Shown: one piece after another, positions 1 through 64,000 of the stretch
How the letters are laid out: the number at the start of each line of letters is the position of its first letter
Position numbering within the stretch: position 1 is the stretch's first letter
Assembly: GCA_949751835.1 (NCBI GenBank)
Contig: CATKHK010000004.1
Coordinates: 620,001-684,000, forward strand
Source: Blepharisma japonicum
Lineage: Eukaryota > Ciliophora > Heterotrichea > Heterotrichida > Blepharismidae
Direction of reading: 5' to 3'
DNA: 64,000 bases
Notes under the pieces: generated by a model
Database searches by the model: none
What the model was told of the DNA's origin: nothing
The model's input: the letters and a program-made list of their open reading frames with translations, nothing else
Translations under genes and position numbers: made by a program

Positions 1-1456
1 AAAACCAAAAGAATTAACAATCAACAGTTCAGCTCCACCCACATCTCGCAGTGTAGGTGATATAAAAATCCACCCAGGAACTTTTGTGAAGCCTCATGGG
101 ATTCCTTTCAAACAGCTTTACATGTTAGGGAATCTTATTGGAAAAGGAAGCTTTGGGGAAGTCAGACGCTGTACTCATAGACTTTCAGGGTTATTGAGAG
201 CAGTAAAAATTTATAGAAAAGAAAGTTTTGGCCCTGAATGTGACCAGGAAGGCAGCATGAATCGAGAAATGGAAATCCTGAAGCTCCTGGATCATCCAAA
301 TATTATAAGAATTTATGATTTCTTTGAAGATGAAGAAAACTATTATTTAGTCATGGAATATTGTGAAGGAGGAGAACTATTCAGCAAAATTGCCAAATTA
401 TCAAGATTTAGTGAAGCACAAGCTGCAGAAATAATGAGGCAGCTGTTATCTGTGGTAGCGTTTTGCCATAACTTGGGAATTGTACATAGAGATTTGAAGC
501 CTGAAAATATCATGATAGAAGAAAGGGGACAGAGCTTTCATATGAAAATAGGTGATTTTGGGACTGCTGTAAAGATAGGAGAAGGGGAAGAGCTTGAAGG
601 TATTGTAGGAACTGTTTTTTATATGGCACCTGAAGTATTGACTGGGAAGTATAATGAAAAATGTGATATATGAAGCTGCGGAGTAATTATGTATATATTG
701 CTTACTGGAAAACCACCCTTTCCAGGGAAAACTGATGATGAAATTATTGAAAGAATTAAAATTGGGGAATACAAAACTGATTTAACAATTTTCCAAGAAA
801 TATCTCCTGAAGCCCTTGACCTGATAAGAAAAATGCTAGTCCCACAGTCTGAAAGAATTTCCGCTAGCCAAGCTATCAGCCATCCATGAATCACCCAGCA
901 TATAAACTATGAGGCAATAAATAAAGTAACCCTAGACCAAGTCATAGAAAATTTAAAAGAATTTTCAAACACTCTCAAGCTGCGAGACACAATCATGTCT
1001 TTTATTGCCGCACAAATTGTAAACAACCGAGATTTCAAAGAAATCCGGCAGATTTTTTCCTTAATCGATAAAGACGGGGATGGGAAAATAGGTCGCGAAG
1101 ACCTTGTAGAGCAGCTTCAAACCCAGATGACTCATGATGTGGCTGAGTGTGAAGTAGATAAAATAATAAGCCAAGTAGATGCTGATATGGATGGGTATAT
1201 TCAATATACAGAATATCTTAAAGCGTCAATTGATAGGAATATTCTGCTATCAAGAGCAAATTTATATATGGCTTTTTCGATTTTTGATATCGATAAGAAT
1301 GGAATGCTTTCTGTAGAGGAACTTATGAATTGGCTGGCTGGAAGTGAAAGCCAAGATATCGAGACTTGACAAGAGCTTGTAAAGGAAGCAGATCAAAATG
1401 GAGATGGGCAAATCGATCTCGGCGAGTTCACAGATTTTCTTATTGATAAAATTTAA
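1..1456 (+). CDS. calcium-dependent protein kinase (CDPK), 5' end outside the window
   Basis: A Ser/Thr kinase fused to four EF-hands, the layout of CDPKs, which phosphorylate targets when cytosolic Ca2+ rises. The frame is open from base 2, so the start lies upstream. Visible in order: Gly-rich loop GKGSFGEV, the VAIK-type Lys (RAVKIYRK), catalytic loop HRDLKPEN, DFG, the APE motif (YMAPEV), then EF-hands beginning DKDGDG, DADMDG, DIDKNG and DQNGDG. The frame crosses three UGA codons (671, 887, 1367). The first supplies the invariant Trp of the subdomain IX motif D-x-W-S-x-G, which is direct evidence for UGA=Trp. It ends at TAA 1454-1456. Whether an N-terminal acylation signal exists cannot be seen. 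Confidence 0.95.
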
Positions 1457-1704
1457 TATAACCGAAAGTTTAATATCTTTGTTTAGGAATTTTATTGATT
1501 TAATATGATTTAAATTCTAGCCAATTAATTAAGAGTATTATAATTAATATTTATGTAATAAGAATTATCGTTATAATAATGATAGCTAAGCAATAATAAC
1601 AGCATTATTATGCTTTCTTATTTAAAATAAATAAAACTGTGTAATAACACTAAGATTTATCTTAAAAATCAAGCAGAAGTCACTTTATTGTTAATCTATT
1701 TAGA

Positions 1705-4700
1705 TTATGATTCTAGCTCTGGCTCTGTTTCTTTATCCTCAGATCTTTCTTCATCATTTCTCTTTTCTTCTTCGTGGTTTTTCTTTTTAACTGTGATTTT
1801 CATAGCTTCTTCTTTGGGAGGTTCATATTTCCAGGTAGTCGTTGAGGAGTAGCTAGTATAGCTTGATGTATATGATGAGCTTTTATTGAATTTTTTCTTT
1901 TCTTCTTCAGTTAAATCTCTGGTTGCTTCAGTTTTGTCTTTAACACTAATTAGTCCTTACAAGAATAAGTTCCCATCCATTGTCACAAACCAAGGATTTT
2001 GGCTCATGATGTTCATATTCCCTTTAACTTTATAAAATATCTCATTGGGTAGATCAGTTCTTGAGAAGTTCCAGCTATATGTTATCTTTGTAACTTCAAG
2101 CTTTTCTATCTATGTAAAATTTACTGGAATGTCAAAAGCGCTTGACAACTTATTACCAAACTCTTCAAGTGTACCTGTTTTCGATACAAAGATTTCAATT
2201 GGTTTTGATACTTGCCATGTCGAAGGCCACCATCTTTTCACAATAGTCACCAGCTTGCTCGATTCCACTGACTCAGTATCCAAAATCTGTATAGAAATAT
2301 TTTTCTTTTCATATAGCGCATATTGCCTTAACGTGTCATCTTTTCTCAATATTCTTGCTAGCTTATCAGAGTTTCTCTCTCTAAGCCTTATTTTTTCGAC
2401 TTCAACCCCCATAGATGGGTACATTTCATTTAATTTTTCACAAATTTTAGTTTTTACTTCATTAACCATCATTCCTGCATCTAGCGGCATATCAAATAGA
2501 TCAATAAATTTATAACAGACTGCATCACCTTCAGACTCATCAGCTTCAGTTGCAAGAGAAAATAAAATCCTGTATTCATATGGCTTAGTCGGCTTTCCTC
2601 TTTCTATAAAAATAACGCTGTTGTTTACTAAGCTTGCTTGGGTTAGTTTAATTGTGAGGTCTTTGATTTCTTGACAATGCTTTCCGCCTCTTTTCATAAT
2701 AAATTCTTCAATTGATAAACTTAATTTGGTTGCAATCATTTCTTTAAGGGCTTGCAAAGTTGAATAGCAGTCTAATACGACGCTCAGCTTGTAGTCTAAC
2801 TGATTTGCATAATTAGGAACGTCGTCAGGATGGTTAAATCGAATAACATACCTTCTTGATTCTAAATCTAACTGCTGTTGCCATTTTGGCGTTTTGGAAT
2901 TTTCATCAGATTCTTCTAAATAGAGAATTGATCCTTCATAAATTTTGGCATATGATAAAGAATTCCCTAAACTCCCTTTAGAGTTGACGATTTCACATTG
3001 AGTTGTCATTCCCATATAAGTTTTTTTTAAAATCACTTGTCGGTCTTGAGGGATATTAAATTTCTGTTCAAAAATTCCCATCATTCCTCCTACAGTATCT
3101 TTTTTGCTGATTATTATTTTATGAGGATTAGATGTTTTTTCTTCAAAGGACTTTGTGGAGTCTTCCATTTCTGAACTCCAAAGGTTAACTTTTATAGTGA
3201 TTTGATTAGGGTCATAAGGTGGCCATTCTTCAGTAGAATTTTTAGTTTCAACTCCAAGTACTTTTCAGTTCCATATCTGTTGGCTTTCAACTGTTTTTTC
3301 TTCATCATAAACATCTTGAAAAATATCATAATAAACTGAATACCCTCTAATTCTGATATTTTCTGGAGCTATGTCTGTTAATTTAAAAGCTTTTATAGCT
3401 TCTTCTTTAATAGCTTTGACATTTTCGTCTTTCTTTATATTTATTGAGATTTCTTTTTTCCCATAATAAAGTTTGAGTGTTAATGATTTATATTTTTCAA
3501 TTCTTTCAGCTTGCTCTTCTTTATCTTTTTCTACTTGATTTACAAGCTCTTCTTTGATGATCGGCGGGACTTCTGAGTCTTCTATTTTGATGATATTTTC
3601 TGGGGCCACTTTTCTATACATAAGCAAGTAAGCATTAGCGGAATACCCTGAGTCCCAGCCTTTGGTGTTTCCTTTGCCGCCATACACTTTTTCAATTTCT
3701 CTTTCTTCTATTCCTTTTACATAAGAATCGTTGAAATTATGCCAGCTAGCGTCATCAAATGATTTTATATAAGCGTAGTAATGCCCTCCTAAAGCTGATC
3801 CTGAATGAATCATAATAGAAAACAGTTCATACACGTTTTCTCCTTGTTTTAAGTATTCTTCAATTTGTTGGTGCTGCTTTGCTTTTCTTTCTTCAGCTTG
3901 CTTGGCTATTATTCTATCTTTTACAACCTGGTCAATTTTGGTCGGTTTTTTATCTCTATCATCAGACAAATATTCGATTTTGCTGTTTTTTATTTGTACA
4001 AGATTCCTGGAATCTAGATCTGCTGGTACTACATCGAGGTAAGGCAATTCCTCTTTTTTTTCCTCCTCTACATGTTGGGTGGTTGAGGTTTCTTCAATAG
4101 TATCTTCTGCTATGTCCCCAACATAAGGATTGGCATTGAGAATTTGGGGAAAAGTTACCTTATCATTAAGCTTGATTCTTTGAAAAGTTGTGTAGTCTAA
4201 ATCAAATCTTTTAAGCTGCAAAACCAAAAAATAAGGCAGTCTTTCAAACTTCAGCCCCTTTAAGGCATCTTGTTTTGCGTTGCAATTTTCACAGAAATAT
4301 TGGTTATCCCCAGTCAGCTTATCTGGTTTTGTATATGAACGTAAAGCTTTTTCGACAGAATCGTTATAAATCTTATCGAAATCGTTTCTGACAGTCAATG
4401 AAAGGTCAAGAAATTTATCCTGACGCTTAGATTCATGTTTACAGTTTAAACATTTCACATAATCAGTATAAATTCCTTCATACATTGAATTAATCATGTT
4501 TTCATCAGGTGTTCCTTTGACACTTTCTTCAATAGCATCAAATAAGACCCTACAGAATTCTTGAACATCATGCTGTTGGAAGCTTTCTTTTATATCCCAA
4601 CCGAAACTTTTAGTTAATGCTTTAGTTTCGACGTATGGGCTTTTCGCAATTTGTAGTTTCCCAAATAGGAGCTGGAGCTGATAAGGAATACAATCTTTCT

Positions 4701-4893
4701 TTTCACCATGCTTTCGCTCATCATAGGTCCATATATAGATTTTCTTGCGGAACTCTGGAGTCATGAAAAGAGATTGAAGCAAACTATTCATATAGCAGGT
4801 AGCTCCTTGGTTGGAGAGGCCTGAGAATTTTTGGTCTCGTCTAGTAGAAGTTGGAGCATCGAAGCTAGTATAAGGAACAAGAGCATACATCAT
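1705..4893 (-). CDS. USP47: USP47-like ubiquitin C-terminal hydrolase
   Basis: A cysteine protease that removes ubiquitin from proteins. The catalytic domain starts close to the N-terminus: the Cys box GLSNQGATCYMN puts the nucleophile at Cys33, followed by QQHDVQEF, a YFCENC zinc pair with LQLKRFD, and the His box GGHYYAYIKSF. The C-terminal half (ubiquitin-like segments) follows the USP47 pattern, including a stretch resembling its 'RRWKPS' region. One UGA (3265-3267) reads as Trp. Two 15-nt introns were inferred: 2110-2124 (GTAAATTTTACATAG) and 1946-1960 (GTAAGGACTAATTAG). Removing them extends the protein to about 1052 residues, ending in an acidic/basic tail at TAA 1705-1707. The start is the ATG at 4893; a second in-frame ATG follows at once. 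Human USP47 is longer (about 1375 aa). Confidence 0.92.
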
Positions 4894-5274
4894 AATAATT
4901 AGTGTACCATCAGATTACCCTATTTAATGAGACTGATAAATATACATATGTATATTTTCACAAAATTGGGGTTAAGGTGGTCTGGAAGATGGGGATTGAT
5001 TAAAAATGAAAGTTTTGAGGGTAGGAAATAAAATTATAAATGACATTTATTAATTATTGATATAAATTGGCGTAGAGAGAAGATATTTAATAACTGTTGC
5101 TTAAATTTTATGATTTTAAATAGTTTATTGAAAATAAAGTATAATTTATTACATCGTCTTCTAAGCTAAATAATGTATGAAAATTAATTTGTGTTTCTAA
5201 TAAATAAGTTATTTCTATTAATTCAAGCAGTAAAAGTGTTATTTAGTTTCAAATTGCAATTATTCCTTAGTTGG
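4894..5274. other. intergenic spacer
   Basis: About 380 bases between two minus-strand genes. Both strands were read with UGA as Trp; no convincing reading frame, tRNA or repeat was found. It presumably holds the 3' end of the coiled-coil gene at 5275-5646 and the promoter of the USP47-like gene. Confidence 0.6.
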
Positions 5275-5646
5275 TTACCGTTCCTTACGAGCTGATTGTT
5301 CTTTTTGCATGCTTTGATAAAATTCAATATATGCAGAAGTGACGTTCATACTGTCTTCACTTTTAGTTCGCATTGTTTTCGGATTTTTCGCATTTGCTCT
5401 GGACTCGAATTGCTCTTCAAGTTCTTCTAAAGTTTTCAACAATTCTTCCTTTTCTTGGAGCTCATTCTCAAGCTGTTCTTCCTTTCTCTTGATTTTTGTA
5501 TCTAAGGTTTCTGATTGCTGCTCTAATTGGTACATCAAAGAAGATTTCGCATCTATTTTGCTTTTAAAATCGAGAATCTGAGATTCCATGTCTTTAATTT
5601 GCTGATCCCTCATTATGAGCTTGTCTCTTAGCCTTTGGGTTTCCAT
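5275..5646 (-). CDS. small coiled-coil protein
   Basis: A 123-residue hydrophilic protein from ATG 5646 to TAA 5275-5277. Residues about 1-80 are a near-continuous heptad pattern rich in Glu, Lys, Gln and Leu (for example KRKEEQLENELQEKEELL), predicting one coiled coil. The last third is polar and ends in a basic SARKER. No catalytic motif, signal peptide or membrane segment is visible. No family was recognised. Proteins of this type are often ciliary or centriolar structural parts, but nothing here proves that. Confidence 0.75.
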   Translation of the reverse strand: METQRLRDKLIMRDQQIKDMESQILDFKSKIDAKSSLMYQLEQQSETLDTKIKRKEEQLENELQEKEELLKTLEELEEQFESRANAKNPKTMRTKSEDSMNVTSAYIEFYQSMQKEQSARKER

Positions 5647-5752
5647 TTTGATAAGATTAATTAAAGCTCTCTTTATTTAATTCACATAAAATAGATATTT
5701 TTAGCGCTTTATTTAATTGTTTAAAAGAGATATCTATTAAGATTTCTATTAA

Positions 5753-6694
5753 TTATCTACCCTGCCACGTTTCAGGCGGATAATAAGCTGCAGCCCCAAT
5801 CTGCATTTCCCTCATTTTTTCTAGATTTTTCAATCTGATTGAGTTGGTTCTTCTCCATTCTTCTAAATTCGGAATAGGTCTTCCTTCATAAGTCCAGTCA
5901 TGAATAAAGTGGCAATTATCGCCATGCGCACATCCAGCAGGTGAGTGGAAGTTTCTGCATGCTTCAGTTTGATAATTTATAGGTTTATTTATATTTCCTG
6001 ATATAAGTGCCTTTGGAAAATAGCTAGGGAGAATTGGCTTTGCATTTCAATTGCCAAGATTTGAAGAATCCATACCAGCTGACGGCATTTGTACAGGAAT
6101 ATAATTAGAAACATTAGGCTTTTGGTTCTGGTCTATTTGTGGAGTCACTTTTTTAAGTGGTATTTTTGTGACATCGACAGGAACTGTGCACGTAATATTT
6201 GATTCTTCAAAAGGAGCGTCAGGGATATCTATTGCTGTGTGGTAATTGGCTTTGAATGAATTTTTTTCTCTAGCATCTTCTTCAAGAAATTCAGATGAAT
6301 TAACTATTTTTGGTTTAATAGAAGATATAGTTGAATATTTTAACGGAAGTGAATAAAAAACGTAAGGCACCATGCTTTGTAAAGCGTTTTGTACGGCTTG
6401 GTTTTCTTGATTGATTTGTGAATTCATTGATTTTTCTAATTGGATTTCTTTGCTGTAGCTTTCTTTGAATGCGGTATTATTCATATATTGGCCTCTTAAG
6501 TCTGGCAAAGGCCTTTTGGTAGCACAAGGAGCATTAAAGTTGTCAAATTTTCAGAAATACTTCACGCTCTCGAGACCTTCGGCCCATCTAACTATTTTGC
6601 TTGAAGAGTTTGGTTCAGAGGTATCCGAACCCATCTCGTCTATCTTTTGTCTTTTGATTATTCTTTCGTCTTCTTCTACATCATTAAATAGCAT
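5753..6694 (-). CDS. CCCH zinc-finger protein with an RVxF-like PP1-docking motif (PNUTS-like candidate)
   Basis: A 313-residue protein from ATG 6694 to TAA 5753-5755, using two UGA codons as Trp. Near the N-terminus KIVRW fits the PP1-docking consensus [KR]-x-[VI]-x-[FW], followed by an EGLESVKYF segment resembling the same region of PPP1R10/PNUTS. The C-terminal third holds one CCCH finger, C-x8-C-x5-C-x3-H (CRNFHSPAGC...CHFIH), also the position of the finger in PNUTS. PNUTS targets PP1 to chromatin and the RNA polymerase II termination machinery. No N-terminal TFIIS-like domain of PNUTS is visible, so the assignment is tentative. Alternatively it is an unrelated RNA-binding CCCH protein. 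Confidence 0.82.
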
Positions 6695-6880
6695 CTTATT
6701 TAATTTTGTTTAAGAAATAATTATTTTTATATTTTTAATCAAAAATTGTATTGATAAGAAATTAAAGTTTCCTTTATAAAAAGGAATAATTCAAATTAAA
6801 ATATAACCCAAACTCTAAAACTGCAAAATTTCTTAAATCATCTTTAAATATGACCTTAATTAGATTTAATTAAAGAATTA

Positions 6881-7315
6881 TTAATCCGGGTAAGGGGATG
6901 TAAAAATAACTCTACAAGCTGTATCTTTTATTGCAACATTCTCATCAACTGTGACCTCTTTTAAAATTTGATTTTTCAGTGTTTCGTTTAGTTTATAAGG
7001 CGGATCGTCCAGCGACAAAAAGCGACCGACGTCAAACGCATTGCATCTTCTTCTTGGGTGCTGAAGTTTCATAGATTCCCACATTTCTGTATGAACTTTT
7101 TGTAAGTGTCTGTTTAATCCTTTTTTGTATTTATAAGATTTGCCACATACATCACATAGGAAACTTCTGAGTGAAGTGTGAGAAACCATGTGCCTTTGAA
7201 GAAATTGCTTATTCTTGAACCGGGCTTGACAAATAGGGCAAACAAACGGGCGAATTTCGTTTAGTGAAGACATATTTATACTTAAATTGAATTTAGATTT
7301 ATCTAATGACACCAT
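6881..7315 (-). CDS. two-finger C2H2 zinc-finger protein
   Basis: A 144-residue protein from ATG 7315 to TAA 6881-6883. Two classical fingers lie in tandem at about residues 26-75: CPICQARF...HMVSH (C-x2-C-x12-H-x3-H) and CDVCGKSY...HLQKVH (C-x2-C-x12-H-x4-H). They are joined by a TSLRSFL linker rather than the canonical TGEKP, so DNA binding is likely but not certain. The rest is not recognisable. C2H2 proteins of this size act mostly as nuclear DNA- or RNA-binding factors; the target cannot be told from sequence. Confidence 0.88.
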   Translation of the reverse strand: MVSLDKSKFNLSINMSSLNEIRPFVCPICQARFKNKQFLQRHMVSHTSLRSFLCDVCGKSYKYKKGLNRHLQKVHTEMWESMKLQHPRRRCNAFDVGRFLSLDDPPYKLNETLKNQILKEVTVDENVAIKDTACRVIFTSPYPD

Positions 7316-7533
7316 CTTTTCTTATAACTTTAGCATAGACTAGCTTTAAGTATCTAATTTCTTTAGCTAATTTATTAAGCGCAATAATTTTCAAGTTCCT
7401 AACACTCAAAATCTTCATATTATCTTTAAGGATGCTACCTAAGCTACTGAAGATAAAAGCAGAAAAAATAAATAAACTAAATTCATAGTTGAAATTAATT
7501 GAAATCCATTTAAATAGATATAAATGGGTGAGA

Positions 7534-8844
7534 CTAGCTCATATCTTGGTCTTCCTCTTCATCAAAAGGGCTATCATTAACTAATCTAGTCATAAGTCGC
7601 CCAAGGCTCGGCCTGCTTACAGGAGTTTCAAGTTTTGAGTGTTCAATTATTTGAATCGGATCGTCAAAAATTTCTCGATAAGGGATAAAATTAAACGATT
7701 TTTTTATCGCATAGCACTGTACTTCAAACTGCTTCAATGCAGTATTCGATAAATCGATATTTAATTGTTGCAAAATTTCTGCTATCTGGTTTCACGTAAC
7801 GCATCCTGTTTCTTTACTATCTACCTCTGTACACTTATCAATAAACTCTGCTTTTCTTTCATAAATCTGCGTTATTTGATCCCTATCCCCAATTAACTGC
7901 ATTTCAGTTTCATCTTGGAATAAATCATTAAATATCCTTTCTATCAGTTCCTCTCTTTGAGCGAACTCTTTTCCTTTCATAAAATAAGAAGCTACTTTAT
8001 TTCTATCAGGCCCATCCTCAATCCTACTGTCTTTATCTAATAGTAATTTCACTATATTCTCCAGTTTAACTTCATTAGGGAAAATTTCCATGCATTTTTC
8101 TTTGAAGTTTTGGCTTGCTTTATAATTGGCCAAAATCTGTACAGAAAGTTTATCTAAAGTGTCAATTATATCACTTTTTACTATTTCAATTGGTGCAAAT
8201 GATGCTACGTTTTCATTGTTACTGGCTGGCGAAGATATATCAGAGCTTTTGTTAGACTGATGCTCATCTACTTGAATTTGGAGATGATGCAATAAAACTT
8301 CTGATTGGACTAAGCCATCAACTTGAAGAATAGAAAAGACAGTATCTCTTTCATTAGCTCCGAATAATAATTTTTCGTTTTGTAATGCATCATTGAATTG
8401 TGTTGATGAAAGAGCATTGCCAAACGATGCCACGATTTTTTCATAAAAATCAAGAGGTGTCCAATCTCTGCCAGAAATTTGTAAAAACAGCTTTCTGAAA
8501 AATGTACTTAAGATAAGATCAGGTTTTGTATGCAATTCTCTATTATAAATTTTTGAGTCATCTACATATATCTCGAAGTCTACAGAGTCAATTAAGATCA
8601 TTGGTGGGATTTTCGTAGATGTTATGCAATTTTCATATCCAGGACTTTTTGGTTCAGTAATTTCAGGAATTTTACTATCATATTGAGCTTCTTGAAGGAC
8701 TTTAAGCTTTTCCTTTGTTTCTTCAAGCTCTACGATTTTTTCGTCCAATTGCATTTTAAGGTTTCTGTTTTCTTCTTCTAATTGTGCAATTTTTTGGAGA
8801 AAATAAGCAGTGGAATTTGAACCTTCTTCTTGAGGAAACTCCAT
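7534..8844 (-). CDS. coiled-coil protein of unknown function
   Basis: A 436-residue protein from ATG 8844 to TAG 7534-7536, joined across one UGA read as Trp at 7792-7794. The N-terminus (about residues 10-55) is a coiled coil (QKIAQLEEENRNLKMQL and following). The middle, about residues 75-200, looks globular, with a hydrophobic core around DFEIYVDD and a segment DWTPLDFYEKI; the C-terminus is acidic (DEEEDQDM). I do not recognise a family. There is no signal peptide or membrane segment. Confidence 0.85.
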
Positions 8845-10246
8845 GTTTTTACTTGATAAAGAGATAAGTATAAAGAAGTTGAAAAAATTAATTTCTTAAT
8901 TTGGAACTACACTAAACAAACAAACAAATTATTTCATACTCAAATGTGCTTTTTTAAAATATAATATTTCATCGCATATAAAAGGTTCTTTGTAAAATCA
9001 TTGCAATACTTCTTGTTCTTTTTCAGAAGATAGACGAGCGACATCTCTTTATATTGTCTAACTAGCTTTATAAAATTCAAAAAGTGCTACTTTTTGATGA
9101 TTTTTTTATGGAAATCAATTAGAAATAATTCATATTTTTTTATTTTTGCTCCCTTCCTAACTGCAGAGTGTAAAAAATTTATAGCTATTTCGAAAATTTC
9201 ATATGAAAATTTGTTATCCAATTTTTATCCTTTTACCTGACTTTTAATGATCTCTTATAAAATTTTTACTAGCTTAAATATTCTAATAAATCTTACCTAT
9301 AATTAATGATGGATAAGAACTAAATTAAAGTGGATTCAGCTTCTAACGAAGCATCTCGTAAATTTGAAGAATCTAAAGCTAGTAGATTATAAAATATTAT
9401 AGCAAAAAGTGTGAATGCGACCATAAGGATTTTTTGGTTTAAATTACCTAGATCAAACTTGTAGACCTTGACTTTTGATAATACCATGCATTTGTGTAGA
9501 GTTTATTTTTACTAATGACCTCACCCAATCCTGCATTTTTTGTGTTACAGCAGAAGATGCAGTCTAGAAAAGATAATGGACACTTGATCTGCAAACCTGA
9601 ACAGAGTAAGTAAAACAAAAAAAAACTCTCACTATTATTTACTATATAATTTGGAAAGGCTGTATAAAATATTTTGACATTAGTAGAGCACAACATTAAA
9701 AAGAATTAGGAAATATTTTATGATCTTGTTTTTACTTAAGTGCTAAGCATTATTAGAAAAATTATTGGAATACAGTATAATATTTCATAATTACTTCAGA
9801 GGTTAAAGAACTTAAAACGTATCAGATGTATCTGTCAAATTGGCCTAAAACCAAAAGCAATGAGTTTTTATCTAAATTCATTAGAATGCATATAAAAACA
9901 TAAGAAATCTATTTATTGGCTGCTGGAATTCCATAAAAGTATTCAAAACATTCTAGGATACTTCACAAGTTTAATTATTTTGAATATGTGCTATACGTTG
10001 AGAAATATGTTTCTATTAGCTTTTATATTTCCAAAGCAATGTTTTAGCATAGTTTACAGATAATCTATTTAGCTAATAATTTGTAAATGTTAAAAGTTAA
10101 AATTTAAAGGAAATAGAAAACTTGAAGCATTTTAAGTATGGAATTAATATGATCAAATTGAAATTATCACAAAAATAATTGTATAAAAATTGTTAGGCTA
10201 ATAACTGAGAGGTTTTTATTTGCTTTAGCTATCTATGATTCTTTAA
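8845..10246. other. 1.4-kb gene-poor region
   Basis: The longest stretch without a supported gene in the window. It is AT-rich, and stop codons occur at about the density expected by chance in every frame. A short coding-like run (9330-9390, encoding a segment like SASNEASRKFEESKAS) follows an ATG at 9309 but is interrupted by a TAA. It may be a decayed gene or pure chance. No tRNA, terminal repeat or palindrome was seen. It separates the coiled-coil gene at 7534-8844 from the VMA21-like gene. Confidence 0.5.
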
Positions 10247-10484
10247 TTAGTCATTTTTCCGCATATACTTGAAAAGAGTGTAGAAAAAGAAAGCTATCAC
10301 AATGTGCACTACAATTACTGCTGAAATCCCACTAATAAGAGTTCTAGTTGTTGGAGCTAAATCTTGAGTTAGATCTAATTATCAATTTACACTGCATCCC
10401 AAAGAGAGTCACAATAGGAGCTACAATAAATATCAAAGCTGTAACTAAAAGAGTTTTTGCTCCACCAGATACAAGATTTGGCAT
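10247..10484 (-). CDS. VMA21: VMA21-like V-ATPase assembly factor
   Basis: A 73-residue protein recovered only after removing a 16-nt intron at 10375-10390 (GTAAATTGATAATTAG). It has two membrane segments: TLLVTALIFIVAPIVTLFG and ISAVIVVHIVIAFFFYTLF, joined by a short loop, with a basic C-terminus KYMRKND. This layout and the first-helix pattern match VMA21, the ER chaperone that assembles the membrane sector of the vacuolar proton ATPase. The start is ATG 10484: an upstream in-frame ATG (10526) would overlap the preceding gene's end at 10511. It ends at TAA 10247-10249. A C-terminal dilysine-like ER signal is present only loosely. Confidence 0.8.
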
Positions 10485-10510
10485 TTTTATTATAATTATA
10501 AACTTATGTA

Positions 10511-11665
10511 TTATTGGATAAGACATTTACAAGGATTTCGAGTCATTGGGTCATTTTTTTCATTATAATCGCCAGTGCTAAACTCTGTCCTGTCCAAACT
10601 TCTAACCCCACTTAATTGAGATCTGAGTTGGCAGATTTCTTCTATTTGGTTTCGATATTGTTCTTTTAAAGGCTGATATTTGATTCCAAGCTCAGTATTC
10701 ATGAAGCTTTTACCAAAATCATCATCTTTTGTGGCAATAAAAGATTGTGATAGCACTGAAATTGTTGAGTCTCTGAGCACCCTTTCTTCTTTCATATCAT
10801 CTATTTTTTTACTGAGTTTTGTGTTTTGCCTTTTGATATTATCGATTTGGGTTCTTAATTTAGACATTCTCTGATTGTATTTGTTTTCATCAATTGCTTT
10901 TGTGTTGATTATAGCTTCTTGTAAATTTTTATAAGCCACTTCAGCAATGATGGCATTTTCTTCTAATTTTTTATTTTCTGAAATCTGTTCTTTAATAGCG
11001 ATTTTTAGCTGCTCAGCTTTTCCTGAGTCTTTTGATTTAGCCTCTTCGAGATCTTTGATCTCAATTTTTATTTCTAAAATTCGTTTTTCTTTATCATTAG
11101 CAGCATTTTCTATGTCATTGATTTTTGAGCTTTTTTCTATTAATTCTGCTTCTAATTTAGAGTTTTCGTCTTTGTATATTTCAATATCCCTGACGAGCTG
11201 TTTTTGCTCATCTTCCATGATACTATCAATGTTTTCTAATTTATTTTTTGCTTGTCTTTTCAATTCTATTTCTTCTTGTGTTTCTTTTTTGGCTCTTTCG
11301 TAGCTCTCTTTGATTTCATTAAGGATTTTTTGAAATTCCTGAGCTTCTATATAGTGCTTGCTTGCAACATCAATTTTAATAGATTCGGTATAGCAATTGT
11401 TACAGACTCTTATTGTATGCTGAGAGCCCGAGCTCGATTGCTGAGAATTTGAGCACTTCGCACAGATTGTTTCTTTGCAATACTCACACTCAAATTTTTG
11501 TATTAGCACAAAGGGTCCGAAATGCAATCCGCATATTTTGCATATTTTTCCTTTCTTTTGCAAATATTTGTCACTATTTGCCTCACTCCACATAGCCGCT
11601 TTTCCACTATTTGATCTTGAGCTTTTTCTTATGCTTTCTGTGCTCTCTGAGCTTTTTTGATCCAT
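10511..11665 (-). CDS. FYVE-like zinc finger plus long coiled-coil protein
   Basis: A 384-residue protein from ATG 11665 to TAA 10511-10513. After a Ser-rich N-terminus, residues about 42-95 hold paired cysteines (CKICGLHF, CEYCKETICAKC, VCNNCY) in the order of a FYVE or FYVE-related double-zinc module. The RVCNNCY ending is typical, but the RRHHCR phosphoinositide-binding patch is not preserved, so lipid binding is doubtful. Residues about 110-320 are almost continuous coiled coil. Such proteins act as endosomal tethers or Rab effectors when the FYVE patch is intact. It ends 26 bp before the VMA21-like start on the same strand. Confidence 0.85.
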   Translation of the reverse strand: MDQKSSESTESIRKSSRSNSGKAAMWSEANSDKYLQKKGKICKICGLHFGPFVLIQKFECEYCKETICAKCSNSQQSSSGSQHTIRVCNNCYTESIKIDVASKHYIEAQEFQKILNEIKESYERAKKETQEEIELKRQAKNKLENIDSIMEDEQKQLVRDIEIYKDENSKLEAELIEKSSKINDIENAANDKEKRILEIKIEIKDLEEAKSKDSGKAEQLKIAIKEQISENKKLEENAIIAEVAYKNLQEAIINTKAIDENKYNQRMSKLRTQIDNIKRQNTKLSKKIDDMKEERVLRDSTISVLSQSFIATKDDDFGKSFMNTELGIKYQPLKEQYRNQIEEICQLRSQLSGVRSLDRTEFSTGDYNEKNDPMTRNPCKCLIQ

Positions 11666-11748
11666 TATTTTCAAAATATATAAAGACAGGTATTTATCAA
11701 ATATTATTAAAATTTAAATTTTATCATATTGTTTTATCTTAAAACATA

Positions 11749-12630
11749 TTAAAATGTTGGGTGAGGAAGCTGCACTCTCATAGGCTGAGTAGCCATCATA
11801 TCTTTAAATGTCCCAAGCTTGGCTACTTGGTCTCTTGTAGAAGTCCCAATTTTCGGGTTAGGAGCGCTTTTCTTTTTGGATGAAATTTGGGGTCCACAAG
11901 ATTGACTATGAGTATCATATGTCTGATGCCTAGTGACTGATTTTGCAGTTTTCCCTATTTTGTCTGAATTTCCAAATGTCCATGTAGGTGGATCTTTATG
12001 TACACTTGTATAAGCTGCACTTTCAGGGGCGTATCTTCCTGGTCCTACAACCCCTGGGGTTGATACCTGATTTTGTAGCACGGATCCGTTAGGATTTGTC
12101 CTTCTTGCCCCTAACGTATATTTTGGAGCAGATTTTACTTCTGGTTTAATAGGCGGGTAATATTGAGGTCCAGGCGTCCCTTGAATTTCTGGAGGCGGCA
12201 TCCTGGATTCGGTTCCGAATTTTGTGTTTCCATTATTAGGTTTCGTATAAATTTTAGCCTTAATTGGGTCCGTAAATGTATCTTGTATATCATAATGATA
12301 ATAATGCTGAGGCTTCCCTAACGTAACTCTTTTGTCTTTTCCAATAGAAAAATCAGGCAAAGTCTTAAAATTGATGTTGTCTTTGACTTCATATTTTGGG
12401 CCTGGCCCAGTTTTACAAGGCTGACCATTGAGCTCTTCTGAGTAAAAAACTTTCTGTAACTGATCACGAGTGCTTGTCCCAAAGCTGAAAACAGGGGCTG
12501 ATTTTTCATCTGCTAAAGGCAATTTTCCAAAAGAAGTGTGGGCAGCTGGGGAGTCCAGCGCATTTGCTATCATTATGCTGTTCAGCTGTACTGGTAAAGT
12601 TTTTGCTGTCTTGTTCTTATCTTCCTCCAT
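11749..12630 (-). CDS. SHIPPO/STPGR-repeat ciliary protein (ODF3/CIMAP type)
   Basis: A 293-residue protein from ATG 12630 to TAA 11749-11751. Several Pro-Gly-Pro repeats are visible (GPGPKYEV, GTPGPQYYPP, STPGVVGPGRYAPE), each near an SFG or TLG element, the pattern of the SHIPPO (STPGR) family. These proteins bind the inside or surface of axonemal microtubules in cilia and sperm tails. The protein is basic and low in hydrophobic residues, as usual for the family. Its start codon lies only 16 bp from the start codon of Pelota on the other strand. Confidence 0.88.
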   Translation of the reverse strand: MEEDKNKTAKTLPVQLNSIMIANALDSPAAHTSFGKLPLADEKSAPVFSFGTSTRDQLQKVFYSEELNGQPCKTGPGPKYEVKDNINFKTLPDFSIGKDKRVTLGKPQHYYHYDIQDTFTDPIKAKIYTKPNNGNTKFGTESRMPPPEIQGTPGPQYYPPIKPEVKSAPKYTLGARRTNPNGSVLQNQVSTPGVVGPGRYAPESAAYTSVHKDPPTWTFGNSDKIGKTAKSVTRHQTYDTHSQSCGPQISSKKKSAPNPKIGTSTRDQVAKLGTFKDMMATQPMRVQLPHPTF

Positions 12631-12646
12631 TTATTTAATAAAGATA

Positions 12647-13870
12647 ATGAAGATCCTCAACCAGAACTTAGTGAAAGGCGGACAAGGCTCTATCACTGTC
12701 AAAATGGACGTGGCTGACGATATGTGGCATATTTATAACATTATCAATAATGGAGACGCTATTAAAGCGACAACATTGAGAAAAATAAAAGAAGAAAGCA
12801 AAACAGGCTCTGTCGTCACTACAAAGAAAAAAATTTCTTTATTATTAAGAGTAAGAAATGTAGACTACGACCCAGAAGGTCCTGCGCTGAGAATAAGTGG
12901 TCAGTGTATATCAGAAAGCCAATATCTCCAATTAGGGCAGCATCATACTTTTGATTTGCAGCTTCACATTCCTTTTACTTTAATAAAGAAGCAATGGGAT
13001 GCTCTTCATATAGACAGAATAAAAGAAGCAGCTAACCCAGCTACACATTGTGAAGTCGCTGCTTTAGTTATGGAAGAAGGATTAGCTCATCTTTGTTTGA
13101 TTACTAATACAGCAACAATAATAAAATCAAAAATAGAGAGCCAGATACCGAGGAAAAGAAAAGGAGCTTCAGGGCATGATAAAGCGTTAGAAAAATTCTT
13201 TGAAAAATGCAACCAAGCAATAGCTCAGCATATTAATTTTGATGTAGTTAGATGTGTGTTGATTGCAAGTCCTGGATTTGTAAAAGACCAATTTGTTAGC
13301 TATTTAGAGCAGGAGAAACCACAATGGTATAGTCCTAATAAAGTTATGATGACTCATGCTAGCAGTGGGGAAAAGCAAGCTTTAGATGAGTCTTTAGCTG
13401 ATCCTAAAGTAAAAGAAATGCTAAGCAACACAGAATTTTCACAAGATTTGCAATATTTAGAAGAATTTTTCAGGGTTTTAAGTGTAGACCCAAATTCAGC
13501 AGTTTATTCATTAGCAGATGTACAATTGGCAGCTAAGATGCAAGCAATTAATGTGCTATTGGTAAGTGATGCAATATTAAGAAACTTTAAGCAAGTAAGT
13601 GTTAGACAATCTATTGCAGAAATAAGTGAAGATGTAAAGGCACATGGAGGAAGTGTCAGGGTTATTTCATCTTTGCATGTAGCTGGAGAAAAGTTGAAGC
13701 AATTGTCAGGAATTGCTGCACTTTTAAGGTTCCCTGTTTATGGGCTATGTGAGGAAGAAGAAAGTCACGATGAAGAAGAAAAAGTGCCAGAGGAAGAGGA
13801 AGAGATGAAAATAGATTTAGAAGAGCTAGGACTAGATGAGAATGAGGATGAGGATGAAGAATTTTTATAA
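12647..13870 (+). CDS. PELO: Pelota (Dom34), ribosome rescue factor
   Basis: A 407-residue, full-length Pelota orthologue from ATG 12647 to TAA 13868-13870. All three eRF1-like domains are recognisable: the N-terminal Lsm-like domain (MKILNQNLVKGGQGSITVK and a DMWHIYN segment), the central domain (CVLIASPGFVKDQF) and the C-terminal domain (ISSLHVAGEKLKQLSGIAALLRFP). There is no GGQ hydrolysis motif, as expected. The C-terminal tail is very acidic. Pelota with Hbs1 enters the empty A site of stalled ribosomes and triggers no-go or nonstop decay. It is relevant in an organism with a reassigned stop codon, but nothing unusual was seen in the sequence. Confidence 0.97.
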   Translation: MKILNQNLVKGGQGSITVKMDVADDMWHIYNIINNGDAIKATTLRKIKEESKTGSVVTTKKKISLLLRVRNVDYDPEGPALRISGQCISESQYLQLGQHHTFDLQLHIPFTLIKKQWDALHIDRIKEAANPATHCEVAALVMEEGLAHLCLITNTATIIKSKIESQIPRKRKGASGHDKALEKFFEKCNQAIAQHINFDVVRCVLIASPGFVKDQFVSYLEQEKPQWYSPNKVMMTHASSGEKQALDESLADPKVKEMLSNTEFSQDLQYLEEFFRVLSVDPNSAVYSLADVQLAAKMQAINVLLVSDAILRNFKQVSVRQSIAEISEDVKAHGGSVRVISSLHVAGEKLKQLSGIAALLRFPVYGLCEEEESHDEEEKVPEEEEEMKIDLEELGLDENEDEDEEFL

Positions 13871-13949
13871 ATTTCATTAAGAAATAAATTATTTTTTAAT
13901 CCCTAAAATATCTTTTAAAACTATTGAGAAGCTATGAAAGTATAAAAAT

Positions 13950-14207
13950 ATGGATATCCTTTATAAGCCTCCTATGAACCAAGAGCTTGAGTGCAAAATG
14001 CTAGAAAAAAATTATGTGACCTGTCTCCATGAAAAATCTGTGAAAGATGTTGATGTGCCAATGAAATGCAACGTAGAAAGAGTAATGAATATTTAGATTC
14101 TTTGGTTTAATGTAGATTGCCCTACTCGTTATGAGAGATTCACAACTTCTGAAGGTCTGAAATCTGTTTATGCTGATTGGCACAAAGGAGTTTATGAGGA
14201 AGCTTAA
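13950..14207 (+). CDS. small CHCH-type (twin Cx9-11C) protein, COX6B-like candidate
   Basis: An 80-residue protein from ATG 13950 to TAA 14205-14207, with a 15-nt intron at 14082-14096 (GTAATGAATATTTAG) removed. Four cysteines form pairs C-x9-C (CKMLEKNYVTC) and C-x11-C (CNVERILWFNVDC), followed by PTRYERF and a W-x-K-G-V-Y end. This resembles cytochrome c oxidase subunit 6B and related CHCH proteins, imported into the mitochondrial intermembrane space and oxidised by Mia40. The second spacing is one or two residues longer than usual, so the exact family is unsure. Confidence 0.72.
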
Positions 14208-14474
14208 TTTTAGCTAAATTAGAATTTTATAAATGATTTATGAAAGATTTTCTTGGTAATTAATTAAGAAATATCAAAATGAGCATTATTTATCAAGAAA
14301 CAACTATTAGTTTAAATAATCATTATATTATTGTAGAGGATTTAAATAAATTTAATTGTAAGCAACTCTTCTATATAAGAAGCAAGATTATTGAATAAAC
14401 ATAAAATCCATATATTTCATATTCTTAATTGCATCAACGTATTTATTAAAGCAAATAATTATTAAGAAGAGATT

Positions 14475-15431
14475 TTAGTTAACCGAGAAGCCAAGAACAA
14501 GTCTGAAAATTGAGGCAAAGTTTTGTCCTGCACTTAAGAAATCTCCCTTAGCGAATGACTTTTCCATATTATTGAAGTATCCTTTAATAGCGACTTCATT
14601 GCTGAAGTAAAGGAACATTGCATGGCTAAAGTTAACTGGCTCCACAAGTCCTTGAATATCAGTGACCAAAAGTTCGATATCACATTTGTTATAGCTTGCC
14701 ATAACTTGTGTGTTGAATAAAGTCAACATGGCTGGAACATTATTGCAAGAGGTGAAGCTGAATTTCAAACACTTGTCAATCATAGCATCAGCATTATCAT
14801 AAGCACTTCTGATAAGCTTAGTATCATTGTAGCAGTTTGACAATGGGGTAGGTGATTTCTGGAATCCAAGGGCAAGTCCTAGTACAAAGTTGCAGAAGTC
14901 ATGGGCAAAAGGAGTAAGGGCGTTTCCTAAAAAGTCCATATGGAGCATAGCATCTTCAGCTGGCTCGAAGATCATTCCGAAGAGGGTTCCGAATTCAGTT
15001 CCAGCTTGAGCAAAGTTTTGTTGGCTGAGTGCTTCAGCTACGCTTTGGGCCTTGACTTGAATTTCGTCATATTTGCCAACGGCTTTATCAAGGATGAACT
15101 CAGTTCCAAATCTTTCAAAGTTGTTTGAGACTGCATTGGTAAAAGCGCTGATATCGCAATCTGCGAAGAAAGCTTTGAATTGTTCATTTGACATTATGAC
15201 ATCGAGGTAAAGCTGTTGGAGTGATGCAAAGTCACTGAAATCTGAAAAAAGCTTAATGATGCGGGTGAAGAGGGCGTCTTGCTCAGAAAGGTTGAGACAG
15301 TTCTCGTTGTTAACACCTACACCAGTAAAAGCAGTGTGGGCTGCGTCAAGGAAGACTTTGACAGAGTCTAATGGGAGCTGTTGAGAAAATGCGCCGATCG
15401 ACACAAGAAGAATTAAGGCAACAACTTTCAT
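14475..15431 (-). CDS. secreted protein with an internal duplication
   Basis: A 318-residue protein from ATG 15431 to TAA 14475-14477. The N-terminus MKVVALILLVSIGAFSQQ is a clear signal peptide with likely cleavage near residue 16. The mature part appears to consist of two related halves: NFAQAGTEFGTLFGMIF in the first resembles DFLSAGQNFASIFRLVL at the end, and both halves carry a C-D-I motif (CDISAF, CDIELL). Conserved cysteines suggest disulfides. The GC content is visibly higher than in neighbouring genes, which suggests high expression. Family not recognised. Confidence 0.9.
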   Translation of the reverse strand: MKVVALILLVSIGAFSQQLPLDSVKVFLDAAHTAFTGVGVNNENCLNLSEQDALFTRIIKLFSDFSDFASLQQLYLDVIMSNEQFKAFFADCDISAFTNAVSNNFERFGTEFILDKAVGKYDEIQVKAQSVAEALSQQNFAQAGTEFGTLFGMIFEPAEDAMLHMDFLGNALTPFAHDFCNFVLGLALGFQKSPTPLSNCYNDTKLIRSAYDNADAMIDKCLKFSFTSCNNVPAMLTLFNTQVMASYNKCDIELLVTDIQGLVEPVNFSHAMFLYFSNEVAIKGYFNNMEKSFAKGDFLSAGQNFASIFRLVLGFSVN

Positions 15432-15621
15432 ATTATATAAGGGAGAACAAATATGAAAAGAAATGCATGTTTATAAAGCAGAATATAATATTACTTTGGA
15501 TTTTTAGGTTAAGGTTAAAGGTTATTATTAGCAAGAAATATTATTGAGAAAAGCTTAATTTGCTGACTTTTTTCATTTAAAATAAAGCTTGAAAAAATAG
15601 TTCAAAGTATCTGTTAAGATA

Positions 15622-16342
15622 ATGAAATCTAATGAAGTTATAATTGAACATTGGTAAGGCTTATTTTAGCAAGGACTGTAAAACTCATAATTGATGCACA
15701 AAGCATGATGAAGAAAAATACATGTCTCTATGTCAAAAATTAAAAGAAGAAATAGAATCGCTATGTCCTGAAGTTTCTGTATTAATCAACCAAGAAACAC
15801 CTATGGTTAGAGAAGTCCTTTATGGAGTTTCGGTATATTCGAGCACGAAATCGATATTTCCAAGAATAGGAGCATTTGAGGTGTATTTTAGAGGAGATAT
15901 TGTAGCGTCGAAACTCCAATCTACACGATGACCAAATTTAAGAATGGTAGCGCAGAAGATAAGAAGAATTTTAGATGGTAAAGAAGCTTCCCCTTATAGA
16001 CCTAATTCTGTGATACAAAATTCAGGGTTTGATTATGGGAAATATTCTCCTTTGCCTCAGTTTAATTTTGCGAAAAGTTCTTGAAGAACGAATAAAAGTA
16101 TGTATGCAGACATGAGGTCTGTTAGGTCAAAAAGTATTGAAAGCAATCTTAATACGATTAAAAAATCAAAGAATAATTCTGGCTGGAATCAAAAAGTAAT
16201 GATGCAACAAATTGGCCAAAAAATGATTAATCAGAATTTTCGGATTTCTAAGATAAATGATGTGAGTCAAGCTGATACAGCAATTAATTCTAGTAAGACA
16301 AACATAATTCAATCGCCTATAAATGAAAATGAAGAGCATTAA
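15622..16342 (+). CDS. Rdx-family (selenoprotein W-like) redox protein with a basic tail
   Basis: A 234-residue protein from ATG 15622 to TAA 16340-16342, after removal of a 16-nt intron at 15654-15669 (GTAAGGCTTATTTTAG). The first exon supplies the beta strand leading to HCKDC, the C-x-x-C that corresponds to CxxU/CxxC of SelW-like proteins. A later PRIGAFEVYF...VASKL segment is the conserved Rdx C-terminal strand. Without the intron the motif would be missed and the gene would appear to begin at 15722. UGAs at 15692, 15929 and 16082 read as Trp. The last 100 residues are basic, polar and not recognised. Rdx proteins are thioredoxin-fold oxidoreductases. Confidence 0.82.
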
Positions 16343-16481
16343 AGCATATACAGTGAATTATTGCTATAAAATTAGTTTAATTAATAGAGAGTCTTTAATT
16401 TTATTATAATTATTGATAGCTACTAATAAATTTAAAAGATACAATAATTAGCAAAGATTGATTAAATAATAAATAATTAAA

Positions 16482-18548
16482 TTAATAATTGTAGCAATCT
16501 TTCATATTGATACTCTGATCAATGGTATATCTTGGCTCATACATAGATTTTGAATAACTTTTAGAATAAAACTTTTTAATAAGAGATTTTTGTTTATTCT
16601 CAATATCCTTCATAAAATCTGACTTTAAAGGATAGCTTGCAAGAATAAGAATCATCAAAGCCAGCATTAAATGTTCTAGAGTTATGAAATTTCACCATCT
16701 ATAATGGTATTTGAAGTTAAAAATGTTATCTCTAAGAACTAGGAGTCCAATATTTGTAATTAATCCTGCATATGACAAAAATTTTATTATATCAGACCAA
16801 ATTCCTATTCCTTCAGAAACCTCAGGCATTGGGCGTTTAGAGTAATATATAATTTTATATGAATTCAGTTTAAGTAAAGCAACATTATATAGCCAAAATA
16901 CAAGAGGCCCCAATGGAAACGCAATACAAAATAGCACGATAAATCCATAATTCATAGCTAATGGCAAATATTCAGCAACAAGACAAATTTTGCTAAATTT
17001 TCCTTCAGCTTCTAAGTGGCTTATTTCCATTCTAGGAATTTCGCCTTTGTCATATTGCATTTTTATTTTTGAATCTTCTGTTTTATATCTTGCATTTGTT
17101 CTCAAAAGCATCAAAATAGCTTGGCTTATGTCAAATATAATATGAACAATATAAAAGATCCATAAATTTAAGCTAAGATCTTCATTACAATTATTGTGAT
17201 AACAAATTTCAAAATGTTCTTTAATAAAGGCTACGTAAAACAGCCTTGAGAAGTAATTCACTAATTGATAGACAACTCTTTTCATAATTAATGAATTTTC
17301 AAAGTCCGACTGAAGCTTGTGATTTTCATAATTAGTGAGCTTAAAAGCAATATAATTATATATCTTTTGCATAAAAACAACTTGCAAAGCATTTAAAATT
17401 GATGCAAAAATATATGAATTTTCTCCAAAATTATTCTCAAATATTTTTCTATAAAATAAATTTGAATAAGATAAAATCAAAATTCACCCAATTACAAATA
17501 AGCTAATAAAATTTGAAAAGATTTGTCGCATGATTTTTGCATTAGATGATAAGACATTTTTAAATTGAAGCATGATCGAATTTCTATTTGTTTTGCGATC
17601 AAAATTTTGCCTCAAAGTCTCATTTTCTTTATAATGTTGTGTTCCAAATTGAGCTGCATAGAATTGAGACTCTCTTCCCCAGTACACAATAAAAGAGATA
17701 ATCCATAAAAATAGAGTCGCTCCAAAGATAATTTCACTCCATTTATGCAGTAAGCTGATCTCATTAATATCAGCGATATAGTATCCAATAATACAAAATG
17801 CTAATCCGGAATAGCTAAGTATGAAAAGTCTATTCGTAAAAAACTGAAGCCATACATAATAAAAAGCGAATTTATCTCCAAAATAATCCCTAATAGTAAA
17901 AATTGGCATCCTTAAATCTATCAATTGATTAGATTCTAAAAGCGACTCTTCAATAGAATCAAGGACTAATTCTTCATGAATAGGAAAAAAATCAATCAAA
18001 AATCCATATTTAATCATCATTTCAATATTTATATGGGCACGAATCAGTCTCTCAATTATTCTAATTCTGTCTAAATTTTTCAATATACTTTTTCCATGTT
18101 TCGCATACAGCTCTGAGTTTTCTTCATATTTCTGCTTATTAAAAGGAATATAAGGCATCATGAGCTTAACCTCAGAAGATTCTTCAAGGTCTGGATTCAT
18201 TTGGAAATTATCTTGATGAATATGGGCTTCTTCCAATAATATGTCATCAGGACATCTTATTTTGCAAAAAATTTCTTTATTATCTATGCTTTGGAACATA
18301 TAAGTGCCCATCCCACAGCAATTGTGAAGGATTTCAATAACACTGAATCTTAATAATTCTATTGCCTCGAATTTGGTTAGGGATTTAGAAGCATATAATC
18401 GGCATAAAGAAGGCATTCTTTCGGAACACTCGAAGTGGCTTATATCAGTTTTCCCGAAAATCTCTTCTAAAGCACCCTCAATTTTTTCATCGGTATCGGA
18501 TTGCTTTTTTTCTGATGGTATAGGAAATTGTAAGGCAAGTAAATACAT
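16482..18548 (-). CDS. anoctamin (TMEM16) family membrane protein
   Basis: A 688-residue protein from ATG 18548 to TAA 16482-16484, joined through UGA=Trp codons at 17484 and 16692. Anoctamin landmarks are visible: IRDYFGDKFAFYYVWLQFF at the start of the membrane region, a YWGRESQFYAAQFGT segment after the first hairpin, PLGPLVFWLYNV, and GIGIWSDIIKF before the last helices, matching the 'IGIW...I' motif of the family. The soluble N-terminal 200 residues correspond to the cytosolic dimerisation domain. Members are Ca2+-activated chloride channels or lipid scramblases; which applies here cannot be told. It is shorter than animal members (about 900 aa). Confidence 0.85.
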
Positions 18549-18757
18549 TTATTAATGGTCCATTTTTATTCATTAATTATTTCTTTTATTCTTTAAAAAT
18601 TTTAAAAAAATTATTTTTTTGGGTGCTAGATAATGACGATTGCTAAAATTTTTATGATAAATGAATACAATAAAGATAAAGAAAATATAGGCAAAAAGAA
18701 TCCTGTGAATCTAAATTATAAAATCTTTAATTATATTGAATTAATAAGCTTTGATAG

Positions 18758-19507
18758 CTAAAAATCTTGAACTATATTTACACTTGTTTTCCCATTTAAG
18801 TGAGCTAAATCTCCACTTTCATAAGGATACTTTATAAATGCTTTTTTCGGTTCTGGAACTCTCCTATTTTGATTATTATCAATTCTTCCAGTTGAATCCA
18901 ATTTAGTAATGTAAGTTACATTACTAGAAACATCCTGTGTTCTGTCTAATGGCATAATTTTAGATTCATCATTTTCAGAAATTTCGATGTCAAGATCTCC
19001 AGATACTGGAGGAATAACCTTGACCTCTTGTGACTCAAGGATTTTTCTTACGAGACAATCTGCACTGAGAGCCTAATTATTGTTTACAATAGCAGTTAGC
19101 ATGGCGAATAAACTTGATATATGCAAAAATCCTTGATAAGTTTCTGGCTCATTTACCTTAATGCAATCAAATTTTTCATCATAATGATATAAACAAATAT
19201 CGGAAAACGCTGAGCAAAGCCTTAAAGATGACAAGTTTAAGCCAAAAGTTATATAATAGATGCATCATACAGTCAATAACACAATTAGATTTAACGTGAA
19301 AAGTTCAAACTTTTTGCTATGAATATGAATTGTCAACGCAAGGATCAGGCCACAAACTAAACAGAAGGCAAATAAAATCAATTTTCCCCATGTTCTTCAG
19401 GCATCCGTTTTCAGTTCGTTTTTATATGATTCATAGAGATAAGGAACGGCTAAGCCACTAGAAACAATCAACAGCACAGATATAAAAAGTACATATCTGA
19501 CATCCAT
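18758..19507 (-). CDS. four-transmembrane protein of unknown function
   Basis: A 244-residue protein from ATG 19507 to TAG 18758-18760, with a 15-nt intron at 19073-19087 (GTAAACAATAATTAG) and two UGA=Trp codons. Four hydrophobic segments lie in the first 145 residues (VLFISVLLIVSSGLAV; LILFAFCLVCGLILAL; LIVLLTVWCIYYITF; ISSLFAMLTAIALSA). The loop between segments 3 and 4 carries Cys residues and is probably extracellular. The last 100 residues are polar, soluble and probably cytosolic. The topology is tetraspan or claudin-like, but no signature of a known family was seen. Confidence 0.82.
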
Positions 19508-19632
19508 TTTCTAGATTTAATTATAGATGGAGTTAATAAACTTATTTTTATATAAAAATTTTCATAGAACCATTATTCTATTTTTTCCTTATTCGTCTAT
19601 TAATATGATTTTTAAATGATTATTCAAATCTT

Positions 19633-20757
19633 TTACATTTTTAATAGCCTATATCAATAATTAAAAGCATCTCCATCCATAAACTCAAGCGAAAACGATT
19701 CTGCCTTAAAAGTTAGCTCTATTGCCATATGAGAAATATCAATTGCCTTATCAACACTAATAACTTGTGCTAAATCATATGACTCACAATTTTCAAAGCT
19801 CGGCGTTCGCGCAACTTTCAGCGTGTTCCCCACAACTTTTATATATCCCATCCCCATGCTTCATTCTTTGTGAATCATTACTTTTATTGGTTCAGCTCTT
19901 GAAATAATTTCTCTCTTAGGCCTGGCTGATTGTGGGACTATTTGCTGTTTCCTAGGAGTATTTTGGGATGGGGCTTGGGTTTCGTCTTCTTGTATTAGCA
20001 TGCTATTAAACTTTAAAAACCGCTTAAGCTCATTTGGGCTTAGTTCATTCATAGGCAGGTCTTTTAAAACTATATTAAATGGCTTTTTCAAATAACTCTG
20101 ATGCAGAGGATCTGCAGAATTGTAATTTCGGAAATTCCTAGGCACTCTTGGTTCTAACCCTGGAGGTGGTTTATATGCATACACCATTCTCAGCTCTTGT
20201 GAAATTTCTCGTAGTTGGCTCGCAAGGCTTTTTAGATGTGGGCCAAGATAGTCCATTTTTGATATGATATTGCCAACCCCACTGCCGTATTCAATTAATC
20301 GTAATGACTGGCTGCCTAGCACAGTATGGACTTTATTTAAGCTCTGGTTCAGAATTGCCATATTATGCTCTTGCCTCACAGCCAAATCTCCTAATTTAAG
20401 CTTGGCTTTTTCTTGTAAGGCCTTAATTTTTTTTAATAAATATTCATCTGGTAGAAATACTTTTAAATTCGTCGAATTTAAAGAAATTACTCCTTCCCTT
20501 GTTCCAATTTCTATTCTATTTGTAGGATCTTTTTTCTCAAAAGTCAAGAAATAAGTCATTAAGCCATCTAGTCTTTTGAAATTCATCTTATTCCCATGAG
20601 AGTCGCACAGAACTGGAGCATAAAAAACAGTTGAAGCATTGCCAAACACATTTTGTAGAGCTGTATAAAATTCTGTTGCTGAGCAGCTGTCATCAATTTC
20701 AAAAAACCTAACACAATCTTTTCCTTGATCTGAGCGAACAATTTTTAAAACCTTCAT
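19633..20757 (-). CDS. protein of unknown function with a possible C-terminal PH-like module
   Basis: A 374-residue protein from ATG 20757 to TAA 19633-19635, reading UGA as Trp at 19861 and 19654. The first 90 residues look like a small globular domain of PB1 or ubiquitin-like type (VLKIVRSDQGKDCVRFFEI). A helical segment at about 110-200 follows (LKKIKALQEKAKLKLGDL), then a Pro-rich low-complexity linker. The end (GYIKVVGNTLKVARTP...DAFNYWYRLLKM) alternates strands and finishes in a Trp-containing helix, as PH domains do. These domain guesses are weak; no family was recognised. Confidence 0.8.
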
Positions 20758-21058
20758 TATCTATTAAAAAATTATTCCAAGTTCAATTAATATTCTATTT
20801 GCTTATTTTATTAATATTTTATTATGATTTCCCTCTATATTTTGCAGAGACCTTTAGCTGAATTTTTTTCATACATAAATTTCCTTCAGAATTTTTCTAT
20901 TGAGAGATTTACATTAATTTTTTTTGCTGAAAAAATTCAGCCAAATAATGCCAAGGTAATTGAATTCGATTAATTTTTCCTCTACAAAATCATGGAGACA
21001 TATATTTGCGTTATTTCGCCAAGTAACATAAATTTCTTGATTTGATTTTATAAATATA

Positions 21059-22471
21059 ATGGCCTTTCCAATTGAAGGTGATGGGTTACTAGACAATTTA
21101 TTTTATTATGTGTGATTGAAAGCTGCAAGAGATGAAGGCTTAAGAGGATTTTTTCTTCCAGATACTGTAGTTTACAAGTACCAACAGCCAAGAAGTTGGT
21201 ATTTTACGTCAATTGATGGAACAATTAAAAAGAAATGCAAAGATAAACTGACAACACAATGCATAGAGGACGCTTTTCTCAGAAAAAAATCGGAGTCTGG
21301 AATTGTGGCTTGCTATATATTCATGTCAGCTTCAAATAATAGAGTTATTGAGTTTTTCGGGCCTGAAGAACTTAAACATTTTCTGAATTATAGGAAGAAG
21401 GCACAAGAAGGAATTCTTCAAAAGTGGATTGATCCTAAAGGAGAAAAAAATTCTATAATTCAAATGGTTTGAAGTCCTAAGATATGTTTATTTGAATATA
21501 GAGAAAATTTAAAAGATTTATATGATCAAAGGTATGATATGTATGAGAGAGCAGTTACATTTGAAGGAGAAGAATTTCATAGTTCAAGCATAGCATTACG
21601 AGGCAACGAATTAAAAAAGCATTTAAAAAATATTGTGGAGCTACTTGTCATGCATATCAGTGAAGTAACTTCAAATAAGTTATCTATTAACAGAATGGTC
21701 CTTCATTTCAAGCAGGATAAATATGATAATTTATGGCTGCTCCGGGCCACTTCAATACGCTGCTCAGAACATCAAAACAGCCCGCTTGACTTAAACTCTG
21801 TAATAAAACTTCCAGAAACTGTAAATGGGCACAAGTTTTCCACAAATCCTCAATGCCCTATGGCTTTACAAAAAACAGTGCTATGCCGAAACTGTGAAGA
21901 AGCTATGGAAGCTGACCGAATGTGTGAAATTTCTTATAGGATGATTATTACTGCCCAAGACGGGATCCCACCTTTGCTTAAAAAAATCCATTCACATATG
22001 ACAGTTGACGAATTTGAAAAATTCAGGCATAATCCTTTATTTCTTAATAAACAAACATTGGTTTGTGACCAATGTTTTTTAATATTCACAAATCAGTGGC
22101 AAACAAGTGGAGCGCTACCGAGGCCTCAATCTGTGCCAATTTTTGGAACACAGCCATTAGATCCCAAAAAAACAAATAGAAGAAGGGAGGTAACTCTCTT
22201 GTCAAGACCTGAAAACCAATATATGGAAAGGACAGTTAAAAGCAGCAAGTCTACAAGAGCGTTTAGGCCGAATTCTGCAGCAGGAGGAGAAATTCAGCTG
22301 GCTTTTACATCTTTTAGATCAGAAATTCCGAAAATTCCTGCGTTGAATCTTCCAAGGCCAAGGACTGAGCAGCATTTACGCGGACAGGTTTCTCTTGCAA
22401 GGATGCTTGGAACAGTGGACATCACTTCTTTTCTAGAGGAAAGATATTCCAATAAAAGAAGACAATTGTAA
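21059..22471 (+). CDS. unknown protein with a zinc-ribbon-like CxxC pair
   Basis: A 470-residue protein from ATG 21059 to TAA 22469-22471. UGA codons at 21116 and 21470 read as Trp, so the first 19 residues lie before the first UGA. Two CxxC motifs (CRNC and CDQC) about 60 residues apart could hold a zinc ion. The N-terminal 300 residues look globular; the last 100 are basic and Pro/Arg-rich. I recognise no family. It is divergent from the unknown gene at 19633-20757 and convergent with the phosphodiesterase gene that ends at 22521. Confidence 0.87.
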
Positions 22472-22520
22472 TTAATTCCTCTTATATAAGTTTGGTAATA
22501 TAATAGCATTAATTAGTTAC

Positions 22521-24479
22521 CTAAAGAAGCAATGGAGGAGAATCGTCTAAAACATAAGTCGGATTTTGCCCAGAATCAATTAAAAGTGCTTCTGATTCCC
22601 AAAATTTTATATTGATGTCGATATTTTTACAGCAAGTTTTGATGTTCAGGCTTGTTTCTTCGTCTTCATTCATCATGACGACATAAGTTTCTAACATCTT
22701 GAATAGCGGCTTTACCAAGAAATTAAGAAAACCAACTTGCGATTTCGATAGCACAACTTTTGATTTATCACATAGTGGACTTATTGGAATCCCCAAGCTT
22801 CTTTCTTTTTCCCCTTGTTCAAAAAACTCTTTTGTAATTAACGCAGTCCATTTTTTATGGATATCAAGCCTTTTAGCTCCATGCCCTAGATCAGCACATT
22901 TCAAAACCATCTGCAGTGCGAGATGTCTAAACTCATCATTTTCCAATGTGGGCGCAGGTGTTTTATTTATTTGTTCAGTAAACTCTTTTTGCTTATCAAA
23001 ATGCTTTTGAAGATCAGTCGCTAAAATGGTCAAAACTACTATTTTTCTATATGCTTGGAATTCTCCTCTAGAAAGTGATAAAACTATATTGCAATTTGGG
23101 CGTTTTAATATACTAAAAGTAAGGGATGAGTGCATATTTTCTAAGCAGCTTTGGTCGTTATATTTTAATGATAATTTGTTTTCGCTGGCTACCAAAAACG
23201 CATTATTTACTCCAGGATGGCAAATATCGTGGCATAAAGAAGCTGTTAATAAAGCAAAAATATCCAAGTCAATCAGGTTTCCACATCTCTGTAAGCAGTT
23301 ATGAAGCAAAAATACAACTGAGCAGGTAACGTCTGCACCATGAATGGAATTATGGTAAAAATTTTGAGGTTTGTAGTAACGGTCCACTTCTGCTAAAAAA
23401 TTTTTTAATTGAGGAGTTGGGATATTCAGCTGCTCAATGATACCTAAAGTGCTGAAAACATAATACCCTACTTCATAAATAGGTTTTTTAGTAATTTTGA
23501 CTGTTTCTAATAAGTCTACATCCCACTCGCCTACATCAAGAAGTTCTGATAAAGCTTCATTTTCTTCTAAATAAGAATGCATTTTCACGATTTTCTTCAG
23601 CTGAAAAACTCTATGGCTAATTCCTGGCAAATCTCGATTTGATTGAATATATTTCTGCTGTAGATCTTCTAAGAATTTTACAGAATCTTCAGGAGAAAGT
23701 TCAGCTTTTTTTTGCCAATTGATGAGTTCTTGGACTAATAAAGATTGAATAATGTCTTGGAGTTCATTTTCAGATAATTCTGAGTGCCGAGATCTTGGAG
23801 TTCCTGGCATGTTTGGTTCATCTGTAAAGGTTCTTAATAATGAAAGCCGAAAATCATCAGATGACCGGCTTTCATCGGAGCTTGTATAAGAAGAATTTTC
23901 TGAGCTTATGCTCACCGTTCTTCTAAGATGTCTGGATTGTATATGTTGCTTTAATTTCTCGATTAAAGTTTTCCTTATTGTTACATCTAATTTGGGATTT
24001 TCTGAAATTTTGGAACGCTTCATAGTATCGAGTTTTGTCTTCAAAAGAGAGGCTTCTTCACTTTCTTTAAAAAGCTCGTTTTTAAGACCCTTAAGCTCGT
24101 TTTTCATGTAGCTATAGAAATAGCAAAATGTGCAGGAAATAGCCAAAAGTATAATTTCTTTAAATTTTCATTGAAAACTATAGTAAACACTGGCAATTGA
24201 TATTTCGATTATGAGGAGTTTTTTTAGGGCTAAAAGATCGTCTTCAGTAAAAGTTGATGCTGAGATTAAAATAATCATAAGAGAGTAGAATGAAAAAGTT
24301 GGGGAAAAATAAGCAAAGAGTAGGTTGAGTTGGAAAAACAAAAGGTGCTGAAAAAATTGTGTTTTCAGGAAAATCAGGGGAAAAGTCAAAAAAATTCTCA
24401 GAAGAAAATCTGAAGATTCAGCACGCTCTAGTAGTCACAGAGAAATCAATGATAAAAAAAGAGCTGTTGAGTTCTTCAT
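22521..24479 (-). CDS. membrane-anchored 3',5'-cyclic nucleotide phosphodiesterase (class I)
   Basis: A 652-residue protein from ATG 24479 to TAG 22521-22523, including UGA=Trp at 24168. The first 120 residues are strongly hydrophobic with several membrane segments (FFQLNLLFAYFSPTFSFYSL; IILLAISCTFCYFYSY), then a coiled/charged linker. The C-terminal half is a PDEase I domain with the metal-binding motifs HNSIHGADV and HDICHPGVNN, the downstream KCADLGHGAK Asp, and EFFEQGEKER...GIPISP. All expected metal ligands (two His, two Asp) are present, so it is probably active on cAMP or cGMP. Ciliates use cyclic nucleotides to control ciliary beat; the role here is inferred. Confidence 0.93.
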
Positions 24480-24976
24480 ATACTTTTACTATAATAGAAG
24501 CCACAAATTAATTTTAAATCTTATCTAAATAATTTAGATCAAGTAGTATGGAATTGTCAGATAATTTGATATGCATAATTATTGTTTCCCTTTTTGTAAA
24601 TTATGCATTGTTCGCCACATTTTTTGACAAAAATATACGTAAATAGATATTAGAAATAAAAATCTATACAGATATTTATTATACAATATCAATAAGATAA
24701 CCATAAATTTTTCATGTTTTAAAATAAAGAACTTAAAAAAATTATTTGATTTTTCTTAATAAATTATATCAGTTAGAGTTTTATGCATCTATTGTAATAA
24801 TTTTTTTAAGTATAGTTCCTTAATGAAAAAGCTAATAAATATTTCATCTTTAAAATTTGTAAAATATTCCAAGACTCTAACTCTATTTACAATTAATAAA
24901 ATATCATTGACCTTTCTTTTATAATTTAGGAACAGGTAATCTTTAAATATAGCTCTATTAAAATGTCATTAAATAA
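24480..24976. other. divergent intergenic region
   Basis: About 500 very AT-rich bases between the start codons of the phosphodiesterase (minus) and the charged protein gene (plus). It probably contains both promoters. A pair of similar short runs ('gagttttatgc', 'gactctaactctat') was seen but nothing that could be defended as a motif. No reading frame, tRNA or long repeat. Confidence 0.55.
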
Positions 24977-27010
24977 ATGAACAAATCGAAATCTGAAAAA
25001 ACTTTACCTTCCAAAAATGATATCATAAAACAGATAGAAAGCTCATTTAATCTAAAATTTCAAGAACTAGCTACAAAACAAAAAAATATTCAAAATAATA
25101 GCCAACATTTAGAATTTAAACATCAAAAGCACAAGCTTCAAATGGAAATGAATTTAGAGATCCAAAATGAGATGAATAACCAAAAAAAAATTGGGCTAGA
25201 AAAAAAGATAGAGAAAACTATGAAACTCAAAACAGAAAGAAGAAGGGAAATTTTGAGAGATATCGCTCAAAAAAATCATAAGTTTTCTGCCAGCGTTCAA
25301 GCAAGAAAAATCAGACTTCAAAATGAAGAAAAACAAAAAGTTGAAGAATATTTCAAATGAAAAAAATTCATGCAAGATAATCCTCAAATCACGCAAACCA
25401 GCAGAGGAGACCCAAGTAAACTTTCAAAAAAAAGCTTTCAAAATGAATCACTTTTTACGAAAAGAGAATCAATTACAGCAGAGACCATCAATAAGATGAA
25501 AGAAAAAACAGCAAAGCATGAAGAAAATAGGCTTATTCACCTAGCTGAGCTGTTTGATAAGCCTGGATCTACAAGGTGGATGAAATCAGCTTCAGGAGGG
25601 AGAATTAAAAGTGTTTTAAAATCAATTCCTACATCAGTCTGCAATACCACTCGAACTATTCCTACATGAGACTGTATTAATGGGTATATAGGCTCCTCTT
25701 TGACTACTCGAACTGATTTATCTCATAAAAATGAAGATTATAAAATAAATGAAGACCTAGTAAAAAGCTACTGCCATAAGCTCAATCCAAATAGCTCAGT
25801 TCTCACAATAGACCAGGCTATGCTTTATTTACAGCTCCGAGGGAATGGCTGCCCAAAAGAAGAAGCTATATCATTCAGTTCTCGGCATCGGTGCCGAATA
25901 GACTCCACACAAAGGTATGATGGCCCTCTTGGCTATAAAATTCTAAAAAGAATTGACAATAGAAAGCAGGGCCCAAATTGAAATGGTTGGCAAGTCCATC
26001 AAGCTGAATACCATAGTGAGTTTAAGTATCAGCCATATAAGAATTATGACACTTTTGAAGATTATAGCGTATTCGCTGAAGGATATGAAAAGTTTACTAA
26101 AAAATATGATATAGTAGATGGTGTTTTGGTAAAAAAAGACCAATTTGATGAAAAGGATCTTGATTTATCATTGTCTCCTCCGAGGGTAAAGAAAAAAGAA
26201 AATTTGGATTTAGAAAAAAGTGTGCATGAGGAGATAGAAAATAAAATTGATGAAAAAGAAGTGCCAGAAATTATTGAAATAAAGGCGACAAATATTAGTC
26301 AGGAACAGCCTAGTATTGATAAAGTTATAAGGCATACCCAAAAATCGTATACACAACTTCTACCTAGATTTAGCATCCAGCAATTACCTGTCCAACAGTT
26401 GCCTGAAAGGAAGTCTGAGACAAAGCCACCAGAGGATAAAATTGATTTAGTAGAAGAGAAAGGTACTTCAAAAATTATTATTCGCAGCGTAAAACCTGTT
26501 ATTAATCCGACCCAAAGCACTTCTTTTGCTTCTTCGGAGTTCCGGTCACCGAGAGGTAATTATAGTAGGGACTTCAGAACTATATTAAATAAAAGCAAGA
26601 CAACTTTTCCTTCTAAAAATGATGAGCAATCTCAAAAACCTCTAATTGATTTGCTTGGGAGTAATTTTGAACTATGGGAAAAACAGACTGAATTTATTGA
26701 TCAAAAAATTAAAAATGAAAATGAAACTACAAACTCGAATTCTGATATTAAAAATGCTGAAGAAAAAGCAAAATCAATAATAGCTGAAAATAGAAGAAGC
26801 AGCATCGAAAAAGAATCCCCATTATGAAGTAAAATAAAAGGTAAAAGTCAGAGGAAATTTGATGCTCCATTACAAAAATTCAAGTGTACTGATAAAGGCG
26901 AAGAAATTAATAACCAAGTTAAAAAGATCAAAAATAAAAGCAAAAGTCATGCAGAAAGTGGGCCCAAAATGAAATTGAACCATAGATTGAAAGAAGAAAA
27001 ATTCTTATAA
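24977..27010 (+). CDS. long charged protein of unknown function
   Basis: A 677-residue protein from ATG 24977 to TAA 27008-27010. Four UGA codons (25358, 25667, 25979, 26825) are read as Trp and join five segments in one frame. Residues 1-125 are helical, Lys/Gln-rich coiled coil. A more conserved-looking middle (about residues 170-370) contains GSTRWMKSASGG, a Cys-containing segment and an aromatic-rich part (NWNGWQVHQAEYH...YQPYKNY). The last 300 residues are acidic to basic low-complexity sequence. I do not recognise the family. The all-polar composition suggests a cytoskeletal or ciliary protein. Confidence 0.85.
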
Positions 27011-27722
27011 AATAAATTTCAAGAAGGCTATTTATTTCATAGTGATTATTTTGCAAATGATTTATATCATTCACTCTTTTTAAAATTAAAAAGAAAGCAT
27101 AATTTTAAAAGATTAAAATCATAAATGTAAATTTTAAAATTAAATATGAGAGACATCATAATAAAAATCCATATTAGAGTTATTATATATTATCAGCCAT
27201 TAAAGCACCACTCCTAATATATAAATTCTTCAAATTGCTTTCAACTAAGAAGCTATAATATAGCTTCATTAAAATTAAAAATTGCTATTATTTATTGTGA
27301 TTTCTGTATGGAACTTCTCAAAATATGCTTTCGTTATAAAAGTTAGAGTGACCTAATATTCAAAAATCTTCAAGGATATCAGGCTTAATTTTTGTCACGA
27401 AGCTTAACAAGACTGCGGCTGAAATAATTCTTCCTTATTTTTTGAATTCTTTTAGGCATCCTTTTTGTCCCTTTTAAGCGATAGCTTAATTCAATTTTTT
27501 TAGAATTGCTTTTTCTTATCTGAAGAGGCTTTTACAACTAACTTTTCTTATAAATATAATTAAACCGATGAAAGTTGTTAAAGCCAGTATTCGCTAAAAA
27601 AAAAAACTTAATAACTTTAAAACTTTGATGATGTTGAATAATTAAAAACGTTACAATACTCCATTTTATTCCTTACTTAAATTCAAATTTCAAGTAATGG
27701 CTATTAAAATTATTTTTATAAA
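27011..27722. other. intergenic region
   Basis: About 700 AT-rich bases between two plus-strand genes. On the minus strand a short basic stretch (about 27385-27470, MPKRIQKIRKNYFSRS...) is open for some 30 codons, too short to defend as a gene. No tRNA or repeat was recognised. The last 100 bases presumably contain the promoter of the Myb gene. Confidence 0.5.
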
Positions 27723-28523
27723 ATGAAAAATCAGCAAAGTTTTCAATACTTTATTCCAAGCTATGCAATGCAGCCAATAAACCCGTATTACTTTTATGCA
27801 TTTCCTCAGGTCCCAATTGTGCCTGTTACCATCACAAACAACACTGACACAAATACCAAGGGAAAGTACAAAAGAACTTGGAAAAAGAGTCAAGTTGAAA
27901 GACTCTACGAAATTACAAAAGTTTATGCCCAACAAGCTAACAAGGAAATAGAGCAGCTTACTATTAACGATTTTGAAATTATTTCAAAAGAAACCGAACA
28001 ATCAGCTGAACAATGCATGGCGAAAATCAATGAAATTCAAACTTCTGGCACCCTTCGTCCTGGGATTTGGTCAGAAAAAGAAGACGCAAAGCTTATTGAG
28101 CTTGTAGAAAGCTCGATTACAAAGTGGGGAAATATTGCAAACCTCATCAATAATGAAATACATAAAGGACTTAAAATTCGAACAGGCAAACATTGCAAGG
28201 AGAGATGGAACAACCATTTAAATCCTGAAATCAGAAGAGGCAATTGGACAGATGAAGAAGACATAAGATTACTTGAGTTGCATAAGGAGCTCGGTAACAA
28301 GTGAAGTAATATCGCAAAACAGGTGGGAGGCCGAACTGAGTGCTCAGTAAAAAACCGAATAAAATCCCTTTTGAATAAAAAAAGGCAAGAATTAGGGATT
28401 ATTGAAAAACCTGAAAAATTTGAAGAAAAAGAAATTAACCAAGAGTCTCTTTTGGTGCCAACTTCGCAAGTCGAAGAAGCAGCAAGTCCAAGAAGTGGAT
28501 TGGAATATCCTAGTTTTAATTAA
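27723..28523 (+). CDS. two-repeat Myb DNA-binding protein
   Basis: A 266-residue protein from ATG 27723 to TAA 28521-28523. Two SANT/Myb repeats occur at about residues 110-212: GIWSEKEDAKLIELV...CKERWNNHLNP and GNWTDEEDIRLLELH...KNRIKSLL, the R2R3 arrangement of c-Myb-type transcription factors. The second conserved Trp of the last repeat (GNKWSNIAK) is encoded by UGA at 28302-28304, strong support for UGA=Trp. The N-terminal 50 residues are Pro/Tyr-rich; an additional degenerate helical segment (VERLYEITKVYAQQ) precedes the repeats. Probably nuclear; targets unknown. Confidence 0.93.
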
Positions 28524-29040
28524 AATTGAAATTTTTCTGAAAATGCTGTACAATTATCTTTAATACTTAACGTTTTATTTTAAATTTAGTAATTCTAAAT
28601 GCAACTCATATTCATTAAAATTTTAATAACAAAATTGGATTTTATTTCAAATCAAATCGCTTCCATTATTTTTCTGATAATGAGTGTAATTGCTCATTTT
28701 AAAATTTTTGATTGGATCTGCTTCATCTAATAAGACATGCTCATTGCATGGAAAAGCTGTGTGGAGTTGTATCAAGAGAAAAAAATCAAACCAAGTCTGC
28801 AACATGCTTTTATTTTCTTATATATAAATCTATATCTTTTTGAGGGATTTTGATAGAACTCTCTTGAATGAGGATTCAGATATGAAAATAGATGAATTTA
28901 TATCAGCCATTGATAAAATAGGGATCTCGTTAATATCAATCTCTTTCAGTATTTAAAATTTAAAAAATAAAGCTTCTGCTCCTATGCAAATATCTAAACT
29001 TTGATTGGTATAAAATTTAAAATGATAATAATAATAATTG
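28524..29040. other. intergenic region with a possible EF-hand relic
   Basis: About 520 bases. At about 28847-28930 the plus strand reads RDFDRTLLNEDSDMKIDEF followed by ISAIDKIGIS, which resembles the end of a calmodulin-like EF-hand protein (loop plus exit helix), but there is no start codon, the loop spacing is wrong and stops surround it. It could be a gene relic or chance. Nothing else was recognised. Confidence 0.3.
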
Positions 29041-29466
29041 ATGGAAGAATTTTCAACATTCAATATTTTAATAAAGCGAAAAGAAACCAGAACATCTTCT
29101 GGGGTGAGTACATCAGGGACATCAGATCCACCAGAAAGCCCATCTTCGGTTGATTTTGAAGAAAAATCTCCAAGTCATTTCCCTACATATTGCACCAGCA
29201 ATTTATGTCAATTTAGTGTACCGATTAATAAAGAAAATTACTTGAAATTATTTAAACCTATAAGTGTCGACAAATCTGAAGAATATATCAAACTTAATTC
29301 AAAGTTACGTTTGCTTTTGGCAAAATTTGATGACATTTTGGAACCAGTTTGCGTAAAAGATGATTGCGCACACCAAGCAGCCACAATAAAATTAGGGCTG
29401 CCTACTTGTCGACTTGCAAGGAGAAGAAGAACTGAGCCACCTGTAACGTGAAATGAGGAGCAATAA
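29041..29466 (+). CDS. small protein of unknown function
   Basis: A 141-residue protein from ATG 29041 to TAA 29464-29466, with UGA=Trp at 29449. The first 60 residues are Ser/Thr/Pro-rich and probably disordered (SSGVSTSGTSDPPESPSS). The second half is more structured (KLRLLLAKFDDILEPVC), with several Cys residues (CVKDDC, CRLARRRR). No signal peptide, no membrane segment, no recognised family. The codon pattern is like that of its neighbours. Confidence 0.68.
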
Positions 29467-29718
29467 TCAATTATTATTTGCATTAAATAAAATAGACTAT
29501 GATATTTTATTATAAAAATTTTCAGTTTATGTTTTTGTGAATTTGATGTAAGTGATTTAATTTTTAGAACAGAATTTTTGATATATTATTGGAATTGGAT
29601 ATTTAGCAATTTAAATTAAATTTTATATTAAAACTCTATTTCTATAATCTTCTAGGCTCTTGAAACGCTTGTTAGTTTCTCCAAAAACCTTTTAGTCAAT
29701 TATGCAATTTATAATAAA

Positions 29719-30114
29719 ATGTTTTGGTTAATTATTGGGCTGCTATTTTTAGGGGCATTTATATATTATTTCAGCATTCCATCTACAAAGCCTCCTTCCT
29801 CATCATCATCCACAAAAGAGTTCACTCTTGAAGAATTATCTGCTTACAATGGAAAAAATGCAAAAGCCTATGTTGCAGTCAAAAACAAGGTGTTTGATGT
29901 AAGCAATAGCGAAGCCTATCTCCCAGGCGGTAGCTATGCTCAATTTGCTGGCAAAGATGCTACTTTAGCTCTATCAAAAATGAATATGGATCCTAGTCTC
30001 CTCAACATTAGACAGCCCATTAATGAAGAAGAACAAAAAGTCTTAGACGATTGGGAAAAATATTTTGAAGAACGAAAAGGCTACCCGCTAGTCGGAACAC
30101 TCAAATTAGATTAA
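29719..30114 (+). CDS. MAPR-family cytochrome b5-like heme/steroid-binding protein
   Basis: A 131-residue protein from ATG 29719 to TAA 30112-30114. It begins with a single membrane anchor (LIIGLLFLGAFIYYF), then a cytochrome b5-like domain with the membrane-associated progesterone receptor signature: FTLEELSAYNG, YVAVKNKVFDVSNSEAYLPGGSYAQFAGKDA (abbreviated) and an acidic helix ending LVGTLKLD. These proteins (PGRMC, neudesin, Dap1) bind heme and modulate P450 and sterol metabolism at the ER. The Tyr corresponding to the heme ligand appears present. Orientation: N-terminal anchor, domain facing the cytosol. Confidence 0.9.
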   Translation: MFWLIIGLLFLGAFIYYFSIPSTKPPSSSSSTKEFTLEELSAYNGKNAKAYVAVKNKVFDVSNSEAYLPGGSYAQFAGKDATLALSKMNMDPSLLNIRQPINEEEQKVLDDWEKYFEERKGYPLVGTLKLD

Positions 30115-30137
30115 GCTTTATGCTAATCACACTATAA

Positions 30138-30746
30138 TTAAAAGTTAAATTCAACCTTTTTAAGAGCTTCTAAATTGCTTTCCGTAACAGGTTTCCCAAT
30201 AGCAACAAGCTTAAAAATTTCTCGATCATAGTCACTTTTGACTGAAAAAATCGCATAAGTTTGTATTGGCTTCTTGAAAAGTGTTTGTTTTTGGTACATA
30301 AATTTGTAATATCCTCTTCCCCATCTCAATGGATTCCTTCAGCTTTGAACCCCATAAGGTCTTACTCCGTTTACTGCAGTTACTGGGATTAGGTCCTTTG
30401 AAGGGTGTCCAAAGCCGAACCATGGATATTTTTCGATTCGAATTGATTGACCTCCTTCAATTAGGACTATTCTATAGCAAAATCTTGAAAATCTGTGAAT
30501 TACAAGACTTCCTAATACGCCAAAAATAGGTAAACTGTAGCTTCTTAAAGCTCCAGACAAAGTGTCTGGGTCAACATGATAAAGGTAATAAATATATCCA
30601 CAGATTGCAATTGAGCTGATTCTTATTAGGTCATGCATGCCAGTCCAAGCTAAAATTACTTTTTCTCCATTGTTGTATTCGATCTTTGGTAGGATTTTCG
30701 GCTTTTTTTTGGCAAAGAACCTTACAACTTTGAAAAATAAAGCCAT
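30138..30746 (-). CDS. TMEM223-like membrane protein
   Basis: A 202-residue protein from ATG 30746 to TAA 30138-30140, with UGA=Trp at 30339. Two hydrophobic segments (IRISSIAICGYIYYLY and LPIFGVLGSLVIHRF) are followed by a soluble beta-rich part that starts RIVLIEGGQSIRIEKYPWFG. Human TMEM223, a mitochondrial inner-membrane factor for cytochrome oxidase subunit synthesis, has the same length, two helices at the same places and a similar VVLRAGGQ...PFG segment. The basic N-terminus (FFKVVRFFAKKKPK) would suit mitochondrial import. Assignment is by pattern from memory and needs a profile search. Confidence 0.8.
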
Positions 30747-30784
30747 AATTGTATGAGAATTTTAATACTAAATTTTATAAAATA

Positions 30785-31888
30785 TTAACTTTTACGAGAA
30801 ACATCAAATCGATTCATACTCTTGAATCCAGCACCTTTCATTTGCTGCTTAAGAAATAGCTCCTCTTGGGGCATTAATTGTGGATCAAAAACATTGGTGT
30901 CTTCATTAGTCAAATGTGTATATTTCGATTGTCCTTTTTTGCCAAAATCTCCTCTTCTTTTTTGGAGGATTTTTGGAAGGGCGCTTTTATCAAAATCTCC
31001 TTCGACAGGAGTGTTGTAATCGCGCATAAATATTGGATGAAGTTTGCCATGTTCATCTCTTTCTTGGTAAAATACACCTTTATTATAATATTTTTGCATA
31101 AACCCGATTTTCATTTTTTCTGGTTTTGCTGTTTCGTCAGTTCCTAAAGCTTTGTCTTCTTCCATTCTTTCCCAGTCACTTAGACCTCTTCTTCTCTCAA
31201 TTTCTTTTAATTCTTTTTCACGGGTTTCTCTTTCTTCTTTTGCCTTCATTATTCTTTTAATTTCTCTTATTTTTCACATAGCGAATTCATTTGGATCATC
31301 TTCATCTTCATCGCTCAGTTCTTCATCTTTAGAAGCTTCACCCATCTCTTCTCTTAATAAAGCTTCAGCAACTAGATATTTTGTATGTGATTTTCTTTCT
31401 TCTCTAAGTTGCTTTAGCTTTTTAAGGATTTCTTGTTCGTCCATCTCCATCTGCTCTTTCTCTTGAATAGTTATTCTTTTATCTTTTGGGACAAAAGTAG
31501 GCTTAAGTCTAGGAGCTTCTATTTCCTCTGGATTTTCCTCATATTCTTCTTCAATGGGAAGAGGTTCTTGAAATTCTTCGTGAACTTCTGTATTTTTGTG
31601 CTTTTGGAGTGCTTTCATTTTCAATTCTTGGCGACGAGAGGATTTTTGAGGGAGACTGGGTTTTGAATTCGGCTCAGATTTTGGTAGAGACTCAATAGTA
31701 TCTATACTTATTGTCTGCTTTACTATTGCATTGACCTTCAAAGTATCTTTATCTTCTGATTCTTCTCCTCAAGTAGGGGCTTTTCCAGGTCTGTATCTTT
31801 CTATTTTGGTGGGATTATACTGAGGTATTACTTTACCTCTGTCTGGATCATTATTAAGTATAGAAAAAGGATCTTTTGCTGATGCCAT
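30785..31888 (-). CDS. MFAP1: MFAP1, spliceosomal B-complex protein
   Basis: A 367-residue protein from ATG 31888 to TAA 30785-30787, with UGA=Trp at 31769 and 31274. It is extremely rich in Glu, Lys and Arg, with the acidic SDEDEDDPNEF just before the conserved C-terminal block WERMEEDKA...FMQKYYNKGVFYQ and FGKKGQSKYTHLTNEDT, both hallmarks of MFAP1. MFAP1 is a component of the activated tri-snRNP/B complex and contacts Prp38. It is of interest here because this spliceosome must handle 15-16-nt introns. The lengths of human MFAP1 (439 aa) and this protein are comparable. Confidence 0.95.
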
Positions 31889-31990
31889 TTACAAAATACA
31901 AATATTCTGAAGTGCCATTACATATTAATTTATTAATTATAATGCAAAAAATTATAAAATTGCGTTTTTATATTTACTTGAAATAATAGC

Positions 31991-32998
31991 TTAATTTATT
32001 TTTTTGTTCTTGCCGTGATGGCAGCACATTTCGCAATGGAAGCATTTTCTTTTATTTTTAGGGGACGTAAACGGTAATGGCTGTTTCTTTTTGAGTTTCT
32101 TCAGACTCGAGCCTTCACTCAAAAGCTCTCTTGACTTCGGGCTTACAACTATCCTCTTAAGCTTCTTCTTTAGCACTGCACATACTTTTGCAGTCTGACT
32201 AAGCTGTGATTTTATTTCATCAATTGCATTTGAATATTCCGTGCTTTTTAAATCTTTACTATTAAGTTTCAGCGATCTTTTCATCAGTGAATTTTCATTT
32301 TCAATTTTATTACATTTTGCATAAAGACCTTCAATTTCATTCGAAAACTGCTTTTCTTTAGAGCTCAGCGATTTTAATGACATACTCCCTGACGACTTTA
32401 GTATCAATTCATTCCTAAAATCATTGGCAAGATCTACTTGTTTGCTTATTACTTCTTTTTGTTTCGCTATAAAATCATATTTGCTTTTAAGAATTTCATA
32501 TTCTTGGTATAAGCTTTTGGATTCGAGATTTTTTTCGTCCCTTTCTCTGGTAAGTTGTTCATTTTCTAATTTAAGTCGCATTATTTTTTCTTCAAAATCT
32601 TCTACACATTGATCAGTTTTTTTGATTTCTTGAGATAGACTTCGCATTTCTTGGGAAAACTTTTCTTGGCTGAGCTCTTGAGCTTTATTGTGATCTTGAT
32701 GGTCCATTTCAAAATCAACTGGGACTCTGAATTTTGGGCTTTCTAATGGGGCTTGTGGAGGATTAGAGTCGAAATCAAGCTTTGGGACACTGAAGTTTCG
32801 CATACTGCTAGAATATTTAAGTGGGGAACTTTGAGAATCTTTGATAAATTTTGCGATGCTGTTTTTTCGTGACAGTTCTCGACTTTTGCTAATAAGTTCT
32901 CGGCTATGCATGACTGAGTCTTCAGCTTCTTCGATAGTTTTGTAATCACTGAAACGAGAGAGCTGACTTTCAGTGAAACGATTTTGAAAATCGCTCAT
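31991..32998 (-). CDS. coiled-coil protein with a Cys/His C-terminus
   Basis: A 335-residue protein from ATG 32998 to TAA 31991-31993. After a Ser-rich N-terminus, coiled coil covers about residues 105-285 (KIMRLKLENEQLTRERDEK and following). The basic C-terminus ends in CFHCEMCCHHGKNKK, five Cys/His in a short run that might bind zinc. No family was recognised. Centriole, basal body or ciliary rootlet proteins often look like this, but there is no specific evidence. Confidence 0.85.
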   Translation of the reverse strand: MSDFQNRFTESQLSRFSDYKTIEEAEDSVMHSRELISKSRELSRKNSIAKFIKDSQSSPLKYSSSMRNFSVPKLDFDSNPPQAPLESPKFRVPVDFEMDHQDHNKAQELSQEKFSQEMRSLSQEIKKTDQCVEDFEEKIMRLKLENEQLTRERDEKNLESKSLYQEYEILKSKYDFIAKQKEVISKQVDLANDFRNELILKSSGSMSLKSLSSKEKQFSNEIEGLYAKCNKIENENSLMKRSLKLNSKDLKSTEYSNAIDEIKSQLSQTAKVCAVLKKKLKRIVVSPKSRELLSEGSSLKKLKKKQPLPFTSPKNKRKCFHCEMCCHHGKNKKIN

Positions 32999-33128
32999 AT
33001 TTGAAAAAACTACTTTATTTAATTAATTGGGCTGTTTTATATTCAGGCTTTTTATTTAGATTCCAATAAATAATTAAAATTACACTAAATCTTTGCCAAA
33101 TTAAGAAAGAAATTGGATTTATACTAAA

Positions 33129-35591
33129 ATGGAAGCTGAAATTCTACCAGATTCTCCTATTTGATCTTTTAGCAATAGCTCAAACATTTCGGATGTAAAT
33201 TCATTTTTCATTGCATACTGTGCAACATCAAAAATAGTTCTCTTGGATATCGCATCAGGGAAAACTTACACATTATTAACATCAAACACACAAAATGGAA
33301 AACCCCGAAAAGCTCAGCGTACCAGCCTATCCTCATCAAGCTGTGCAGGTGGATTTAATGATGGATTAATTGTTGTTTGGGATTTAGGGATATTCCAAGA
33401 ATCTTGGAAATATCAAGGAAAATCAGAAATATCAGGCCTGAGATGATGGAATGATTTTATTGTATGTGCTTTTTCTAATGGAAAGTGTATACAGATAAAG
33501 GATGGTGAAGCAATAAAAGAATGAAATTCAAATAATATTCGCTGCATGGTTGCTAATTCTCATTATCTAGCGATTTCGGATGCTGGAAAAATAAAAATAT
33601 TTGATTTTGATAAAGAATTTCAAATAGAAAAAGATGCGTTATCAACAGACATAAAAGAATGAGACAATGAAATGCATTTAGCTGTTATGGACGATAAAAA
33701 AATAACTGGATATAAAAATATGCAAATTTGCTTTGAATATTCTTTGCCGAAAGCAAAGAAAAAAACTGCACAATTAGTTTTATCAATAATTTGATTTTCC
33801 AAAGAAAAATGCATTTATTCACTAATGACAGGCGAAATATTTTTTTTAAAAATAATTCCTCAAGTAACAACTCAGCTTTTTATTAATAACCCTCATTCAC
33901 GAGCCATTATGGCATTCCTGCCAATTCACCAAGGAATTGTATCGATTGGGATGGATAGGCTTATAATTAATTGAAAAATCCAACAAGTAGGAATTGAAGG
34001 GCCTTCTCCAAGGGTTTCAAGCACTCCAATTGGCTACACTGAGCCTTTATGAGTACTAGCCACACTTGAAGGCTCTATTCACAGCATGTCAATAGATCCT
34101 TCAGGACAAGTCTACATATGTAGTGGCAAGCAAAGCATAATAAAATGAATCCCTTTATCATCTACCATACAAAGCCGGTTTATATGAAAAAGTGAAGAAG
34201 AAATCACGCAAATATTATGCAACCCTTTTAATTCCGATTTAATTGCAATTCTTAGCTCAAGCCAGCATGCATCGATTTTATCTGTCCCTGAAGAAAAAAT
34301 CATTAATAAACTCGAATTATTGAAAATTAAAAAAATTGTGTGGCAAGATGCTATAAGTATTATTGTGGCTTCAGATGACCAGAGTTTATTTTGTTGGGAT
34401 ATAACAAATCAGAATTTAAAAAGCATTGCTCATGTAGGATTTGATGTAACTGCTATATGTTTTAGTAAAGATATGGTATGAATTGGAACTCAGGAAGGAA
34501 ATATTTTGGCTTATTTGCTTGATGGAACTAGGATTTATGCAGATACTACTCATAATAAAGCGATAAGTTGTATTAGTTCAGGCTCAAAAATTGCTGTTGC
34601 TTCAGAAGATTGTAAAATAAGCATTCATCAAGAGACATGCGAGCTGGTTATTGAAAAACATACAAGACCAGTTCTTCATATAGATTGGTCTTCTCATGAA
34701 ATTGATAAATTAGTTTCAGCTTCAATGGATCATACAGTCCAAATATGAGATAGTATCGGAAATCCATTAATCAACATAAGAGAGCATCAAGGCGCAGTTA
34801 GATTTTCCTTTTTTCACCCTACAATTCCTAACGCTGTTATATCAGCATCTGATGACCAAACTGTAAGACTTTGGCCTTTAAATAAAGTCTATTCCGCCCA
34901 AGTCCCACCCCGATTGCCACTTTCCAAAAAAAATGAGACATACACAAAATCCTTATTTTCCCATTTACATTTTTATATTTACCAACAAAACAGAGAAGAA
35001 GCATTGTCATCTTTATTAGAAATTTTAAATGACTCAGGTACAATTCAGTGTAAATTATTTTCAACCAGCCAACAAAATGCATATGATTTGATTCAGGATG
35101 CTAAAAGCTATAAAGATCAAATAGATTTTTTGTTTTGGCAAAGAAGTGCAGAAAGGCAGGAGGTCATTGATGCAAATGAGCCGATAAAATTAGATAAGGA
35201 ATGAAGCGATTTGGCACCACTTTTAGGGGAAAATCAATGAAGAGAAGAGTCAAGAAAGAATGGAGAAGAAATGCTTTTAAGAAGAAAAACACATAAATCG
35301 GTCCTGTATTTTTTAGCAGCAAGAATGGTAAAAAGAGCAATAAAAATATATGTAAGCTCAAATTTATTTATGGAAGCAGTTATACTTGGAGCTTTACATA
35401 ACGAAGACACAAGCGAAATATTTAAAATATGGGCAAAAAGATTGGCTGATACTTGCAAACAGGAACAAGCTGCAAAATGTTTTTTAGCAATAAAAGACTA
35501 CCAGCAAGCTTTGATACTTTTAGAGTCTTTGTCTTACACAAATTCACAATTATCTAATTTGATAGAAATTTTGAAATCCAAAATTAATTAA
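33129..35591 (+). CDS. Gemin5-like WD40 protein
   Basis: An 820-residue protein from ATG 33129 to TAA 35589-35591, read through many UGA=Trp codons, several at the Trp that closes WD repeats. WD40-type repeats fill about residues 1-600 (for example VSASMDHTVQIWD and ISASDDQTVRLWP near the end). The last 200 residues are alpha-solenoid, with a KSVLYFLAARMVKRAIKIY...AAKCFLAIKDYQQAL pattern matching the part of Gemin5 after its propellers. The N-terminus SPIWSFSNSSN also resembles the start of Gemin5. Gemin5 recognises snRNAs for Sm-ring assembly. The resemblance could partly reflect generic WD40-solenoid proteins such as IFT subunits. Confidence 0.85.
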
Positions 35592-35606
35592 AAATACAAT
35601 TTATAA

Positions 35607-35948
35607 ATGGGATTGATAACTAATGCTCTAATTATTGGAGGGACTATTATTGCGGCGAATAAACTGTTATATAATATGCTTTTCGCCAAGCACACAATTC
35701 CATGCTCATTTCAGCCAATTGGAAATGGTAAAAGCCTTAATATTACTTATCAGCATTTTGGAAGACATAATTGGATTTCCCCAGTAAAATTAGATGAAAT
35801 TGAAATAAATGATTTGCTGAAATATGACTATATTGACTTCAGAATATTTAAATCTAGAAATAAAATTCTTTGCTTTCGACCTTATCCTCACATAGAAAGA
35901 TTGAATGAAATTCTGCGTCAAAATGGATTTAAAGTGAAATTTATTTAG
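35607..35948 (+). CDS. small protein of unknown function with an N-terminal hydrophobic segment
   Basis: A 113-residue protein from ATG 35607 to TAG 35946-35948, starting only 15 bp after the stop of the Gemin5-like gene on the same strand. Residues about 3-26 are hydrophobic (LITNALIIGGTIIAANKLL) and may be a membrane anchor. The remainder is a small alpha/beta-looking domain (YQHFGRHNW, YDYIDFRIF, FRPYPHIERLNEIL). No UGA codon and no intron are needed. Family not recognised. Confidence 0.75.
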   Translation: MGLITNALIIGGTIIAANKLLYNMLFAKHTIPCSFQPIGNGKSLNITYQHFGRHNWISPVKLDEIEINDLLKYDYIDFRIFKSRNKILCFRPYPHIERLNEILRQNGFKVKFI

Positions 35949-35999
35949 AAAATCTCTGAAAAATTAATTTTTGACTGCTTAAAATCATTTCAAGACAAT

Positions 36000-36642
36000 A
36001 TGAATCCAAAAGAAGAGTCAATAATTAGAGCAGGGCTTTGGATAAGAGATAAGCAAAACACTCACACATGTGGAGATCTCACATTTTCATTATTCCCAGC
36101 AGCTCCTCCTCAACTAATAGATATCAATCTTGTCAATTGCTTTGAGCATCCAAAACATGGCCTGAGACCTGATCATTTGCTTTACTATGGTCAAAATATA
36201 CTGGATGGATGAAAGTCAAATATTTTTTTTGTTGAAAATGATGAAACTTTAATAACTCCTAAATTCATTCATCCAGCTATCACTCCATTTCCTATCGACA
36301 CAACAGTTACAAGAGACAGTATTATGGTAATTCACAAATAAGAAAATTTTTTCAAGATTTGTTATTGAAAAAGAGGTGAAAATTGATGAAATTTTTGATG
36401 CAAAAGTACAATCTAACTAGGTAAAAGGAGCTTTTTTAGTCAATGATACATTTACTATTCAGCCGATTTCCTCTATATCATTTAACGATAAAAAGAAAAT
36501 ATGTACTGATAGCAGAATTATGAATAAGATTCATGAAGATTTAAGGAAATATATTGTAAGTTCTATTAAGATGGGGAAGGAAAATATCACAACAAAATGT
36601 GAGGATAACTACACAGAAGAATTTTGGAGCCATGCACTCTAA
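36000..36642 (+). CDS. class IV aminotransferase-like protein lacking the N-terminal half
   Basis: A 203-residue protein from ATG 36000 to TAA 36640-36642, with introns at 36327-36342 (16 nt, GTAATTCACAAATAAG) and 36406-36420 (15 nt, GTACAATCTAACTAG). The spliced reading gives the C-terminal pattern of PLP fold-type IV enzymes (branched-chain aminotransferase, aminodeoxychorismate lyase): NILDGWKSNIFFVEND (the E-G-x-x-S-N-F equivalent), LITPKF, ITPFPIDTTVTRDSIMK, then KIDEIFDAKVKGAFLVND and QPISSI. The N-terminal small domain and a clearly placed PLP Lys are missing. Only 50 bp separate it from the upstream gene. Either a divergent, possibly non-catalytic member or a truncated duplicate. Confidence 0.72.
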
Positions 36643-36812
36643 AAAATATATAAAATAAATAAAATTCATAAAGAAAAAATATAATATCAGTATAAAATAA
36701 GAAGTTCTGCTATAAATCAAGCTTGTGGTTTAATGATATTTTCAAATAAATGCATATTCTATCAATTAGTTTTCTTTTGGATCATATTTAAATTAAAAAT
36801 TAGCACATTTTG

Positions 36813-38207
36813 ATGAGCTATATTGATCTTTGGGATAAATTCAAAGAAGTCAGAGACCACTGAACAGAAACCAAATCAATATGTGATGAATTTGCTCGTT
36901 TTATCACCGATAAATCCTCACTTGACAAAAATTACGCTAAAGGCCTCAAAAAACTTTTAAAAAATAATCTTTTCAATCATGATGCCACCACTTTGCTTCC
37001 TTGCCTATCTGCTGTCAAAAATCTATATAAACAAAGCGCAGTTCAGCTGAAAATTTTGGCAGAAAATTTCCAAACAGATTTGGCTCAGCCTTTAAAACAG
37101 TTATTAGCACATCAAGATTTACTAATCAAAGACAAATTAGAAACCGGGAAAAAGCTTCTAAATGATAGAGAAAAAACAATAAAATCTCATGATAGGGCTA
37201 AAGAAAGATATTTTAAAGAAATAAAAGAATCAGAAACTTTCGCTAAAAATAAAGTTAATTTGGCTGCGAAATTTGAGGAAAATTACAAAAATGAAATTGA
37301 GATGTTGAATAACTGTAATAAAGCTTATGTGGAGGGGATGAGAAAAGTATTGTTTGTGTTCCAACAGCAAGAGGAAGAGAGATTGAGGATGCTCAAAGAT
37401 TCTTTGAGAAAAATAGTGATTTATGAAATTTCGTATATGAGATCATCACAATATGAACTGGATTCTTTACCAAATGTATTTTATAAGTAGGTTATGGAAA
37501 ATTTTAATCCACAAGCTGATTTAAAGAAATTCGTGGATGACAATCTTACAGTAACAGGTATAGAAACAGTAAAATTTATGCCTTATCTCCCGCCTACTCC
37601 TCGGCAAAGCATGAGATCACAAAATAATAAAAATGAACTTATAGGCACCATTCTTGAAAAATGCTGAAAAGGTGAAGACATTTCCCGAGAAGAAGGATCA
37701 AGATTTGTATGAGCAATCTCTGATAACGAAGGCAAAAAAGTTTGAGTAACCCTTTTAGGAAGTATCCACACACAAAATAATGAAAAAATCCCAGAACCCG
37801 CATTTAACACTATAGGAGACTTAATGTGATGCACTTTCAGCTCAATGATGGAAACCCAAGATTACCATTATGCAAGGGATTGTATTAATTTTACACAGTT
37901 ATTTTATACAGAAAGTGATGGCGAAAAAAAGTTTTTATATGAATTTCTTATTTCACATCCATTATGACAGGACGAATATAATTGGGAAAAAATTATAACT
38001 GCATCGATAAATCAAGAAATAGAAAATTATATGAAGTATAAAGAATCAATTAAAGAAGATGCTTCAATGGACAAAGTAATTATTGTATCACATTTGACTT
38101 GATTTGGAAGGACAATGAAGCTGCTTCAAGTAGAAGAAGCTTCTGCTCAGCGTTTACTTGATTTATTTACAGAAAGATATCAGCTTACAGAGAATATTCC
38201 GTTATAA
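36813..38207 (+). CDS. F-BAR domain protein with a C-terminal SBF2-like domain
   Basis: A 459-residue protein from ATG 36813 to TAA 38205-38207, with a 15-nt intron at 37476-37490 (GTATTTTATAAGTAG) and UGA=Trp codons. The first 220 residues have the F-BAR/FCH start (LWDKFKEVRDHWTETKSICDEF...DKNYAKGLKKL) and long helices with basic faces. F-BAR dimers bend and sense membranes during endocytosis and actin remodelling. The last 200 residues are a mixed domain (GDLMWCTFSSMMETQDYHYAR...INFTQLFY) resembling the SBF2/KIAA0513 family. Without the intron the protein would stop after the F-BAR domain. Confidence 0.85.
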
Positions 38208-38255
38208 TAATTTAAATAATGAACCTGTTTAATTTTTTATTAATAAATATACCAT

Positions 38256-39854
38256 TTAAGTTATTCATTGTGTTTTTACAAGCTTAAGCTTTACTTCATC
38301 TCCCTTGACTTTTCTTTGTATCCCGATTTCCATCCAATTATTTCCTTTAAAAAGCAGTTTAATTTTCTGATTAATTTTTTCCAATATTCTTTCTTTCGTT
38401 TTATATTCCCCAAATTCAAAAAATTGAGCAGCCTCATCTCTACTTATCGAAATAGTCAAAATATCATTTGAGCTCCAAACCATCATAATTCCATAGAATT
38501 CAGTTTTTCCTTCATTTTCAGCAATCCCTTCTTCAATATTTCTTGGCTGTATATCAATTAGCAGCGCTTTAAACCTACATAATTCAACAGTATTTAAAGG
38601 ATCTATTAGCTGAGCTTCATCTAATAATGGAGCTGCTGTCATCGAGCTTGTGGTTACAAGAATTTTCATTTCACAAGATGCTTCATTCGTATATTTGCAA
38701 TATCACTCTTGAGCTTCATTTATTATCATTTTAAGTCCATTTGGCGACCCTACAATATGCTGCTGTATATTTAAAAATCACTCAGGGACATGGACAATAG
38801 AAGAATGATGAGTAAAAATAATAGAATTTCCTTCAATTTTTACTTCTCGCAGCTTCACTCATTCATCTTCATTTATATTAAATAAGTTGCAATAATAAGT
38901 CTGCATAACTAAAAATCCTGTCTCATCGCAGATTAGAATAGTGGATAATGGGATATCTGGGAATTTATGGTGAACTTTAATTACATAGCAAAATACGTCA
39001 ACTTCTCTATATTTATACAAATGTGCTTGGCCAATGCTTCTAATTGTAACTCCAGTCGTTAAATCCCTTTTATTTAATTTTTCTAGCTCTCAGTTCTGAA
39101 TGCAATATACTCTTTCAGCTATTTCTTCATTCTGCATTATTTCATTATGAGCACAGCTCAATTTACAGTCTTTTCAATTATATATTCCAAATCCTTTTGA
39201 TAATTTATTATATGTCCCAATGGCTTTTCCTTTAAGTGTCCTAAATGAAATTCCGCTCCCAATGAAAATATCCCCAAGATTCGAAATTTTTAATGAAAAA
39301 TCATTCAAAAAAATATTTATTTGGATAAACTCCCTTTCTTCTAAAGACTGGTCTACAAGTTTCAGCTTAAATAAATTGTCCTTTTCATGCCTACTTTCAA
39401 TAACAAAATCTACAATTACACCAATAATATTAACTCTGGAAATCGATAAAGCAGTAGCTAAATTTTTACATTCTTGAAGGTCTTTGAAGCGAATTTTTGA
39501 CAGTGGGTTTGTATCGACTCTTTCCAGCTCTAATTTACAGTGCAAATCGTGAGGCTGGTAGTGGATATAAAAGTCTGAAACTATTTTGCCTTCTATTTTT
39601 GGGGCATAAAAGGACTCGAAATTTTCTGGGACTTTTAGGACTTTGAAAGGGCCAAGGATCAATTTGTCTCCGACAATAATAAGCCGAATTTTGTCGACCC
39701 AGAAGACTCCTTCAAGTAAACAATAAATAACGTCATCTGAAGAATCGGAAAGTAAAAAACGCGTCAGGGTATCATGAATTTGGACGATTTCTAAGAGTTC
39801 TCCTCTGAAAATCCTTGATTCATTTAGGTTAGCTGTGATATCTCTTATAAGCAT
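38256..39854 (-). CDS. telomere end-binding protein (POT1/TEBP-alpha-like) with OB folds
   Basis: A 532-residue protein from ATG 39854 to TAA 38256-38258, including several UGA=Trp codons; the last coding UGA is at 38265. Residues about 123-227 match the Telo_bind OB fold of POT1 and ciliate TEBP-alpha: VNIIGVIVDF, FKLKLVDQSL, NIFLNDF, LGDIFIGSGISF and the closing FGIYNW. An additional OB-like segment precedes it (FRGELLEIVQI) and another lies near the C-terminus (CRFKALLIDIQP). Length is close to TEBP-alpha (about 495 aa). Such proteins cap single-stranded telomere overhangs, abundant in a fragmented macronucleus. Assignment rests on motif pattern only. Confidence 0.75.
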
Positions 39855-40017
39855 ATTATTGAATAGGCCCCTTATTAATTAAACAGCATATGACATATAT
39901 CCTATAATAATATTTCTAAATTGTAAATTTTATCATAAATTAAGCTAAAAACACAAATAAATCAGATATAAAATGAATAAAAAACTATCTTAATAAAATG
40001 TAATATCTAATTAAATT

Positions 40018-41007
40018 ATGGAAAGCTACTCATGAACTCAGGATTATCAAAGAACTTGGGAAACAATCACTAAAAAAGCAGAGGAAGAAGAAAAAGAGGT
40101 TGAGCCTACAGAACCTCACTTCAGACCTCTTCTAAGAAGGCTTGTTCTCATTCTTGACTACTCAAAATCAGCTAACAAAAAAGATTTCAAGCCAAATCGT
40201 CATAAACTTATGAGCCAAACCGCTGAAGAATTTTACTCAAATTTCTATTCACACAATCCTCTATCAAATCTAAAAATGATAATTGCGAAGTCTGGGAAAG
40301 CTTTTCATATTCCTGACACATCTCAATTACAATTAAGCGCAGATGGAGAATTTTCTTTACAAAATTCGCTTGAAATGGCTCTTTATTTGCTAGAAAGTAC
40401 AGGGGAACATTGAAGCTCCGAAATTTTGATAATTCAGAGCTCTCTAAATACTTGTGACCCTGGAAATATATGAGAAACAATAGAAAAAGCCCAAAAAAGA
40501 TTGGCAAGAATCACTGTTATTTCGTTATGCCCAGAAGTTTTTGCTATGAAAGAAGCTACTTTAAGAACTGGAGGGAAATTTATATTAATTGACAAAGCTG
40601 AAAAACTAAAAGAAGAATGGGAAAATATCGCATATACAGGGAATCCTGCATCTTACGAATCATTAGTGCCTATGGCTTTTCCAGATTGAATAGCAACGCC
40701 TACACCTTGTGCGTGCCATCTTAAAATTAATCAAGGATATATCTGTCCAATATGCAGGTGCAAAGTGTGCACGCTGCCTATTCAGTGTCCTGTCTGTAAT
40801 TTTATATTGGTCAGTACTCCTCATCTAAATAAGGCAGCGCTTTCTTTGACACCTTTACCTCCTTTTAACCCAGTTTTGACTTTAAAATGTACAAGCTGTG
40901 AGAAAAGCAGTGTTTCACAGTGCCCAAAATGCAGCACAATTTATTGCTCAGATTGTGAAGAATTTATTAGGACTTCTTTAGGAAAATGTTTAGGATGCTC
41001 ATTTTAA
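40018..41007 (+). CDS. GTF2H2: TFIIH subunit Ssl1/p44 (GTF2H2)
   Basis: A 329-residue protein from ATG 40018 to TAA 41005-41007, with UGA=Trp at 40033, 40411, 40468 and 40687. The N-terminal half is the Ssl1 von Willebrand A-like domain (LVLILDYSKSANKKD, LIIQSSLNTCDPGNI, ARITVISLCPEV, TGGKF). The C-terminal half has the paired zinc modules: HLKINQGYICPICRCKVC, QCPVCNF, and a C4-type RING-like end (CTSCEKS...CPKCSTIYCSDCEEF). p44 stimulates the XPD helicase in transcription initiation and nucleotide excision repair. It is shorter than human p44 (395 aa), mainly in linkers. Confidence 0.95.
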
Positions 41008-41053
41008 TATAAAAATCATATGAAAGCATTTTCGTTAACAAATTTAATTTAAA

Positions 41054-42793
41054 ATGGATAAAAGGACTTTGCTAAAAATTTATGATAATCGTGTAGAAAT
41101 ACTGAAACAAGGACCTATAGGAAAGATAAAATGCGAAGATTTATTAAGAGAACTAGAGATAGAAGTGGAGCTTTCTAAATTTTCTTCAATTGTTTGGAAG
41201 GATTTGATTAGGCCTGAACTTTTAATAGAATCAGTTCTTCAGAAACTTAAAAAGAATAGGGATTATGAAAAAGAGTACAAGTTTAGCCAGTCTTTATTTG
41301 AAAAAAATGAATATATAAGATATGAAAAATTGAAAGAAGTTTTTGGGAAATGGTTTTCAAATGTTTATGAAAAAAATGAAATTTGCCGAATTCTGCATGT
41401 AATTAAAAAATTTGCTCTTAACTCTCGCTTTGAAGTGGAAAAAGGGTATTTTGTGCTGCTTACCAGGACTTGTGATAATTTTTCTAACGATATTACAAGC
41501 AATTTAAATTACTTCAAAGTTTTATATTATGCATTAAATAAATGCATATTAAGAGATTTTTGGGTTGAGCTTAAAAGTTATGAGGGAAAAAGAACAGTTT
41601 TAAAAGAGCTAAATAAAGCCCAATTTGATAAAATTCGCAATTTACCACCGAAAATTAACAATTTTTATGAAAAAGAAAATTTTAGCAAAATAATGACAAA
41701 ACATTCATCGAAATCTTTAGAGAAACAGTATGATGATATTTATGAATCTAAAGCTTTCAGTTTGAGGAACAAGCTTTTCTTTAAAATTTGTGAAATAATC
41801 ATTGATGGCAGATATAAAACAGAATCCAAATCTATTTTTCAACAAATTATAAAATTTGCAAAATCAAGAGAAAAATTCATTGACAAAACCTATATAAAAC
41901 TCTGCATTGTTTTGCAGAATTGCTTTTCTCGTTCTTTAAGATCTACTTTTAATAACTTACAGAGAATTTCTTTAAGAAAAAATTCTTTTAGTGCAAATAG
42001 AATTAGTTTTGAAAGAGAAGACAGCATATGCTCATTCTCCCACAATACAAATTATATTGGCTTTATTAACGGAGCATATAAAATGAATTATAACCAAAGT
42101 CTTAGCTTATCATATGCCTTGAAATCTCTATTTCAAAAAAAAATCAACGAAAGCTTCTTTATTCTCAAGAAGGCTTTAATTTGTCCAGTAAAAAAACTTA
42201 CAAACACTTTAAATAAGCCAATTTCAAAGTTTAAACAATCCATATTTACAGAGCTTGCCAAATTAACAAAAATTCAAGAACTTAAAAGCTCTATTCAAGG
42301 GGAAATCTCTCAAGAATTAAGAAAACTTAGACAGAATGATTACAAAAGTACTAAAATCAGGGCTATTAAATTTTTAAATTCAAAAGGCAAGTCAGTTCAA
42401 TTTTTCAAAAAAATATCTTTATGAAAAATATGAAGAATTAAAATATTGGAAAATAGATCTCTAAAAGATTGGAAAAAATTTAATAAAAAGCCGAAATTCG
42501 CTGATCTTTCAGTTAAAATGTCTACTTCTCTACCTCAAACACCAAAGCAAGTAGCTCGGTCGCCAAATAGAATACTAAAGAAAAATAAAATCACTTCATC
42601 TCAATTAATTTTAAATAATCAAGCGACAAGTGAAAAATATGATGATCTCAATAATTCTGTCAAAAGAATAAGGCTTCATCATGGAATTGAGAAATTATGG
42701 CTTGCAAAGAGAATGATAATCAAGAGATTAAAAAATTGAAACCCACACAGAGCATTCCGTGTATGACTTTCGTCTGCTCAAATATCAATCTAA
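41054..42793 (+). CDS. basic protein of unknown function
   Basis: A 579-residue protein from ATG 41054 to TAA 42791-42793, with UGA=Trp at 42422, 42431, 42737 and 42764. It is strongly basic and rich in Lys, Asn, Phe and Ile, largely helical. The first 300 residues might form a helical repeat (EYIRYEKLKEVFGKWF, KFALNSRFEVEKG), and the C-terminal third is polar and Lys-rich. No domain was recognised. It lies 46 bp after the p44 gene on the same strand. Confidence 0.85.
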
Positions 42794-42867
42794 TATTTAT
42801 ATAAAATGTCGAAATTCCACAAATATTTTTATAATTTTCTTTTCATATAATTTTCCTTATATTAAAA

Positions 42868-43152
42868 ATGGAAGAGCAAAATGAGAGAGCTTCAACAATT
42901 GACCCATTAAAGACTAATTTAAAAGATTTTGACTGGAGGTTTGAAGTCCAATTAGCTGGAAGGGCAACTGAAGACACAATCAATCCAAGAATATTACTCT
43001 CAGTTGAAACAGATAAAGAAAAGAGAATCATCGAAAGTGATTTTGCCAATTTAAGAAATCTTTATCAACAACTCAATTCAGCTCTTATCTCATTTGACTC
43101 CATTCGTGCTAAAAAGGCAGAAAAATTCTTAACCCAATCGAAGACTTTATAA
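42868..43152 (+). CDS. short COMM-domain protein (COMMD6-like)
   Basis: A 94-residue protein from ATG 42868 to TAA 43150-43152. Almost the whole chain is a COMM domain: KDFDWRFEVQLAGR (the L-x-x-x-x-W-R-x-x-V pattern), PRILLSVETDKEKRII and the closing helix FANLRNLYQQLNSALISFDS. COMMD proteins form a ring with CCDC22/CCDC93 in the Commander complex, which recycles membrane cargo from endosomes. Most are about 200 aa with an N-terminal helical domain; only COMMD6 is this short, so it may be its counterpart or a gene that lost the N domain. Confidence 0.85.
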   Translation: MEEQNERASTIDPLKTNLKDFDWRFEVQLAGRATEDTINPRILLSVETDKEKRIIESDFANLRNLYQQLNSALISFDSIRAKKAEKFLTQSKTL

Positions 43153-43269
43153 TTAATACTTTAAGCTCATACCTTAATTATATATTGACTTAAATACGTT
43201 TTTAGTGCAATTAATTTCAATTAAATCTTTACAAAATCTATATATTACTCTTAATATCATAAATTAGTT

Positions 43270-46200
43270 TTATTGATCCCATTTCGTAAGCTTAAATGCA
43301 TGTGACAAAATTGAGCTGAGTTTCCCATTTTTCGTAACTTCAGCTTTTCTCCCTAGTTCAGCTAATACTTCTAACTGTTCTATCCTCCTTGCCCTTGATG
43401 AAACTCTTACCATAGAAATGCCATGCATATTTATAATTGTTCTTATAAGTAGTGTCCCTATCATATATTCAGGTACCAGCATATCATTTAATAAAGGTCC
43501 TTGCTGAGTTTCATTTGGTGATATATTGACCTTGATAAGCCTATTTTTCAATGGTGTCAGGATTATTATTGTTTTCCTCTTCATCCCATGAGATTCAAGT
43601 AAATTTGGGACTTTTGCAGTATATGGGTCATTTGCTCTTTGGTTCCATAATACCACGACTTGTCCATGAGAAATAATGTCTGGGAGCGTTAAAGCGCTAG
43701 CATCAGGGATAACTGCAGGGACTAAGCTTATAAGCTCATAATAATACCCTGATGTAAATAAAGCTGAACCGTATTTATTTAAAAATCTTGAAACTTGCTT
43801 AAAAGCTTCAAACTGAGTATGGTTTTGTTTTAATAAAACACCCATTTGTGGCAAAAAGTCTTGGAAACTTTGAGAATAATAGTCAGCATTGCTTAATGCA
43901 TCAGCTTCTTTAGATTCTGGAGTCTTCAAATACAAAATAGGGCATATAATTAGTTCTTTATCAGGAATTTTATCGATTTCAGAAATAATTTTTTCAACTT
44001 CATCCCCATTAAGAGCTAGCAAGCTAGAAATATGATCTGATTGGAAAAGGCCAAGCTGTGCCAATAAAAGTCTATAAGATTTAGGGACATCTTCAACCGT
44101 TTTTGGGCTCATCGCTAAGCTTTGGGCGCTATACTCTACCTGTATGCTTGATTCATATTTTTTAGTTGTTTCCTCTTGTTTTTTAATAATTTCTTGAAAA
44201 TTTCTAAATAATGCTTTTTCTTGGTCACTGAAATCTTCAAATAAGCTTTGTGATAAATTTTCATCAGGGACAGGAATAAGTGGTGGCGGCCTTGACTGGC
44301 ACACATCCATTTTTCAGGCTGTATTGCTTGTATTACTGTTTTCAGCTTTATAAACCAAGCCTGCTTTTCATATATATCTTCCTATAGAATTTCTCATCAT
44401 TACTAATACCTCTTCATGATGTGGGTTATCTTGTGATGAATCATAAAGTGTTAAAAGGACTTGTCCATTATAAAGAAAATGCCTTTTCGGCAGCTTGACT
44501 TCACTATAAGTTAAAAAGCTGCTGGAAATTTCTAAAGCGTCTAAACTTGTATATGCAATTGGTGGGAGATTTCTTCCTAAGTTATTCATTAAGAAGTCTT
44601 CAACATAAATAGCGACTTCTTTAACCCTATCTAAAGCTTGAGCACTTATTGCTACTGATAAAGCGTTTTGTCTTATAGATGGCTCCATAAATGTATTAGG
44701 GAAGCATACAAGCCAATGCAAAAGTGAAAATAAAAGGCTGATTATTATGCCTTCAGTAGAAGTTTTGCCTATTTTTTTGGAAATGTAGGAGCATATTTTG
44801 TCGACTATACAAATAACTAAATTTTCACTAGTAATGGGCTTATAGCAGATTAAGAAAGGAAGCGTTGAAATTGTGTCAAGTAAATCTTGGAAAATCTTTT
44901 TTTCTTGGATGTAATCTATAGTTTCCAATCTATTTACAAGCTGCACAACAATATTAGTTAGCAGCTCTGAATCAGAATGAATGCTTTCTGCAAATACACA
45001 TATAGTTCACACCAGTCTATGGAAATTTTCACTATCAGTTTCATGGTCTAGCGCTTTCTGCAGAATAGTGGTTACTTGCAATATTGGCGCGGGCTGGTTA
45101 AAATACTGTACAACTGCCACAAATGTCCCTAAAATGTAATAGCATGGTCTTTTTACTGCAGGAGCTATATTATTATCAGTCAAATTGTTCATAATTGCTT
45201 TAGAAAGAGCTTCTTTATGCAGCAAAATCCTTACCCCTCGATGATCTAGCGTCAAAAGATTTGGCGAGTGCTTTAAAATATACATGACCACCAATGAGCT
45301 TGATGAACTTTCCATACATTTAAAAATCGTCCTATAAAACTTCCCTAAAAACTCATCTTTATTTGGCCCTCCAGCTTTACACATAATCCTACAAAGTGCT
45401 CCGACAGCTTCCGCTCTTCCAAATTCATTATAGCTGCCTTCTGCATTTGCGTGGAAAAATAGCCAGCCTCCAAACATATTTAATAGCCCATCAGCGCTTG
45501 GAATTGGCAGCCTGCTAAGTCCTCACAAATAATGAAAATGGGTGTCTTGGAATTTTCTGGTCAATTCAGCCAAAGCTTCAGGGCCACTAGCAGTTACTAT
45601 ATTTGGCATGACCATGCCTTTGGCGATAATTCTTTTTTCAGCGATTTCTAAAAATGAGTCTGTTATTGTAGCAACGGACCTTACCAGCTCTTTATGGACG
45701 TCAGGGTCTGAAGGGATTTTGTCACGTGTATTAAGAAGCATGAGGTTTAAAAATCTGTACCAAAAATACAAGCTTTGTTCTAATGAAAAATGCAAAAGTA
45801 AAGTTTCAGAAGGCTCTTCATGGGGTTTTGACATTTTTAAGAAATGAAGCTGCAAGGTTGGAGGCTCTTCGCCGTATAACATAGCGTTGATTCTTTGGGT
45901 AAGACCATGGGCTACAGCTTTTCATTGGAAAATAAGCCAAATGTGGTGGAGCCAGGAACTTGAGCAGGTTTGCAGCTCTTTTCAGAGATCTTTGTCCCTT
46001 GTATTAGACCTCAGCCAGATTTCGAATAAAGTTTTTAATAGAAGTGGGCATAAGTCTTGTGCGAGGGCTGTGATACTTTTAAGTAGAGGGTGTGAGAGAA
46101 GTAGCATGATTTTTAATAGACATTTCCAAGTATCCTCTTCTATCGTCTTAATTCTTATGAAATCTCTAAGCAAAATCAAAACTTCAACACAAAGCTCAAC

Positions 46201-46608
46201 ATGTTTATGTGTGTCTCCTGGCCTTTCCACAAATAGCAGCGATAAATGGCCGATTATTTCTCTCTGATAAAAGCCTTCATCTTCTTCAATGCACGTAGGT
46301 CTTTCTCCATCTCCTATGCTAAGTCAGTCTCGATAAATTTCTATAGCAGTTGATATTATTGAATGGTGTTCTATAGGGAGTGAAAAAGCAAAGCCAATGC
46401 ATTCCATTGCCCATTGGACATGAAAATGTGTTGGGAGATAAGCTCTGTCTCTTTTTCTTACAGAATTAACGATGTGTCTTGTGATTTCAACTTTGGGCAT
46501 TATGTCTTGGCAGAGGTGATTAAGAACATTTGTATTCGGCCGTGCCTTTATAAAAGGAGTGTGGCTGTTTCTATTGAAATCCTCGAGAGTAAAATGAGAG
46601 ACATACAT
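43270..46608 (-). CDS. RALGAPB: RalGAP beta-subunit-like protein
   Basis: A 1112-residue protein from ATG 46608 to TAA 43270-43272, one continuous frame with six or more UGA=Trp codons. The N-terminal half is helical and follows RalGAP-beta: VQWAMECIGFAFSLPIEHHSI, TWKCLLKIMLLL, and later NEFGRAEAVGALCRIMC. The C-terminus (VLLKQNHTQFEAFKQV, VVVLWNQRANDPY, IILTPLKNRLIKVNI) is a Rap/Ran-GAP domain fold. In RalGAP-beta this domain lacks the catalytic Asn thumb and acts as scaffold for the alpha subunit. Here no classic NxxD helix was seen, consistent with that. The complex inactivates Ral and Rheb-like GTPases. Confidence 0.9.
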
Positions 46609-47190
46609 ATTAAAATTTATGGATTTATTATAAAACTTTTATTTGCTGGCTTCTATAAGAAGTTGTTGGGCTTATTTGATAGTTTTTGGTGTAAGAATGA
46701 TCTTCTTAGCTCTGTCCTTTTTATTTAAATTTGATTTTAACTCAACCTTTTTTACTTCCCCAAAAGTTTGAGTTTTGGGCTAATTGATTTATAGTAATAT
46801 TGGAATGATATATTTATATCCCAGTCTTTATTTTAATTCAACTATAAGACTTCCTTTTTCCAAATATTTATAAATATTACTATGCAAATTACTTGATATT
46901 CAGATTAGTTTCTTATATAAATATTGTTCCCAGTATCGATTTTTTAATTACATAGCATTTTTTAAATAAATTTTTGTTCTTTTCTTATTATATTTTAAAG
47001 CGTTTTGGAATCTATCCGTTTTTATTTCAGAATCTGAAATGATATATTTTAAATAGATTCTTCAATTCGAAAGCGGAAAGGAGAATTCTAAATATTTTCC
47101 TCTATTATGATTAATGGAAATAATCCATTACTGACCTAATTATCGCAGAATAATTATGTATACTTATTTTTGTTGACAAAATAACTAAAA
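46609..47190. other. divergent intergenic region
   Basis: About 580 AT-rich bases between the divergent starts of the RalGAP-beta gene and the single-TM protein gene. No upstream in-frame ATG was found for RalGAP-beta before a TAA at about 46672-46674. No RNA gene or repeat was recognised; it presumably holds two promoters. Confidence 0.55.
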
Positions 47191-47769
47191 ATGAAGCTGG
47201 AAAATAATATGACCACGTTGGATCTTGATATGCTTACCATCGTCCTTTTATCGTTTTTATTCATCTCATGCTTTTTATATGATTGCAGCCACAAAGCAAG
47301 GCTATTTACATTTTATATGGCTATTCAATCTTACTTTTTAGGACATTCCCAGACAGTTTGGGATCATCTCAGTAAACAAGAATTTTCAGAAAAAAAAATT
47401 GTTATAGAGCATGAAAAACTGAAAAAGCAGAAACGTAAAACCAAGAAGCACCTGAATATGAAAATCAATACAAACTTAAATCCTTATATTGAAGAAAATA
47501 ATACTGAATTAAATGCATCAGCCCAATTGAAATCAGATGAGGAGATTGACTTGTCTGATTTTGGCAAAAATTCAACTGCAGAGAACTCACCGAGAAATGA
47601 AGATAGTGTGGTTGATGAAAAGAAGTGCAAGATATTTATCAATGAAGAAGAGTTTTTTATTGATTCTTATAAGTCAGAATATGGACTTTTCAGTGGACCG
47701 TGCATTGAAAGAATCTCCATAGATGAGGCAATGAATGATTTCAAATATCAATGTGTCAATTTCAATTAA
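47191..47769 (+). CDS. single-pass membrane protein of unknown function
   Basis: A 192-residue protein from ATG 47191 to TAA 47767-47769. One hydrophobic segment (MLTIVLLSFLFISCFLYDC, residues about 14-32) is followed by a positively charged stretch (KLKKQKRKTKKH), so the long C-terminus is probably cytosolic. The rest is acidic and Ser/Asn-rich, ending in a possible short folded part (KCKIFINEEEFFIDSYKSE). No family recognised; no UGA or intron is needed. Confidence 0.75.
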   Translation: MKLENNMTTLDLDMLTIVLLSFLFISCFLYDCSHKARLFTFYMAIQSYFLGHSQTVWDHLSKQEFSEKKIVIEHEKLKKQKRKTKKHLNMKINTNLNPYIEENNTELNASAQLKSDEEIDLSDFGKNSTAENSPRNEDSVVDEKKCKIFINEEEFFIDSYKSEYGLFSGPCIERISIDEAMNDFKYQCVNFN

Positions 47770-47963
47770 TTGAACGCCAAAGACCTGATAATACCAATAA
47801 GTAATTTGCTTATTTTGTTAACAAAAATATTTCCCATATTATCTATATTGCTTCTATACTTCTTATTTGAATAAATTTCAATAATTCAATTGATTTAGTC
47901 AATTTTTTACTCAATAAAATTTTATATTTTTTATAAAGCTTAAATTATTAATTTTTTGAATTT

Positions 47964-48923
47964 TTATACAGCTTGATCATTATTATCAATTTGGACGTCA
48001 TATTTTAATGCATTTTTCATAACCACATCAATATTCAAATACCTTTGTCCGATGCCAGAAAAATACTCTGAAAGTAATGGCAAATCTCTCTTCAAAATTT
48101 CTGGTTCAATCATTTCTACGATGGCTAATGAAATATTGATCATAAACCTAATCCCTTTTGTAAAAACACCATCCCAAAACCTTACAACCGTTTCATAAGA
48201 AAACGAATAAGTAAACATCGTAATAAATCACTTTGTAAGCCATAAAGCGTCATCAAAATTATGCTTCAACAAGTGAGCTTCAATATTAGGCTTTGCAGAT
48301 CTCAAAGAATTATGGAATTTTGAGCATAACTCTTTGACTAAAGGAAACCCTTTTTCAAATAGTCTTTCAGCTCCAAATTTTGAGAAGACACAATTCATGA
48401 TATAAAATGCACTATTTCTGTCACCATTACATGCTATAAGAAATGTTGCTGCGATATAATTCATGCCTTGGCAATATCCTATGCTCGGCCTATGATTTGC
48501 AAATGCCAATAGAACCTCTTTTAAAGTTTTTTGTCCTAATTCCGTTGAAAATAAAGGATTGGTAGGAAAAGTCCTGTTTATATCTTTTTCTATATCTGAT
48601 AGAGAAGTTGATAAATTTGAGTCTAGCAAATTTTCAACCGAAATTTCATCAGAATTTATATTCAAAGCTTGTTGTCAAATCTCAAAACGCAGTGATTTTG
48701 GAGTTCCATTGTAAATCAAAGATCTGAATTTAGTAAAACTTTGTTCTTTGAAAGTAGCGATTGGATTATTGGAGTCTTGGTAGAGATTTAGTTCTTTAGT
48801 TCAGCTGTTTTCTATATCATGATCAGTTTGATAAGTAGGAGGTATCATTCCCATAGGAATTCGAGATACGTCAGCAACTCTTACATGCTTTAAAACTTTA
48901 GAACCGCAGCATGCTGCTCCCAT
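47964..48923 (-). CDS. TBC-domain Rab GTPase-activating protein
   Basis: A 319-residue protein from ATG 48923 to TAA 47964-47966, with UGA=Trp at 48228 and two more upstream. The TBC domain shows both catalytic fingers: the Arg in DIEKDINRTFPTNPLF and the Gln in GYCQGMNYIAA. The preceding RSLIYNGTPKSLRFEIWQQ is the usual TBC start. The N-terminus MGAACCGSK begins with Gly followed by two Cys, a good candidate for N-myristoylation plus palmitoylation, which would anchor the GAP at a membrane. TBC proteins switch off Rabs in vesicle traffic; the target Rab is unknown. Confidence 0.92.
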
Positions 48924-49325
48924 TTTAACTTGCTATTAAAACAGTTTAAGTATTTTTAAGAAATTTATTATTAAAATTCTATCAAATACGATAGATTTCT
49001 TAAGTTTCTTATCTTGATGATAGCAAAGGCAATGCTTATATTTATTTATACGTGCAACTAACTAATGCTGAAATTTATATTTTTTATTTTCTTTTGGGTT
49101 ATAATTGAATAAAAATTGAAATATAAAGTATCATAAAGTTGTTTTACAATAAGTAAATTTAAAAAAATATATCTAAATATTTTAACTCAAAATTTTAATT
49201 GCTACTCATTCCCCGTGATATTTCTCAAATCTCAAGCTTATCCGACCTTGTAATATATCATCCATATAACTCAAAAAACACCAATCATTTTTATCATTTT
49301 TCGCATAGAATTTGAACCTATAGAA
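48924..49325. other. intergenic region
   Basis: About 400 AT-rich bases between divergent genes; nothing recognised on either strand. It presumably includes promoters of the TBC gene and of the following Ser-rich gene. Confidence 0.5.
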
Positions 49326-50123
49326 ATGTTATTTTGCATTCAATATAAACTCTATAAAAAAATCCATTATAAAACAAATATGACTTCAGATATCAAATTT
49401 GATGCAAATTTTGACGTTCCTTTGCACTTATCTGGCTACCCTTCCGGAGGATATAGCTTTATTCCATCTCCCATAATTTCATGCGGCACTCCAATTGATA
49501 AAAACCGCACACAGTCAAGCGATGAATTTACCAGAAAAGGAAAAAGAATTTCAACTAATTTTCTAGCCCATTCTCAAGATATCACAAATAAGCTAAAAAG
49601 CCTGACTTATAATGAAGGTCGCGAAAAAACGGATTCTAAGCGGCATTCTGACTCATCTTCGAACTCCAGATCTCCTGAAGGGTCTCTCAATTTCTCTCCA
49701 AAAAATATGAATTTTTCATCATTTTCCCGCAATTCGGTATATTTTTCATTACCATCTTCACCTGCTCGAAGAAATAGAGAGGAGGATGCGAAATTTGCAA
49801 AACCTCCAATCCCGAAACAAAAAATGAGCCACAAATCTTCGAGATCTCCTCATAATGCTGTATTTAATAGTTTAATAGAGTCAATTCAAGAAACTAATAC
49901 AAAAAACAATGATCTTTTATTGAAGAGAAGAGAATCGCAATATATATTATTAAAAGATGACCTTATTCATGATATCAAAACAGTTTCTAAAGAATACAAA
50001 CATAAAATAAAAAGAAAATGGCAGCAGAGGTCGAGTCAAAGCGAAGAGAAGGATTTGATGAAAAAAGAAATTAAACAAATTGTAACAGGGTGGAGGAGAG
50101 AAATGAAGAGATTTGTATTTTAA
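49326..50123 (+). CDS. Ser-rich basic protein of unknown function
   Basis: Up to 265 residues from ATG 49326 to TAA 50121-50123. A second in-frame ATG at 49380 gives MTSDIKFDANFD and may be the true start, because the 18 residues before it (LYKKIHYKTN) look unlike the rest and the region is AT-rich like a leader. The middle is Ser/Arg-rich and probably disordered, with many SP motifs suited to phosphorylation. The C-terminal 80 residues are helical and basic (LIHDIKTVSKEYKHKIKRKW). No family was recognised. Confidence 0.75.
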   Translation: MLFCIQYKLYKKIHYKTNMTSDIKFDANFDVPLHLSGYPSGGYSFIPSPIISCGTPIDKNRTQSSDEFTRKGKRISTNFLAHSQDITNKLKSLTYNEGREKTDSKRHSDSSSNSRSPEGSLNFSPKNMNFSSFSRNSVYFSLPSSPARRNREEDAKFAKPPIPKQKMSHKSSRSPHNAVFNSLIESIQETNTKNNDLLLKRRESQYILLKDDLIHDIKTVSKEYKHKIKRKWQQRSSQSEEKDLMKKEIKQIVTGWRREMKRFVF

Positions 50124-50386
50124 TTTTCAGTATATTTCTGGAGATATACCTAGCTTTATAATAAAAGTAAGATAATAAATATATTATCTGCAAAGCTGGG
50201 CATTAAAATTTATTTTTCTAAGCATATTTAATCGCTTAAATTGAATGATTTGTATAAAACTTTTGAATTAAATTCCAATGAAGTAAGTTATGATATGGTA
50301 TTTTTATTTCTATAATTTTATTTAAATTTGTTTTTTAATACCCAGCATTTTTTAAAAATAGAAGACAATATAAATTATGTATAATT

Positions 50387-52438
50387 TTACTCGTGCTCCA
50401 TCATAAGTTTTTGATTTTCCATTATCATAGCAGTCAAACTTTGGGCTATTTCATTCTTGTCTTTCACTACTTCCTCTAGATTTTCATTCAGCTCATTTAT
50501 TTTGCTTTTACAAGTTTCGAGCTCTAATTGGATGCTCGCTACCTCTTTTTCCTTGCTTTCTATTCCTAATTTTAGTTGAATAATCTCAACAGTTTTTGAT
50601 GAGACTTCATTTTCTAAACTTTCTATGCTAGCTGTTAGACTTGCAATAGTTCCTTCATTTTTTCTATTTTGGGTTGTAAGGCTTGATATTTGGGCATTTA
50701 AATTATTGATTTCTAAGCTTAATAGTTCTATTTTTTTATTTGCAGTGTTGATATCGTCTTGGGCTTTTGATAAATTTTCTGATAGTTTTATAATCTCTTG
50801 TCCAGCTGATGCTCTTTCTATCCTAAGCTGTTCGATATTTTGTCTCAAATTTTCATTTTCCGCTTGATGTTTCATAATCAATTCTTTCATTTCCTTGGCT
50901 GATTTTTCTGATTCTTGGTTTATTTCAGCATTTTCCCCTTGTATAAGCATCATTTGTTTCTCAATCGACTCTTTCAGTTCTTTTGCTCTATGTAATTCAT
51001 GTTCAATTGAATTTTTTTCTTTTTCAAGCTCACTGCATTTATTTTTTTCTACATTTAATTTATTCCCAAAATCAGCTAATAATCCTTCTAACTCTCCAAT
51101 GCGAAGTTCTTTCTTTTTATGCTCTTTCTCTATAAGTACATTTAGCTTTTCCACTTCCTTATCATCTTCTTTTGCAGCGGCTAATTCTGATTTCAAAGTC
51201 GAATTTTCAGCCTTTACTTCGTTAATTTTTTCTTCTAATTTCATAATGGTTGCTTTTGCTGCTTCTAATTCTTTCTCTACATTATCATTCCGTGTTTTTT
51301 CTATCTGTTTTAGCTGTAAAATTTCTTTATCTCTTGCAACTATTTCACTTTCCAATTCTTTCATTTTTTGAATAAAAGCTTTAGTGTCTGGATGATCTTC
51401 TTCATTAATTTGGTCATTTATTTGATAGCTATTTCCTTCATTCTGGCTCTTATGAAAATCCATTAAATTTGACTCAGCTTCTGCTTCAATTTCCATTTTT
51501 TCATTTTCTAAATCAGAGACTTGTTTTTTCAGCTTCAAGATTCTTTCTTCATTCTTCTTAATTCTTTCTCTGCCTTCATTTCTGTCTTTTTCTATTCTTA
51601 ATAATTCTGCTTTTAATTGTGCTACTTCTTGTTCTTTTCTATCCTCAACTAATTTAGATCTTCTGAATTCCTGAATTTTTTCTTGTTTTAAAGCGGCTGT
51701 CAATTTAAGCTCTTCTTCGTATTTTTGTTGTAGCTCTTCATATCGGATTAAAAACTCGTTATCTTTCGATTTTGGGATGTCACTGTGGGTATAGCTCATT
51801 TCTGTACCATCTTCTGCTTTGAATTGTTCATCAATGACGGCGTATTTCATGATATCGGCGGAATTTCAGTCCTTGAACTTTTTTATGTAGATGTAGAGAG
51901 AGATTTGGAAGAGAGCAATGCCACTAATGAGGTAGGTGAGAAGAATTCCTGGGCCAATTTTTGTATTTGAAATAGAATAGTAGGAGCTGATTGTTATATA
52001 TAAAATTGTGCCTAAATAATAAGCGGGAGTTGCTATGATATGACTGTAGTTTAAGAACGGAAAAGGCTTGATCTTTACTATAAGAATCAGAATAAAATGC
52101 AAGACACTTAAAAATAATGAGATAAGCGAGATGATTGAAAAGGTAATGTAAATTATTCCTGCAGTTTCAAAGTTGCTAATAAGGTCGCAAATGATATCAA
52201 TTGGATCGTCAATTAATCGGCATGACGATTCTCTAAAATCTTCAAATGAAACTCCACAGTTTACTTTGCCAAGATTGAATTGATAAAGTGTTGATATTCC
52301 TGTAAGAGAAATCTCGAAATCCTAATTTGAATTTACCCCAAGAGAGAAATATGATGCATGGATACTGATCAGAATTAGAAGAATGAATGCGAAATCAATG
52401 CTTAGACTTGTAAATAGATAGATTTTTACTTTATCCAT
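50387..52438 (-). CDS. four-TM protein with a very long coiled-coil tail
   Basis: A 678-residue protein from ATG 52438 to TAA 50387-50389, with a 15-nt intron at 52322-52336 (GTAAATTCAAATTAG) and UGA=Trp at 51866. The N-terminal 190 residues have four hydrophobic segments (FAFILLILISIHASYF; ITFSIISLISLFLSVL; YYLGTILYITISSYY; LLTYLISGIALFQISLYI). From about residue 210 to the end the chain is continuous coiled coil of over 450 residues. This suggests a membrane-anchored tether or scaffold. The track of coiled coil alone would be mistaken for a soluble protein. Family not recognised. Confidence 0.85.
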
Positions 52439-52583
52439 TTATTATTAAATCAAAATCAAAAAATACAAATTTTTCATAGTTTTATTATTAGAGGGTTTTT
52501 TTGATAGAAATTTCCTATAAGTTATTAAATTAGTAGCAATTTGAGAATTTACTATATATTTCTAATCAAAATTAGTTTAAATA

Positions 52584-53858
52584 TTATGTAGTCTTCATCT
52601 TTGATAAGAACTCCCCACGATTCAGCTCAATAATTTTACTTGCAAGACCTTGGTTAGGTTTTCCATAGCCTTTTAGTGTATTTAGAGCTTCAACTGTTTG
52701 CCCTTCTACCAGACTTTTAGTAAGCTGATCTATTAGTTTTTGCCTTCTTTTATTAACTTTACGAGTAGGCGGATTTTTACTGATAAATCTCCTTTTTTTT
52801 GTATCATCTTCTATATTCTGCTCTAATTTTGGTTGCTGTTGTAGATGGTTTGCACTTCTACTTCTTATAAGTTTTTCTTGAGGAGATATCTTCATCAGTT
52901 GGCCATATTTTACTTGCAACTGAAGTAGTATCTTTTCTCTTTCTTTTAATTCTTTGCTTTTTACTGAAATTTCTGCTTCCATTAGTTTCATTTCTTGCCT
53001 CAGCTTTTGATTAAACTCAGGAGGGTTGAGTTTGACTCCTTGAACTCTTTCTAATTCAATTGAACATATTAATTCGTCTAGCTCTTTTCTTAAGCTTTCT
53101 TCATTGTCTGTCCAGTATTTTGCTTCTTCAGATATTTTATGGTACATTTCTACTGCTTCATCTTTACCAGAAGCAACTCTACGGGCCTCAGCTTCTAAGA
53201 GCATTTTCCTCCTTTCTTCTAATTTTTCTCTTAAATCTTTAATTCTTCCTTCATACTCAAGTATAACTACATCAGCATTTTTTAGTTTTTCTCTTTGCTG
53301 CTCTTCAAAATTAAGCTTTTTAGTAATCTCTGAGTACTCAAAAATAGTTTTATTTCTTTCATCAATTAATTCTCTTAGCGTTTGGCTATACTGCTTATTT
53401 TGTTCTTCAGCTTGAGTTATTCTTTTAATCAAAAAATATAGATTTGGATCTTCACTTCTGATATTTTTCAATGATTCTTTAGATCTCCCTTTCGATAATC
53501 CTTCTTTTTCCTCTACAAGCTGTTTATTTTCATCTTTAAGTTTACTTAACCTCTCTTCTAGAATTTTAAGGTCATTTGGCCTTACTAAAACTTACATTTT
53601 CGGTAGCTTTCATTGCAGCCAATCTTTTTCAACTGCAAGTTTTCTATTTTCTTCTCTGACTTTGATAATATTATCATGGAGTCTATTAATAATTTCCTTC
53701 GAATTCTCTATATCTGAATCCAATTTCTTCTCAAACTCAGATTTTTCTTCATTTTCTTTATTTTTCGTATTATTAAGTGCCATTAGAAGCTTTTCTTTTT
53801 CTCTAATCATCTCAGAAAGCGTTTCTTTATACTCTTCTAATGTTGTTGTTTTATCCAT
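52584..53858 (-). CDS. coiled-coil protein
   Basis: A 419-residue protein from ATG 53858 to TAA 52584-52586. UGA=Trp at 53610 and a 15-nt intron at 53581-53595 (GTAAGTTTTAGTAAG) connect the two parts; the intron ends in AAG instead of the usual TAG. Coiled coil fills about residues 1-300. The C-terminal 90 residues are basic with a possible small helical domain (KLIDQLTKSLVEGQTVEAL...GLASKIIELNRG). Function unknown; such proteins often belong to axonemes or basal bodies. Confidence 0.82.
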
Positions 53859-54491
53859 TTATAAGGATGCAGTATAAAAAAGATTATGAGTAAGTAAAAT
53901 AATAAGGCAAATTAATTTTTAGAAAAATTGGATATGAAATAAGGAAATTAGCTAAAAAATCATGTTGAGTATAAAAAGCTTGAATCTAATAAAAAGAGTT
54001 TTTGATGAGGTAAGCTCTATTATGTATTTTTGCTATTTGATAGAAGCAAATAGGTCGAAAATATTATTACTGAAACGGAAAAAGAGATTTATTATAATGC
54101 TCAGTTGAAAATTTACGAACTTTTAGTTTTTAATTCATGGAAAAAATGAAATAAAATTTAAAAATATTGAAATTTTAAATATCAGCAATCAAGTATTGCT
54201 TATAAACTCTTTAGATAATGGTGTGCTTTTTGATAAAGTACATTTGGGCTTTGAAGGCTAATTAAAATATTTGATTAATAAGTAGATTTAATTTTATATT
54301 ATAATTACTAAATAGTTAAAAATCCTATAATCTCAATTACTATCTTTGTGAAATTTTAAATTCTTAAAAACTCAATTTTTTAGGGCCAGCACTCACTATT
54401 ATTTATTAGAATTTCAAGTTATTTTATAAATAAAAGCAAGAACAGGAGGATTCTTCTTATTTTAAATAAAAAAGTTAGTTTGCCTTAATAA
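53859..54491. other. intergenic region with possible gene relic
   Basis: About 630 bases upstream of the duplicated segment. On the plus strand about 54068-54145 reads ITETEKEIYYNAQLKIYELL and continues LVFNSW, and about 54172-54261 reads ILNISNQVLLINSLDNGVLF followed by DKVHLGFEG and a stop, in a different frame. Neither has a start or is long enough. They may be fragments of one decayed gene; no family recognised. Confidence 0.3.
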
Positions 54492-54872
54492 ATGTCAAAA
54501 AATAATACAACTTATCAAATTCAAAGATCACAATTTTTATCTAGGGACAACATACAGACTCCTTATATCACTAACCCATTTGGAAAACACTTATCTCAAT
54601 TTACGAAAACCATAAAACCCCCAAGAATAATTCCTCATTCCCGAGCAGATGGGCCTTTAATACGATCTCAGCAATCTCTTCGAACCCCTTCTCCCCAGAA
54701 AACCTTCATCAGTTTTTCTCGCCAAGAAACATTCGAAATTTCTGCTTTCCAGCGTTCTTTTTCTCGTACCAATTCTGCTCCACGAATGATGCGACCTCCA
54801 ATCCAAACAAGTTTTTCAATGACCAAAAAAAGATCCTTCCAAAGATTACCGAGTCCAACAAGTAAAGATTAA
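54492..54872 (+). CDS. small Ser/Pro/Arg-rich protein (copy A)
   Basis: A 126-residue basic protein from ATG 54492 to TAA 54870-54872. It is rich in Ser, Pro, Arg and Gln, with repeated SP/TP sites (SLRTPSPQKTF, SAPRMMRPPIQTSF, RLPSPTSKD) and no hydrophobic core, so it is probably disordered. A second, disrupted copy lies at 57570-58243 in the duplicated unit. The first 34 residues have no clear counterpart in copy B: homology begins at about 54594 (SQFTKT). Function unknown. Confidence 0.72.
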   Translation: MSKNNTTYQIQRSQFLSRDNIQTPYITNPFGKHLSQFTKTIKPPRIIPHSRADGPLIRSQQSLRTPSPQKTFISFSRQETFEISAFQRSFSRTNSAPRMMRPPIQTSFSMTKKRSFQRLPSPTSKD

Positions 54873-55038
54873 ATATAATTTAAATAAAGTGATATTTTTG
54901 CCGAGAAATTATTTTTATTTAAAATAAACTTATTGTGCATGCATCAATTATACAATAGAATTGCTAATAAAAAATTTTCAGCTAAAAGATAAAGAAAATT
55001 AAGTAAAGTCGAATGAATTCTTAAACTGAATATAAAAT

Positions 55039-56823
55039 ATGGCTGACTATAAAGCTGTAGACCAAGATTTAAGAGATGGGCCAGTTAAAGAAAGAAGATG
55101 CACAGATATCCTCTGTACTTTTATTTTCGCTGTTTTCGTAGCTGCCATGATAGTTGTTGGGATCTTTGGTTTCAAAAATGGAAACCCTGATATGGTGCTT
55201 TACCCATATGACTCTTCAGGCAACCAGTGTGGGCTTAGCGATACAGTTACAGCAGACTATCCTTACCTTTACTATGTAAATCCTGACGAATCTACCAAAT
55301 ATACCACTTGTGTCAAATCTTGCCCAAAGAATTACACTGATGTAGTTGAGTGCTATCCAAATACATGGGTCACAAGCTGTGCTTTTACAGTGACCACTAA
55401 GGACGGAAGTATTTATGATTATGAACCTTATGGGTCGAGCTCTGTGCTTGGAAAAGCTTGTCTTCCAAACCCTGATGCTATAGGCGGAAAAACTGAAAAG
55501 TTCATGGATTATATTCAGTCTGACCAATTCACTCAATATATGACTGATATTGCTGTCTGCTGGACTATGGTACTTGGTGTGCTAGGCATGGCAATTGTTA
55601 TATCAATACTCTACATGATTTTTGTGAGATATTTCGTAGGATGTGCATTATGGCTCAGTTTCGCAGCAATTATAGGGTTATTTGTTTTATTTGGACTTTT
55701 CCTAGATTGAAGTGCTAAAGAATACTACAGTGGAGCAGAAAGCACCAAGACCAATACAGCCCTCAGAATTGTCGCTATTTTATGCTATATCATTGCAGGA
55801 CTTTCCTTACTCTTAATTATCTGTATGAGAAAAAGGATCGAACTTGCAGTAGCCATCATGAAATCTGCTTCTCTTTTCATAGCAGATGTCTGGGAATCTC
55901 TTCTCGTCCCTGTTGTTATGTTTTTAATCAGTTTAGTCACAATTACTTTCTGGGTTATTGCTTTAGTTTACTTATACTCCTCAGGAACTGTTGAAAAAAA
56001 AGATAAATACTCAGCAATGGCCCACGTTAAATTCGATCAGAACTTAAGAAGCGCTTTTTGGTTCGAATTTTTAGGGATTTTATGGATTGATGCATTTAAA
56101 GTGGCTATGACTGAATTTATCATTGCTTGTGCTTGCTGCATTTGGTATTTCAGGGCTAAAAAAGACGAAAGCCCTATATGCACAGCGACGAAATATGGAA
56201 TTTTCTATCATATTGGGTCAGTAGCTTTTGGGTCTTTTATACTGTCGTTGGTAATTTTGATTAAATGGCTGCTTAGACTGATTTCAGAAAAAATTTATAA
56301 GGAAGCTGGGGGTGATAGCAATCCAGCATTGAAGTGCTGCTGCAGCTGTTTGAATTGTCTGGTGGCCTGCTTTGAAAGATTTGTGAGGTTTTTGAATACC
56401 CAGGCATATATAAGAGTTGCGATGTCTGGAGAAAATTTCTGCACTGCTGCCGAAAATGCATTTACTCTTATGCTAGAAAACGCAGCAAGATATACAGTGC
56501 TAGGTGGTGTTGGGACAATTCTCAACTTTTTAGGAAAAGTCTTGATTACTCTGCTTACTGCATGGCTTGGATATGTTATAATCACTAATACTGATTATTA
56601 TTCAGAAAATATTTCCTCACCTATTCCTCCTACCGTTGTGTTCATCATAGTCTGCTATTTGGTAGCTTCACTCTTCATGAGTGTCTACTCTATGGCTTGT
56701 GAAACCATTATCCAAGCTTTCTTAATTGATGAAAAATCTAACGGCACCTCAGTCTATGCCCCTGAACCTTTAGTAGAATTCATGAAAGAAAATCGTGAAG
56801 AAAAAAGTAGAGGCTGCTGCTAA
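55039..56823 (+). CDS. choline transporter-like protein (CTL/SLC44), copy A
   Basis: A 594-residue membrane protein from ATG 55039 to TAA 56821-56823, with UGA=Trp at 55708. Layout is that of CTL proteins: a first helix (FIFAVFVAAMIVVGIFGF), a large Cys-rich extracellular loop (CGLSDTV, TTCVKSCPKNY, VVECYPNTWVTSC), then about nine helices. The family signature near the C-terminus is present: CCCSCLNCLVACFERFVRF, AYIRVAMSGENFCTAAENAF. These proteins export or import choline and ethanolamine. The neighbouring copy B (58369-60153) has the same length. The stop region and the last residues (EEKSRGCC) suggest a C-terminal palmitoylation site. Confidence 0.95.
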
Positions 56824-56905
56824 TAAGTAGCTAATTAAGACTTAAGTAAAAAATCATCATAAATTATAATAAAATAAAAATTTCGAAGATTTATAATCAA
56901 TAATA

Positions 56906-57075
56906 ATGGCATCCCCGCTGAACCTGAACAGAGAAGGAAGAGGCTGATGAAGTTAAAACTTCATATGAGGAAAGCGAAGAAATTGCAGGAAATGCAATTA
57001 TGCTAGTTATAGCCTTACTATATGGGAGTTTCCCTGTTCCGCCAAAATGTTGTGCACCAACTGGTATTAATAAAT
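56906..57075 (+). pseudogene. truncated ubiquitin-like gene (copy A)
   Basis: This matches the first exon of the intact gene at 60234-60581 from its ATG for about 120 bases (MASPLNLNREGR), then breaks. Relative to copy B a two-base loss at about 56941 shifts the frame into stops, and everything after about 57022 up to the downstream homology (from about 57066) is replaced by a short unrelated sequence. Exons 2 and 3 are absent. No functional product is expected. Confidence 0.8.
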
Positions 57076-57569
57076 GATTAACAAATTTAATCAAACTTGC
57101 TATAATATAGTTAGGACTTAAATCATGAGTAAAAATCAAAGGAAATCTGAGTGTAATAATTTTATTTTACAATCCTGAAGTGAATTTATCTTAAGAACAG
57201 AAATTATTTGGCTATTTAATGAGATTTTAAGACTATAGAAGCTCTAAAATTATTAAAGGGTGCATCTATGGCTAAATAAATACTACTAAATTATAAATAA
57301 TGAGATAAAGCCGATATCTCTTATTCAACAATTATATCCAACCTTTAATTCTTGCAAAATTCCCACATATTTTATTATCTAATCCAAAATCGATTTTCTG
57401 AGAGAACAGAGCTATATTCCAATATATATAAATTATCATTTTTATCAGTTTTGGAACTCTAGCATTATCCAGAAATATAGCAGCATTTTTCTAGAATTTT
57501 GAATATTTATTTGTTGAATCAAATTAGTAATAAAGATGTATACCTATTATTTTCCTCTTCAATTACTAA
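57074..57569. other. intergenic DNA: tail of unit A plus unique spacer
   Basis: 57066-57373 is nearly the same as 60579-60893, which lies directly upstream of the AlaRS start codon in unit B; 57374-57569 is unique and separates the two units. No gene was seen in either. The first part is therefore a copy of the probable AlaRS promoter without its gene. Confidence 0.7.
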
Positions 57570-57871
57570 AGTCTCAATTTACAAAAACCATGAAACCCCC
57601 AAGAATAATTCCTCATTCCCGAGCAGATGGGCCTTTAATACGATCTCAGCAATCTCTTCGAACCCCTTCTCCTCAGAAAACCTTTAGCAGTTCAATTAAT
57701 TTTAATTTAACGTCTCTATTCTACATTACCTATATCAAAGCTCTTACAAAGGAAGTCATGTCTTTGGCCTGCACAAGTCTTGATCAACAACAAAAGCGTT
57801 TCCGTGGTTCGGATTTAGACGGCTTTCCTTACAGCTCTCGAGCTCACCAACTTTATTCGTCGATAATCTAA
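57536..57871 (+). CDS. chimeric open reading frame at the insert junction (doubtful gene)
   Basis: An 111-residue frame from ATG 57536 to TAA 57869-57871. Residues about 12-51 are the duplicated part of the S/P/R-rich protein (SQFTKTMKPPRIIPHSR onward). After the left direct repeat it runs 60 residues into the inserted DNA (ending DLDGFPYSSRAHQLYSSII). It could express a new chimeric protein, but there is no evidence for expression and it is more likely a decayed copy that happens to stay open. Confidence 0.3.
   Translation: MYTYYFPLQLLKSQFTKTMKPPRIIPHSRADGPLIRSQQSLRTPSPQKTFSSSINFNLTSLFYITYIKALTKEVMSLACTSLDQQQKRFRGSDLDGFPYSSRAHQLYSSII
57674..57690 (+). repeat. left 17-bp direct repeat of the insert
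   Basis: cagaaaacctttagcag. It matches the right repeat at 15 of 17 positions. In unit A the same site occurs once (54695-54711, cagaaaaccttcatcag), as expected of a target site duplicated on insertion. Confidence 0.8.
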
Positions 57872-58067
57872 AGGTCTTAACTTCCGCTTCCTTCTGTTGG
57901 TGGCACACGTCGAGAAACTATATTTCACTCAGAATAGGAGTACTGAACGTTCTATCTTTAGCGGGGATAAATTCATTATGTGAAGCCATCCCTTAACCAA
58001 ATTGTCTAAAACAGGAATTTCTACTCAAAAGATCAGAAAATCCAGATGCTATCACATTTTAACTATC
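57691..58067. other. 377-bp insert of unidentified origin
   Basis: This DNA is absent from unit A and lies between 17-bp direct repeats. Its middle (about 57750-57980) is visibly richer in G and C than the surroundings and compositionally unlike local intergenic DNA. There are no terminal inverted repeats, no poly(A) end and no transposase. Two minus-strand frames stay open for about 50-70 codons without resemblance to a known protein. A structural RNA fragment, organellar DNA or a retroposed transcript are possible; I cannot decide. Confidence 0.65.
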
Positions 58068-58084
58068 CAGAAAGCCTTTATCAG
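58068..58084 (+). repeat. right 17-bp direct repeat of the insert
   Basis: cagaaagcctttatcag, two mismatches to the left repeat. It continues directly into the second part of the disrupted S/P/R-rich gene. Confidence 0.8.
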
Positions 58085-58368
58085 TTTTTCTCGCCAAGAA
58101 ACATTCGAAATTTCTGCTTGCCAACGTTCTTTTTTTCGCAACAATTCTGCTCCACGAATGATGCGACCTCCAATCCAAACAAGTTTTTCAATGACCAAAA
58201 AAAAATCCTTCCAAAGATTGCCAAGCCTACAAGTAAAGATTAAATGTAATTTAAATAAAGAGATATTTTTCGCCAAAGAATTATTTTTATTTAAAATAAA
58301 CTTATTGTGTATACATCAATTATACAATAGGGTTGTTAATAAAGATTTGCAGCTAAAAGATATAAAAT

Positions 58369-60153
58369 ATGGCTGACTATAGAGCTGTAGACCAAGATTT
58401 AAGAGATGGGCCAGTTAAAGAAAGAAGATGTACAGATATCTGCTGTGCTTTTATTTTCGCTGCATTCGTAGCTGCTATGATAGTTGTTGGGATCATTGGT
58501 TTCATAAATGGAAACCCTGATATGGTGCTTTACCCATATGATTCTTCAGGCAACCAGTGTGGGCTTAGCGATACAGTTACAGCAGACTATCCTTACCTTT
58601 ACTATGTAAATCCTGACGAATCTACTAAATATACCACTTGTGTCAAATCTTGCCCGAAGAATTACACTGATGTAGTTGAGTGCTATCCAAATACATGGGT
58701 CACAAGCTGTGCTTTTACAGTGACCACTAAGGACAGAAGTATTTATGATTATAAACCTTATGAGTCCAGCTCTGTGCTTGGAAAAGCTTGTCTTCCAAAC
58801 CCTGATGCTATAGGCGGAAAAACTGAAAAGTTCATGGATTATATTCAGTCTGACCAATTCACTCAATATATAGCTGATGTTGCTGTCTGCTGGACTATGG
58901 TACTTGGTTTGCTAGGTATGGCAATTGTTATATCAATAATCTACATGATTTTTGTGAGATATTTCGTAAGATGTGCATTATGGCTCAGTTTCGCAGCAAT
59001 TATAGGGCTATTTGTTTTATTTGGACTTTTCCTAGATTGAAGTGCTAAAGAATACTACAGTGGAGCAGAAAGCACCAAGACCAATACAGCCCTCAGACTT
59101 GTCGCTATTTTATGCTATATCATTGCAGGACTTTCCTTACTCTTAATTATCTGTATGAGAAAAAAGATCGAACTTACAGTGGCCATCATGAAATCTGCTT
59201 CTCTTTTCATAGCAGATGTCTGGGAAGCTCTTCTCGTCCCTGTCGTTATATTTTTAATCAGTATAGTCACAATTGCTTTCTGGGCTATCGCTTTAGTTTA
59301 CTTATACTCCTCAGGAACTGTTGAAAAAAAAGATAAATACTCAGCAATGGCCCACGTTAAATTCGATGAGAGCTTAAGAAGCGCTTTTTGGTTCGAATTT
59401 TTAGGGATTTTATGGATTGATGCATTTAAAGTGGCTATGACTGAATTTATCATTGCTTGTGCTTGCTGCATTTGGTACTTCAGAGCTAAAAAAGACGAAA
59501 GCCCTATATGCACAGCAGCGAAATATGGAATTTTCTATCATATTGGGTCAGTAGCTTTTGGGTCTTTTATACTGTCGTTGATAATATTATTTAAATGGCT
59601 GCTTAGACTGATTTCAGAAAAAATTTATAAGGAAGCTGGGGGTGATAGCAATCCAGCATTGAAGTGCTGCTACAGCTGTTTGAATTGTCTGTTGATCTGC
59701 TTTGAGAGATTTGTGAAGTTTTTGAATACCCAGGTATATATAAGAGTTGCGATGTCTGGAGAAAATTTCTACACTGCTGCCGTAAATGCATTTTTCCTTA
59801 CGATAGAAAACCCAGCAAGAAATGCAGTGCTAGGTGGTGTTGGGACAACTCTCAAACTTTTAGGAAAAGTCTTGATTACTCTGCTTACTGCATGCCTTGG
59901 ACATGTTATAATCACTACTACTGATTACTACTCAGAAAATATTTCCTCACCTATTCCTCCTACTGTTGTGTTTATCATTGTCTGCTATTTGGTAGCTTCA
60001 CTCTTCATGAGTGTCTACTCTATGGCTTGTGAAACCATTATCCAAGCTTTCTTAATTGATGAAAAATCTAACGGCACCTCAGTCTATGCCCCTGAACCTT
60101 TAGTAGAACTAATGAAAGTAAAATGTGAAGAAAAATATAGTGGATGCTGCTAA
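58369..60153 (+). CDS. choline transporter-like protein (CTL/SLC44), copy B
   Basis: A 594-residue paralogue of the gene at 55039-56823, the same length throughout, from ATG 58369 to TAA 60151-60153, UGA=Trp at 59038. It preserves the Cys-rich loop and the C-terminal signature with substitutions: CCYSCLNCLLICFERF instead of CCCSCLNC, and GENFYTAAVNAFFL instead of GENFCTAAENAFTL, so two Cys and one Glu of the signature are altered. Differences cluster in this C-terminal part, while the extracellular loop is almost identical. Either relaxed constraint or a change of specificity is possible. The upstream 30 bp differ slightly from copy A, which could alter expression. Confidence 0.94.
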
Positions 60154-60233
60154 TAAGTAGCTAATTAAGATTTAAGTAAAAATTATCATAAATTATAATA
60201 AAATAAAATTTCGAAGATTTATAATCAATAATA

Positions 60234-60581
60234 ATGGCATCTCCGCTGAACCTGAATAGAGAAGGAAGAGAGACTGATGAGGTAAAAACTTCACATGAGG
60301 AAAGCGAAGAAATTGCAGGAAATACAATTAGGCTAGTTATAGCGTTACCAGACGGCAGGAGAATTGAAGATGATGTAATTTAAATTCAGTTCAAAGCTGG
60401 AGTTAATATTGATTGGGTTGTCTACAAAATTTCAAGTCAAACAGATTATCAGTTTGAATCTATTGTAAGAGACATCTAGGAACTGTTTTTTGAAGGCCGT
60501 AAGCTGCTAGGGCCACTTTCTCTGGCTGATTATCCACAAATACAGAGTGGAGCATCATTAACTGCAAGAATTTTAGAGTAA
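60234..60581 (+). CDS. small ubiquitin-like fold protein
   Basis: A 105-residue protein from ATG 60234 to TAA 60579-60581 after removal of two 15-nt introns, 60375-60389 (GTAATTTAAATTCAG) and 60465-60479 (GTAAGAGACATCTAG). An acidic N-terminus is followed by IRLVIALPDGRRI (first hairpin), ELFFEGRKLLGPLSLADYP (equivalent of IFAGKQLEDGRTLSDYN in ubiquitin) and SGASLTARILE. There is no C-terminal Gly-Gly, so conjugation is unlikely. The gene is complete only in unit B; unit A has just a broken 5' part. Confidence 0.8.
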
Positions 60582-60896
60582 ATGATTAACAAATTTAATC
60601 GAACTCGCTATAATATAGTTAGGATTTAAATCATGAGTAAAAATTAAAAGAAATCTGAGAATTCTTGATGTGTAATAATTTTATTTTATAATCTGAAGTG
60701 AATTTATCTTAAGAACAGAAATTATTTGACTATTTAATGAGATTTTAAGACTACAGAAGCTCTAAATTTATTGAAGGGTACATCTATAGCTAAATAAATA
60801 CTATTAAATTATGAATAATGAGATAAAGCCGATATCTCTTATTCAGCAATTATATCTTACCTTTAATTCTTGCAAAATTCCCTCATATTTTATAAA
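60582..60896. other. intergenic region upstream of AlaRS
   Basis: About 315 bases between the ubiquitin-like gene and AlaRS, also present (few differences) at 57066-57373. It probably carries the AlaRS promoter. No RNA gene was seen. Confidence 0.6.
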
Positions 60897-63830
60897 ATGC
60901 TAAAACTCGCTAGAATGCTCATCCACAGAGGTATGACTTATATAAATATGGAGCCAGAAGCTACCATCAAAACTCTGACAGCAAAGGTAAAACTCACATA
61001 GGAAATGAAAAACCTCGCAAAGCCAGAGTTTGCAAAAACCCCTGAGCTATTTTATCCCACCCAGGTCTTTTCTCAATTCGGCTTTCACCGTGCAAAATGT
61101 CCTAAGTGTGGAGCAAACTACTGGCGCCATACTGAAGCTCGTGACACTTGTGGAGATTCTAATTGTGTCGGTTCTTATCAATTCATAGGTGTTGGGACTG
61201 GCAAAGGAGCCAAAGGCAACAAAATCACCTACGCCCAAGCTTGGGAAGGCTTCAGAAACTCGCTGACGTCAGCACGCATTCCATGCACTGCAATAGAAAG
61301 GTACCCAGTTGTCGCCAGATGGAGAAACGACGTTGAATACGTAGCAGCTGGGATTTATTGTTTCCAACCTTACTGTGTGACAGGCGAAATGAAGGCTCCA
61401 GCTAACCCTCTAATTTGTCCACAATTTTCAGTGAGATTTAATGATCTAGACAATATAGGCATCACTGGGAGGCACTATTCAGGCTTCATTATGCTAGGCT
61501 TACAGGTCTTTAACTTGCCTGGTCAGTATGTATTTTTCAAAGAAGAATGCGTCGAGTTCAACCTGAGATGGCTGATTGAAGAATTACAGATCGAACCTGA
61601 CCAAATTACTCTTATTGAAGATGTCTGGGCTGGAGGCGGGAACTTAGGCCCTTCAGTCGAGTACTTTGTAGGAGGTCTTGAAGTCGGAAATATGGTCTTT
61701 ATGCAGTATAAGACTTTTCCTGATGGGTCAAGAGAAGAACTTCCAGTCAAAGTTATTGATGTAGGGATTGGACTGGAAAGAATCCCATGGCTTATCAATG
61801 GAACACCTACAAGTTACATGGACGTCTTCCAAAACGCTTTTAACTGGCTCAAAGGGAAGCTTGAAATTGATGTAAACCAAGAAGTCTGGGAAAAATTCGG
61901 CCCACTCTCATGCAGACTTAACATTGATGAAGTTGAAGATGTCGACAAGACTTGGCGAGACATCGCTGGAATGATAAACCTTCCTGTCGAAACAGTCAAA
62001 GCAGCCATTGCTCCTATTAAAGATATGTACATTGTACTAGATCACACTAGAACTGTCCTTATGATCATAGAAGATGGTTCATTACCTAGCAATGTAGGTG
62101 GTGGCGCCAATGTGAGGAACATTTTGAGAAGAGTTTTTGCCTTATTGAAGAAAAATGGCTGGTGGGAAAAACTCGGCATGGACGGACTTATTGACTTATT
62201 CCAAATGCATAAAGTCGATCTCAGAGAAATTTATGGAGATTTTAAAGAGTATAAGAGCTTTAGAAGTATCATTGAAGGAGAATATGAAAGATGGACCAAG
62301 ACAGACCAAGAACAAAGAGTCAAGCTTGAAAAATTGCTGAAGAAAAACAATGGTAAATTAACCATTGACGACTGGATCTTAGCAATGCAGTCTTGGGGTA
62401 TCCCAGCTGATGTAATCGCCCAGATATCAGGAATTGAAGTCCCTGGAAACCTTTATTACGAAATCGACTACAGAGCTCAGACCTGTGCAAAAGCTCCTGA
62501 AGTTATTCTTTATAACACTGCTCATTTGCAAGAAACTGAAAGCCTTTACTATGCCAACCATCATTTATCCCATGGCACCAGTTCAGTTGTAGAGATTTTC
62601 CCTAATGTATCCCAAGGCAACCAATTAAATATTTTAATCCTCGACAAAAGTGGATTTTACCCAACATCAGGAGGCCAAGACCACGATGAAGGAAAGCTAA
62701 TCTTTAAAGGTGAAGAATACAAGGTCCTTGATGTCCAAAAAGTCGGCCACTGTGTACTTCACATTTTAGACCATCCTATCCCAGGTGACCCAGCTGAGCA
62801 CAAAAATGCAGAAGTTGAATGGTGGATTGATATGGACCGACGCAACCAGCTCAGACGTCACCATACAGCTACACACATAGTTTATGCTTCTAGCAGAAAA
62901 GTCCTTGGCCCTCATGTCTGGCAGCATGGTGCTAAAAAAACAGTCGACAACGCCCATCTTGATATCACCCATTATCGTTCTCTTACCCACGAAGAAGAAA
63001 TGGCTATTGAAAACGAAGCCAACAGGATCATTTCTAACTGTGTCAGAATCAATAAATTCTTTATGAATAAGACTGAAGCTGAAAAAGAATACGGATTCAA
63101 CCTATATCAAGGAGGTATTGTCCCTGGAAACAGTTTAAGAGTAGTAAATATTGAAGGAGTCGACACAGAAGCTTGCTGCGGGACACATTGTGATAATACT
63201 TCTGAAGTAGGCTGGATAAGACTACTGAAAACTCATAGAGTTTCTGATGGAATTGTACGTCTTTACTATGTTGCTGGCGAAAAAGCTATTGCAAGGCTTA
63301 ATGAAGAGGATAAAGTGATTAACAATCTTAATGAACTCTGGGGGATTTCTCTTAATGAAATTGTGCCAACTGCTGAAAGATTCTTCAATGATTATAAGAA
63401 ATTAGATACCAAAGTAAAGAAGCAGGAGCTTAAACTGCTAGAATTGACGATAAGATGCATAGCTTCTGATCCTAATTATAGACTAGCTTTAGTGCAAAGT
63501 GACCAGAAAAATCCAACCATTTATTTCTCTTATTTGAAGACTTATGCACAGCTATTAAAAGACGAAGGAAAAGGAATTATTTTTGTTTCAGATAATTTTG
63601 TATATGGACTATTAGGAAATCCAAACTTGCTTAGCGTTGACGCTTTGAAAGAGCTTTTAAGAACTACTAAAGGAGAATCTGCAAAATTGGCTGTGAAAAA
63701 TAAAGTTCAAGACACTAAGAATAAGAAAGCTAAAGCTGTTGAAGACATCTGCGAGTTTAGTTATGTTGGAGAAGTTCCGGCTCAAGTTCAAGAATTTTTA
63801 AATCAACAAGGTGGAAGAACATTTGAATAA
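60897..63830 (+). CDS. AARS: alanyl-tRNA synthetase, archaeal type
   Basis: A 972-residue enzyme that charges tRNA-Ala. The start is ATG 60897; a 15-nt intron at 60987-61001 (GTAAAACTCACATAG) joins the 30-residue first exon to the long second exon, ending TAA 63828-63830. After the leader comes the N-terminal zinc module found in archaeal AlaRS but absent from bacterial and usual eukaryotic enzymes: KCPKCGANYWRHTEARDTCG followed by DSNC. Class II aminoacylation core, the editing site HHTATH and CCGTHCDNT, and a C-Ala part follow. Standard eukaryotic AlaRS begins quite differently, so this looks like lateral transfer. The first exon (MLKLARMLIHRGMTYIN) is basic and amphipathic like a mitochondrial leader. 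No UGA codon is used in it. Confidence 0.95.
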
Positions 63831-63854
63831 AACTAATAGAAAAATCATTATTAT

Positions 63855-64000
63855 TTAGCCAAAAAAAGCGAGTTTTTCTTTAAGCTCTTTTATTTCAAGC
63901 TTGTTTTTGACCATTTCTATTCTTGAAATAGTGTGCTCCTGCAGCATGTTTTCTAAAGAGCTTTTCAATTTTTTAATAAATTCTTTGTGCTTAGCTATTT
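63855..64000 (-). CDS. C-terminal end of a helical/coiled-coil protein (partial)
   Basis: The last 47 codons of a minus-strand gene whose start lies beyond the window, ending at TAA 63855-63857. The visible part is charged and helical (EFIKKLKSSLENMLQEHTI, KNKLEIKELKEKLAFFG), most likely coiled coil. It is convergent with AlaRS, with only 24 bp between the stop codons. No family can be assigned from this fragment. Confidence 0.75.
   Translation of the reverse strand, partial: IAKHKEFIKKLKSSLENMLQEHTISRIEMVKNKLEIKELKEKLAFFG

What the first reader, a model, noticed from the sequence alone, without database searches (positions are those of the whole stretch)
60897..63830. Archaeal-type alanyl-tRNA synthetase in a ciliate nuclear genome
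The N-terminus carries the zinc-binding Cys module (KCPKCG...TCGDSNC) and overall layout of archaeal AlaRS. Eukaryotic cytosolic AlaRS is normally of the bacterial-like type and lacks this. The gene is clearly nuclear: it has a 15-nt host-type intron and sits between ciliate genes. Archaeal AlaRS transfer to eukaryotes has been described for diplomonads and parabasalids; in a heterotrich it suggests an independent replacement or a shared older transfer.
Basis: partly seen in the sequence, partly recalled or inferred. Interest (0 to 1): 0.75.

Follow-up and report, generated by a model that had tools for sequence, protein, structure and literature searches.

The report
Archaeal-type alanyl-tRNA synthetase in a ciliate
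This single-celled eukaryote appears to load alanine onto its tRNA with an enzyme related to those of tiny DPANN archaea rather than with the usual eukaryotic one; a similar replacement in ciliates is already in print, but this copy has an altered version of the loop that normally reads the alanine tRNA's signature base pair.

Summary
Window 60897-63830 encodes a complete 972-aa alanyl-tRNA synthetase (AlaRS) in two exons with a 15-nt intron. It has the archaeal Cys4 module, catalytic and editing domains and a C-terminal domain, and scores far better as archaeal-type than as bacterial/eukaryotic-type. In the 45.2-Mb own genome it is the only AlaRS found. Trees place it among DPANN archaea; thin samplings were inconclusive, the best-sampled gives 98/96. 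Asgard archaea and other eukaryotes could not be sampled. Novelty is only partly as claimed: a 2006 paper credits Andersson et al. 2005 with AlaRS transfer into the ancestor of Paramecium and Tetrahymena, so this most likely extends a published replacement.

The unexpected part is elsewhere. [quoted passage not shown] The Tyr is present in 177 of 177 archaeal rows compared and in E. coli. A second near-universal Tyr (176 of 177) is Ala. Yet the host's tRNA-Ala(AGC) keeps G3-U70. Mammalian mitochondrial AlaRS, which lost this peptide, is G3-U70-independent. Whether this enzyme still depends on G3-U70 is a clean bench question. Dual cytosolic and mitochondrial use is inferred, not shown.

The parts
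60897..60986 (+). exon 1 (residues 1-30)
   Evidence: translation MLKLARMLIHRGMTYINMEPEATIKTLTAK
60897..60947 (+). candidate presequence, residues 1-17, before an in-frame Met18; basic (3 K/R, no D/E in residues 1-18)
   Evidence: the DPANN rows printed start where Met18 or later residues align. Hydrophobic moment not unusual against shuffles (27% as high), so weak evidence for targeting
60987..61001 (+). 15-nt spliceosomal-type intron gtaaaactcacatag
   Evidence: in-frame TAG if kept; its removal joins a 40-codon open stretch to the 942-aa frame
61002..63830 (+). exon 2, 942 aa, stop TAA
61098..61172 (+). Cys4 module C63-C66-C80-C85, with the one-residue insertion G87 just after it
   Evidence: Cys invariant in 33 of 33 rows; residue 87 filled in 59/61 Nano, 11/12 G359-phylum, 5/21 Aenig-phylum, 2/2 unspecified DPANN, 0/61 other archaea
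61290..62771 (+). class II catalytic and tRNA-recognition region (PF01411)
   Evidence: PF01411 215.9 bits, exon-2 residues 97-590
62091..62108 (+). N394 (aligned to A. fulgidus N359) kept; A399 where 176 of 177 archaeal rows and E. coli have Tyr
62385..62399 (+). divergent G3-U70-reading peptide M492-Q493-S494-W495-G496
   Evidence: position 492 Tyr in 177/177 archaeal rows and E. coli; 493 D/E in 169/177, Q in 2; canonical peptide and its role from PMC6451123 (passages)
62862..62876 (+). editing-site H651-x3-H655
   Evidence: invariant in A2 as H621 and H625 of exon 2; role as editing site recalled
63135..63266 (+). editing domain second part (tRNA_SAD, PF07973), includes C755-x3-H759
   Evidence: PF07973 51.5 bits, exon-2 residues 712-755; C725 and H729 of exon 2 invariant in A2
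63483..63827 (+). C-terminal C-Ala-like domain without the glycine-rich motif
   Evidence: model secondary structure in 828-887 of exon 2, pLDDT under 50 at 890-923; model aligns with A. fulgidus AlaRS 3wqy_A over 898 columns, gaps included; sequence comparison

Best explanation
A working, nuclear-encoded archaeal-type AlaRS that descends from DPANN archaea and has replaced the ordinary (bacterial-like) eukaryotic AlaRS in this ciliate. It forms Ala-AMP in the class II core, charges the host's eukaryotic tRNA-Ala, and clears misacylated tRNA in its own editing domain, with a free-standing AlaX-like protein elsewhere in the genome. Shown: gene structure, domain make-up, archaeal/DPANN affinity, no other AlaRS found, host tRNA-Ala(AGC) with G3-U70 and A73, and an altered G3-U70-reading peptide (MQSWG). 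Inferred: that it is expressed and active; that it came to ciliates once and early, possibly through another protist as Andersson et al. 2005 are said to propose for Tetrahymena and Paramecium; and that one gene serves cytosol (start at Met18) and mitochondria (start at Met1).
For: Family scores and solved relatives. Only AlaRS in 45,185,585 bases by PF01411, TIGR00344 and TIGR03683; the other matches are an AlaX-like protein and, by eye, an RRM protein. 95 of 101 positions conserved in at least 93% of 177 archaeal rows are kept, and editing-site residues are intact. Kinship: the 16 highest rows of the 80 returned by the one prokaryote scan are Woesearchaeota, Nanoarchaeota, DPANN or unnamed archaeon records, 36-40% identity; N-terminal extension (60/61, 19/21, 11/12 and 2/2 in DPANN sets, 4/61 in other archaea) and residue-87 insertion; careful mixture-model tree of 35 rows: DPANN core with window 100/100, window with ten 'cladeX' rows 98/96; AU test rejects the window outside the DPANN core, p=0.0166. 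Nuclear setting: 15-nt intron, a neighbouring gene whose frame opens on removing two more, 857-kb contig, GC3 0.353 against 0.348 next door. Other alveolates (Apicomplexa, Perkinsozoa) have AlaRS in the eukaryotic clade according to PMC11304981 (passages), which fits replacement in ciliates.
Against: The score is below TIGR03683's curated cut-off. AU tests with thinner sampling did not reject other placements: p=0.425, 0.543, 0.269; the group was named after seeing trees, and cladeX without the window is not rejected (p=0.289). One Aenigmatarchaeota-set row (L190) fell outside the DPANN core. The editing half alone is unresolved (40/49). The window keeps two segments and a C-terminal domain that most DPANN rows lack and most other archaea have. 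The window branch is long. No Asgard, diplomonad, parabasalid or other ciliate sequence was available. The own assembly's completeness is unknown. Presequence evidence is weak. The MQSWG peptide raises doubt about how tRNA-Ala is recognised.
Confidence: 0.8

Rival explanations
1. Two AlaRS exist: a conventional eukaryotic AlaRS serves the cytosol but is missing from the assembly or missed by the search, and this archaeal-type gene is the mitochondrial (or a minor) enzyme. That would also explain the relaxed G3-U70 peptide, as in mammalian mitochondria.
For: Basic N-terminal 17 residues before Met18; peptide divergence parallels mammalian mitochondrial AlaRS (PMC6451123, passages); assembly completeness unknown; the search controls are prokaryotes only.
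Against: Three profile searches of 45.2 Mb found no second synthetase, while the same profiles ring in 14 of 14 control genomes and pick up even a partial editing-domain relative. Human cytoplasmic AlaRS is close enough to E. coli AlaRS (E 3e-120) that a conventional gene should have scored.
Confidence: 0.12
2. Vertical inheritance: ciliates kept the original archaeal AlaRS of the first eukaryotes, which other eukaryotes lost to the mitochondrial one.
For: It is archaeal-type; Asgard archaea were not in the trees.
Against: DPANN-type N-terminal extension and residue-87 insertion; nesting inside DPANN in the better-sampled trees.
Confidence: 0.06
3. Contaminating or symbiont archaeal DNA assembled with the ciliate.
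For: Archaeal affinity only.
Against: In-frame 15-nt intron, neighbour with two more such introns, host-like GC3, 857-kb contig, end branch of 1.29 changes per column.
Confidence: 0.01
4. A separate, later transfer into this ciliate lineage alone, unrelated to the AlaRS of Tetrahymena and Paramecium.
For: None direct; [quoted passage not shown]
Against: Parsimony; same Nanoarchaeota/DPANN affinity as reported for the other protists.
Confidence: 0.15

Closest known systems
Archaeal AlaRS, e.g. Archaeoglobus fulgidus (PDB 3wqy) and Pyrococcus horikoshii (2zze)
   Same: Cys4 module, class II core, editing domain, C-terminal domain; 36-37% identity; model TM-score 0.71-0.78 by query length for ranks 1-8
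   Different: Extra presequence, DPANN-type N-terminal extension and residue-87 insertion, Met-Gln-Ser-Trp-Gly in place of Tyr-Asp-Ser-His-Gly (A. fulgidus), Ala for a near-universal Tyr, no glycine-rich motif in C-Ala
   Same: Grouped with the window at 98/96; L176 and L194 share the FN-x-P-x2-Y-V-[FY]-F-K loop
   Different: 12 of 12 cladeX rows have Tyr at 492; E in 10 and Q in 2 at 493
Archaeal-type AlaRS of diplomonads, parabasalids, Entamoeba and ciliates (Andersson, Sarchfield and Roger 2005)
   Same: Nanoarchaeota-like AlaRS in protists, ciliates included, as reported in PMC1484493 (passages)
   Different: Could not be compared: paper not held and no protist sequences available
Mammalian mitochondrial AlaRS
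   [quoted passage not shown] PMC6451123, passages)
   Different: Serves a tRNA-Ala without G3-U70; here tRNA-Ala(AGC) keeps G3-U70. Bacterial-type enzyme (recalled)

Membership tests
Archaeal-type AlaRS (by descent and domain plan) | Better match to archaeal than to bacterial/eukaryotic AlaRS profile | tested here: met
   TIGR03683 724.8 against TIGR00344 443.7 bits
Archaeal-type AlaRS (by descent and domain plan) | NCBIfam TIGR03683 curated cut-off (an annotation threshold for prokaryotes, not a biological definition) | tested here: not met
   724.8 against 744.7 bits
Archaeal-type AlaRS (by descent and domain plan) | N-terminal Cys4 module absent from bacterial/eukaryotic AlaRS | tested here: met
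   absence tested only against E. coli; that eukaryotic AlaRS lacks it is recalled
Archaeal-type AlaRS (by descent and domain plan) | Catalytic core, HxxxH...CxxxH editing site, C-Ala | tested here: met
   C-Ala lacks the glycine-rich motif
DPANN-derived AlaRS | Tree position inside DPANN | tested here: met
   98/96 and 100/100, AU p=0.0166 for a group named after seeing trees; thinner samplings were inconclusive; Asgard absent
[quoted passage not shown]
   Met-Gln-Ser-Trp-Gly; definition from PMC6451123 (passages)
AlaRS with canonical G3-U70 reading | Cognate tRNA-Ala with G3-U70 and A73 | tested here: met
   five tRNA-Ala(AGC) loci; other Ala isoacceptors not found
Andersson 2005 protist AlaRS clade | Monophyly with diplomonad, parabasalid and other ciliate AlaRS | not testable with these tools
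   no eukaryotic collections held; metagenome scans capped at 0
Dual-targeted AlaRS | Mitochondrial form from Met1 and cytosolic form from Met18 | tested here: inconclusive
   basic leader without acidic residues, but moment not unusual against shuffles

The most novel reading that the evidence does not exclude
The only AlaRS of this eukaryote no longer uses the canonical Tyr-Asp minor-groove contacts with G3-U70. It identifies a eukaryotic tRNA-Ala, which still carries G3-U70 and also a U6-U67 mismatch, in another way: through Gln493 and backbone contacts, a Trp-bearing loop, or other parts of the tRNA. That would be a cytosolic departure from the best-known identity rule of the tRNA code, in an enzyme of DPANN origin.
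Probability: 0.25. Interest if true: 0.72.

Novelty: new variant of a known kind. Interest (0 to 1): 0.5.

Why it matters
It most likely carries a published protist gene replacement to another ciliate lineage, which would push the transfer back towards the ciliate ancestor, and it points to a DPANN subclade as nearest kin of the source, beyond the Nanoarchaeota named in the 2005 title. It also conflicts with the statement in PMC8318970 (passage) that AlaRS of all mitochondrion-containing eukaryotes is of the mitochondrial type, provided this host has mitochondria (recalled for heterotrichs, not tested). The altered G3-U70 peptide makes a textbook identity rule testable in a new enzyme-tRNA pair.

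Tried and rejected
Contamination: rejected (intron, neighbour, GC3, contig size). Viral relatives: one IMG/VR scan matched 252 pattern stretches, none a relative. A third own-genome hit (C118, 24.4 bits) lies in an RRM-type protein by eye, not an AlaRS. First tRNA-Ala pattern found nothing; a looser one gave 15 hits, five of them Ala(AGC). A third pattern for other Ala anticodons found nothing, but it demanded T54, which the Ala(AGC) genes themselves lack, so it says little; TGC/CGC isoacceptors remain unseen. Of 63 scored tRNA matches (2483 candidates) only 30 were held as loci. The automatic 3:70 reading was wrong for Ala and for some Met copies (extra flanking bases) and was redone. Indel counts were biased by trimming open frames at the BLAST start; they were redone, with the most upstream ATG within about 60 residues as start, so the N-terminal counts still depend on guessed starts. 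The test that the window lies outside Archaea did not finish. The targeting-peptide moment test was negative. An excess of 15-nt introns across the window is only modest: 5 against 0-4 at other lengths, 7 against 1-5. Tree sets were thinned by hand for spread: 128 rows to 57, 44 and 37, 159 to 50, 179 to 35. Near-duplicates were dropped (eight, four) and the fragments L221-L228 were not used. All mixture-model trees except those are short searches.

Full report
What is there. The gene lies at 60897-63830 on the + strand. Exon 1 (60897-60986) encodes 30 residues, a 15-nt GT..AG intron follows (60987-61001), and exon 2 (61002-63830) encodes 942 residues to a TAA stop. If the intron were kept, translation would stop at its TAG. 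The gene upstream (from 60234) also needs removal of two 15-nt introns to give an open frame, so the intron type belongs to the host. Tiny, mostly 15-16 bp introns are documented for the heterotrich Blepharisma, whose UGA codes for Trp (PMC9942806, passages); here 19 of 19 Trp codons are TGG and no TGA is in frame, which fits a heterotrich with the standard code such as Stentor (standard code of Stentor recalled), but I did not identify the species. The own genome is 45,185,585 bases in 224 contigs.

What it is. Profile scores favour the archaeal family (724.8 bits) over the bacterial/eukaryotic one (443.7 bits), though the first is below its curated cut-off of 744.7. The best solved relatives are archaeal. 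A predicted structure of exon 2 (mean pLDDT 85.6, pTM 0.79) matches archaeal AlaRS entries at ranks 1-8, including the A. fulgidus-tRNA complex 3wqy (898 alignment columns). The four Cys of the N-terminal module and the HxxxH/CxxxH editing residues are invariant across 33 aligned rows. 95 of 101 positions conserved in at least 93% of 177 archaeal rows are kept. So the protein looks functional.

Is there a standard AlaRS too? Searches of the own genome with PF01411, TIGR00344 and TIGR03683 find this gene, a 314-aa frame that matches the AlaX editing family, and one weak hit in an RRM-type protein. The same profiles ring in 14 of 14 control genomes, all prokaryotes. Human cytoplasmic AlaRS matches E. 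coli AlaRS at E 3e-120, so a conventional eukaryotic gene should have been seen. Assembly completeness was not measured, so absence is likely, not proved.

Kinship. I added members of three phylum-level sets: that of a Woesearchaeota locus (273 of 279 genomes with some match, editing-domain relatives included), that of an Aenigmatarchaeota locus (76 of 76) and that of genome G359 (18 of 23). On 157 archaeal rows two sequence features mark DPANN: an N-terminal extension (60/61, 19/21, 11/12, 2/2; other archaea 4/61) and a one-residue insertion at residue 87 (59/61, 5/21, 11/12, 2/2; other archaea 0/61). The window has both. Against this, it keeps residues 205-206 (8 of 96 DPANN rows, 59 of 61 others), residues 597-600 (8 of 96, 49 of 61) and a C-Ala-like tail (31 of 96, 58 of 61). 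A lineage that left DPANN before or outside those losses would show this mixture.

Trees. With thin sampling the window joined or stood beside DPANN, but the AU test did not exclude other placements: p=0.425 for grouping with other archaea when E. coli was the outgroup, p=0.543 and p=0.269 for standing outside DPANN. After adding relatives of the nearest rows, the careful mixture-model tree of 35 rows gave 100/100 for the DPANN core with the window (one Aenigmatarchaeota-set row, L190, fell outside), 99/96 for the next node, and 98/96 for the window with ten 'cladeX' rows. Standing outside the 25 core rows is then rejected, p=0.0166, but that group was chosen after seeing trees, and the window being sister to cladeX rather than inside it is open (p=0.289). 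The catalytic half alone supports the same clade (92/81), the editing half is unresolved (40/49). The window branch is long (1.29 changes per column). Names of the cladeX genomes are withheld. Asgard archaea and all eukaryotes other than the window are missing from these trees.

How it probably works. Inferred from homology: Ala-AMP formation in the class II core, transfer to tRNA-Ala, editing in cis. The first 17 residues hold 3 Lys/Arg and no acidic residue, and Met18 lies near where archaeal proteins begin; one gene with two starts could supply mitochondria and cytosol. The amphipathicity test did not support this (27% of shuffles as high), so I give dual targeting about even odds.

The tRNA side. 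Five tRNA-Ala(AGC) loci share one body. ARAGORN's 75-nt call carries one extra base at each end; read as a 73-nt tRNA it has G1-C72, G2-C71, G3-U70, A4-U69, G5-C68, a U6-U67 mismatch, C7-G66 and A73. Among the 16 other distinct tRNA bodies in the 45 tRNA loci held (14 anticodons), none has G3-U70. So the identity pair is private to tRNA-Ala in this partial sample.

The unexpected feature. In the A. fulgidus complex the Tyr449-Asp450-Ser-His-Gly453 peptide fits the G3-U70 minor groove; [quoted passage not shown] elegans mitochondrial AlaRS, which still does, so a change at the Tyr alone need not end the dependence. In the window it is Met492-Gln-Ser-Trp-Gly496, in an unambiguous part of the alignment. 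Position 492 is Tyr in 177 of 177 archaeal rows and E. coli; 493 is Asp/Glu in 169 of 177 and Gln in 2, both in cladeX; 399 is Tyr in 176 of 177 and E. coli, Ala here. Asn394, aligned to A. fulgidus Asn359 (a G3-U70 reader by my recollection), is kept. Gln493 could still serve as a hydrogen-bonding side chain, and part of the contact is made by main chain, so loss of G3-U70 reading is a hypothesis, not a result. Whether other ciliates share the change is unknown to me.

What is known. PMC1484493 (passages only) reports that Andersson et al. [quoted passage not shown] The 2005 paper itself is not held; that the ciliate copies are archaeal-type is my reading of these passages. Apicomplexa and Perkinsozoa AlaRS belong to the eukaryotic clade in PMC11304981 (passages). 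In the listings of my ten paper searches (most capped at 15-30 rows) I saw no paper on a heterotrich AlaRS or on a changed G3-U70 peptide in a protist; most subscription papers are not in that library. Verdict: an archaeal-type, DPANN-related AlaRS by descent, a known kind of gene replacement, with a variant tRNA-reading peptide that deserves a bench test.

Noticed in passing
L123-L127 (own genome C11, C29, C39, C39, C89): tRNA-Ala(AGC) copies share a U6-U67 mismatch in the acceptor stem and A at position 54 of the T loop; no TGC or CGC Ala isoacceptor was found with the patterns tried.
   Followed up: partly
e.g. genomes G304, G326, G327, G334, G343, G348: At least 33 of the 279 genomes show only weak matches (E 1e-5 to 1e-48) to the archaeal AlaRS alignment, and six listed genomes have 585-619-aa frames matching two or three separate stretches of it: possibly a short bacterial-type AlaRS in place of the archaeal one.
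   Followed up: no
L002:1054-1998 (-), own genome C3: A 314-aa frame matching AlaX-M editing protein (107 bits, below the curated 300), a free-standing alanyl-tRNA editing candidate beside the cis-editing AlaRS.
   Followed up: partly
window 60234-60581 (+): Small gene upstream whose frame opens on removing two 15-nt introns, each with an in-frame stop; looks ubiquitin-like by eye.
   Followed up: partly
L176 and L194 (genomes G235, G296): These two DPANN AlaRS share the FN-x-P-x2-Y-V-[FY]-F-K loop with the window protein; 88 of 96 DPANN rows lack two residues there.
   Followed up: partly
PMC8318970: This 2021 paper states that AlaRS of all mitochondrion-containing eukaryotes is of mitochondrial type (passage), which this gene and the reported Andersson 2005 ciliate result contradict if the host has mitochondria.
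   Followed up: no
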